Shown: positions 1 to 34,301 of the stretch, one piece after another
Numbering within the stretch: position 1 is the stretch's first letter
How the letters are laid out: every line of letters starts with the position of its first letter
Origin: Gillisia hiemivivida
GTDB taxonomy: Bacteria > Bacteroidota > Bacteroidia > Flavobacteriales > Flavobacteriaceae
Direction: 5' to 3'
Assembly (NCBI RefSeq): GCF_007997295.1
Contig: NZ_VORY01000029.1
Coordinates: 1-34,301, forward strand
DNA length: 34,301 bases
The notes under the pieces: model-generated
What the model saw: only the letters and a program-made list of their open reading frames with translations
Database searches by the model: none
Told to the model about the DNA's origin: nothing
Position numbers and translations under genes: made by a program

Positions 1-63
1 ATCAAAATGATCCACTAAGAATTGTGGCAATACAAGCTTAATTAAATCTAGGTAGTTATCCAA
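1..63 (-). CDS. Partial IS transposase-like protein, N-terminus (runs off the window)
   Basis: Only about 21 codons are visible, read leftward from a TTG at 63-61 and open to the window edge. The residues (xDNYLDLIKLVLPQFLVDHF) resemble, from memory, the N-terminal region of ISAon1-type transposases found in Bacteroidota. There is no ATG in frame. The frame stays open upstream of the TTG through GGT, AGA and AAA codons back to a TGA, so TTG is only the most likely start. An AGAGG lies one base upstream, which is too close for a good ribosome site. The assignment rests on a short stretch and could be wrong. Confidence 0.4.
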   Translation of the reverse strand, partial: MDNYLDLIKLVLPQFLVDHFD

Positions 64-136
64 ACCTCTTTTTTTGGCAAATATCGAACTACATTTTCAA
101 TTCACACACAACTTTTGAGATTGATCCAAAATAAAT

Positions 137-2896
137 CTATAGATTATTGAAGGTAATGGATGCATAATACTGCTGACCGATATGACCGGTACCAAAAGCA
201 GTGAAATATTCATTTCCTCCAATATTGGTAGCTCCCAGCTTAAAGGTAGATTTAATAGACGGTACTTTGTAATTTACTTGTGCGTCTACTACAGAAAATG
301 CAGGCACTGTCCCATCAGCAAAAGTCGATTGCCATAAATAGGTATCACTCCATCTATAATTCACATTGAAACCGAAGTTGGTAAATACCTCTGTATTTCC
401 GAAAGAAACCTTCACCTTATGGTTTGGCGTATTAAAGCTGGTTCGAAAATCTGGTGCAGAGGATTGATCGAAATCTTCCTTGGAATAGGTATAATTTCCA
501 TCAAGATCAAAATTCCCAAACACCTTTGTTCCCAGACCAATAGTTGCTCCGTACGACTTCACATCTGCTGAAGAATTGGTGTAAGTTTGGTAGGCCTTGA
601 AATCGCTTTGTTGTAATGCCAACAAAGAAAGAGCATTGTCTCCTACCTCGCCATAAAAAGGCACTAATACGGTTTCATTAGAAATGAAATCCTGGTAGGT
701 ATTGTAATAGGCATTTAAGTCTATGATCACTTTTCCAGTTCTTCCACGGTATCCAACTTCAAAAGCAGTTACTTGTTCTGGCTTCACAATTTCTACATCA
801 GATTTTGCAGGTGCTCCTGTTAACACAGAATTCAAAGAAAAAGAATTTTCATAAGCTGCTCTACCAACAACAGTAGCCGTTGGGCTACCAGTGGCCGCTG
901 CTCCAACTCCGCTTAACGTAAAGGTTCTAACATCTCGATCCAAATTAGATTCGGCAGAACCTACCAATATTGCTCTTCCGGCATCCAGGCCTATAAATAG
1001 ATCCTGAGTAGTTGGATATCTAAATCCTGTTTGCACCGAGGCTCTAAAATTATGAGATCTATCGGCCCCTGCGGTATAACCTGCAGAAAGTCTTGGAGAG
1101 AAGTTTCCATCAAATAATTCGGATTTATCATATCTAATAGATCCTGTTAACTTCAATCTCTCTTCCAATAATTTTTTCTGAATTTGGGTATAAACACCAT
1201 ATTCTGAATATTTAATTGGCCCGTCTGAATCTGTAAATATTGTTCCAGATGAATTTAGCTTATATTGCCTGTATGATCCTCCAACCTGGATATCGGCAAA
1301 ATCTTGAGTAATATGAGAAAAATTATAATTTGCATCTGCATGTCTTAATTGAGTTGCGTCTTGAAATTTAGATCCCGTTGCAAGATTTGGATCACTAATA
1401 ACCTGATTAAAAGCATTCTGAAATTCTACAGTACCCGGAACCAATCTACCTGTGTCTGCAGTTTGTCTCGCAAATCCATGCGCTTGTTCTTCAGGAAGGC
1501 CTTGACCCCTTGCCCCTAAAAATGCTCCTGCATATTGCCCAAACCATTGCTGATCTGATTTCCAAAGTCTATTTATATTGATCGCTGTAAAACGGGTGTC
1601 ATAGGAATCACCGGCATCTTCATCGGTTATATAACCTCTAACAAAGAAATTATCATTCCCGACTTCAATCTTATGTTGTTGCAAAAAGAAATCATTTAAA
1701 GCATATCTATTTGCTCCTTGGTAGATTGTAGAACCAATTCCCACTTTTCCCAAATAGCTTATTTCAAAATCATCGGCAAAAGGTCTATAGTGCAGCGCTG
1801 CATCAAATTTTATACTTTCTGCATTATAATCGGTAAGACTTGGTTCTGCATATCCAGTTCTACTTACATTTTCACTAGGCAATAAGGCTACAGCTTCCGC
1901 GGGAATTAAGCCCGCAGCGGCTAAGGATTGACCAACTCCTCTAATATTTGCGCTAACTTCATCCCCATAAACATTCAACCCATCATAATTAGGGTCGGCT
2001 CTGGTATTTCCAGGACTTAAAACATCTACTTCGCTTACGGCAAACCAATCGGTTCCTTTTAGATAGGAGAAATTAGCTTTAGCTGCAAATTTATCAGAAA
2101 ATTTATGAGCAACTCTTACACCAAGATCATAAACAGGGTTGGTGCCAGCTGCATCTTGCGAGGTTATTCCTTGTTTATAATAAGCACTAATTCCTGGAAA
2201 ATCAAACGGATTCTTACTAGTCATAAATAAGATCCCATTAAAAGCATTTGCTCCATATAGAGCAGAGGATGCTCCAGGAAGTAATTCTATACTATTTACA
2301 TCCAGCTCTGTCATCCCTAGCAAATTACCAAGAACAAAATTCAAGGCGGGAGAGGAATTATCCATTCCGTCTACCAATTGCACGAACCTGGTATTGGCAA
2401 AAGTTGCAAAACCACGTGTATTTACAGATTGAAAGGTTAAACTACTTGTATTCACATCTACCCCTTTAAGGTTTTCAAGTCCCGCATAGAAAGTAGCGGC
2501 AGTGGTATTTTTGATATCCTTAATTCCGAAACGCTCAACGGTAACTGGAGATTCAAAAATCCTTTCTGGAGTTCTAGAAGCCGAAACCACTATCTCGTCT
2601 AAAGCATCTCCTTCTAATAATGTAACGTTTACAACCTGGTTATTGGAAGTAATAGAAACCGACTGCGTTTCATATCCAACATTACTAATTTGTAGATTAA
2701 ATGGAGGGGTTTGGGAGACAGTAAGAATAAAGTCTCCATTAAGATCTGAAACCGTTCCTTGGGAAAGTTCAGGAACCGATATGTTGGCTCCCATAAACGG
2801 GGCATTATTATTATCTACAATTCGTCCCGTAACCGTAGTCTGGGCGTGAGTGATAAGACAACATAAAAAAATAAAAAAAATAAGTGATTTTTTCAT
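137..2896 (-). CDS. TonB-dependent outer-membrane receptor with carboxypeptidase-regulatory-like N-domain
   Basis: Outer-membrane beta-barrel transporter of unknown substrate, powered by TonB/ExbBD. I place the start at the ATG at 2896-2894 because a classic signal peptide begins there (MKKSLIFFIFLCCLITHAQ). A longer reading from 2926 would put ten polar residues in front of it. Mature order: a CarboxypepD_reg-like beta-sandwich (about residues 20-105), a TonB-box-like segment (DEIVVSASRTPERI), a plug domain (about 110-230), then a long barrel ending in an aromatic-rich strand (YYASITFNNL). At 919 residues it has the usual length. No SusD-like partner is adjacent, so it is not an obvious glycan SusCD pair. 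The upstream neighbour is the truncated glmS copy. A 15-bp inverted repeat overlaps the start codon. The family is certain; the substrate cannot be read from the sequence. Confidence 0.93.
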   Translation of the reverse strand: MKKSLIFFIFLCCLITHAQTTVTGRIVDNNNAPFMGANISVPELSQGTVSDLNGDFILTVSQTPPFNLQISNVGYETQSVSITSNNQVVNVTLLEGDALDEIVVSASRTPERIFESPVTVERFGIKDIKNTTAATFYAGLENLKGVDVNTSSLTFQSVNTRGFATFANTRFVQLVDGMDNSSPALNFVLGNLLGMTELDVNSIELLPGASSALYGANAFNGILFMTSKNPFDFPGISAYYKQGITSQDAAGTNPVYDLGVRVAHKFSDKFAAKANFSYLKGTDWFAVSEVDVLSPGNTRADPNYDGLNVYGDEVSANIRGVGQSLAAAGLIPAEAVALLPSENVSRTGYAEPSLTDYNAESIKFDAALHYRPFADDFEISYLGKVGIGSTIYQGANRYALNDFFLQQHKIEVGNDNFFVRGYITDEDAGDSYDTRFTAININRLWKSDQQWFGQYAGAFLGARGQGLPEEQAHGFARQTADTGRLVPGTVEFQNAFNQVISDPNLATGSKFQDATQLRHADANYNFSHITQDFADIQVGGSYRQYKLNSSGTIFTDSDGPIKYSEYGVYTQIQKKLLEERLKLTGSIRYDKSELFDGNFSPRLSAGYTAGADRSHNFRASVQTGFRYPTTQDLFIGLDAGRAILVGSAESNLDRDVRTFTLSGVGAAATGSPTATVVGRAAYENSFSLNSVLTGAPAKSDVEIVKPEQVTAFEVGYRGRTGKVIIDLNAYYNTYQDFISNETVLVPFYGEVGDNALSLLALQQSDFKAYQTYTNSSADVKSYGATIGLGTKVFGNFDLDGNYTYSKEDFDQSSAPDFRTSFNTPNHKVKVSFGNTEVFTNFGFNVNYRWSDTYLWQSTFADGTVPAFSVVDAQVNYKVPSIKSTFKLGATNIGGNEYFTAFGTGHIGQQYYASITFNNL

Positions 2897-2958
2897 ATTC
2901 TGATTTTGAGTTGGTTTACTTAACAATTTAGCTAAATAAACCTCTCAAAATCAGAATA
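2896..2958 (-). promoter_or_regulatory. 15-bp perfect inverted repeat overlapping the receptor start codon
   Basis: Arms at 2944-2958 and 2896-2910 are perfect reverse complements (ctcaaaatcagaata) separated by 33 nt. On the minus-strand mRNA the 3' arm ends with the A of the receptor's ATG, so a transcript starting upstream of 2958 could fold and cover the initiation region. Whether it acts as RNA, as an operator or not at all is unknown. Confidence 0.5.
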
Positions 2959-2962
2959 CAAT

Positions 2963-2986
2963 AAAAACCTATTAACAGGATGTTAA
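2963..2986 (-). terminator. Weak terminator-like hairpin after the truncated glmS copy
   Basis: The 6-bp stem ttaaca/tgttaa (2972-2977 and 2981-2986) with a 3-nt loop is followed on the minus strand by a short U run (A5 at 2963-2967). It lies directly after the stop of the glmS fragment and before the receptor gene. The stem is short and AT-rich, so function is doubtful. Confidence 0.3.
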
Positions 2987-3232
2987 CTATTCGACAGTTA
3001 CTGATTTGGCCAAGTTTCTTGGTTGATCTACATTTTCACCAAGCATCACTGCAATATGATAAGACAGCAGCTGCATTGGAATGGTAGTTAACAAGGGAGT
3101 TAAAGACTCTATGGTATCTGGCACTTCAATTACATAATCTGCAAGTTCCTTTACTTCTGTATCACCTTCTGTAACAATTCCAATAATCTTTCCTTTTCTG
3201 GATTTTATCTCTTATATATTACTTACAACCTT
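2987..3232 (-). pseudogene. glmS: Truncated, divergent second copy of the glmS 3' end (last 82 codons)
   Basis: This stretch encodes residues equivalent to 536-616 of the intact GlmS at 5812-7662 and ends in the same LAKSVTVE tail, but with a TAG stop. Codon-by-codon comparison by eye gives about 38 differences in 246 nt (near 85% identity). Nearly all are synonymous: only Asp-Lys to Gly-Glu before NVDQPRNL, and one Gln codon turned to TAA at about 3212-3214. Homology stops abruptly at 3232/3233, where the intact copy continues and this one becomes unrelated AT-rich DNA. There is no start codon, so it cannot make GlmS. The pattern indicates a glmS tail that diverged under selection and became a by-stander at an insertion boundary. 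Confidence 0.92.
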
Positions 3233-3579
3233 ACATCCACCATAATTAAAATATAATTTAATTCGAAAAATTTTATGCTTCGAATGATTTTTTTAAGAAA
3301 AATTCTATAAATAAATAAATAGATAAAATTGCTAGTAGCCCTAAAACATAAACCTTATGCCTATTGAAATATATGATTTATCAATTAATATGTTAAATTA
3401 ATAAATAGGCTAACAAGGGATGGGGTATGATTAATCTCACCTTTTAACAAAAATTTTGGGTTTAATGATGGCTTAATCCCGCCAAGGTCGAACTATGTGA
3501 AAATGAAAAACGACATTAAATAATAGAGTAATCGTGTTCTATAATCAAAAAAATAGAAACTAATCAAAATTATATAAAA
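3233..3579. other. AT-rich left part of the island, no gene seen
   Basis: No open frame of useful length, no RNA gene and no clear TAnnTTTG promoter were found in these 347 bases. The stretch is very AT-rich and shows no recognisable integrase or transposase remnant. It joins the glmS fragment to the broken lipoprotein gene. Confidence 0.5.
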
Positions 3580-4064
3580 ATGACAAAATCAATTTACTAA
3601 AAACTTTATTTTTATTTAGCTTAATATTCACTGTTATTTCTTGTAGTGATGACAATACTGATAACATTGAAATTAAAGCTGATAATCCTACCTTTACGTT
3701 CTCAAGAGATGTAGAATTATCAACTTTAAAAAATGAAAAATCTGTAAGCTAGGGAATAGGACAAATCACAGTAAGCCTAGACGAATCTACAGAGGAAGTT
3801 GTCGATTATGAGATAAGCCAAAACTTATTAGATGCGGCAGGAATAACACTGGAAGATTTTGATAATCTTTTAGAAGAAGACAAAGAGAGAATCGCCACGA
3901 TGAAAGGTGAACCTTTTGATTGTATCTCAGGTTGCAACTCATCGTTCACTGATAACAATGGAGATAAGATAAGTGGAAGAGGAGCTTGTAAGGGAAACTG
4001 CTGGGTTGATACTGCGGTAAGTGTTCTTGAAGCAGTAGCGACAATTGCTGAAAAACTTACATAG
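3580..4064 (+). pseudogene. Broken lipoprotein gene with a twin CX3C cysteine-rich C-terminus
   Basis: The ATG at 3580 runs into TAA after six codons. Adding one A to the AAAA run at 3585-3588 restores a frame that reads a lipoprotein signal (KINLLKTLFLFSLIFTVISC, lipobox VISC), an acidic linker, and then a second lesion, TAG at 3750-3752. Beyond it 103 more residues read cleanly to TAG at 4062-4064. They include an acidic helix-like stretch and a compact segment with two CX3C pairs (CISGC and CKGNC, 17 residues apart) around an EF-hand-like loop (TDNNGDKISG), followed by a hydrophobic helix. A 54-residue peptide could still start at the ATG at 3900. A strong terminator follows. I do not recognise the family. 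Both lesions could be real decay or assembly errors; two in one short gene favour decay. Confidence 0.7.
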
Positions 4065-4083
4065 AGGTACTTTCAAAATTTCT

Positions 4084-4124
4084 AAAGATACAGAGATTGT
4101 AAAACGTCTCTGTATCTTTTTTTT
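4084..4124 (+). terminator. Strong rho-independent terminator after the lipoprotein pseudogene
   Basis: A 13-bp perfect stem (aaagatacagaga at 4084-4096, its complement at 4107-4119) with a 10-nt loop runs into eight T residues (4117-4124). It lies 20 nt after the stop. Its integrity contrasts with the broken gene it serves and marks the lipoprotein as a separate transcription unit. Confidence 0.85.
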
Positions 4125-4213
4125 AGCTTAAGATTTACGAATACAAGTTAAATTTTAACATTCTAGCTATAATAGAATATTTATAATCAGCTCTTATTTG
4201 ATAAGGGACACAG

Positions 4214-4245
4214 ATTGCGAATTTACCCTAAATCTAATATTTTTG
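4214..4245 (+). promoter_or_regulatory. Bacteroidota-type promoter for the 4328 gene
   Basis: ATTG (4214-4217), a 20-nt spacer and TATTTTTG (4238-4245) fit the TTG-N17-23-TAnnTTTG consensus known for Bacteroidota sigma factors. It lies about 80 nt before the ATG at 4328, in the intergenic space after the terminator. Together they suggest the 4328 gene had its own promoter. Confidence 0.5.
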
Positions 4246-4327
4246 AAAACTGTAATAAATGTTAATTTAATTATACTTAATTGGTTTAAGTAAAATAAAA
4301 TCCTCGTACTATTTAGACTCTTATTTA

Positions 4328-5416
4328 ATGAAAAATATATTCTTCTTCTTAAGCTTGCTCCTTACTTTTACAACCTATTGCCAAACGACAAAAAAAGTTT
4401 TAATTGATAGAAATACTCTTGAACCAATAGACGCAGCACACATATATTTATCAAATAAATATAAAACAGGAACTGTCAGCAATGAGGATGGTGTATTTAT
4501 TTTGAAAAAAATAAAGCAAGAGGATACTTTACAGATAACACACCTAAATTATTTTCCCTTAAAATTAAAGTTTTCAGAGTTAGAAAAGGACACTATTAGA
4601 ATGGACCCTATCACTGAGGATCTTTTAGAGGTTACTATTTTTAGCGAATCTGCGGAATCCATTCTAATTAAAACTTTAGACCTACTGGAGGAAAACCACG
4701 CGGTAGAGCCCGTGCTATATCAAGTTTTTATAAGGTCTCTTGAATATGAAAAGGACAAATCCCAACTTCATGTTTTTGGCGAGTACATATTCAATATTTA
4801 TCAAACAAGAAGTCATAATTCAAAATTGCAACTTTCCAATTTCAGGGTAAAACCATTTTCTGAGCTTGGGAAAGAATATTTTAAAAAGATGAGGTTTATG
4901 AGTGCGACTAAAATTCATTCTGACAATATATTCAAGTATAAAGAGGATATATTTAAAGAATGAAAACTGAAAAATTATAATATCTCTTTTAAAGAAAGTG
5001 TACCTGGCTCACAGGATTTGTTTATTGAATGTATAAGTAAAGAGGATGGTTCAAAGTATTTTTTCCGAATTGACAAGAAATCTTATGGAATTAAAAAATA
5101 TATTAGCCAGAGCAGAAGTGGCACAAATAAAAAAGAAATCACTTTCAAAGAAATTGAAGGAAAATATTATCTCGACTACTCAAAATTAGATTTTGTTAGT
5201 TCTTATAGTCCAACTGAAATTACAACTACGGAAGCTGTTTACAATATTGTTGATACAAATAATTTCGATAGTAAGCTTTATAAGCATACTAATATTAATG
5301 TAGAACCAATAAAACGATACGGTCAAGACTGGTCTGATACTTTTTGGGAAGACTATAATTATTTGCCCATTCCAGCATGGACAGAAGATTTAATGAAGGA
5401 AGAAAATGCTAAATAA
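4328..5416 (+). pseudogene. Secreted carboxypeptidase-regulatory-like domain protein, interrupted by one in-frame TGA
   Basis: A signal peptide (MKNIFFFLSLLLTFTTYCQ) is followed by a CarboxypepD_reg-like beta-sandwich (about residues 20-100, with GTVSNEDGVFIL typical of the fold) and a long alpha/beta region without a recognised domain. Translation stops at TGA 4961-4963 after 211 codons. The same frame continues open for 150 more codons to 5416, with no indel needed. A single substitution (for example TGG to TGA) therefore splits a protein of about 362 residues. Proteins of this layout occur widely in Bacteroidota and have no defined role. The 211-residue N-terminal part could still be made and exported. 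It sits between two other damaged genes in the glmS-flanked island. Confidence 0.8.
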
Positions 5417-5513
5417 TTAATTTCTGGATAAAAAGTTTAATTTGCGAAGATCTTATTCATCAACCTACTACTTTAAATAAAAACTAACTCATTTGGAAGT
5501 ATGTTCAAACTGA

Positions 5514-5712
5514 GCTTTAGAAGTTAAATTTAACAAGAACGGTCTTCAGCATTACAAACTCTTAGAAATAATCATATTATTAATAAAGTCCTGGAGTCTG
5601 AGGAAAAGAAAATTATCCAGATTTATGGGAAAGCTCAGTGAAGTTTATTTGGACCGGTTTTCGGGATGATGGATTTGAATTTACCAAAGATGAGATGTTC
5701 AATTTATTCTAA
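5514..5712 (+). pseudogene. Degraded gene remnant, frameshifted at least twice
   Basis: Protein-like segments can be read in successive frames: LEVKFNKNGLQHYKLLE from about 5517, then NNHIINKVLESEEKK, then NYPDLWESSVKFIWTGF and DDGFEFTKDEMFNLF, ending at TAA 5710-5712. The second join needs one extra A in the AAAA run near 5608-5612. The last segment is open for 36 codons (5602-5709). The residue composition looks like a true C-terminus, but I do not recognise the family. There is no start codon in any segment. The alternative is chance open sequence. Confidence 0.4.
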
Positions 5713-5756
5713 TATATTTCTCAACTTTTTAATCAAAGGGATAATATGTTACCAAT

Positions 5757-5789
5757 AAAAAAATCCCTGAAAATTTTCATTTCAGGGAT
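5757..5789 (-). terminator. Rho-independent terminator of the glmS operon
   Basis: A perfect 10-bp stem (atccctgaaa at 5763-5772 and its complement at 5780-5789) with a 7-nt loop is followed on the minus strand by a U run (A run 5757-5763). It lies 22 nt after the glmS stop. No equivalent hairpin follows the glmS fragment at 2987, so this terminator came with the right-hand copy. Confidence 0.88.
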
Positions 5790-5811
5790 CTATATTTTTT
5801 AGATTTAAAAT

Positions 5812-7662
5812 TTATTCTACTGTAACAGACTTCGCTAAATTCCTTGGCTGATCTACATTTTTATCAAGCATAACTGCTATATGATAAGACAATAACTGCA
5901 TTGGAATAGTTGTTAATAAAGGCGTTAAGGATTCAATAGTATCCGGCACTTCAATCACGTAATCTGCAAGTTCCTTCACTTCTGTATCTCCTTCTGTAAC
6001 AATACCAATAATCTTACCTTTTCTAGATTTTATCTCTTGAATATTGCTTACAACCTTATCGTAATGCCCCATTTTAGTAGCTATTACTACAACGGGCATT
6101 TGTTCATCAATTAAAGCGATAGGTCCGTGTTTCATTTCGGCTGCAGGGTATCCTTCTGCATGAATATAAGAGATCTCTTTTAACTTTAAAGCGCCTTCTA
6201 AAGCAACTGGGAAATTATATCCTCTTCCTAAGTAAAGACAGTTAGAAACATCTTTATATTTGAAAGCGATCTCCTTAATGTGCTCATTCGTAGTCTCTAA
6301 AACCTTCGCGATCTTAGCAGGAATAGCTTCCAATTGCTGTAAATGATGTCTAAAATCTGAATCAGAAATCGTACCTCTATATTTAGCTAATTTTAAAGCC
6401 ATTAAAGTAAGCACAGTGATTTGAGTGGTAAAGGCTTTTGTTGAAGCAACCCCTATTTCTGGACCCGCATGTGTATATGCTCCTGCATGAGTTTCTCTAG
6501 ATATTGAGGAACCTACAACATTACAAACTCCAAACACAAACGCTCCCTTTTCTTTAGCAAGTTTTATAGCAGCCATAGTATCTGCTGTTTCACCACTTTG
6601 CGAAATCGCGATCACTACGTCATTTTCATAAATAACTGGATTCCTATATCTAAATTCTGAAGCATATTCCACTTCTACAGGAATTCTAGCAAGATCTTCG
6701 AAAATATATTCTGCAACCAAACCTGCATGCCAAGAAGTTCCACATGCAACAATCAAAATTCTTTTAGCTTTTGCAATGCGCTCGATATTATCGTCTACTC
6801 CAGCCATTCTAATAATGCCTTCATCTACCAACATTCGCCCTCTATAAGTGTCTGTTATAGCGCTAGGCTGCTCATAGATTTCTTTCAGCATAAAGTGATC
6901 ATAACCTCCTTTTTCGATCTGCTCTAAATTCAGTTGCAATTCTTGAACATAAGGATCTACTAAAGTATCATCGTGTATTTTTCTAACTTTGATTTCTTTA
7001 CCAAGTCTTACTACCGCCATTTCTCCATCCTCAAGATAAATAGCATTATTGGTGAACTCAATAAATGGTGAAGCATCTGATGCTATAAAGAATTCATTTT
7101 CTCCAATTCCAATTGCTAATGGGCTCCCTAATCTTGCAACAACTAATTCGTTTTGTTTTCTTTTATCAAAAACCGTGATCGCGTATGCTCCGATAGTTTG
7201 ATTCAAAGCTATCTGGACAGCCTTTCCTAACTTCACATCTTCATTGATCATAACATCTTCAATAAGGTTTACCAATACTTCTGTATCTGTATCAGATTGA
7301 AAAGTGTAACCCCTTTTTATTAATTCTTTCTTAAGAGAAGAGTAATTTTCTATAATCCCGTTGTGGATTATCACAAGATTTCCTGAATTAGAATAATGTG
7401 GGTGTGAATTTACATCATTTGGAACACCATGTGTTGCCCAACGTGTATGCCCTATTCCTACATTTCCAGCTTTGGATGTAGTACCGTTAAATTTAGCTTC
7501 TAGGTCAGCTACTTTTCCTTTGGTTTTACAAAGATTTAACTCTTTTCCATCAAACAATGCAATTCCAGCACTATCATAACCTCTATACTCTAATCTATGC
7601 AATCCTTTTATTACTATAGGATAAGCTTCTCTATGCCCTATATAACCTACAATTCCACACAT
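5812..7662 (-). CDS. glmS: Glutamine--fructose-6-phosphate aminotransferase (isomerizing)
   Basis: Makes glucosamine-6-phosphate from fructose-6-phosphate and glutamine, the entry step to UDP-GlcNAc for peptidoglycan and LPS. At 616 residues it is full length. The N-terminal glutaminase domain begins MCGIVGYIGH with Cys2 as nucleophile and contains HTRWATHG. Two SIS isomerase domains follow (about 290-420 and 460-600), with CGTSWHAG and SQSGETADT, and the canonical tail LAKSVTVE. It is the last gene of an operon, 3 nt behind the DUF4270 gene. Its final 82 codons are duplicated in divergent form at 2987-3232, so this 3' end may have been supplied by an incoming element. I saw no glmS ribozyme-like leader, as expected since only 3 nt separate it from the previous gene. 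Confidence 0.97.
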   Translation of the reverse strand: MCGIVGYIGHREAYPIVIKGLHRLEYRGYDSAGIALFDGKELNLCKTKGKVADLEAKFNGTTSKAGNVGIGHTRWATHGVPNDVNSHPHYSNSGNLVIIHNGIIENYSSLKKELIKRGYTFQSDTDTEVLVNLIEDVMINEDVKLGKAVQIALNQTIGAYAITVFDKRKQNELVVARLGSPLAIGIGENEFFIASDASPFIEFTNNAIYLEDGEMAVVRLGKEIKVRKIHDDTLVDPYVQELQLNLEQIEKGGYDHFMLKEIYEQPSAITDTYRGRMLVDEGIIRMAGVDDNIERIAKAKRILIVACGTSWHAGLVAEYIFEDLARIPVEVEYASEFRYRNPVIYENDVVIAISQSGETADTMAAIKLAKEKGAFVFGVCNVVGSSISRETHAGAYTHAGPEIGVASTKAFTTQITVLTLMALKLAKYRGTISDSDFRHHLQQLEAIPAKIAKVLETTNEHIKEIAFKYKDVSNCLYLGRGYNFPVALEGALKLKEISYIHAEGYPAAEMKHGPIALIDEQMPVVVIATKMGHYDKVVSNIQEIKSRKGKIIGIVTEGDTEVKELADYVIEVPDTIESLTPLLTTIPMQLLSYHIAVMLDKNVDQPRNLAKSVTVE

Positions 7663-7665
7663 AAT

Positions 7666-9240
7666 CTAATTGTTTGTTTCTGTATAATAAATATTAAATT
7701 TTAATCTTTTTTCCGCATTAGGAGATAAGTTTCCATGCAACACAGTTCCTTCAGGAGAAATAACAGCTGCACTTGGAACTCTTGAAATACTGTCTATCGG
7801 AGTTTTTAAAGCAGAATTTCTTACCAAATTAATGTTTTGAGTAACTACTAGACCCAAGTTTACATTATCGAAGTCGTTATTTAAAACATTCTTTACATGC
7901 TCGGTTATTCTAATTTTATAACTAATTCCTGCGCCAGTTTCATCTCTTTCTAACCTACTTGAATGTGAAATGAGAGAATTTAAAGGGCTTTCATTGTTTA
8001 TACTAGGATCTATTAGATAATCGAATAATTGCTCATTGGTTTTCAAATTGTATAAGTAAATTCTTTCTGGCTCAGCTTCAGCACCTGGAGCTCTATCCTG
8101 ATTTACAAAAAAGGTCAAGTTCGCTTCATTAATCAACCAGTTATTGGCTCTTAATTCCGCTAATTCCGCTTCATCTTCAAACAATTTAATAACCGTAATT
8201 GCTCCTTCTCCACCTTTTAAAAACAAATTCTTAGCTCCAACCTGAGCATTAGTTTCGGCAATTTCTGAAGCTATTCCTGTTGGAAGATCTTGAGAAAATG
8301 CATTTACCGTATTTGGACCAAAATTTAATTTATAAGTAGAAACTTGCCCAACCATTTCTGCAATATCACCATCCCCATCAGAATCTAACGCATCTACAAC
8401 TTGAGAAGTATAATAAATAGTAATTCCCGCTTCTGCGTTAGCGAAATTAAGCAATAGCATATTCCCGCTACCATTTAATGGCTCAGCTTTAAAATAAAGT
8501 CCTCTAATAAAGTTATTGAAATTGTTATTGTTAGAAAGTTCTAAAGAACCTTCTTTATTAATAATGTTCTCTTGAAAGAATTGTACTGGTAAATTGGCCC
8601 TAAGTCTTGGAGTAGCGCGAACAGTATCTAATTCGTTGTCCTTATTGAACTCCCCATGCACAACCTCTTCTTTTGAGGGCAAAAAATTTTCATTCGTATA
8701 CAAAGGAGCACCAACTAAATTATTTTCAAAAACTGGACCTTGATCTGAATAGTATTTTTGAGCTAATGCAAAATCTGCGTCTGGATCAAAATTATTAAGG
8801 AAAAAATTGGATCTGCTAATCGTCAATTTGTAGGGAGCATTACCAAAAAGAGAATCCAATTGATAAATAGGATTTCCATCCTCACCCGCTTCTAAAGCAG
8901 TACTAAAATAAGGAAGTGTTAATACCACACTGTCCACAACAGCTTCTGTTCCAAATTGGGGATTAGTACTAGTTAAAGACAATTGAGTTAAAACACTCGC
9001 AACTTGCTGCCCATAAACAGGCTCATTATAAACTCCTAATTTATTAACAGGAAGTCCATTTGTCTGAACTGGCCCAATCTTTTTGCTATAACCAATTACT
9101 CCAGCCTCATATAAGGGTATGGAATCAAACTGGCCAATAAGCCTACCGCCAATGGAATTAAAATCGTTATCACATGAGGTAAATACTAAAGCCAACAGCA
9201 ATGCTATTGGGACTAGACGTGCTCTTTTCAAAAAAATCAT
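7666..9240 (-). CDS. DUF4270 family lipoprotein
   Basis: A 524-residue predicted lipoprotein. The N-terminus has a basic start, a hydrophobic core and a lipobox (LVFTSC, Cys23), followed by DNDFNSIGG. The body is beta-rich, asparagine- and acid-rich, with repeated VVDSVVLTLPYF-like strands, matching the DUF4270 pattern of Bacteroidota cell-envelope proteins. Function is not established. It lies between the glycogen-synthase-like gene (14-nt gap) and glmS (3-nt gap), an arrangement I recall as common in Flavobacteriaceae. The tight spacing implies one transcript and perhaps a link to envelope sugar metabolism, which is inference. Confidence 0.85.
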   Translation of the reverse strand: MIFLKRARLVPIALLLALVFTSCDNDFNSIGGRLIGQFDSIPLYEAGVIGYSKKIGPVQTNGLPVNKLGVYNEPVYGQQVASVLTQLSLTSTNPQFGTEAVVDSVVLTLPYFSTALEAGEDGNPIYQLDSLFGNAPYKLTISRSNFFLNNFDPDADFALAQKYYSDQGPVFENNLVGAPLYTNENFLPSKEEVVHGEFNKDNELDTVRATPRLRANLPVQFFQENIINKEGSLELSNNNNFNNFIRGLYFKAEPLNGSGNMLLLNFANAEAGITIYYTSQVVDALDSDGDGDIAEMVGQVSTYKLNFGPNTVNAFSQDLPTGIASEIAETNAQVGAKNLFLKGGEGAITVIKLFEDEAELAELRANNWLINEANLTFFVNQDRAPGAEAEPERIYLYNLKTNEQLFDYLIDPSINNESPLNSLISHSSRLERDETGAGISYKIRITEHVKNVLNNDFDNVNLGLVVTQNINLVRNSALKTPIDSISRVPSAAVISPEGTVLHGNLSPNAEKRLKFNIYYTETNN

Positions 9241-9254
9241 TCGGTATAAATTAC

Positions 9255-10067
9255 TTATTGTGATAAAACTTGAGTGTTGTAAAAATCTTGGTATGCAGTA
9301 GAAAATTCTTCCGGAGTTTTATAATCTAAAACCGGTTTTTCTAATTTCTTTAAGTACTTTGATAATTCTGCCGGAATATCATCTCCGCCAATAATTACTG
9401 CATCAGAGTTATCTATTGCAGTTTTCATCAAGTTAACATAAGTTGGTTTTTTCAAATGCTTAACATTATCATTATCCAGCCCATCAAAAAGAATCTTCTT
9501 GTGCATGTTTGTATCTAACGACTCATCGAAACTTTGATTGTACACAGAGGTAACAATCTTTGCGCCAGAAAATAAAGGCTCGTTTCCGTAGTAGTTTCTT
9601 AGATATAGTGGCAACAATGAAGACAGCCAACCATGAACGTGTATTATATCTGGAGACCAGTTCAATTTCTTAACTGTTTCTATTACTCCTTTAGCAAAGA
9701 AAATTGCTCGCTCATCATTATCTGGAAATAAATTTCCTTCCTCATCTGTAAGTGTTGCTTTTCTTTTGAAATAATCCTCGTTATCTATAAAATAAACCTG
9801 CATCCGCTCTTTTGGGATAGATGCAACCTTAATAATTAACGGCATATCCAAATCATCTATCACCAAATTCATCCCAGACAATCTAATCACTTCATGCAAT
9901 TGATGCCTTCTTTCATTGATGTTGCCATAACGCGGCATAAAAATCCTGATTTGTCCTCCTAATCCATTTACCATTCTGGCAGCTTCAAAAGACATAGATG
10001 ATATATCGGTTTCGGGCAAGTAAGGTATAACTTCAGATGATACGTACAATATCCTCTTATCTTTCAT
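9255..10067 (-). CDS. Single-domain glycogen/starch synthase-like protein (GT5 N-terminal domain only)
   Basis: Resembles the N-terminal Rossmann domain of GlgA-type synthases (KRILYVSSEV, MPRYG, PDIIHVHGW, NDERAIFFAKGVIE), but ends at 270 residues, where family members usually have about 475. The C-terminal GT-B domain with its conserved Arg, Lys and Glu is absent. The ADP-glucose-binding K-x-G-G-L loop near the N-terminus is replaced by PETDISS. Catalysis as a glycogen synthase is therefore unlikely; a binding or regulatory role is possible. I choose the ATG at 10067-10065 (MKDKRILY) rather than 10097, because a TAATTTTG promoter element at 10106-10099 would put transcription start near or after the upstream ATG. 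First gene of the operon with DUF4270 and glmS, divergent from panC. Confidence 0.85.
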   Translation of the reverse strand: MKDKRILYVSSEVIPYLPETDISSMSFEAARMVNGLGGQIRIFMPRYGNINERRHQLHEVIRLSGMNLVIDDLDMPLIIKVASIPKERMQVYFIDNEDYFKRKATLTDEEGNLFPDNDERAIFFAKGVIETVKKLNWSPDIIHVHGWLSSLLPLYLRNYYGNEPLFSGAKIVTSVYNQSFDESLDTNMHKKILFDGLDNDNVKHLKKPTYVNLMKTAIDNSDAVIIGGDDIPAELSKYLKKLEKPVLDYKTPEEFSTAYQDFYNTQVLSQ

Positions 10068-10098
10068 AAATATTTTGCTTTTGCGAATAAAAAACACG

Positions 10099-10106
10099 CA
10101 AAATTA
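10099..10106 (-). promoter_or_regulatory. -7 element (TAATTTTG) for the glycogen-synthase-like/DUF4270/glmS operon
   Basis: TAATTTTG on the minus strand fits TAnnTTTG. No convincing TTTG lies 17-23 nt upstream, so the match is partial. Its place supports the internal start at 10067 for the first gene. Confidence 0.35.
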
Positions 10107-10137
10107 CAAAATTTTATGCAGTTTGCCCGTAATATAT

Positions 10138-10145
10138 TAAGTTTG
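10138..10145 (+). promoter_or_regulatory. -7 element (TAAGTTTG) for panC-panD
   Basis: TAAGTTTG fits TAnnTTTG and ends 23 nt before the panC ATG. The upstream -33 motif is weak. It lies back to back with the divergent operon's element, about 32 nt apart. Confidence 0.4.
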
Positions 10146-10168
10146 CACGCTGTTAATTTTATAAAAAA

Positions 10169-11020
10169 ATGCAGATTATCAAAGAGAAAGCACCCTTAAG
10201 AGAGGTTATTTCTAAATTAAAATTAGAAGATTCCTGCATAGGATTCGTGCCCACAATGGGCGCATTGCATAATGGGCACCTGTCTTTAGTTAGACAAGCA
10301 GCTACAGTTTGCGATGTGGTAATCGTGAGTATTTTTATTAATCCCACACAGTTCGATAACGCTACAGATCTAGATAATTATCCAAGAACACTAGATTCTG
10401 ACACTCAAAAATTAAAAGAATTAGGCCTTAACTTGATTATTTTCACTCCAACAGCTGCTGAACTCTATAATGATGAAATTGTATCTGAACATTTTCAATT
10501 TGACGGTTTGGAATTTGAAATGGAGGGGAAATACAGAAACGGACATTTTGACGGAGTTGGGACAGTTGTAAAAGAACTTTTTGAGATCGTACAACCCGAT
10601 AAAGCGTTTTTCGGAGAAAAAGATTACCAGCAACTACAAATAATAAAAAAACTTGTTAAGCACTACCATCTTCCTTTAGAAGTAATAGGCTGTCCTATCT
10701 CCCGAGAAAACAACGGCTTAGCAAGGAGTTCCAGAAACGAACGACTAAGCCCAAAGACTCGACTTGAAGCATCCTTTATACACGAAACGTTATTGAAAGC
10801 TAAAGAAAAATTTGGCACAGAAAGTGCAAATCAGATATCACAATGGGTTGAAAATGAGTTTAAGTCTCACCCATATTTTAAATTAGAATATTTTGAGATT
10901 GCAGATAGTGAAACTTTAAAGCCAATAACAAAAAACCTTGGCAATCAAAAATTTCGAGCATTTATCGCTGTATATTCTGAAAAAATTAGGCTTATAGATA
11001 ACATAGCTTTAAATTATTAA
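10169..11020 (+). CDS. panC: Pantothenate synthetase (pantoate--beta-alanine ligase)
   Basis: Joins pantoate and beta-alanine with ATP to make pantothenate, the coenzyme A precursor, in the cytoplasm. At 283 residues it has the family's length. The nucleotidyltransferase HIGH-type motif is HNGH at residues 34-37, inside PTMGALHNGH. Also visible are FINPTQF, the conserved FFGEKDYQQL, and the KMSKS-like RSSRNERLS. It is followed after 9 nt by panD, which makes the beta-alanine substrate, so the pair supplies one pathway. Panto-ketoacid genes panB and panE are not in the window. Confidence 0.97.
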   Translation: MQIIKEKAPLREVISKLKLEDSCIGFVPTMGALHNGHLSLVRQAATVCDVVIVSIFINPTQFDNATDLDNYPRTLDSDTQKLKELGLNLIIFTPTAAELYNDEIVSEHFQFDGLEFEMEGKYRNGHFDGVGTVVKELFEIVQPDKAFFGEKDYQQLQIIKKLVKHYHLPLEVIGCPISRENNGLARSSRNERLSPKTRLEASFIHETLLKAKEKFGTESANQISQWVENEFKSHPYFKLEYFEIADSETLKPITKNLGNQKFRAFIAVYSEKIRLIDNIALNY

Positions 11021-11029
11021 TAAAATTGT

Positions 11030-11380
11030 ATGTTAATTCACGTAGTAAAATCTAAAATACACCGCGTAAAATGTACCGGCGCCGATCTTAATTATATTGG
11101 AAGCATCACCATAGACCAAGATCTTATGGAAGCTGCTAATATTATTGAAGGTGAAAAAGTTCAAATTGTAAATAATAATAATGGAGAGCGCATAGAAACG
11201 TATGCAATTCCAGGCCCAAGAAATTCTGGCGAGATCACTCTTAACGGTGCCGCGGCAAGAAGAGTTGCCAAAGGGGACATCCTTATTCTTATTACTTATG
11301 CCATAATGGAGCTAGAGGAAGCAAAATCCTTTAAACCTGCTTTGGTTTTCCCAAATGAAGAAAACAATCTTTTAAATTAA
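11030..11380 (+). CDS. panD: Aspartate 1-decarboxylase (pyruvoyl-dependent)
   Basis: Decarboxylates aspartate to beta-alanine for PanC. The 116-residue proenzyme contains the self-cleavage site Gly24-Ser25 in NYIGSITID; Ser25 becomes the pyruvoyl group. The conserved segments [21 protein letters not shown] and [13 protein letters not shown] are intact. It lies 9 nt after panC and 3 nt before the next gene, so the three are probably cotranscribed. No PanM/PanZ-like maturation factor is seen; self-cleavage is usual outside enterics. Confidence 0.97.
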
Positions 11381-11383
11381 TTT

Positions 11384-12349
11384 TTGAAGAAAACCACAAT
11401 CAAATTTTTAAAGATCATACTCCCGCTTTTGCTGGGAGTTTTTTTGATCTGGTTTTCAATCAGAAACTCCACGCCCATAGAAAGGGAAGAACTTTTGGAT
11501 AATATTAAATCTGCGAATCCAATTTTTATCCTGATTTCTATAATTTGTGGTTTGCTATCGCATCTTTCACGAGCTTATAGATGGAAATTTCTTCTCGAGC
11601 CCCTAGGCTACAAACCTAAGTTTTTGAACAGTTTTATGGCTGTTATGGTTGCTTACCTGGCAAATTTCGGGATCCCTAGGTCTGGAGAAGTCCTTAGAGG
11701 TGTCACTATTTCAAGCTATGAAAAAGTCCCTTTTGAAAAAGCTTTTGGAACAATAATTTCAGAAAGAATAGCCGACTTCATTATGCTTTTACTAGTAATT
11801 GCAGCTGCCATGATCTTTCAAACAGAATATCTTCTAGCTTATTTTGAAGAAAATAATATCAATCCGTTTTTTACAATTGCAATCTTACTTGGAATTTTAG
11901 CAGTGGGAGTGTTCGTTTTAAAACTGATTAGAAATTCTAAAATTGGGATCTTCAAAAAGATTAAAAAATTTGCTAAGGGTCTCCTAGAAGGAATGCGAAG
12001 TATCCTAAAAATGAAGCAAAAAGGAGCTTTTATTTTTCACACCCTATTTATTTGGCTAATGTACATTTGTATGTTCTATGCTTTAATATTTACAGTTCCA
12101 GAAACTTCCGGACTTCCTTTTGGAGTGGTATTATTAGCTTTTGTAGTAGGTTCTTTCGCCGTTTCGGCTACTAATGGAGGGATTGGGGTATATCCTATAG
12201 CAATTGGAGCAAGTCTCATGCTTTTTGGGATTAGCAAACAAGGAGGAGAGGCCTTTGGGTGGATAACTTGGGGAACACAAACTTTACTAATTATTATTGT
12301 AGGAGGATTGTCATTTTTGTTTCTTCCTATTTATAATCGTAAAAAATAA
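11384..12349 (+). CDS. UPF0104 / lysylphosphatidylglycerol synthase transmembrane-domain protein
   Basis: A 321-residue integral membrane protein with about eight hydrophobic segments, matching the flippase-like membrane domain of MprF-type proteins (UPF0104). Family signatures include SHLSRAYRWKFLLEPLG, NFGIPRSGEVLRG, ISERIADFIMLLL and ATNGGIGVYPIAIG. It lacks the cytoplasmic aminoacyltransferase domain, so it should not itself make lysyl-phosphatidylglycerol. A lipid-transport role is a family guess. The start appears to be TTG at 11384, 3 nt after the panD stop; no ATG lies nearby upstream in frame. Its placement directly behind panD suggests cotranscription without an obvious functional link. 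Confidence 0.85.
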   Translation: MKKTTIKFLKIILPLLLGVFLIWFSIRNSTPIEREELLDNIKSANPIFILISIICGLLSHLSRAYRWKFLLEPLGYKPKFLNSFMAVMVAYLANFGIPRSGEVLRGVTISSYEKVPFEKAFGTIISERIADFIMLLLVIAAAMIFQTEYLLAYFEENNINPFFTIAILLGILAVGVFVLKLIRNSKIGIFKKIKKFAKGLLEGMRSILKMKQKGAFIFHTLFIWLMYICMFYALIFTVPETSGLPFGVVLLAFVVGSFAVSATNGGIGVYPIAIGASLMLFGISKQGGEAFGWITWGTQTLLIIIVGGLSFLFLPIYNRKK

Positions 12350-12386
12350 AAAACCTATATTGTGCATGACAATTAAAACTTGACCT

Positions 12387-13535
12387 ATGTACAAAAAATT
12401 ACTTTTAATCTGTCTGTTTATTGCCCCTAACCTGTTTACAGCACAAACTATTTACAAATCTTTAAAATCCTCAAAACTAGGCGAAGAAAGAGAATTAAAA
12501 ATCCAGCTTCCCCGAAATTACGAGAATAACAAAGAAAAATCCTATCCCGTTCTCATCGTTTTAGATGGAGATTATTTATTTGAACCTGTCGCAGGAAATG
12601 TAGATTTCTATTCATATTGGGAAGATATTCCAGAGATGATTGTTGTAGGAATCAATCAAAGTAACACTAGAAATTCAGATGCTTTTTATGATGACCAACG
12701 TTTTTTACCTTCAGAATCTGGAGCGAAATTCTTTGAATTTATAGGTATGGAATTAATGACCTATTTAGACTCTCAATATCGCACCGCTCCTTTTAGAGTG
12801 ATCATGGGACATGACTACACCTCGAATTTCATTAATTATTATCTTCTAAAGGAAAGTCCGCTTTTTCAAGGCTATATTAATATTAGCCCAGATCTGGCAC
12901 CAGAAATGGCAAATAGAGTTACAGCTGCTTTAACTAAATCTGAAAGTAAGATCTGGTATTATCTTGCCACTGCAGAGGAGGATATTCCTTCCTTAAAAGA
13001 AGATATTTTAAGTTTCGATAATCAACTGAAGAATATCAAAAACGAAAATTTAAAGTATAATTTCGATAATTTCCCAGAAGGGTCTCATTATACATTGGCT
13101 GGAAATGCCATTCCCAAAGCCATAGAGCAGATCTTCGAAGTCTATAGACCTATTTCTATTTTCGACTATAATCGAGTTCTTCTACAAACATCTGTTTCTT
13201 CTTATGATTATTTGGTTGAAAAATATGAGAGCATCCAGACCTTATTTCATGTTAACAAGCAAATCAGATTAAACGATTTTATGGCTGTATACAATGCTAT
13301 AGAAAAAACTGAAAAATGGGAAGAGCTTCATGATCTATCTAAACTTGCAGAAAAGCATTATCCAAAAACTATGCTCGCAACTTATTTTGAAGCTAGATTT
13401 GAGGAAGAAACAGGGAGTCCAAAAAAAGCAATGCGTAGTTACCAAAAAGGCTACGGCCAAGAACCCATTTCTTTTTTAACAACAGATTTTATGCTCGATA
13501 AAGCAGATAAAATCAAGCAAGATTTCGGATATTAA
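12387..13535 (+). CDS. Secreted esterase-like alpha/beta hydrolase with Asp in the nucleophile position
   Basis: A signal peptide (MYKKLLLICLFIAPNLFTAQ) precedes an alpha/beta-hydrolase domain of the esterase D/IroE type (about residues 21-260: LPRNYENNKEKSYPVLIVLDGDYLF, FFEFIGMELMTYLDSQYRTA). The nucleophile elbow, normally G-H-S-x-G-G, reads GHDYTS: residue 143 is Asp (GAC at 12813-12815). The likely catalytic His in EGSHYT is kept. Residues about 280-382 look helical and TPR-like. Without the serine, classic ester hydrolysis is not expected. It could be a binding protein or, as in dehalogenase and epoxide-hydrolase relatives, use Asp as nucleophile. The next gene, radA, starts 41 nt later. 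Confidence 0.83.
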   Translation: MYKKLLLICLFIAPNLFTAQTIYKSLKSSKLGEERELKIQLPRNYENNKEKSYPVLIVLDGDYLFEPVAGNVDFYSYWEDIPEMIVVGINQSNTRNSDAFYDDQRFLPSESGAKFFEFIGMELMTYLDSQYRTAPFRVIMGHDYTSNFINYYLLKESPLFQGYINISPDLAPEMANRVTAALTKSESKIWYYLATAEEDIPSLKEDILSFDNQLKNIKNENLKYNFDNFPEGSHYTLAGNAIPKAIEQIFEVYRPISIFDYNRVLLQTSVSSYDYLVEKYESIQTLFHVNKQIRLNDFMAVYNAIEKTEKWEELHDLSKLAEKHYPKTMLATYFEARFEEETGSPKKAMRSYQKGYGQEPISFLTTDFMLDKADKIKQDFGY

Positions 13536-13576
13536 CCGCTTCTTAGCAAAGATCAAATTTTCATTCCAATTAAATT

Positions 13577-14941
13577 ATGGCAAAGGTAAAAACCACATTT
13601 TATTGTCAGAATTGTGGCACTCAACATTCCAAATGGCAAGGACAATGTTCTGCTTGTAAAGAGTGGAACACGCTGGTGGAAGAAGTGATTCAAACTCCAG
13701 ATAAAATCGATTGGAAATCAACTAATGTCAGGGAAGCGAAAAAGGTTTCTAGACCTCTAAAAATTGCAGAGATCGAAGTTTCTTCAGAAACGAGATTGGA
13801 CACTAATAATTCTGAATTAAATAGAGTTCTAGGTGGAGGAATTGTTCCAGGATCTCTAACCTTATTAGGAGGAGAGCCTGGAATTGGAAAGAGTACTTTA
13901 TTATTACAGATCTCTCTTCATTTAAGCCATAAAACTTTGTATGTCTCCGGAGAAGAAAGTCAGCAACAAATTAAAATGCGGGCAGAACGCATAAACCCAA
14001 ATCCTGCTAATTGTTATATTCTTACGGAAACTAAAACCCAGAATATCTTTAAGCAAATTGAAGCCTTACAGCCTGAAATTGTAATAGTAGATTCCATCCA
14101 AACCTTACATAGCGATTATATAGAAAGTTCTCCTGGTAGTATCTCTCAAGTTCGAGAATGTACTGCAGAATTAATAAAGTTTGCAAAAGAATCAGGGGTG
14201 CCTGTAATTTTGATCGGACATATTACCAAGGAAGGAAGTATTGCTGGCCCAAAAGTGTTAGAACACATGGTTGATACCGTTTTACAGTTTGAAGGCGATA
14301 GAAATCATGTGTATAGAATTTTAAGAGCCAATAAAAATAGATTTGGATCTACTCATGAGTTGGGGATTTATGAAATGTTAGGTAGCGGATTAAGAGAAGT
14401 CTCCAATCCTTCTGAAATATTGATCTCCAAAAATGATGAAGGATTAAGTGGAACTGCAATTTCTGCAACCTTAGAGGGCATGCGCCCGCTAATGATAGAA
14501 ATCCAAGCATTGGTAAGCTCAGCGGTTTATGGAACACCACAGCGCTCTACTACGGGCTACAACGCTAAGAGATTAAATATGCTTTTAGCTGTCCTAGAAA
14601 AACGCGCCGGATTTAGATTAGGGGCAAAGGATGTTTTCTTGAATGTTACCGGAGGAATTAGTGTTGATGATCCGGCGATAGATCTTGCTGTTATCGCTGC
14701 TATACTTTCCTCTAATGAGGATATTGCAATCCCTAAAGATATTTGTTTTGCTGCTGAAATTGGTTTAGCAGGAGAAATTAGACCCGTGCCAAGAGCAGAG
14801 CAACGTATTATTGAAGCTGAAAAATTAGGCTTTTCAAGTATTATGATCTCCACACAAACTAAACTTCCTAAAACAAACTATGCTATTAAAATACAGAAAG
14901 TAGCTAAGATTGAAGATGTGGTAAGCTATTTATTTGAATAA
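13577..14941 (+). CDS. radA: DNA repair protein RadA
   Basis: A RecA-like branch-migration ATPase that processes recombination intermediates. At 454 residues it is full length. An N-terminal zinc finger has Cys10, Cys13, Cys24 and Cys27. The Walker A motif is GGEPGIGKSTLL, and the RadA-specific KNRFGS motif follows the ATPase core. The C-terminal third is the Lon-protease-like domain (VFLNVTGGISVDDPAIDLA), without protease function in this family. It sits between the esterase-like gene and an M23 peptidase gene on the same strand. No lesion is seen. Confidence 0.97.
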   Translation: MAKVKTTFYCQNCGTQHSKWQGQCSACKEWNTLVEEVIQTPDKIDWKSTNVREAKKVSRPLKIAEIEVSSETRLDTNNSELNRVLGGGIVPGSLTLLGGEPGIGKSTLLLQISLHLSHKTLYVSGEESQQQIKMRAERINPNPANCYILTETKTQNIFKQIEALQPEIVIVDSIQTLHSDYIESSPGSISQVRECTAELIKFAKESGVPVILIGHITKEGSIAGPKVLEHMVDTVLQFEGDRNHVYRILRANKNRFGSTHELGIYEMLGSGLREVSNPSEILISKNDEGLSGTAISATLEGMRPLMIEIQALVSSAVYGTPQRSTTGYNAKRLNMLLAVLEKRAGFRLGAKDVFLNVTGGISVDDPAIDLAVIAAILSSNEDIAIPKDICFAAEIGLAGEIRPVPRAEQRIIEAEKLGFSSIMISTQTKLPKTNYAIKIQKVAKIEDVVSYLFE

Positions 14942-14983
14942 TCTGGCATAATTACTGTGTTTCACAACTCAAAAATTGGAGCA

Positions 14984-16117
14984 ATGTACAGTAGAGTTTT
15001 ATGGCTGCTTTTACTCCTTCTAATTCTAGAAGGCTGTTCCGAAATTAATAAAGCCAAAGACATACTCACGAATCCCTCTGCAAGAGAAGTGTACCAAAGG
15101 GAATTAAAAATTAATGATGAGTTGTTTGCAATCTGGAAGTCAGAAAAAGAAAAGTCGATAGAAAATAACAGCGTCTCTATTAATTTGCCATATCGCGAAT
15201 CTGGTAAATTTTTCCCTAAAAGTTTTTCTGTTTATTCTTATTTAATAGAACTTCATAGGGGAGATTTTCTTTCTGTAAAAATTCAGCAAGATTCTACATC
15301 ATCTCTGACTTTTATTGATGTTTTATCCGTTGAGAATTCAGTCTATAAAAATATTAAAAGTTCAAAATTTGGAGAACAAACACTGCAATTCGAAATTGAA
15401 GAAGACAATTTTTACAAGGTTGTAGTTCAGCCTGAAATTGACGCCAGTTCATTTTTTATTATAGAGATAGAAAGGTCTCCATTGTATCTTTTCCCCGTTG
15501 CAGGAGGAAAAAACAGTGATGCGCAAAGTTTTTGGGGAGCCCAGCGAGAAGGCGGAAAAAGATCACACGAAGGAATTGATATTTTCGCAAAACGCGGCAC
15601 GCCTGTAATTGCAACGGTAAATGGCAGAATTACTTCAAGCGGTGAGAAAGGTTTGGGAGGAAAACAGGTGTGGTTGCGCGATATCAAAAGAGGACAATCT
15701 ATATATTACGCGCATTTAGACAGTATCGCACCTATTAAAAAATATCAAGTTGAGGCTGGAGATACACTGGGTTTTGTGGGAAATACAGGAAACGCCAGAA
15801 CCACCGCACCGCATTTACATTTTGGAATTTATCGCAGATATGGAGGAGCAATTAATCCTTACTATTTTATTAAGCAGAATGATTATAAGTTCCCTGAAAA
15901 AAGTTCCTTTTTTCCTGAAAATCAGCTAGCAATAGTTAATAACACAGCAAACTTACGCAACTCCAATTCAATAAAAAATTCTGAAATTATTGAAAAGCTT
16001 TCTGTAGGAGACACGATACAGATTTTAGGAAAAACTGAATACTGGTATCATATCAAATCCTCAAATTCTAAGATCTCCTCTTTTCTTCATTCTTCTCTTG
16101 CAACACCAATGAATTAG
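14984..16117 (+). CDS. M23 family peptidase lipoprotein with C-terminal SH3-like domain
   Basis: I take the ATG at 14984 (MYSRVLWLLLLLLILEGC), which gives a compact lipoprotein signal with Cys18 and has GGAG a few bases upstream. A GTG at 14957 would add nine residues in front. The middle holds a LytM/M23 fold: HEGIDIF with the first metal ligands, and HLHFGIY with the second His pair. A peptidoglycan DD-endopeptidase role is therefore likely. The last 70 residues (LAIVNNTANLRNSN onward) look like a bacterial SH3 domain. The ligands are intact, so it should be active rather than a NlpD-like activator. Its stop overlaps the convergent aldo/keto reductase stop by 4 nt. Confidence 0.9.
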   Translation: MYSRVLWLLLLLLILEGCSEINKAKDILTNPSAREVYQRELKINDELFAIWKSEKEKSIENNSVSINLPYRESGKFFPKSFSVYSYLIELHRGDFLSVKIQQDSTSSLTFIDVLSVENSVYKNIKSSKFGEQTLQFEIEEDNFYKVVVQPEIDASSFFIIEIERSPLYLFPVAGGKNSDAQSFWGAQREGGKRSHEGIDIFAKRGTPVIATVNGRITSSGEKGLGGKQVWLRDIKRGQSIYYAHLDSIAPIKKYQVEAGDTLGFVGNTGNARTTAPHLHFGIYRRYGGAINPYYFIKQNDYKFPEKSSFFPENQLAIVNNTANLRNSNSIKNSEIIEKLSVGDTIQILGKTEYWYHIKSSNSKISSFLHSSLATPMN

Positions 16118-17148
16118 GGAGCGGGATTGGGGATTGCTTCGTGTACTTCGTTTATTTCCTGAATGATTTTGTCTGAAAGCTCTAAATCTATACTCCCAAT
16201 ATTTTCTTTTAATTGATCTAGCGTCGTCGCTCCTATAATGTTGCTGGTCACAAACGGCTGCATATTTACAAATGCCAATGCCATTTGCGCAGGTTTCAAC
16301 TGATGCTCGTTAGCGATCTCTACATATTTTTCAATAGCCTTCACCGCTTGAGCATTCCCATATCTACTATATTGAGGAAATAAGGTTAATCTCCCTTTTG
16401 CATTCTTATCTTTTAAATATTTCCCGCTGAGAGAACCCATTCCTAAAGGCGAATAAGGAAACAACCCAACATCTTCTCTATGATAAATTTCAGTTAGGCC
16501 TATTTCATCTTTTCTATTGAGTAAACTATAAGGATTTTGTACTGTGCTGATTTTTGGAGCTCCATTTCTAGCCTCTTCCAAGCATCTCATAACTCCATAT
16601 GGAGATTCATTAGAAAGTCCGATCTTTCTGATTTTTCCCTCTTTGATGAATTCATTTAAATTAAAGAGGATCTCTTTAAAATTATCTTCCCATTCTTCAG
16701 ATGGATCATCCTTATAACCCCTTTTTCCGAAGAAATTAGAGTTTCTTTCTGGCCAGTGTAATTGATATAGATCTATATAATCTGTCTGTAATCGCTTTAA
16801 ACTCTTAGAAAGCGCATCGTTCAACGCAGCTTTAGAAAAACCTAAGTTAGGCCTAATATGAGCCATCGCTTTTCCTGGCCCAGTAATTTTAGTAGCCAAA
16901 ACTACTTTATCTCTATTTCCGGTTTTCTTAAACCAAGTTCCTATAATTTTCTCTGTACTTCCCTGAGTTTCTTTACTAGCTGGAGTAGAATACATTTCAG
17001 CAGTGTCAATAAAATTTACGCCTTGCTCCAAAGCATAATTTATTTGGGCGTGCCCTTCTTCCTCTGTATTCTGTTGGCCCCATGTCATAGAGCCCAGACA
17101 GATCTTGCTTACTTTAATATCGGAATTAGGAAGACTAGTGTATTTCAT
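16114..17148 (-). CDS. Aldo/keto reductase (Tas-like)
   Basis: An NADPH-dependent oxidoreductase of the AKR superfamily, 344 residues, cytoplasmic. The catalytic tetrad is visible: Asp in FIDTAEMY, Tyr in the same motif, Lys in VVLATK, and His in LYQLHWPERN. The loop YSLLNRKDEIGLTEIYHREDVG and the strand FPYSPLGMGSLSGKYL match the Tas/YajO branch. The substrate is unknown. It lies 39 nt behind exodeoxyribonuclease III on the same strand, so it may be cotranscribed with it. The gene end overlaps the M23 gene end by 4 nt, and no terminator separates the two. Confidence 0.93.
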   Translation of the reverse strand: MKYTSLPNSDIKVSKICLGSMTWGQQNTEEEGHAQINYALEQGVNFIDTAEMYSTPASKETQGSTEKIIGTWFKKTGNRDKVVLATKITGPGKAMAHIRPNLGFSKAALNDALSKSLKRLQTDYIDLYQLHWPERNSNFFGKRGYKDDPSEEWEDNFKEILFNLNEFIKEGKIRKIGLSNESPYGVMRCLEEARNGAPKISTVQNPYSLLNRKDEIGLTEIYHREDVGLFPYSPLGMGSLSGKYLKDKNAKGRLTLFPQYSRYGNAQAVKAIEKYVEIANEHQLKPAQMALAFVNMQPFVTSNIIGATTLDQLKENIGSIDLELSDKIIQEINEVHEAIPNPAP

Positions 17149-17187
17149 TATAAGAGATTAAATTTTTCCGAAGAAGATTTAAAAATT

Positions 17188-17967
17188 TTAGTTTGCGTAA
17201 TTAGATTCAATTTCCAATAAAATTGGGCAATGATCACTATGCATGGCATTTTGTAGGATCACTGCACGCTTAAGTTTTGTTTCCATAGGCTTAGAGACCA
17301 AATTATAATCTATGCGCCAGCCTTTGTTATTTGCACGTGCGTTAGCCCTATAACTCCACCACGAATATTGATCTACTGCTTCTTTATTAAAATGACGGAA
17401 AGAGTCTATAAAACCGCTATTCATAAAACCGTCTATCCAATCTCTTTCTATAGGAAGAAATCCTGAGGTATTCTTTAGTCTTATAGGATCGTGAATGTCT
17501 ATGGATTCATGGCAAATGTTATAATCCCCACAAATAATTAAATTCGGGATCTGAGTTTTAAGATCATCTATATATTCCTGAAAATCTGCCATATATTGAA
17601 GTTTCAGCTCCAACCTATTAATATTAGTTCCTGAAGGAAGATAAAGGCTCATTACTGAAAAACCATCAAAATCTGCACGAATATTTCTACCCTCAAAATC
17701 CATGTAATCTATTCCTGTTCCGTATTCTACATGTTTTGGCTCGTGCTTGCTCAAAATAGCTACTCCGCTATATCCCTTTTTTTGTGCTGGATACCAATAA
17801 TTGTATTTATAACCAGCATCCTCAAATACACTAAGATCCAATTGGTCTGGAGAAGCTTTAATTTCTTGTAAACAAACAACATCGGGATTAGACGCAGATA
17901 GCCATTCTATAAAGCCTTTTCTAATAGCGGCTCTAATTCCGTTAACGTTATAAGATATTATTTTCAT
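17188..17967 (-). CDS. xth: Exodeoxyribonuclease III / AP endonuclease
   Basis: An EEP-fold nuclease that cuts 5' of abasic sites and trims 3' ends in base-excision repair. It has 259 residues with all catalytic motifs: Asn7 in SYNVNGIRA, Glu35 in LQEIKA, GDYNICH, and the final SDHCPI. YSWWSYRANARANNKGWRIDY is the DNA-binding segment typical of the Xth/ExoA branch. A good promoter lies 18 nt upstream of the ATG. The aldo/keto reductase follows. Confidence 0.95.
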   Translation of the reverse strand: MKIISYNVNGIRAAIRKGFIEWLSASNPDVVCLQEIKASPDQLDLSVFEDAGYKYNYWYPAQKKGYSGVAILSKHEPKHVEYGTGIDYMDFEGRNIRADFDGFSVMSLYLPSGTNINRLELKLQYMADFQEYIDDLKTQIPNLIICGDYNICHESIDIHDPIRLKNTSGFLPIERDWIDGFMNSGFIDSFRHFNKEAVDQYSWWSYRANARANNKGWRIDYNLVSKPMETKLKRAVILQNAMHSDHCPILLEIESNYAN

Positions 17968-17984
17968 AAACTATTGAATATTTT

Positions 17985-18015
17985 CAAAATTAAAAAACAA
18001 GAAGGAATTAGACAA
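17985..18015 (-). promoter_or_regulatory. Promoter of the exodeoxyribonuclease III gene
   Basis: On the minus strand TTG (18015-18013), a 20-nt spacer and TAATTTTG (17992-17985) match the Bacteroidota consensus. The -7 element ends 17 nt before the xth ATG. Confidence 0.55.
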
Positions 18016-18165
18016 TTTCAGGGAGAATAACTTACCTCTATTTGAGTTAAGCTGCTCGAGTAGCTATCAGAATTATCAGAGATTTACTTTCCGTAAAACT
18101 GAAGAACCTGAAACTCCCGATGGTCCGGAACAGGCTAACGACCTTCAAAGACATCGATAAAAATT

Positions 18166-21156
18166 CTATTTAACTAAGAAACGTTTTACAATTCCTACAT
18201 CCCTAGTTCCAATTCTTAATAGATAAACTCCAGTTGCGGCGTAAGACATATCTATATCATATTGATAGCCGCGTCCATTTACATTTTTTACCTGATTTTC
18301 GATCAATTTTTGACCGAGTAAATTATGGACGGTAATTCGTAAAGGTTGGTCAAATTCAGTTTCTAAGAATATGTTATAAATACCATCTCTAACATCTGGA
18401 TTAGGGCTTTGTTCAACGATCTCAAGATTCGCTTCATTCAAAAGAAAATCATCGATATTTAAAGTTGAATCTGTGATTCTAACGCTGTAATCGTGAGTAG
18501 AACCAAAATCAAGCACACTGCAGGGATTATTTAGATCACCTCCAAAACTTGTGTCTCCGGCACGAACCCTTAATAAATGCTGACCTAAAGGAGCATCTGC
18601 CGGCAAATTAAAGTCGAAAGAAAAAGCCGTATTGGCAGCGGGAATGTTTTGAGCAGATATCACTCTTTCAGAATCATCGAAAGCACCATTGTCATTAAGG
18701 TCAATCCACATAGAGAATTTTTCGTCTTGTGGATTATCAAAAAGTGTTTTTACCGTAACTGTATATGAGCCTATAGAGCGATCTAAATCGGTAGAAAAAC
18801 CAATAAAATCGGCATAGCCATTAGTACATGGAATCCGTTCATTTAAAATATCGCCAAGTTCAAAATACGATAATCCATCTCCAAAACTAGTACAGTCGGA
18901 GCCTTCAGGAATACAATTTAAATTGGCTACAGATTTTGTTTTAGAATTATTGGAGTTATCTTGATCTTCTTCCAAATTAGTTTCTGCAAAAATTAGATAT
19001 CTACCAGAAGTAGAAAGGTTTGCGCTTTGAGAAAAAGTATAGACCGCATTTTCACCTACCGGAATCGTCCCCGGAAAAACTTCATTTATTTTTCTATTAT
19101 TCTCTATTCTATATGCTACAGGGATATTGGATTGTGGTTCCCCTCCAAAGTTTTCAATGGTAACTGTAACATCTTCTGATGCAGTTAAATTGAGACCAGT
19201 TCTTGGAGAATCTATGGAAGTAATTCCTACATCTTTAGCAAATAAATTCTTAACATCAATCGTTAGAGCATCATTATTCTCATTCTCATCGGTATCTAAA
19301 TTTGTGGTAGCAACGAACGTATATGTTTGACCAATAGTTCCAAGGTTAGCATTTGTAGCAAATGTAAAATCTACAGAGCTTGTTCCAGGGACGGTACCTG
19401 TAAAAGTTTCAGTAATAACAGTCCCTCCATCTACAGAATAACTTACGGGAATATTAGTTTGGGAGGAGACTCCAAAATTTCTAATTGTTACGGTTACTAC
19501 TTCCGAAGAAGTTAAAGTGGCATTAATAGGTTTTACCAAGGCAACTATACCCACATCGTTTATGAAATCTGGAGCAAGTTTAAAAACTCCCACTCTGTTC
19601 TTTCTGTCTGGGCTGTCAAAATATTCTCCATTATGCCAAAATGTTAGATCGTCTGCAGGATCCACCGTCAAATGCGCATAATCACCATACCTGGTGGAAG
19701 GATCGGCACTAATTCCTTTTACAATAACTTCTTCCTTAACAGTCATAATACCTTTAGGATCATTTTTAAACCTTCCTGTATATCTAATTGAAGGATAAAT
19801 TGGAGTTTCGGGACTATCGTCCAAAATTGTAAATCCTAAACCAATATTTCCTTGGGCATCCATACCTATACTACCGGAAAATCTATCACTTTTAGTTGGC
19901 GCATACGTACCTTCCTGAAAAACGGACCAAAGCCCACCGTTGGAAGGCTGTCTTAATTCGTACCATCGTATTCCGGCATGTTCTGCAGCCGTTGCGTCTA
20001 CATCTACCACAAAGTTCAAAACAGCAGTGTTGTAAGTTGGAAACCTTCTGTACTGAGTCATATACATCATCGTAGCCTGTAAAGCATCTACATCTGGAGC
20101 ATTATCTGGTTGTGCTAAATTAGAGAAGGCACCTCCATCGAAAGTTGCAATGAAAGGAGTAACTCCATTTCCTGTTCCTAATTCTTGAGATTCTGTTATA
20201 GTGGAATTAGTTGGAGTATTCCAATCCACATTAATATTCCACAGTTTTAAATGATCTTCAGAAACACCAGCCCAAGCATCATCTTGTAAAAATATAATAG
20301 GAGAATTTCCTCTTGGAGGAAGTTCTCCTCCCATGGCATGAAAACCTGCGGGACTATAAAAACCATTCGTTCTAATCCCAGGCAAAGGAAAAGAAATAAC
20401 TTTAGCACTTTCCCCTATCAGCATTCTATCGCGTTCAAAAACGTAAATCACCTGACTGGTACTTGCCGTATTTGAATTCTTGTTTGTGGTAACATAATAC
20501 CCGTCACTCCAAACCGAAATTTTTGGATAATCCGGCAATGCCCCATTTGTGGGAAATCTATAGGTATTCCAACCCCCATTTACAGGATCGGAAGTTTGTG
20601 AAATTGCAACTAAAAAACTTTCTGGCGTATCACTAAATTGAGTGATCAAAAAACGGTCTGCAAATTCATCATAAAGGATTATGGGATCACCTAAATTTTC
20701 ATTTGTAAATTCCCCTCCAATACTTGAAAGACTTGCTGGAGCTACAATTTGATTTCCTAATTTATCGAAAATTGAAAATGCCGAATTATAACCATTTACA
20801 TAATGATTTGGCCCGGCAGCTCCCGTAGGATCTGTGGGTGTAGATCTGGTAACCGCAGCATCAAAGGTAAAAATAGGTGCTTTGGATGGCAATTCTCCCA
20901 TTTTAGATTGAAGTGCCGCATCTTGTGTTTTTGGAAGACCTTTACCAGGTACCACTTTATTAATTCCTCTATTCCTTGGATTCACTAATTTATATTCTGT
21001 AGAAGGTGCCTTCATTTTTCTGGTAGAAATTGCCGTTACAGGAATAGCCATTGCAGAATCTATATATACAGGCCCAGCTGTTTCTCTTTTTTGCGCTGAA
21101 ACCTGCAATGAAAAGAGAAAAATGAATAAAGTGAAATATTGTATAGTTTTAATCAT
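18166..21156 (-). CDS. Large secreted protein with CARDB-like repeats, GEVED-like domain and T9SS type A sorting domain
   Basis: The protein has 996 residues from the ATG at 21156 (MIKTIQYFTLFIFLFSLQVSAQ), which gives a normal signal peptide; an ATG four codons upstream is less likely. Residues about 60-540 form a domain I cannot name, with propeller-like strands and many Trp, Tyr and Gly residues. Two CARDB-like repeats follow (about 540-640 and 655-740), each with NFGVSSQTNIPVSY-type strands. A GEVED-like domain (about 790-900, DLNDNGAFDDSERVI) comes next. The last 85 residues are a type IX secretion sorting domain (PNPDVRDG, LLGQKLIENQ, ATGVYLLRI, KRFLVK). It should be exported by T9SS and attached to or released from the surface. 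Ligand or enzyme activity is unknown. It is probably monocistronic. Confidence 0.9.
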   Translation of the reverse strand: MIKTIQYFTLFIFLFSLQVSAQKRETAGPVYIDSAMAIPVTAISTRKMKAPSTEYKLVNPRNRGINKVVPGKGLPKTQDAALQSKMGELPSKAPIFTFDAAVTRSTPTDPTGAAGPNHYVNGYNSAFSIFDKLGNQIVAPASLSSIGGEFTNENLGDPIILYDEFADRFLITQFSDTPESFLVAISQTSDPVNGGWNTYRFPTNGALPDYPKISVWSDGYYVTTNKNSNTASTSQVIYVFERDRMLIGESAKVISFPLPGIRTNGFYSPAGFHAMGGELPPRGNSPIIFLQDDAWAGVSEDHLKLWNINVDWNTPTNSTITESQELGTGNGVTPFIATFDGGAFSNLAQPDNAPDVDALQATMMYMTQYRRFPTYNTAVLNFVVDVDATAAEHAGIRWYELRQPSNGGLWSVFQEGTYAPTKSDRFSGSIGMDAQGNIGLGFTILDDSPETPIYPSIRYTGRFKNDPKGIMTVKEEVIVKGISADPSTRYGDYAHLTVDPADDLTFWHNGEYFDSPDRKNRVGVFKLAPDFINDVGIVALVKPINATLTSSEVVTVTIRNFGVSSQTNIPVSYSVDGGTVITETFTGTVPGTSSVDFTFATNANLGTIGQTYTFVATTNLDTDENENNDALTIDVKNLFAKDVGITSIDSPRTGLNLTASEDVTVTIENFGGEPQSNIPVAYRIENNRKINEVFPGTIPVGENAVYTFSQSANLSTSGRYLIFAETNLEEDQDNSNNSKTKSVANLNCIPEGSDCTSFGDGLSYFELGDILNERIPCTNGYADFIGFSTDLDRSIGSYTVTVKTLFDNPQDEKFSMWIDLNDNGAFDDSERVISAQNIPAANTAFSFDFNLPADAPLGQHLLRVRAGDTSFGGDLNNPCSVLDFGSTHDYSVRITDSTLNIDDFLLNEANLEIVEQSPNPDVRDGIYNIFLETEFDQPLRITVHNLLGQKLIENQVKNVNGRGYQYDIDMSYAATGVYLLRIGTRDVGIVKRFLVK

Positions 21157-21218
21157 ATTAGCGTTCAAGGAGAGCCTCTTTTTATTAAAACTTAAAAATA
21201 GGCATTTATAAAAAATAA

Positions 21219-21265
21219 AATAAATAAAAGCGGCAATTAATATCTTAATTACCGCTTTTATTTAT
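21219..21265 (-). terminator. Bidirectional terminator hairpin downstream of glyS
   Basis: The long stem taaataaaagcgg (21221-21233) pairs with 21252-21264, and an inner 6-bp aattaa/ttaatt pair continues it across a single C-A mismatch. A- and T-rich flanks on both sides allow function in either direction. It ends transcription from glyS, 20 nt after its stop. Confidence 0.8.
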
Positions 21266-21283
21266 GACTATTAAGATTTTTAA

Positions 21284-22822
21284 TTAATCGTTCATCCACT
21301 GTTTAAAATCTATCTCCTTTTTTATAAGATCTGCCAACTCTGAGATCGCAACACGTTTCTGTTCCATAGTGTCCCTATATCTAATTGTTACAGTATTATC
21401 TTCTAAAGAATCATGATCTACGGTAATACATAATGGAGTTCCAGCAGCATCTTGTCTTCTATATCTTCTCCCAATAGCATCTTTCTCATCATATTGAACT
21501 TTAAAATCCCACTTAAGATCATCTATGATTTTTTGAGCCATTTCTGGTAAACCATCTTTCTTAACAAGGGGTAAAATAGCAGCTTTTGTAGGGGCTAAAA
21601 TTGCTGGTAGTTTTAATACGGTTCTGGTAGAACCATCCTCTAATGTTTCTTCTTTTAAAGATGAAGAAAGAACCGCTAAGAACATTCTATCTAAGCCTAT
21701 TGAAGTTTCTATTACGTAAGGCACATAATTCTCATTCAATTCTGGATCAAAAAATCTAAGTTTTTTACCCGAGAATTCTTCATGTGCTTTAAGATCGAAA
21801 TCTGTTCTAGAATGAATTCCTTCTAATTCTTTAAATCCGAATGGAAAATTGAATTCTATATCGGCTGCGGCATTAGCATAGTGCGCTAATTTCTCGTGAT
21901 CGTGAAATCTGTAATTTTCTTCTCCTAAATTCAGTGAATAATGCCATTTAATACGCTGCTCTTTCCAGTGCTCGTACCATTTCATCTCATCTCCTGGACG
22001 CACAAAAAATTGCATTTCCATTTGTTCGAATTCCCGCATTCTAAAAATAAATTGTCTTGCAACAATTTCATTTCTGAAGGCTTTCCCTATTTGAGCAATT
22101 CCAAATGGAATTTTCATCCTTCCTGTTTTCTGAACATTTGCAAAGTTCACAAAGATCCCTTGTGCAGTTTCAGGTCTCAAATAAAGGTCTGTAGAAGTAT
22201 CTGCAGAAGCACCCATTTTGGTGCCAAACATCAAATTAAACTGACGCACTTCTGTCCAATTACGAGAACCAGTATCAGGGTCGGCGATTTCCAATTCTTC
22301 AATTAGTGCCTTTACATCTTCGAGGTCTTCTTTTGTTAAAGAACTTGCCAAACGCTCAAGAATTCGTTTTCTATCTGCTAAATATCCGACAACTCGAGGG
22401 TTTGTAGACACAAACTCTTCTTCGTTAAAAGCATCTCCAAAGCGTTTCTTAGCCTTAGCAATCTCTTTTAGTGCTTTGATGTTCAGTTTTTCAGCATAAT
22501 CTTCTACTAAAACATCTGCGCGGTATCTTTTTTTGGAATCCTTATTGTCTATTAAAGGATCTGTAAAAGCATCTACGTGACCAGAAGCTTTCCATGTTTT
22601 TGGGTGCATAAGAATAGAAGCGTCTATTCCCACAATGTTCTGATGCAGTTGCACCATACTTTTCCACCAGTACTCTTTAATGTTCTTTTTTAGCTCAGCT
22701 CCATTCTGACCGTAGTCGTAAACAGCACTTAAACCATCGTATATCTCACTAGACGCGAAAATATATCCATACTCTTTAGCATGGGAAACCACATTTTTAA
22801 ATAAGTCTTCTTGTTTTGCCAT
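21284..22822 (-). CDS. glyS: Glycyl-tRNA synthetase (class II, alpha2 type)
   Basis: Charges tRNA-Gly. The 512-residue single-chain enzyme is the dimeric type used by archaea, eukaryotes and Bacteroidota, not the alpha/beta tetramer. It opens with a WHEP-free catalytic core (IFASSEIYDGLSAVYDYG). It contains LRPETAQGIFVNF, class II motif 2 (FRNEIVARQFIFRMREFEQ), and motif 3 with ETSIGLDRMFLAVL. The anticodon-binding domain begins about residue 405 (LAPTKAAILPLVKK). The start is fixed by ATGGCAAAACAAG at 22822. The promoter found upstream ends only 4 nt before this ATG, so the mRNA may be leaderless. Confidence 0.97.
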   Translation of the reverse strand: MAKQEDLFKNVVSHAKEYGYIFASSEIYDGLSAVYDYGQNGAELKKNIKEYWWKSMVQLHQNIVGIDASILMHPKTWKASGHVDAFTDPLIDNKDSKKRYRADVLVEDYAEKLNIKALKEIAKAKKRFGDAFNEEEFVSTNPRVVGYLADRKRILERLASSLTKEDLEDVKALIEELEIADPDTGSRNWTEVRQFNLMFGTKMGASADTSTDLYLRPETAQGIFVNFANVQKTGRMKIPFGIAQIGKAFRNEIVARQFIFRMREFEQMEMQFFVRPGDEMKWYEHWKEQRIKWHYSLNLGEENYRFHDHEKLAHYANAAADIEFNFPFGFKELEGIHSRTDFDLKAHEEFSGKKLRFFDPELNENYVPYVIETSIGLDRMFLAVLSSSLKEETLEDGSTRTVLKLPAILAPTKAAILPLVKKDGLPEMAQKIIDDLKWDFKVQYDEKDAIGRRYRRQDAAGTPLCITVDHDSLEDNTVTIRYRDTMEQKRVAISELADLIKKEIDFKQWMND

Positions 22823-22826
22823 AGCG

Positions 22827-22859
22827 CAAAAATAAAAAAACCGCCTAGATTAAAGTCAA
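22827..22859 (-). promoter_or_regulatory. Promoter of glyS, embedded in the upstream gene's terminator
   Basis: On the minus strand TTG (22859-22857), a 22-nt spacer and TATTTTTG (22834-22827) fit TTG-N17-23-TAnnTTTG. The -33 part lies in the terminator loop and the -7 part just past its U run. Four bases separate it from the glyS ATG. Confidence 0.45.
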
Positions 22860-22867
22860 GGCGGTTT
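22833..22867 (-). terminator. Rho-independent terminator of the coiled-coil membrane protein gene
   Basis: A 9-bp stem aaaccgcct/aggcggttt (22838-22846 and 22859-22867) has a 12-nt loop and a following U run on the minus strand. It lies between the stop at 22887 and the glyS start. Confidence 0.85.
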
Positions 22868-22886
22868 GTGAAATTTAAAATTTTAA

Positions 22887-23768
22887 TTAATTAAGATTGA
22901 AAGATGAAGTTCCAATTAACTGAGCTCCTTCATAAACGTATACTTTATAAGTACCATCTAATAATTTATCTCCTTGAGTTTTGGAAAGGATACACACATC
23001 CAATTCTTCATTTTCGTAAAAAACGGTAGAGACAGCACTGTACATCATTACTCCACCATCATGCTTTACTGCAATCTGGTCTCCTACCAATTCATTTTCA
23101 GGATTATAAACCTGCACATACATAGTTTTTTCTCCGGCTGGAGCCAAATCGTTAGAGCTAATAGTAAAACAAGTTCTTACTTGGTCTATTCTGCGTATTT
23201 TATCATTCTCTATTAATTTACCGCTGTTCCTAACAATAACTCCTTCACCTTTAAGAGAAGTGATCTTTAATTGAGAAGCCTTGTCTACCTTAGTAGATAA
23301 GTTTTGGTTGTTAACTTGTAAGGAATCTGACAATCTCACTTTCTGAGCCAATACCGTGTTAGTACTATCTATAGTCACTGCCATCATTCGGTTTTGATTG
23401 CTCAAACTATCTACAACTCTAAATAATCTGTCTTTTTCAGTTTTTAGAGCTCCAATCTCTCTTCTATATCTAGAGATCAAAACGAGATTTGCTTCAGAGT
23501 CTTTTACGGAATCCAATAGTCTAGAGATGCGCTCTCTAGCATTTACCATATCCTGATCCATTACCTCATTGGTTGCAATTGCTTCATCGTATTTAACAAT
23601 CAAGTCATTCAACTCGTCCTCAATTACAGTTTTTTCTTTTACTAGTATCGCTTTATTTTCTTTTTCTTCATTATAAAACTTAACCGTGTAAATACCTAGT
23701 GCCACTAGAGCTACGGCCAAAATACCTGTTAAAATCTTAAGAGCGGTATTGCTTTTTGTTTCGGTCAT
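22887..23768 (-). CDS. Single-pass membrane protein with long coiled coil, function unknown
   Basis: A 293-residue protein. A short charged N-terminus (MTETKSNTALK) is followed by one transmembrane helix (about residues 11-29, ILTGILAVALVALGIYTV) without a signal-peptidase site. A heptad-rich coiled coil spans about 30-165. The C-terminal 110 residues are beta-rich (DLAPAGEKTMYVQVYNPENELVG), with two cysteines. I recognise it as a conserved Bacteroidota hypothetical protein but know no function. The layout, with a membrane anchor, a coiled-coil stalk and a periplasmic head, suggests an envelope scaffold, which is inference. It is transcribed divergently from comF with 62 nt between them. Confidence 0.8.
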   Translation of the reverse strand: MTETKSNTALKILTGILAVALVALGIYTVKFYNEEKENKAILVKEKTVIEDELNDLIVKYDEAIATNEVMDQDMVNARERISRLLDSVKDSEANLVLISRYRREIGALKTEKDRLFRVVDSLSNQNRMMAVTIDSTNTVLAQKVRLSDSLQVNNQNLSTKVDKASQLKITSLKGEGVIVRNSGKLIENDKIRRIDQVRTCFTISSNDLAPAGEKTMYVQVYNPENELVGDQIAVKHDGGVMMYSAVSTVFYENEELDVCILSKTQGDKLLDGTYKVYVYEGAQLIGTSSFNLN

Positions 23769-23830
23769 ATTAAATGTGATTTAGTTTGTAATTTAATGGT
23801 TTAATTAGCGAAATTACAATACATTAACTA

Positions 23831-24511
23831 ATGTTTCAAGATTTAATTAATTTATTTTACCCAAACATCTGCCAAATTTGCGATGCGGAATTGTATAAAA
23901 ACCAAAATATTCTTTGCACTAATTGTGTAAACGAACTTCCTATCACTAATTTTCATCTAGATAACGAAAATCCTGTAAAAAAAGTATTTTATGGGCGTGT
24001 ACCTATAGAAAATGCTACTTCTCTTTTAGTTTTTAAGAAGAAAAGCAGTGTTCAGAAATTAATACACCGATTGAAATATAGAGGTCATCAAGAAATTGGA
24101 TCTTATCTAGGCGCTTGGACTGGGGCAGAACTTGCTAAAACAAATTCTTACGAAGGTATAGACCTTGTAATCCCAGTGCCGCTGCATAAAAAGAAACTTA
24201 GATCTAGGGGTTTTAATCAGGTAGAAGAATTTGGGAAAGAGATCGCTGCAGCACTTAATATAGACTACGTGGATGATGTTCTTTTGAAGACCTCTTTCTC
24301 AAAAACGCAAACACTCAAAACAAGGCTTGCTAGATGGGGAAATATCGAAGAGAGTTTTGTGTTGTTTAATTCTGAAAAAATTAAAAACAAACACATCTTG
24401 CTGGTAGATGATCTTATTACTACCGGCGCTACTCTGGAAGCCTGTGCAGAGATTCTTTTGGAAGGAGAAAATGTAAAAATCAGCATTGCCACAATGGCTT
24501 TTACAGCATGA
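23831..24511 (+). CDS. comF: ComF family protein (phosphoribosyltransferase-like)
   Basis: A 226-residue cytoplasmic protein of the ComF/GntX family, tied to DNA uptake in naturally competent bacteria. An N-terminal zinc finger has Cys14, Cys17, Cys29 and Cys32. The phosphoribosyltransferase fold carries the PRPP loop ILLVDDLITTGAT, and the ComF signature LVIPVPLHKKKLRSRGFNQ is intact. The gene starts the + strand pair with the Ig-like lipoprotein 45 nt downstream. No other competence gene is seen nearby, so transformation cannot be inferred from this window alone. Confidence 0.93.
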   Translation: MFQDLINLFYPNICQICDAELYKNQNILCTNCVNELPITNFHLDNENPVKKVFYGRVPIENATSLLVFKKKSSVQKLIHRLKYRGHQEIGSYLGAWTGAELAKTNSYEGIDLVIPVPLHKKKLRSRGFNQVEEFGKEIAAALNIDYVDDVLLKTSFSKTQTLKTRLARWGNIEESFVLFNSEKIKNKHILLVDDLITTGATLEACAEILLEGENVKISIATMAFTA

Positions 24512-24556
24512 CTAAAACAAAAAATAATTGTTTCTTTGCTTAAAATTTCGGCTTAA

Positions 24557-26167
24557 ATGAAAAAGTATTTTTCAAGATTATTGATGATTCTTATTTCCCT
24601 CACATTAGTGCAATGTGCAAAAAAAGGAACTCCACAAGGCGGGGATTTAGATACCGAGCCTCCAAAATTCTTAAGAGCAACTCCTGAAAATTATTCGACT
24701 CAATTCAATAAAGAGGAAATTAGAATCTATTTTGATGAATACATCAAGTTAGCCGATGCGCAAAAACAGATTATCATTTCTCCTCCAATGGCGATTAAAC
24801 CAGAAATCACTCCACTCGGTGCTCCTAGTAAATATATCAGAATCAGGTTAAATGATACACTCAGAAAAAACACTACCTACGCTATTAATTTTGGAAAAAG
24901 CATTATAGACAATAACGAAGGGAATCCCTTGCCTTATTTTAAATATGTGTTTTCTACAGGAGACTACATAGATTCCTTATCGGTGGCAGGAACGGTTTCT
25001 GATGCGCTTCTCAAAGAAGCAGATCCTTTTATTTCTGTGATGTTATATGATGCAGATGAAACCTACAACGACTCTTTGGTATTTACAACTCCGCCAAGAT
25101 ATATAACCAATACCTTAGATAGCCTTAGAAGTTTCGAACTTACCAATATTAAAGAAGGCAAGTATCATTTGGTGGCCGTTAGAGATCTAAACAACGACTA
25201 TAAATACAATCCTGGGAAAGAAAAAATAGCATTTTTAAAAGAGACAATTTCTGTACCCACAGACACGTCTTATAATTTACAATTGTTCAAAGAAGAAATT
25301 GCATTTGAAGCAGGCCGACCTAAACAGGTTGCTAAACAAAAAATACTAGTTGGTTACAAAGGAAAAACCAACCTAGATAGTATCTCTATAGATCCTTTAA
25401 ATACAGTGCCATCAGATTTTGAATATCGCTTCACGAAAGTGGTAGATAAAGACAGTTTATATTTATGGTACAAGCCTTTAGTGGAAACGGATAGTTTAAG
25501 ATTCAAGTTCAATTCCCAAAAAGACACTACTAGTTTGATTGCAAGGATTTCAGATATGAAGGCTGATTCCTTAGTAATTAATACAGAACCTTCGGGCACC
25601 TTAGAATTTAATAAAGATTTTCTCATAAAAGCAAACACCCCATTAACAACTAAGGATGATAGTCTTATTAAGATACTTGATAAGGACTCCCTAGAAGTTG
25701 CTTTTACATCAGAACTTAAGAAGTTGGAGAATTCTATTCATATAAAGTTCAGTAAAAATGAAAATGAAACCTATAGTATCCAAATACTCCCAGGAGCGAT
25801 TACAGATTTTTTTAACGCTACGAACGATACGATCTATAGAGCATTAAAGACAAAAACATTTTCTGATTATGGAAATATTAAGTTGAACTTACAAAATGTA
25901 AAGAGTTTCCCTATAATTGTTCAACTTACAGATGAAAAGGGAGTTGTAAAAGCGGAGAAAAAATCTGATGATCAAAGTGGTATCGCTTTTGAATTGGTTC
26001 CTCCAGGGGAATATTTTATTAGAGTGATCTACGACTCCAATGCGAATGGTATATGGGATACAGGTAATTTTTTACTTAAGACTAATCCAGAAGAAATCAT
26101 CTATTTCCCGGATCTTTTAGAAGTAAGACCAAACTGGGATATCAACCAGACCTTTATTCTAAAGTAA
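24557..26167 (+). CDS. Ig-like (SbsA-type) domain lipoprotein
   Basis: A 536-residue predicted lipoprotein with signal MKKYFSRLLMILISLTLVQC (Cys20), followed by AKKGTPQGGDLDTEPP. Residues about 35-135 form an SbsA-like Ig domain (PPKFLRATPENYSTQFNKEEIRIYF at its start). The remainder is beta-rich. The last segment (PPGEYFIRVIYDSNANGIWDTGNFL) looks like a carboxypeptidase-regulatory or SdrD-type B fold. Proteins of this type are common and conserved in Flavobacteriia, with no defined role. It follows comF by 45 nt. Its last 14 nt overlap the end of the convergent amidase gene. Confidence 0.85.
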   Translation: MKKYFSRLLMILISLTLVQCAKKGTPQGGDLDTEPPKFLRATPENYSTQFNKEEIRIYFDEYIKLADAQKQIIISPPMAIKPEITPLGAPSKYIRIRLNDTLRKNTTYAINFGKSIIDNNEGNPLPYFKYVFSTGDYIDSLSVAGTVSDALLKEADPFISVMLYDADETYNDSLVFTTPPRYITNTLDSLRSFELTNIKEGKYHLVAVRDLNNDYKYNPGKEKIAFLKETISVPTDTSYNLQLFKEEIAFEAGRPKQVAKQKILVGYKGKTNLDSISIDPLNTVPSDFEYRFTKVVDKDSLYLWYKPLVETDSLRFKFNSQKDTTSLIARISDMKADSLVINTEPSGTLEFNKDFLIKANTPLTTKDDSLIKILDKDSLEVAFTSELKKLENSIHIKFSKNENETYSIQILPGAITDFFNATNDTIYRALKTKTFSDYGNIKLNLQNVKSFPIIVQLTDEKGVVKAEKKSDDQSGIAFELVPPGEYFIRVIYDSNANGIWDTGNFLLKTNPEEIIYFPDLLEVRPNWDINQTFILK

Positions 26168-26927
26168 ATTTATCACGATCCTGAAGAAATTTAAATTTCT
26201 TTCGGGTATCCAAAAGCTGATTTTTATCCAAGGTCACAACTTTGGTAAACGCTGCTTCTTCTTGATCATTTAAAGGTTTTCCTAAACTGTCATAGACTGC
26301 TGAATGGCCGGTATATTCGTGATTATTTCCATCTAAACCTATCCTGTTTACTCCAGCACAATAAGACATGTTTTCTATAGCTCTGGCTTGCAGCAATACA
26401 TCCCATGCAAGGATCCTTGGTTTAGGCCAGTTAGCCACATAAATTAATAGATCATAATCTTCAGTATTTCGTGCCCACACAGGAAATCTAAGATCATAAC
26501 AAATTAATGGGCATATTTTCCACCCTTTATATTCTACCTGCAGCCGTTCATTTCCCGCGGAATAGGTTTCATGCTCTTTCGCTAATGTAAAGGTGTGGTG
26601 CTTATCATATTTCTTGAAAGTGGAATCAGGAAAAACGAAATATAACCTATTAAAATATTCATCTTTCTCTTTTACAATAATGCTTCCGGTAATAGCTGCG
26701 TTCTTTTCGCTTGCAACTCGTTGCATCCATTTTAAAGTAGGACCATTCTCAGATTCTGCTAACTTTTCAGCATTCATAGAAAAGCCGGTGCTAAACATTT
26801 CCGGGAGTATAAAAAGATCTACCTCCGTATTGACAGATTCTATTTTTTCTTCGAATAGTTTAAGGTTCTTTTTAATATTCTCCCAAAACAGATCTACTTG
26901 TAGTAAGGCTATATTTAAATTTTCCAT
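26154..26927 (-). CDS. Nitrilase-superfamily amidase (omega-amidase/YafV-like)
   Basis: A carbon-nitrogen hydrolase of 257 residues, cytoplasmic. The Glu-Lys-Cys triad is Glu43 (ILPEMFSTGF), Lys109 (KYDKHHTF) and Cys143 (LICYDLRFP). The RFPVWARN sequence after the cysteine and the overall length match the omega-amidase branch (YafV/NIT2). That branch removes the amide from alpha-ketoglutaramate or alpha-ketosuccinamate left by glutamine or asparagine transaminases. The substrate is a family inference. The gene is convergent with the Ig-like lipoprotein gene and overlaps it by 14 nt, with no terminator between. Confidence 0.92.
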   Translation of the reverse strand: MENLNIALLQVDLFWENIKKNLKLFEEKIESVNTEVDLFILPEMFSTGFSMNAEKLAESENGPTLKWMQRVASEKNAAITGSIIVKEKDEYFNRLYFVFPDSTFKKYDKHHTFTLAKEHETYSAGNERLQVEYKGWKICPLICYDLRFPVWARNTEDYDLLIYVANWPKPRILAWDVLLQARAIENMSYCAGVNRIGLDGNNHEYTGHSAVYDSLGKPLNDQEEAAFTKVVTLDKNQLLDTRKKFKFLQDRDKFTLE

Positions 26928-26981
26928 GTCTTGTAAAATTATAAAAAATAAGATTCCGGCTATTAAATACGTGTTAAAAGA

Positions 26982-27012
26982 TTGGAAGGAAATTAGAATA
27001 TAAATAGCTTTA
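26982..27012 (+). promoter_or_regulatory. Promoter of the DUF1440-like gene
   Basis: TTG (26982-26984), a 20-nt spacer and TAGCTTTA (27005-27012) agree with the Bacteroidota consensus except for the last base. The element ends 18 nt before the ATG at 27031. Confidence 0.4.
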
Positions 27013-27030
27013 TTCCCAAATTGATCAGAT

Positions 27031-27549
27031 ATGAATTTAGAAACTTTTTTACAGAAAGATACTTATACGTCTAATACCTCGCGTGGGCTTATTTCAGGGT
27101 TTGTTGGAGGTTTGGTAGGTACTGCTGTAAAAACTCTAATAGAAGAATTTCTTCCTGTTAGAAAGATTGAGCAGAAATCGGCACAGTTAAAGATCGTTGA
27201 TGATCTTTCTACTAAGATCACTGGAACTCCTATAAGTGCAGAAAATGAAGCTTTAGCCGAGCAGTTGGTAAATTTTCCTTTTGGAGCAAGTATTGGAGCT
27301 GCTTATGGATACGGTAAAAAAGATAAGGATGTTATGAATATTGCCGATGGGGTGATCTTTGGAGCTACTACTTGGGTTTCTACCCACGAAACCTCTTTAC
27401 CTCTTGTTGGACTTGAATCTAAGCCCAAAAATATCCCAATTAAAATGCAAGCAAACGAGCTTTTTGCTCATATTGCTTTTGGTATCACAACAGAATTTGT
27501 AAGAAGTTTCGTTAACGAACGAATGAAGCGATCTCAAAATAATCTATAA
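27031..27549 (+). CDS. DUF1440 / YagU-like membrane protein
   Basis: A 172-residue protein. RGLISGFVGGLVGTAVKTLIEE near the N-terminus is a glycine-rich membrane helix typical of the DUF1440 family, whose E. coli member YagU is an inner-membrane protein linked to acid resistance. Further weakly hydrophobic segments are at about 88-100 (FGASIGAAYGYG) and 143-158 (ELFAHIAFGITTEFV). The motif around STHETSLPLVGL also fits the family as I remember it. It is a lone gene with its own promoter and terminator. Confidence 0.72.
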   Translation: MNLETFLQKDTYTSNTSRGLISGFVGGLVGTAVKTLIEEFLPVRKIEQKSAQLKIVDDLSTKITGTPISAENEALAEQLVNFPFGASIGAAYGYGKKDKDVMNIADGVIFGATTWVSTHETSLPLVGLESKPKNIPIKMQANELFAHIAFGITTEFVRSFVNERMKRSQNNL

Positions 27550-27551
27550 AA

Positions 27552-27582
27552 AAATCCCGAAGCAAAACTTCGGGATTTTTTT
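27552..27582. terminator. Bidirectional terminator between the DUF1440-like gene and sdhB
   Basis: A perfect 10-bp stem (aatcccgaag at 27553-27562, its complement at 27568-27577) has a 5-nt loop, with A7 on the left and T7 on the right. It can end transcription from both convergent genes. Confidence 0.9.
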
Positions 27583-27602
27583 ATTATTTATCAGGTATGA
27601 AT

Positions 27603-28346
27603 TTACTTCACACTTGCTTTTAAATACTCTCTATTCATTCTAGCAATGTTCTCTAAAGAAATTCCTTTAGGACATTCAAGCTCGCAAGCTCCGGTGTTAG
27701 AACAGTTTCCAAAACCTTCCTTGTCCATTTGCTCTACCATTGCCAAAACACGTCTGTCTGCCTCTACTTCTCCCTGGGGAAGTAATGCGAACTGACTAAC
27801 TTTTGCTGAAGTAAATAGCATAGCACTTGCGTTTTTACATGCAGCTACACAAGCACCACATCCAATACAGGTAGCAGCATTAAAAGAATCGTCTGCATTT
27901 TCCTTTTCTATTGGAATCGTATTCGCATCGATGGTGTTTCCTGAAGTGTTTACAGAAATATACCCATAAGCCTGCTGAATTCTATCGAAAGCAGTACGGT
28001 CTACTATAAGATCTTTTATTACCGGAAATGCTTTTGCTCTAAAAGGTTCGATAACAATAGTATCTCCATCTTTAAAAGTACGCATATGCAGTTGGCAAGT
28101 GGTAATAAACTTATCTGGACCATGTGGTTCTCCATTGATCTGTAATGAACACGAACCGCAAATCCCCTCACGACAATCGTGATCAAATTCTACTGGCTGC
28201 TCACCTTTATTTACCAACCCCTCGTTAAGTACATCTAACATTTCAAGAAAAGACATATCTCCGTCTATTCCGTCAATGTTATAATCTACCATTTTACCCT
28301 TAGCTGTGGCATTTTCTTGACGCCATATTTTTAATGTAAGCTTCAT
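27603..28346 (-). CDS. sdhB: Succinate dehydrogenase / fumarate reductase iron-sulfur subunit
   Basis: Carries electrons from SdhA to the membrane quinone site. It has 247 residues. The N-terminal [2Fe-2S] ferredoxin domain shows CREGICGSC and a later Cys. The C-terminal part has [11 protein letters not shown] and [14 protein letters not shown] for the [4Fe-4S] and [3Fe-4S] clusters. This spacing matches the B-type (menaquinone) enzymes of Bacteroidota and Epsilonproteobacteria. It is the third gene of sdhC-sdhA-sdhB. A 70-nt gap to sdhA holds a heptamer repeat and a hairpin. Confidence 0.95.
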
Positions 28347-28356
28347 AATCTTTTAA

Positions 28357-28403
28357 AGTATTGAGTAATGAGTATTGAGTATTGAGAACTAACTTCTCAA
28401 TAC
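28357..28403. repeat. Heptamer tandem repeat and hairpin between sdhA and sdhB
   Basis: Four heptamers (AGTATTG, AGTAATG, AGTATTG, AGTATTG) run from 28357 to 28384. The last overlaps the left arm of a perfect 10-bp hairpin (gtattgagaa at 28379-28388, complement at 28394-28403, 5-nt loop). It interrupts an otherwise tight operon. It has the look of a small dispersed element, or it may set the sdhA to sdhB mRNA ratio. Confidence 0.75.
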
Positions 28404-28416
28404 TACTAGCTCTATA

Positions 28417-30420
28417 CTATTTATAACTTCTAGTTTTCAATTCAATATTTTCGAATATTAATTCTTCCTTATGAAGAATTGCATCGCTTGGTTTTCCTGT
28501 GTACTCCCATGCTGCTGCATACTTGAAGTTTTCATCATCTCTAAGCGCCTCACCATCTGGAGTTTGATGTTCTTCTCTAAAATGCCCACCACAAGATTCT
28601 TCTCTGTGCAATGCATCTTTTGCAAAAAGCTCTCCTAATTCAAGGAAATCTGCCACTCTTCCTGCTTTTTCTAATTCGGCATTCTTAGTATCTGCAGATC
28701 CTGGAATCTTTACATTCTTCCAGAAATCCTCCCGTAATTCAGCTATTTCATTAATAGCCTCTTTAAGATCTACAGCATTTCTAGACATTCCACATTTGTT
28801 CCACATGATCTTACCTAATTTCTTATGGTAAAAATCTACGGAATGTTGTCCACCGGCATTCATCAATCTATTAATTTTATCTGAAACCTCTTTTTCAGCC
28901 GCGTCAAATTCTGAAGTATCAGTTGGGATCTTGCCTGTGCTAATATCTTGAGCAAGATAATCTCCAATAGTATAAGGCAATACAAAATATCCATCTGCTA
29001 AACCTTGCATTAAGGCTGAAGCACCAAGTCTGTTTGCACCATGATCAGAGAAATTTGCTTCTCCTGTTGCATAACATCCTGGAATTGTAGTTTGCAGGTT
29101 ATAATCTACCCAAAGTCCACCCATTGTATAGTGCACCGCAGGATATATCATCATAGGAGTTTTATACGGATTCTGATCTACGATCTTCTCGTACATCTGG
29201 AATAAGTTCCCGTATTTAGACTCTACAACGTCTTTCCCTAATTTTATTATTTCTTCTTTTGAAGGGTTTTTATGTCCTGCAGTGAATGCTTCCTCTTTTC
29301 CGTAGCGCTCAATGGCACTAGCAAAATCCAAGTAAACGGCTTCTCCTGTTTTATTTACTCCAAAACCAGCATCACAACGTTCTTTTGCAGCTCTGGAAGC
29401 TACATCACGTGGCACTAAGTTTCCAAAAGCTGGATATCTTCTTTCTAAGTAGTAATCTCTTTCGTCTTCAACTAAATCTGTTGGCTTTTTATTACCAGCA
29501 CGAATTGCTTCTGCATCTTCTTTTGTCTTCGGAACCCAAATTCTACCATCATTCCGAAGAGATTCGGACATCAAAGTCAATTTAGACTGATGATCTCCAG
29601 AAACAGGGATACAGGTTGGGTGAATTTGTGTGTAACATGGATTTGCGAAAAATGCCCCTCTACGGTGCGCTCTCCAAGCCGCCATAACGTTACTACCCAT
29701 CGCATTAGTAGATAAGTAGAATACGTTTCCGTATCCTCCTGAAGCTAAAACCACTGCGTGAGCAGAATGACGTTCTATTGCTCCAGTTAGCATATCTCTG
29801 GCTATAATTCCTCTTGCTTTTCCATCAACAAGAACTACATCCATCATTTCATGACGGTTAAATGCCTGGATCTTACCACGGTTTATTTGGCGGTTCATTG
29901 CCGAATATGCACCAAGTAATAATTGCTGACCTGTTTGTCCTTTTGCATAAAAAGTACGTGAAACCAATACCCCTCCAAAAGAACGGTTATCTAACATTCC
30001 ACCATATTCCCTTGCAAATGGAACTCCTTGGGCAACACATTGATCTATAATATTTCCGGAAACCTCCGCAAGACGGTATACATTTCCTTCTCGAGAACGG
30101 TAATCTCCTCCTTTTACAGTATCATAGAACAATCTAAAATTAGAATCTCCGTCTCCTTGATAATTTTTTGATGCATTAATTCCCCCTTGGGCGGCAATAG
30201 AGTGCGCGCGTCTTGGAGAATCCTGATAGCAAAATGTTTTTACATTATATCCTAATTCTGCTAAAGTAGCTGCAGCGCTACCTCCTGCTAAACCTGTCCC
30301 AATTACAATAACATCTATATTACGTTTGTTGGCAGGGTTAACTAGATTAATATTATTCTTATAGTTGCTCCACTTATCTTCTAGTGGTCCTTTCGGTATC
30401 TTTGAATCTAAAATTGACAT
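28417..30420 (-). CDS. sdhA: Succinate dehydrogenase / fumarate reductase flavoprotein subunit
   Basis: Oxidises succinate to fumarate (or the reverse) with covalently bound FAD. It has 667 residues. The FAD-binding motif is [19 protein letters not shown]. The FAD-linking His lies in [15 protein letters not shown], and active-site elements include HPTCIPVSG and the capping-domain [12 protein letters not shown]. The large size and the insert around residues 290-340 agree with the B-type enzyme of Bacteroidota. It lies 11 nt behind sdhC. With SdhB and SdhC it links the TCA cycle to menaquinone. Confidence 0.96.
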
Positions 30421-30431
30421 AATCTTACCTT

Positions 30432-31094
30432 TTAAAGGTTATTAAAATAATGAAACGCTGCTATAAAAATGAATCCTAATGGAATAATGATAGCGTATCC
30501 AACAGTGAATTTTCTTATCCCTTCAGAATATTTATTATTCACGCCCATAGATTGGAATGAAGATGAAAAACCATGCAGCAAGTGAAGCATTAGAAACACG
30601 AACGAAACTACATAAAGACCAGTTCTAACAGGGCTTACAAATTTCGATACTAACTCACCATAATATCTCGTGGCATCTTCTGGATGAGACTCTATATATT
30701 TATGCGCCAATTCCGGAACCCAAAAATCGTAAAAGTGAAGTCCTAAAAAGGCTAATACCACCGCTCCAGAATAGATCATATTTCTAGACATCCAACTGGA
30801 ATTTGCACTTCCATTATAGCTTACATAACTTTTAGCTCTTGCATTTCTGTTTTGAATTTCCAGAACAAAACCCATAATAAAATGGAATACTACCCCAAAA
30901 ATAAGGATCGGCTGTAAAATTGCCTGTACTACGAAATTGGTTCCCATAAAATGGGAGATCTCATTAAAAGTATCGGGGCTTATTACCGAAGTTAGATTGA
31001 TTGTAAAGTGTTGAGCTAAAAATAGGACTAAGAAAAGTCCCGATAAGGCCATAGCAAACTTTTTTGCTACTGAAGATTTAAGTAATCCACCCAT
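30432..31094 (-). CDS. sdhC: Succinate dehydrogenase cytochrome b subunit (B-type, single fused anchor)
   Basis: A membrane anchor of 220 residues with five hydrophobic segments, each about 20 residues (for example [18 protein letters not shown] and [23 protein letters not shown]). Histidines in [18 protein letters not shown] and HLLHGFSS are in the right places to ligate two haems. One polypeptide in place of separate SdhC and SdhD is the B-type arrangement, which reduces menaquinone. It is first in the operon, with a well-matched promoter 31 nt upstream. Confidence 0.93.
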
Positions 31095-31125
31095 TGGTTT
31101 GATTATTTTTATGAAATTTTAACAG

Positions 31126-31157
31126 CAAAAATACATCTGAAAATAGTTACACACAAA
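31126..31157 (-). promoter_or_regulatory. Promoter of the sdhCAB operon
   Basis: On the minus strand TTTG (31157-31154), a 20-nt spacer and TATTTTTG (31133-31126) match the full TTTG-N~19-TAnnTTTG consensus. It is the clearest promoter in the window. It lies in the 307-nt divergent gap between sdhC and the dnaJ-family gene; the rest of the gap holds only the inverted repeat listed next. Confidence 0.65.
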
Positions 31158-31357
31158 CTTTAAGGAGTATTTCAACGCCAATTTAGAACTAATACAAGGT
31201 ACTTTAGTATTTGTTGAACCATCTGTAAGCAACACTTGCCTAGATAATGTGAATCTAAGTCCAAAAATACTTTACACACTTTCTGGTTTTCTATTTTTTT
31301 TAAAGCTCTTTTTGCTTTTTACACAAACTTAACTCATTGTAAGATTCATTTTTAGTA

Positions 31358-31397
31358 ATTTCAGTAACTCATAATCCAACTCGATATTTACTGAAAT
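31358..31397 (+). promoter_or_regulatory. 10-bp inverted repeat just upstream of the dnaJ-family gene
   Basis: Arms atttcagtaa (31358-31367) and ttactgaaat (31388-31397) are perfect complements with a 20-nt spacer. The right arm ends 4 nt before the ATG at 31402, so it would cover the ribosome-binding region if transcribed. It is not the CIRCE operator (TTAGCACTC-N9-GAGTGCTAA). It may be an operator or an mRNA hairpin. Confidence 0.45.
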
Positions 31398-31401
31398 TTC
31401 A

Positions 31402-32319
31402 ATGGAATTTATAGACTATTACAAAACATTAGAATTAGACAAATCTGCAACAAAAGCAGATGTTAAGAAAGCATATAGAAGACTTGCTCGAAAATACCAC
31501 CCAGATTTAAATCCAGATGATGAAAGCTCCAAAAAGCGTTTTCAGCAGATCAATGAAGCTAATGAGGTTTTGAGTGATCCCGAAAAGCGCAAGAAATTTG
31601 ACGAGTATGGGAAAGATTGGCAACATGCCGATCAATTTGAGCAACAAAAACAACAGAGAGGTCAACAAAGAGGTGGGGCTGGCGGATTTGGCGGCGGACA
31701 GAGACAATCCTATTCCGGTAGTTTTGATGATGATAATTTCTCAGATTTCTTTGAAACCATGTTTGGAGGTGGAGCAAGATCTCGTGGAACAGGAAGATCG
31801 CCACAGTTTAAAGGACAGGATTTTAACGCCGAACTTCAGTTAAATCTAACCGATGTTTATACCAGCCATAAACAAACCCTTACGGTAAATGGAAAAAGCC
31901 TAAGACTTACCATACCTGCGGGAGTAGAGAATGGACAAACTATCAAGATTACAGGGCATGGCGGTCCAGGAGCTCAAGGAGGACCAAAAGGCGACCTTTT
32001 TATCACTTTTAAAATTTTGAACAATACCAAATTCAAAAGAGAAAAAGAGAATTTGCATAGCAATGTAGATCTGGATTTTTACACTGCCTTACTGGGTGGT
32101 GAGATCACGATAGACACCTACAATGGAAAGGTTAAACTCCCTATTAAACCAGAAACGCAAAGTGGGACTCGGGTAAAGTTAAAAGGCAAAGGCTTTCCTA
32201 AATATAAAATGGAAGGGGAATTTGGAGATCTGTTTATTACTTATAATATCACAGTTCCTACAGATCTATCGTCAAAAGAGAAGGAATTGTACACCGAATT
32301 ACAAAAATTACGATCATGA
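31402..32319 (+). CDS. cbpA: DnaJ-family co-chaperone, CbpA type
   Basis: A type II J-protein of 305 residues that stimulates DnaK. The J domain covers residues 1-70 with His-Pro-Asp at 33-35 (KYHPDLNP). A Gly/Phe/Gln-rich linker covers about 75-130. Two beta-sandwich substrate-binding domains follow (GHGGPGAQGGPKGDLFITF; LLGGEITIDTYNGKVKLPI). The zinc-finger domain of true DnaJ is absent, which marks it as CbpA-like. Its last 4 nt overlap the start of cbpM (ATGA), so the two are translationally coupled, as in other bacteria where CbpM inhibits CbpA. Confidence 0.93.
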   Translation: MEFIDYYKTLELDKSATKADVKKAYRRLARKYHPDLNPDDESSKKRFQQINEANEVLSDPEKRKKFDEYGKDWQHADQFEQQKQQRGQQRGGAGGFGGGQRQSYSGSFDDDNFSDFFETMFGGGARSRGTGRSPQFKGQDFNAELQLNLTDVYTSHKQTLTVNGKSLRLTIPAGVENGQTIKITGHGGPGAQGGPKGDLFITFKILNNTKFKREKENLHSNVDLDFYTALLGGEITIDTYNGKVKLPIKPETQSGTRVKLKGKGFPKYKMEGEFGDLFITYNITVPTDLSSKEKELYTELQKLRS

Positions 32320-32606
32320 ACTTAGAGGAATTAATTGCAACCGAAGAACTTTGTGAACGCTATAGCGTAGAGCACACTTTTATAAGATCCTTAAATAAGA
32401 GCGGTCTAATAGAAGTGGTCATTGTGGAAAAAAGAGAATATGTACACTGCGATAAAATGGCAGAATTCGAAAAATTGTTGCGATTACATTTCAATCTGGA
32501 TATTAATTTAGAAGGTTTGGAAGCCATTAAGCATTTACTGGATAGGCAAAACGAATTGAAAGAAGAAAATTTAGCATTAAGAAACAGGTTAGGTCTTTAC
32601 GAATAA
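32316..32606 (+). CDS. cbpM: Chaperone modulatory protein CbpM (MerR-like helical fold)
   Basis: A 96-residue protein with the CbpM/MerR-type layout: an acidic N-terminus (MNLEELIATEELCERYSVEH), a central wing-like strand (LIEVVIVEKREYVHCDKM), and a C-terminal helical coil (ILDRQNELKEENLALRNRL-like). In E. coli CbpM binds the J domain of CbpA and blocks its activity; the same role is likely here. The start codon lies inside the last codons of the cbpA gene. No terminator is seen after it. Confidence 0.85.
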   Translation: MNLEELIATEELCERYSVEHTFIRSLNKSGLIEVVIVEKREYVHCDKMAEFEKLLRLHFNLDINLEGLEAIKHLLDRQNELKEENLALRNRLGLYE

Positions 32607-32671
32607 GCCAATTGTTAAAGAAAACACAAGTCTTTTACGCTTAGTTTAACAGCATTTGAACTTATCTTTTT

Positions 32672-32679
32672 TAAATTTG
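32672..32679 (+). promoter_or_regulatory. -7 element (TAAATTTG) before aminopeptidase P gene
   Basis: TAAATTTG fits TAnnTTTG and ends 59 nt before the ATG at 32739. The -33 motif at the right distance is poor. The 132-nt gap after cbpM suggests a separate transcript. Confidence 0.35.
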
Positions 32680-32738
32680 AATTTTTCAGAGCTGACGTAG
32701 AATCTTTTTCTCGATTCAGCCAAATCTAAATACATTTT

Positions 32739-34031
32739 ATGAAATACGATCTAATAGACAACTCACTTTATACTAAGAACCGCAAAAACTTCATGTCTAA
32801 AATGAAGTCTAAGAGTTTGGCGGTTTTTAACTCTAACGATATTTACCCAATAAGCGCAGATAGTACGATGCCGTTTCAACAAGCTCGTGATATTTTTTAT
32901 CTAAGTGGTGTAGACCAAGATAAAAGCATTTTGGTTTTGTTTCCAGATGCTCCTAATAAAAAGCACAGAGAAATACTTTTTCTAACAGAGACCAATGATC
33001 ATATTGCTGTTTGGGAAGGTGAAAAGCTAACTAAGGAAAAAGCTTTTGAAACAAGCGGAATTAAAACGGTGTATTGGTTAAAAGAATTCGAAAAAGTGTT
33101 TTTTGAGATCATGACACAATCTGAAACAATTTATTTCAACACCAATGAGCATTATCGAGCAAATGTCGAGACTCAAACCAGGGAAGCCAGATTTATTGAA
33201 TGGTGTAAGCAAAAATATCCAGCACATCAAGTTGCCAAGAGCAATCCAATCCTTCAGAGATTGAGATCTGTAAAAGATCAAATTGAACTGGATCAAATGC
33301 AAAAAGCATGTGATATTACCGAAAAAGGGTTCCGCAGAACTTTAGGTTTTGTAAAACCAGGGGTTTGGGAATATCAAATTGAAGCGGAGATGATGCATGA
33401 ATTCTTGAACAACCGTTCTCAAGGCTTTGCATATACTCCAATTATAGCAAGTGGGAATAGCGCAAATGTGTTACATTATGTAGAGAACAATCAGCAATGT
33501 AAAGCTGGAGATCTTATATTACTGGACACAGGAGCAGAATATGCCAATTACTCCAGTGATATGTCCAGAACAATTCCTGTTTCAGGAAAATTCACCGCAA
33601 GACAAAAAGAAGTTTACAATGCAGTAAACAGAGTGAAGAATGATGCTCAAAAAATGTTAGTCCCAGGAACAATTTGGGCAGATTATCACGTGGAAGTTGG
33701 GAAACTTATGACTTCAGAATTAATTGGTCTTGGATTATTAGACAAAGCCGATGTGAAAAATGAAGATCCAGACTGGCCAGCATATAAAAAATATTTTATG
33801 CATGGGACTTCTCACCATATTGGTTTAGATACTCATGATTATGGAATATTAACCGAGCCAATGCAAGCAAACCAAGTCTTTACGGTAGAACCTGGAATCT
33901 ATATTCCTGCGGAGGGCTTCGGGATTAGATTGGAAGACGATTTAGTGATCCAAGAAAAAGGAGAACCTTTCAACCTAATGCGCAATATTCCTATTGAAGC
34001 AGATGAAATCGAAGATCTTATGAACTCATAG
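32739..34031 (+). CDS. pepP: Xaa-Pro aminopeptidase (aminopeptidase P, M24B)
   Basis: Removes N-terminal residues that precede proline; cytoplasmic, two metal ions. It has 430 residues with an N-terminal creatinase-like domain (about 1-175, FQQARDIFYLSGVDQDKSILVLFPD) and a C-terminal pita-bread catalytic domain. The five metal ligands are present: Asp263 and Asp274 (DTGAEYANYSSDMSRT), His in HGTSHHIGLDTHD, Glu in VEPGIYI, and Glu in IRLEDD. No signal peptide. A strong terminator follows 20 nt after the stop. Confidence 0.95.
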   Translation: MKYDLIDNSLYTKNRKNFMSKMKSKSLAVFNSNDIYPISADSTMPFQQARDIFYLSGVDQDKSILVLFPDAPNKKHREILFLTETNDHIAVWEGEKLTKEKAFETSGIKTVYWLKEFEKVFFEIMTQSETIYFNTNEHYRANVETQTREARFIEWCKQKYPAHQVAKSNPILQRLRSVKDQIELDQMQKACDITEKGFRRTLGFVKPGVWEYQIEAEMMHEFLNNRSQGFAYTPIIASGNSANVLHYVENNQQCKAGDLILLDTGAEYANYSSDMSRTIPVSGKFTARQKEVYNAVNRVKNDAQKMLVPGTIWADYHVEVGKLMTSELIGLGLLDKADVKNEDPDWPAYKKYFMHGTSHHIGLDTHDYGILTEPMQANQVFTVEPGIYIPAEGFGIRLEDDLVIQEKGEPFNLMRNIPIEADEIEDLMNS

Positions 34032-34050
34032 AGTTTAGTCATATATTTTA

Positions 34051-34091
34051 TTAAGCCTGTTGAAAATATTCTTCAACAGGCTTAATTTTTT
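34051..34091 (+). terminator. Strong terminator after pepP
   Basis: A perfect 14-bp stem (ttaagcctgttgaa at 34051-34064, complement at 34072-34085) with a 7-nt loop is followed by six T residues (34086-34091). Confidence 0.92.
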
Positions 34092-34110
34092 AAACTTTAT
34101 TCTCTTTAAC

Positions 34111-34180
34111 AGAGATTCCTCCTTGCGTCGGAATGACAAAAACCAAAACAGAGATGTCATTCTGTCCCGACGCTTCCTAT
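34111..34180. repeat. Palindromic dispersed-repeat-like element
   Basis: The element begins agagattcctccttgcgtcg. GCGTCGG-AATGACA (34125-34138) is mirrored by TGTCATT (34155-34161) and CCGACGC (34167-34173), with a 5-nt bulge between the two right-arm blocks. Such attcctcc...gtcggaatgaca palindromes recur in intergenic DNA of many genomes. Here it is GC-richer than its surroundings and sits between the pepP terminator and the transposase-like start. Confidence 0.7.
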
Positions 34181-34236
34181 CGTGTGGACACAATTTTTTA
34201 ATATTTTAGCTGACTAATAATAGTTTTGCTAATAAA

Positions 34237-34301
34237 ATGAAAAGGGGATTCACAGACCTAGAGGATAAACGTTTAGTTTATAGAGGCAATAAGATTTTAT
34301 C
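34237..34301 (+). CDS. Partial IS4-like transposase, N-terminus (runs off the window)
   Basis: From ATG 34237 the frame is open to the window end: 21 full codons, MKRGFTDLEDKRLVYRGNKI and then Leu. The LEDKRLxxRxxKIL pattern resembles the N-terminal FGDKRLxxRxxKI motif of IS4/Tn5-type transposases. Just upstream, gtgtggacac (34182-34191) is a short palindrome that could belong to the element's end. The assignment rests on about 20 residues only. Confidence 0.45.
   Translation, partial: MKRGFTDLEDKRLVYRGNKIL

What the first reader, a model, noticed from the sequence alone, without database searches (positions are those of the whole stretch)
2987..6057. A 2.6-kb island bounded by duplicated, divergent glmS 3' ends
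The last 82 codons of glmS occur twice in the same orientation: intact at 5812-6057 and as a fragment at 2987-3232, with 2,579 bp of accessory DNA between. Tn7 is the known mobile element that targets the glmS end, but it inserts downstream and does not duplicate it. A copied gene end that restores the host gene is the mark of elements that integrate within a conserved gene and bring a replacement tail. I infer either an unrecognised integrating element that uses glmS as its attachment site and has lost its integrase, or homologous capture of a foreign glmS-linked cassette.
Basis: partly seen in the sequence, partly recalled or inferred. Interest (0 to 1): 0.75.

Follow-up and report, generated by a model that had tools for sequence, protein, structure and literature searches.

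The report
Foreign DNA trapped behind glmS
A bacterium appears to have swapped the end of a cell-wall sugar gene for a relative's version, which brought about 2.6 kb of now-broken passenger genes and left the old gene end behind as a scrap; this is most likely a known kind of recombination accident and not a new mobile element.

Summary
The last 82 codons of glmS occur intact (5812-6057) and as a broken copy (2987-3232), 208 of 246 bases the same. Sister genome G014 has the empty site: glmS runs straight into the TonB receptor. The scrap looks native: 89.4% like G014's tail, and joined to native downstream DNA. The working gene's tail looks foreign: identity to G014 falls from 93.0% (nt 226-1332) to 84.2% (nt 1333-1851). 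The switch (nt 1305-1371) lies well before the scrap's start at nt 1606. This argues against a site-specific integrase. It fits one homologous crossover inside glmS plus one illegitimate join (homology-facilitated illegitimate recombination, HFIR). Trees lean the same way but do not decide. The island holds two pseudogenes, no integrase-sized extra ORF, and no donor was found. A second case exists in another genus: in G377 an 11.4-kb restriction-gene cargo lies between glmS and a 39-codon scrap, again before the TonB receptor. An atpD control gave none, but numbers are too small to call glmS a hotspot. Real, mostly explained, modest novelty.

The parts
5812..7662 (-). glmS, intact, 616 aa; inferred mosaic of native 5' part and foreign 3' part
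   Evidence: ORF; NCBIfam TIGR01135 glmS equivalog 805.4 bits; mosaic
6331..7662 (-). native part of glmS (gene nt 1-1332)
   Evidence: clade with G014 for gene nt 226-1332 at support 100/99; nt 226-1332 93.0% to G014, but nt 1-225 only 84.0%
6292..6358 (-). inferred homologous crossover zone (gene nt 1305-1371)
   Evidence: best break after codon 444; codons 435-457 within 1.92 log-likelihood units; a break at codon 535, where the scrap begins, is 10.0 units worse (12.5 without the first 75 codons); 0 of 2000 permutations reached the observed chi-square
5812..6330 (-). foreign-looking 3' part of glmS (gene nt 1333-1851)
   Evidence: 84.2% to G014; no longer grouped with G014 in the best tree, although the AU test does not reject that grouping, p 0.25
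5757..5800 (-). terminator-like hairpin after glmS, inferred to have come with the foreign tail
   Evidence: inverted repeat and T run read by eye; the match to G006 extends to window 5757
3233..5811 (.). inserted accessory DNA, 2,579 bp, 29% GC
   Evidence: absent from G014 at this site; GC 0.291 against 0.354 for the window; longest match outside the own genome 106 nt of query in a sample of 397 family genomes that includes the own genome
4328..5416 (+). pseudogene of a protein with a CarboxypepD_reg-like N-terminus (signal peptide by eye); in-frame TGA at 4961-4963
   Evidence: ORFs 4328-4963 and 5018-5416 in one frame; Pfam PF13715 7.9e-8, 32.7 bits against cut-off 32.2; nearly full-length 26% relative in G190
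3582..4064 (+). pseudogene of a small lipoprotein-like protein (by eye); frame shows no ATG and has an in-frame TAG at 3750-3752
   Evidence: frame translation; no Pfam or NCBIfam family at 0.001, no PHROGs family at 0.1, two chance-level Pfam hits at 0.22 and 0.43
3225..3240 (.). inferred illegitimate junction, island to native glmS scrap
   Evidence: ends of the matches to the intact copy and to G014; at most about 3 shared bases at the join, judged by eye
2987..3232 (-). native glmS 3' end left as a pseudogene scrap (82 codons, stop included)
   Evidence: 220 of 246 bases as in the G014 tail against 207 of 246 for the intact tail
137..2926 (-). TonB-dependent receptor, native downstream neighbour of glmS
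   Evidence: Pfam; follows glmS directly in G014, G005, G009 and G013

Best explanation
A piece of DNA from an unsampled relative, holding the last 520 or so bases of its glmS and the 2.6 kb behind it, entered the cell. One side recombined by ordinary homology inside the resident glmS near gene nt 1332. Resident nt 1333-1605 were lost, the donor tail completed the gene, and resident nt 1606-1851 stayed as a scrap in front of the TonB receptor. On this reading no resident base is present twice, so no duplication step is needed. The glmS end serves as the homology anchor, and only joins that leave glmS whole would survive if the gene is essential here (essentiality recalled, not tested). The passenger genes later decayed. 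Shown: repeat, empty site, pseudogenes, scrap nearer to G014 than the intact tail is, switch point that does not coincide with the scrap start. Inferred: that the tail is foreign by transfer, linear donor DNA, single event, order of events, survival filter.
For: G014 is collinear on both sides (93.7% over 5813-14000; 92.2% over 128-3236), and its two matching stretches overlap by 250 bp, the 246-bp repeat plus 4. Scrap against G014 tail 89.4%, intact tail 84.1%. Sites where scrap = G014 and differ from the intact copy: 23; intact = G014 and differ from the scrap: 10; both copies agree against G014: 11. Scrap plus downstream 586 bp is 88.7% to G014 and 78.2-82.4% to G009, G005 and G013. Break after codon 444, 0 of 2000 permutations; interval nt 1305-1371, break at the scrap start 10.0 log units worse. 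Best-tree position of the window glmS changes from sister of G014 (100/99) to next to G009 (77/91). No integrase, transposase or phage family in the two pseudogenes, and no other island ORF of 60 aa or more. HFIR was reported in three naturally competent species, with an insertion coupled to a deletion (PMC3240628, introduction read). The own genome has a ComEC-type gene, and Riemerella, placed in Flavobacteriaceae by the authors, is naturally competent (PMC7965970, start of abstract seen in the listing).
Against: In trees of the 246-nt tail the scrap does not sit with G014 but beside W plus G009 with weak support (65/70). AU tests do not reject W with G014 (p 0.25 for nt 1333-1851, p 0.15 for the last 246 nt), scrap with G014 (p 0.34) or W with the scrap (p 0.27). 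Other patches of the locus are also divergent from G014: glmS nt 1-225 at 84.0%, 83.2% at 7312-7561, 86.8% at 8312-8561, 81.6% at 2378-2627. So a low-identity patch alone is not proof, and the permutation test ignores clustering of rates along the gene. No donor was found. Microhomology at the join is at most about 3 bases, the low end of the 3-10 bp reported. ComEC occurs in 10 of 14 control genomes, and the abstract that reports competence in Riemerella also says Flavobacterium johnsoniae was not competent under the same condition. G014 is a 65% complete draft, so the island could lie elsewhere in it.
Confidence: 0.7

Rival explanations
1. Remnant of a site-specific integrating element (tyrosine or serine recombinase) that uses the glmS 3' end as attachment site, carries a replacement tail, and has lost its integrase.
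For: A foreign replacement tail and a native scrap are what such elements leave (recalled). A second case at the same locus with unrelated cargo exists in G377, and possibly a third in G290.
Against: Foreign sequence starts at nt 1305-1371, the scrap at nt 1606; a break at the scrap start is 10.0 log units worse. Scrap lengths differ: 82 codons here, 39 in G377, at least 55 in G290 where the contig ends. No integrase among proteins scanned and no unscanned ORF of 200 aa or more in either cargo. No shared core seen by eye at the scrap starts.
Confidence: 0.1
2. Insertion with long target duplication: the cargo inserted and the cell's own glmS tail was duplicated, later diverging.
For: The outcome looks alike, a long direct repeat around a cargo. 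The pattern was described for restriction genes in Helicobacter pylori (passages of PMC1643837), and the G377 cargo is restriction genes. In G377 the two tails share 105 of 114 bases, against 90 and 91 of 114 with G210, which would fit a duplication there. For the window the AU test does not reject the two tails as sisters (p 0.27).
Against: In the window only 4 of 246 sites are changes unique to the scrap, while the two copies differ at 38 sites, 33 of them third positions. That looks like divergence between two working genes, not decay of a copy.
Confidence: 0.1
3. Assembly join of two strains, or contig error.
For: Draft assembly in 56 contigs; the doubled glmS in G003 of the same genus does look like an assembly fault with runs of N.
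Against: The scrap has a nonsense codon and no 5' part, the passenger genes are decayed, contamination is given as 0.67%, and a separate within-contig case exists.
Confidence: 0.05
4. Two separate events: first an insertion that left a native scrap, then an unrelated gene-conversion patch that replaced glmS nt 1333-1851.
For: Divergent patches occur elsewhere in the locus, so recombination with relatives may be common.
Against: Needs an independent source for the first replacement tail and a coincidence of place; one event explains both.
Confidence: 0.05

Closest known systems
Homology-facilitated illegitimate recombination (HFIR)
   Same: One homologous junction, one illegitimate junction, insertion coupled to a deletion of resident DNA (definition read in the introduction of PMC3240628).
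   Different: Inferred from a natural genome, not observed in the laboratory; the non-homologous insert (2.6 kb) is larger and the deletion (about 0.27 kb) smaller than the 1 kb averages quoted there.
Displacement of Vibrio cholerae T6SS effector genes with orphan immunity genes left downstream
   Same: Incoming DNA thought to be anchored by a conserved upstream stretch, old 3' part left behind (passages of PMC5361080).
   Different: Here the anchor is a housekeeping enzyme gene and the leftover is a dead scrap, with no sign of selection for it.
Insertion with long target duplication (Helicobacter pylori)
   Same: Cargo flanked by a long direct repeat of resident DNA (passages of PMC1643837).
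   Different: The two copies here appear to come from different lineages, so the target was not duplicated.
Tn7 and relatives at attTn7
   Same: Same gene end.
   Different: Tn7 inserts after glmS and duplicates only a few bases (recalled); neither island pseudogene matches a transposition family.

Membership tests
HFIR product | one junction homologous, inside shared sequence | tested here: met
   switch of affinity at glmS nt 1305-1371; tree change in the same direction, AU test not significant
HFIR product | other junction illegitimate, short or no homology | tested here: met
   island end and native glmS share at most about 3 bases at the join, judged by eye from the three sequences printed, G014 standing in for the native sequence
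HFIR product | loss of resident DNA between the two junctions | tested here: met
   native nt 1333-1605 not found, scrap starts at nt 1606; rests on the break estimate
HFIR product | RecA-dependent integration of linear DNA | not testable with these tools
   needs an experiment
Site-specific integrative element in a gene end | integrase gene in the element | tested here: not met
   only two ORF groups of 60 aa or more in 3233-5811, neither an integrase by Pfam, NCBIfam or PHROGs; shorter frames listed were not scanned
Site-specific integrative element in a gene end | crossover at one fixed core, equal to the start of the leftover tail | tested here: not met
   break at nt 1305-1371, scrap start at nt 1606, 10.0 log units; 82 against 39 codons in two cases
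Insertion with long target duplication | both repeat copies derive from the resident sequence | tested here: inconclusive
   23 against 10 sites link the scrap, not the intact tail, to G014 and only 4 sites are unique to the scrap, but AU tests on 246 nt reject nothing
Tn7-like transposon | tnsABC genes downstream of glmS | tested here: not met
   the two island pseudogenes match no transposition family and no other ORF of 60 aa or more exists there

The most novel reading that the evidence does not exclude
In Flavobacteriaceae the 3' end of glmS, in front of a TonB receptor and atpD, is a repeatedly used, integrase-free landing site: cargo blocks, defence genes among them, travel with a replacement glmS tail as homology anchor, and each arrival leaves a native tail scrap of different length as a fossil that dates and maps the event.
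Probability: 0.25. Interest if true: 0.5.

Novelty: new member of a known kind. Interest (0 to 1): 0.3.

Why it matters
Leftover gene ends next to an intact gene are a readable trace of how integrase-free cargo, including restriction systems, enters genomes. If scraps of core-gene ends can be surveyed, the share of gene gain owed to this route becomes countable in natural genomes. This case is a clean example with an empty site, but it does not reveal a new element.

Tried and rejected
Search for the island's source. In a sample of 397 family genomes that includes the own one, 52 have a DNA match at E 0.001, the longest outside the own genome 106 nt of query. In the genus (16 genomes, own included) matches outside glmS and the TonB side are under 50 nt. 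None in plasmids or phages. No relative of either half of the larger pseudogene in two genome-contig scans, each by six short peptide patterns. At E 1e-8, 45 of 397 family genomes (own included) match the larger pseudogene, most over the N-terminal domain only; the one nearly full-length match is 26% identical, so it names no donor. The small pseudogene was not searched in other genomes by protein.

Survey of glmS tail copies: 371 of 397 family genomes have a match and 9 have two. Resolved: the window; G377 real, same contig; G290 possible (193 nt, 97.9%, contig edges, different downstream DNA); G355 undecided (divergent tail at a contig end); G150 and G340 contig-edge overlaps of 141 and 53 nt at 100%; G352 two equal-scoring copies near the two ends of one contig; G124 a second full-length gene; G325 a second copy in pieces. 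G003 in the genus looks like an assembly fault with N. The 81-residue query at E 1e-10 misses short or decayed scraps.

Control with the atpD tail: 386 of 397 with a match, 9 with two. 8 of these 9 were checked (G352 was not given): 7 hold a distant second ATPase-like ORF of 472-511 aa at 43-46%, and G269 has two equal-scoring copies near the two ends of its contig. No partial tail. One certain glmS case besides the window against none is suggestive only.

Searches of print: glmS, integration, genomic island, duplicated, Bacteroidetes: 0 papers. glmS, genomic islands, attachment site, integrase, Tn7: 9 papers, 8 listed, none on this by title. glmS, Flavobacteriaceae, horizontal gene transfer, insertion hotspot, 3 of 4 terms: 2 unrelated papers. 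HFIR with restriction-modification and genomic island: 2 papers, neither on this by title. Only open-licence PMC papers are held.

It gave an interval for the break and the G377 tail counts. Mended after it: 208 (not 209) identical bases in register, the low first 225 nt of glmS, and the status of the target-duplication test.
Full report
What is there. The window is contig C22 of a 3.7-Mb draft genome in 56 contigs, placed by the tool in family f1, which by gene content I take to be Flavobacteriaceae (inference). glmS is intact at 5812-7662 on the minus strand (NCBIfam glmS equivalog). Its last 82 codons recur at 2987-3232 in the same orientation: 208 of 246 bases identical in register, 79 of 82 codon positions identical, 33 of 38 differences at third positions, blastn E = 3e-70. 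The copy carries a TAA as its 7th codon and the match stops at its upstream edge, so it is a scrap. Between lie 2,579 bp at 29% GC against 35% for the window.

The island. It holds two decayed genes on the plus strand. One, 4328-5416, has a signal peptide (by eye) and a CarboxypepD_reg-like domain just over the Pfam cut-off and is cut by a TGA at 4961. The other, 3582-4064, is lipoprotein-like by eye, shows no ATG in frame and is cut by a TAG. Neither matches an integrase, transposase or phage family, and no other island ORF of 60 aa or more is listed. Shorter frames were not scanned. A terminator-like hairpin follows glmS (by eye), and the match to G006 covers it.

The empty site. In the sister genome G014 (a 65% complete draft), glmS runs directly into the TonB receptor. 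Window 5813-14000 aligns with its locus at 93.7% and window 128-3236 at 92.2%, and in G014 the two stretches overlap by 250 bp, the repeat plus 4. G005, G009 and G013 have the same glmS-TonB order. In G003, G006 and G007 a gene that I name atpD by eye follows glmS.

Which tail is native. The scrap agrees with the G014 tail at 220 of 246 bases and the intact tail at 207. At 23 sites scrap and G014 agree against the intact copy, at 10 sites intact and G014 agree against the scrap, and at 11 both copies agree against G014. The scrap with its downstream 586 bp is 88.7% like G014 and 78.2-82.4% like the three other genomes compared. Only 4 of 246 sites are unique to the scrap against the 7 other tails compared, and 8 to the intact copy. 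So the scrap is most likely the old resident end and the working gene carries a replacement.

Where the replacement starts. The window glmS is 93.0% like G014 over nt 226-1332 and 84.2% over nt 1333-1851; nt 1333-1605 alone, before the scrap's start, is 84.2%. The first 225 nt are also low, 84.0%. A maximum chi-square scan of third positions puts the break after codon 444, with divergence 0.21 before and 0.43 after; 0 of 2000 permutations reached it. A two-rate likelihood puts the break within codons 435-457 (nt 1305-1371), and a break at codon 535, where the scrap begins, is 10.0 log units worse (12.5 without the first 75 codons). Both treat sites as independent, and other patches of the locus are divergent too. 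Trees lean the same way: sister to G014 at 100/99 for nt 226-1332, next to G009 at 77/91 for nt 1333-1851; the cut between them was taken from the scan. The AU test does not reject W with G014 in the tail (p 0.25). For the last 246 nt no pairing of scrap, intact tail and G014 is rejected (p 0.34, 0.15, 0.27), and the best tree does not place the scrap as sister of G014. The case for a foreign tail thus rests on identity, shared sites and the break estimate together.

Why this argues for HFIR. The replacement starts near nt 1332 and the scrap at nt 1606. An integrase that exchanges strands at one core would make these two points the same (recalled mechanism). Here resident nt 1333-1605 are missing and no resident base need occur twice. 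That is the expected outcome of one homologous crossover and one illegitimate join. HFIR is so described in PMC3240628 (introduction read): homologous recombination at one end, illegitimate at the other, an insertion with a deletion, in most cases 3-10 bp of microhomology. Here the join shows at most about 3 shared bases by eye. The same logic was proposed for effector displacement in Vibrio cholerae (passages of PMC5361080). The own genome has a ComEC-type gene, a weak hint of DNA uptake since 10 of 14 control genomes have one; Riemerella is reported competent but Flavobacterium johnsoniae not (start of an abstract, PMC7965970).

A second case. Among 397 family genomes, 9 have two glmS tail matches. 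One, G377 of another genus, repeats the window's anatomy on one contig: intact glmS, 11.4 kb, a 39-codon scrap (118 aligned nt, 91.5%), a TonB receptor and atpD (both named by eye). Its cargo is HsdM, HsdS, two GmrSD-type proteins, HsdR and an Mrr-type nuclease. No other listed ORF there reaches 200 aa; the small ones were not scanned. Its only congener held, G210, has the empty site. The break test is not possible there, since G210 is only about 80% alike over glmS, and the two G377 tails are closer to each other (105 of 114) than to G210 (90 and 91 of 114), so a true duplication is open in that case. G290 may be a third case, at contig edges with an IS-like stretch behind glmS (a guess by eye). 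The other doubles are contig overlaps, paralogues or undecided (see Tried and rejected). A control with the atpD tail in the same 397 genomes gave 9 doubles, none of the 8 checked being a partial tail. One certain glmS case besides the window, against none, does not establish a hotspot.

Verdict. The stronger one, an unrecognised integrating element, is not supported. What remains open is whether the glmS end is used more often than other core-gene ends.

Noticed in passing
L100 2101-13473 (G377:C9): An 11.4-kb restriction-gene block (HsdM, HsdS, two GmrSD-type, HsdR, Mrr) between glmS and a 39-codon glmS scrap, with the empty site in G210.
   Followed up: partly
window 2888-2910 and 2944-2966: A 23-nt inverted repeat (87%, 33 nt apart) whose one arm covers the likely ATG start of the TonB receptor (by eye); also present in G014. 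Could be an RNA hairpin over the start or a small invertible segment.
   Followed up: no
L107 1-193 and L108 140-332 (G290 C48, C50): glmS tail repeat at two contig edges, 97.9% alike, with different DNA downstream; the sequence after glmS on C50 looks by eye like an insertion-sequence end.
   Followed up: partly
L101 9902-10009 (G355:C6): A glmS tail of 36 codons at a contig end, divergent from the genome's own glmS, upstream of a gene that looks like adenosylhomocysteinase by eye.
   Followed up: partly
window 7312-7561 and 2378-2627: Further patches of low identity to G014 (83.2% and 81.6%) in a locus otherwise mostly 87-99% alike, suggesting more recombination with relatives.
   Followed up: no
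L065 3160-4366 (G003): A second, partial glmS stretch with runs of N beside the intact gene, most likely an assembly fault.
   Followed up: yes
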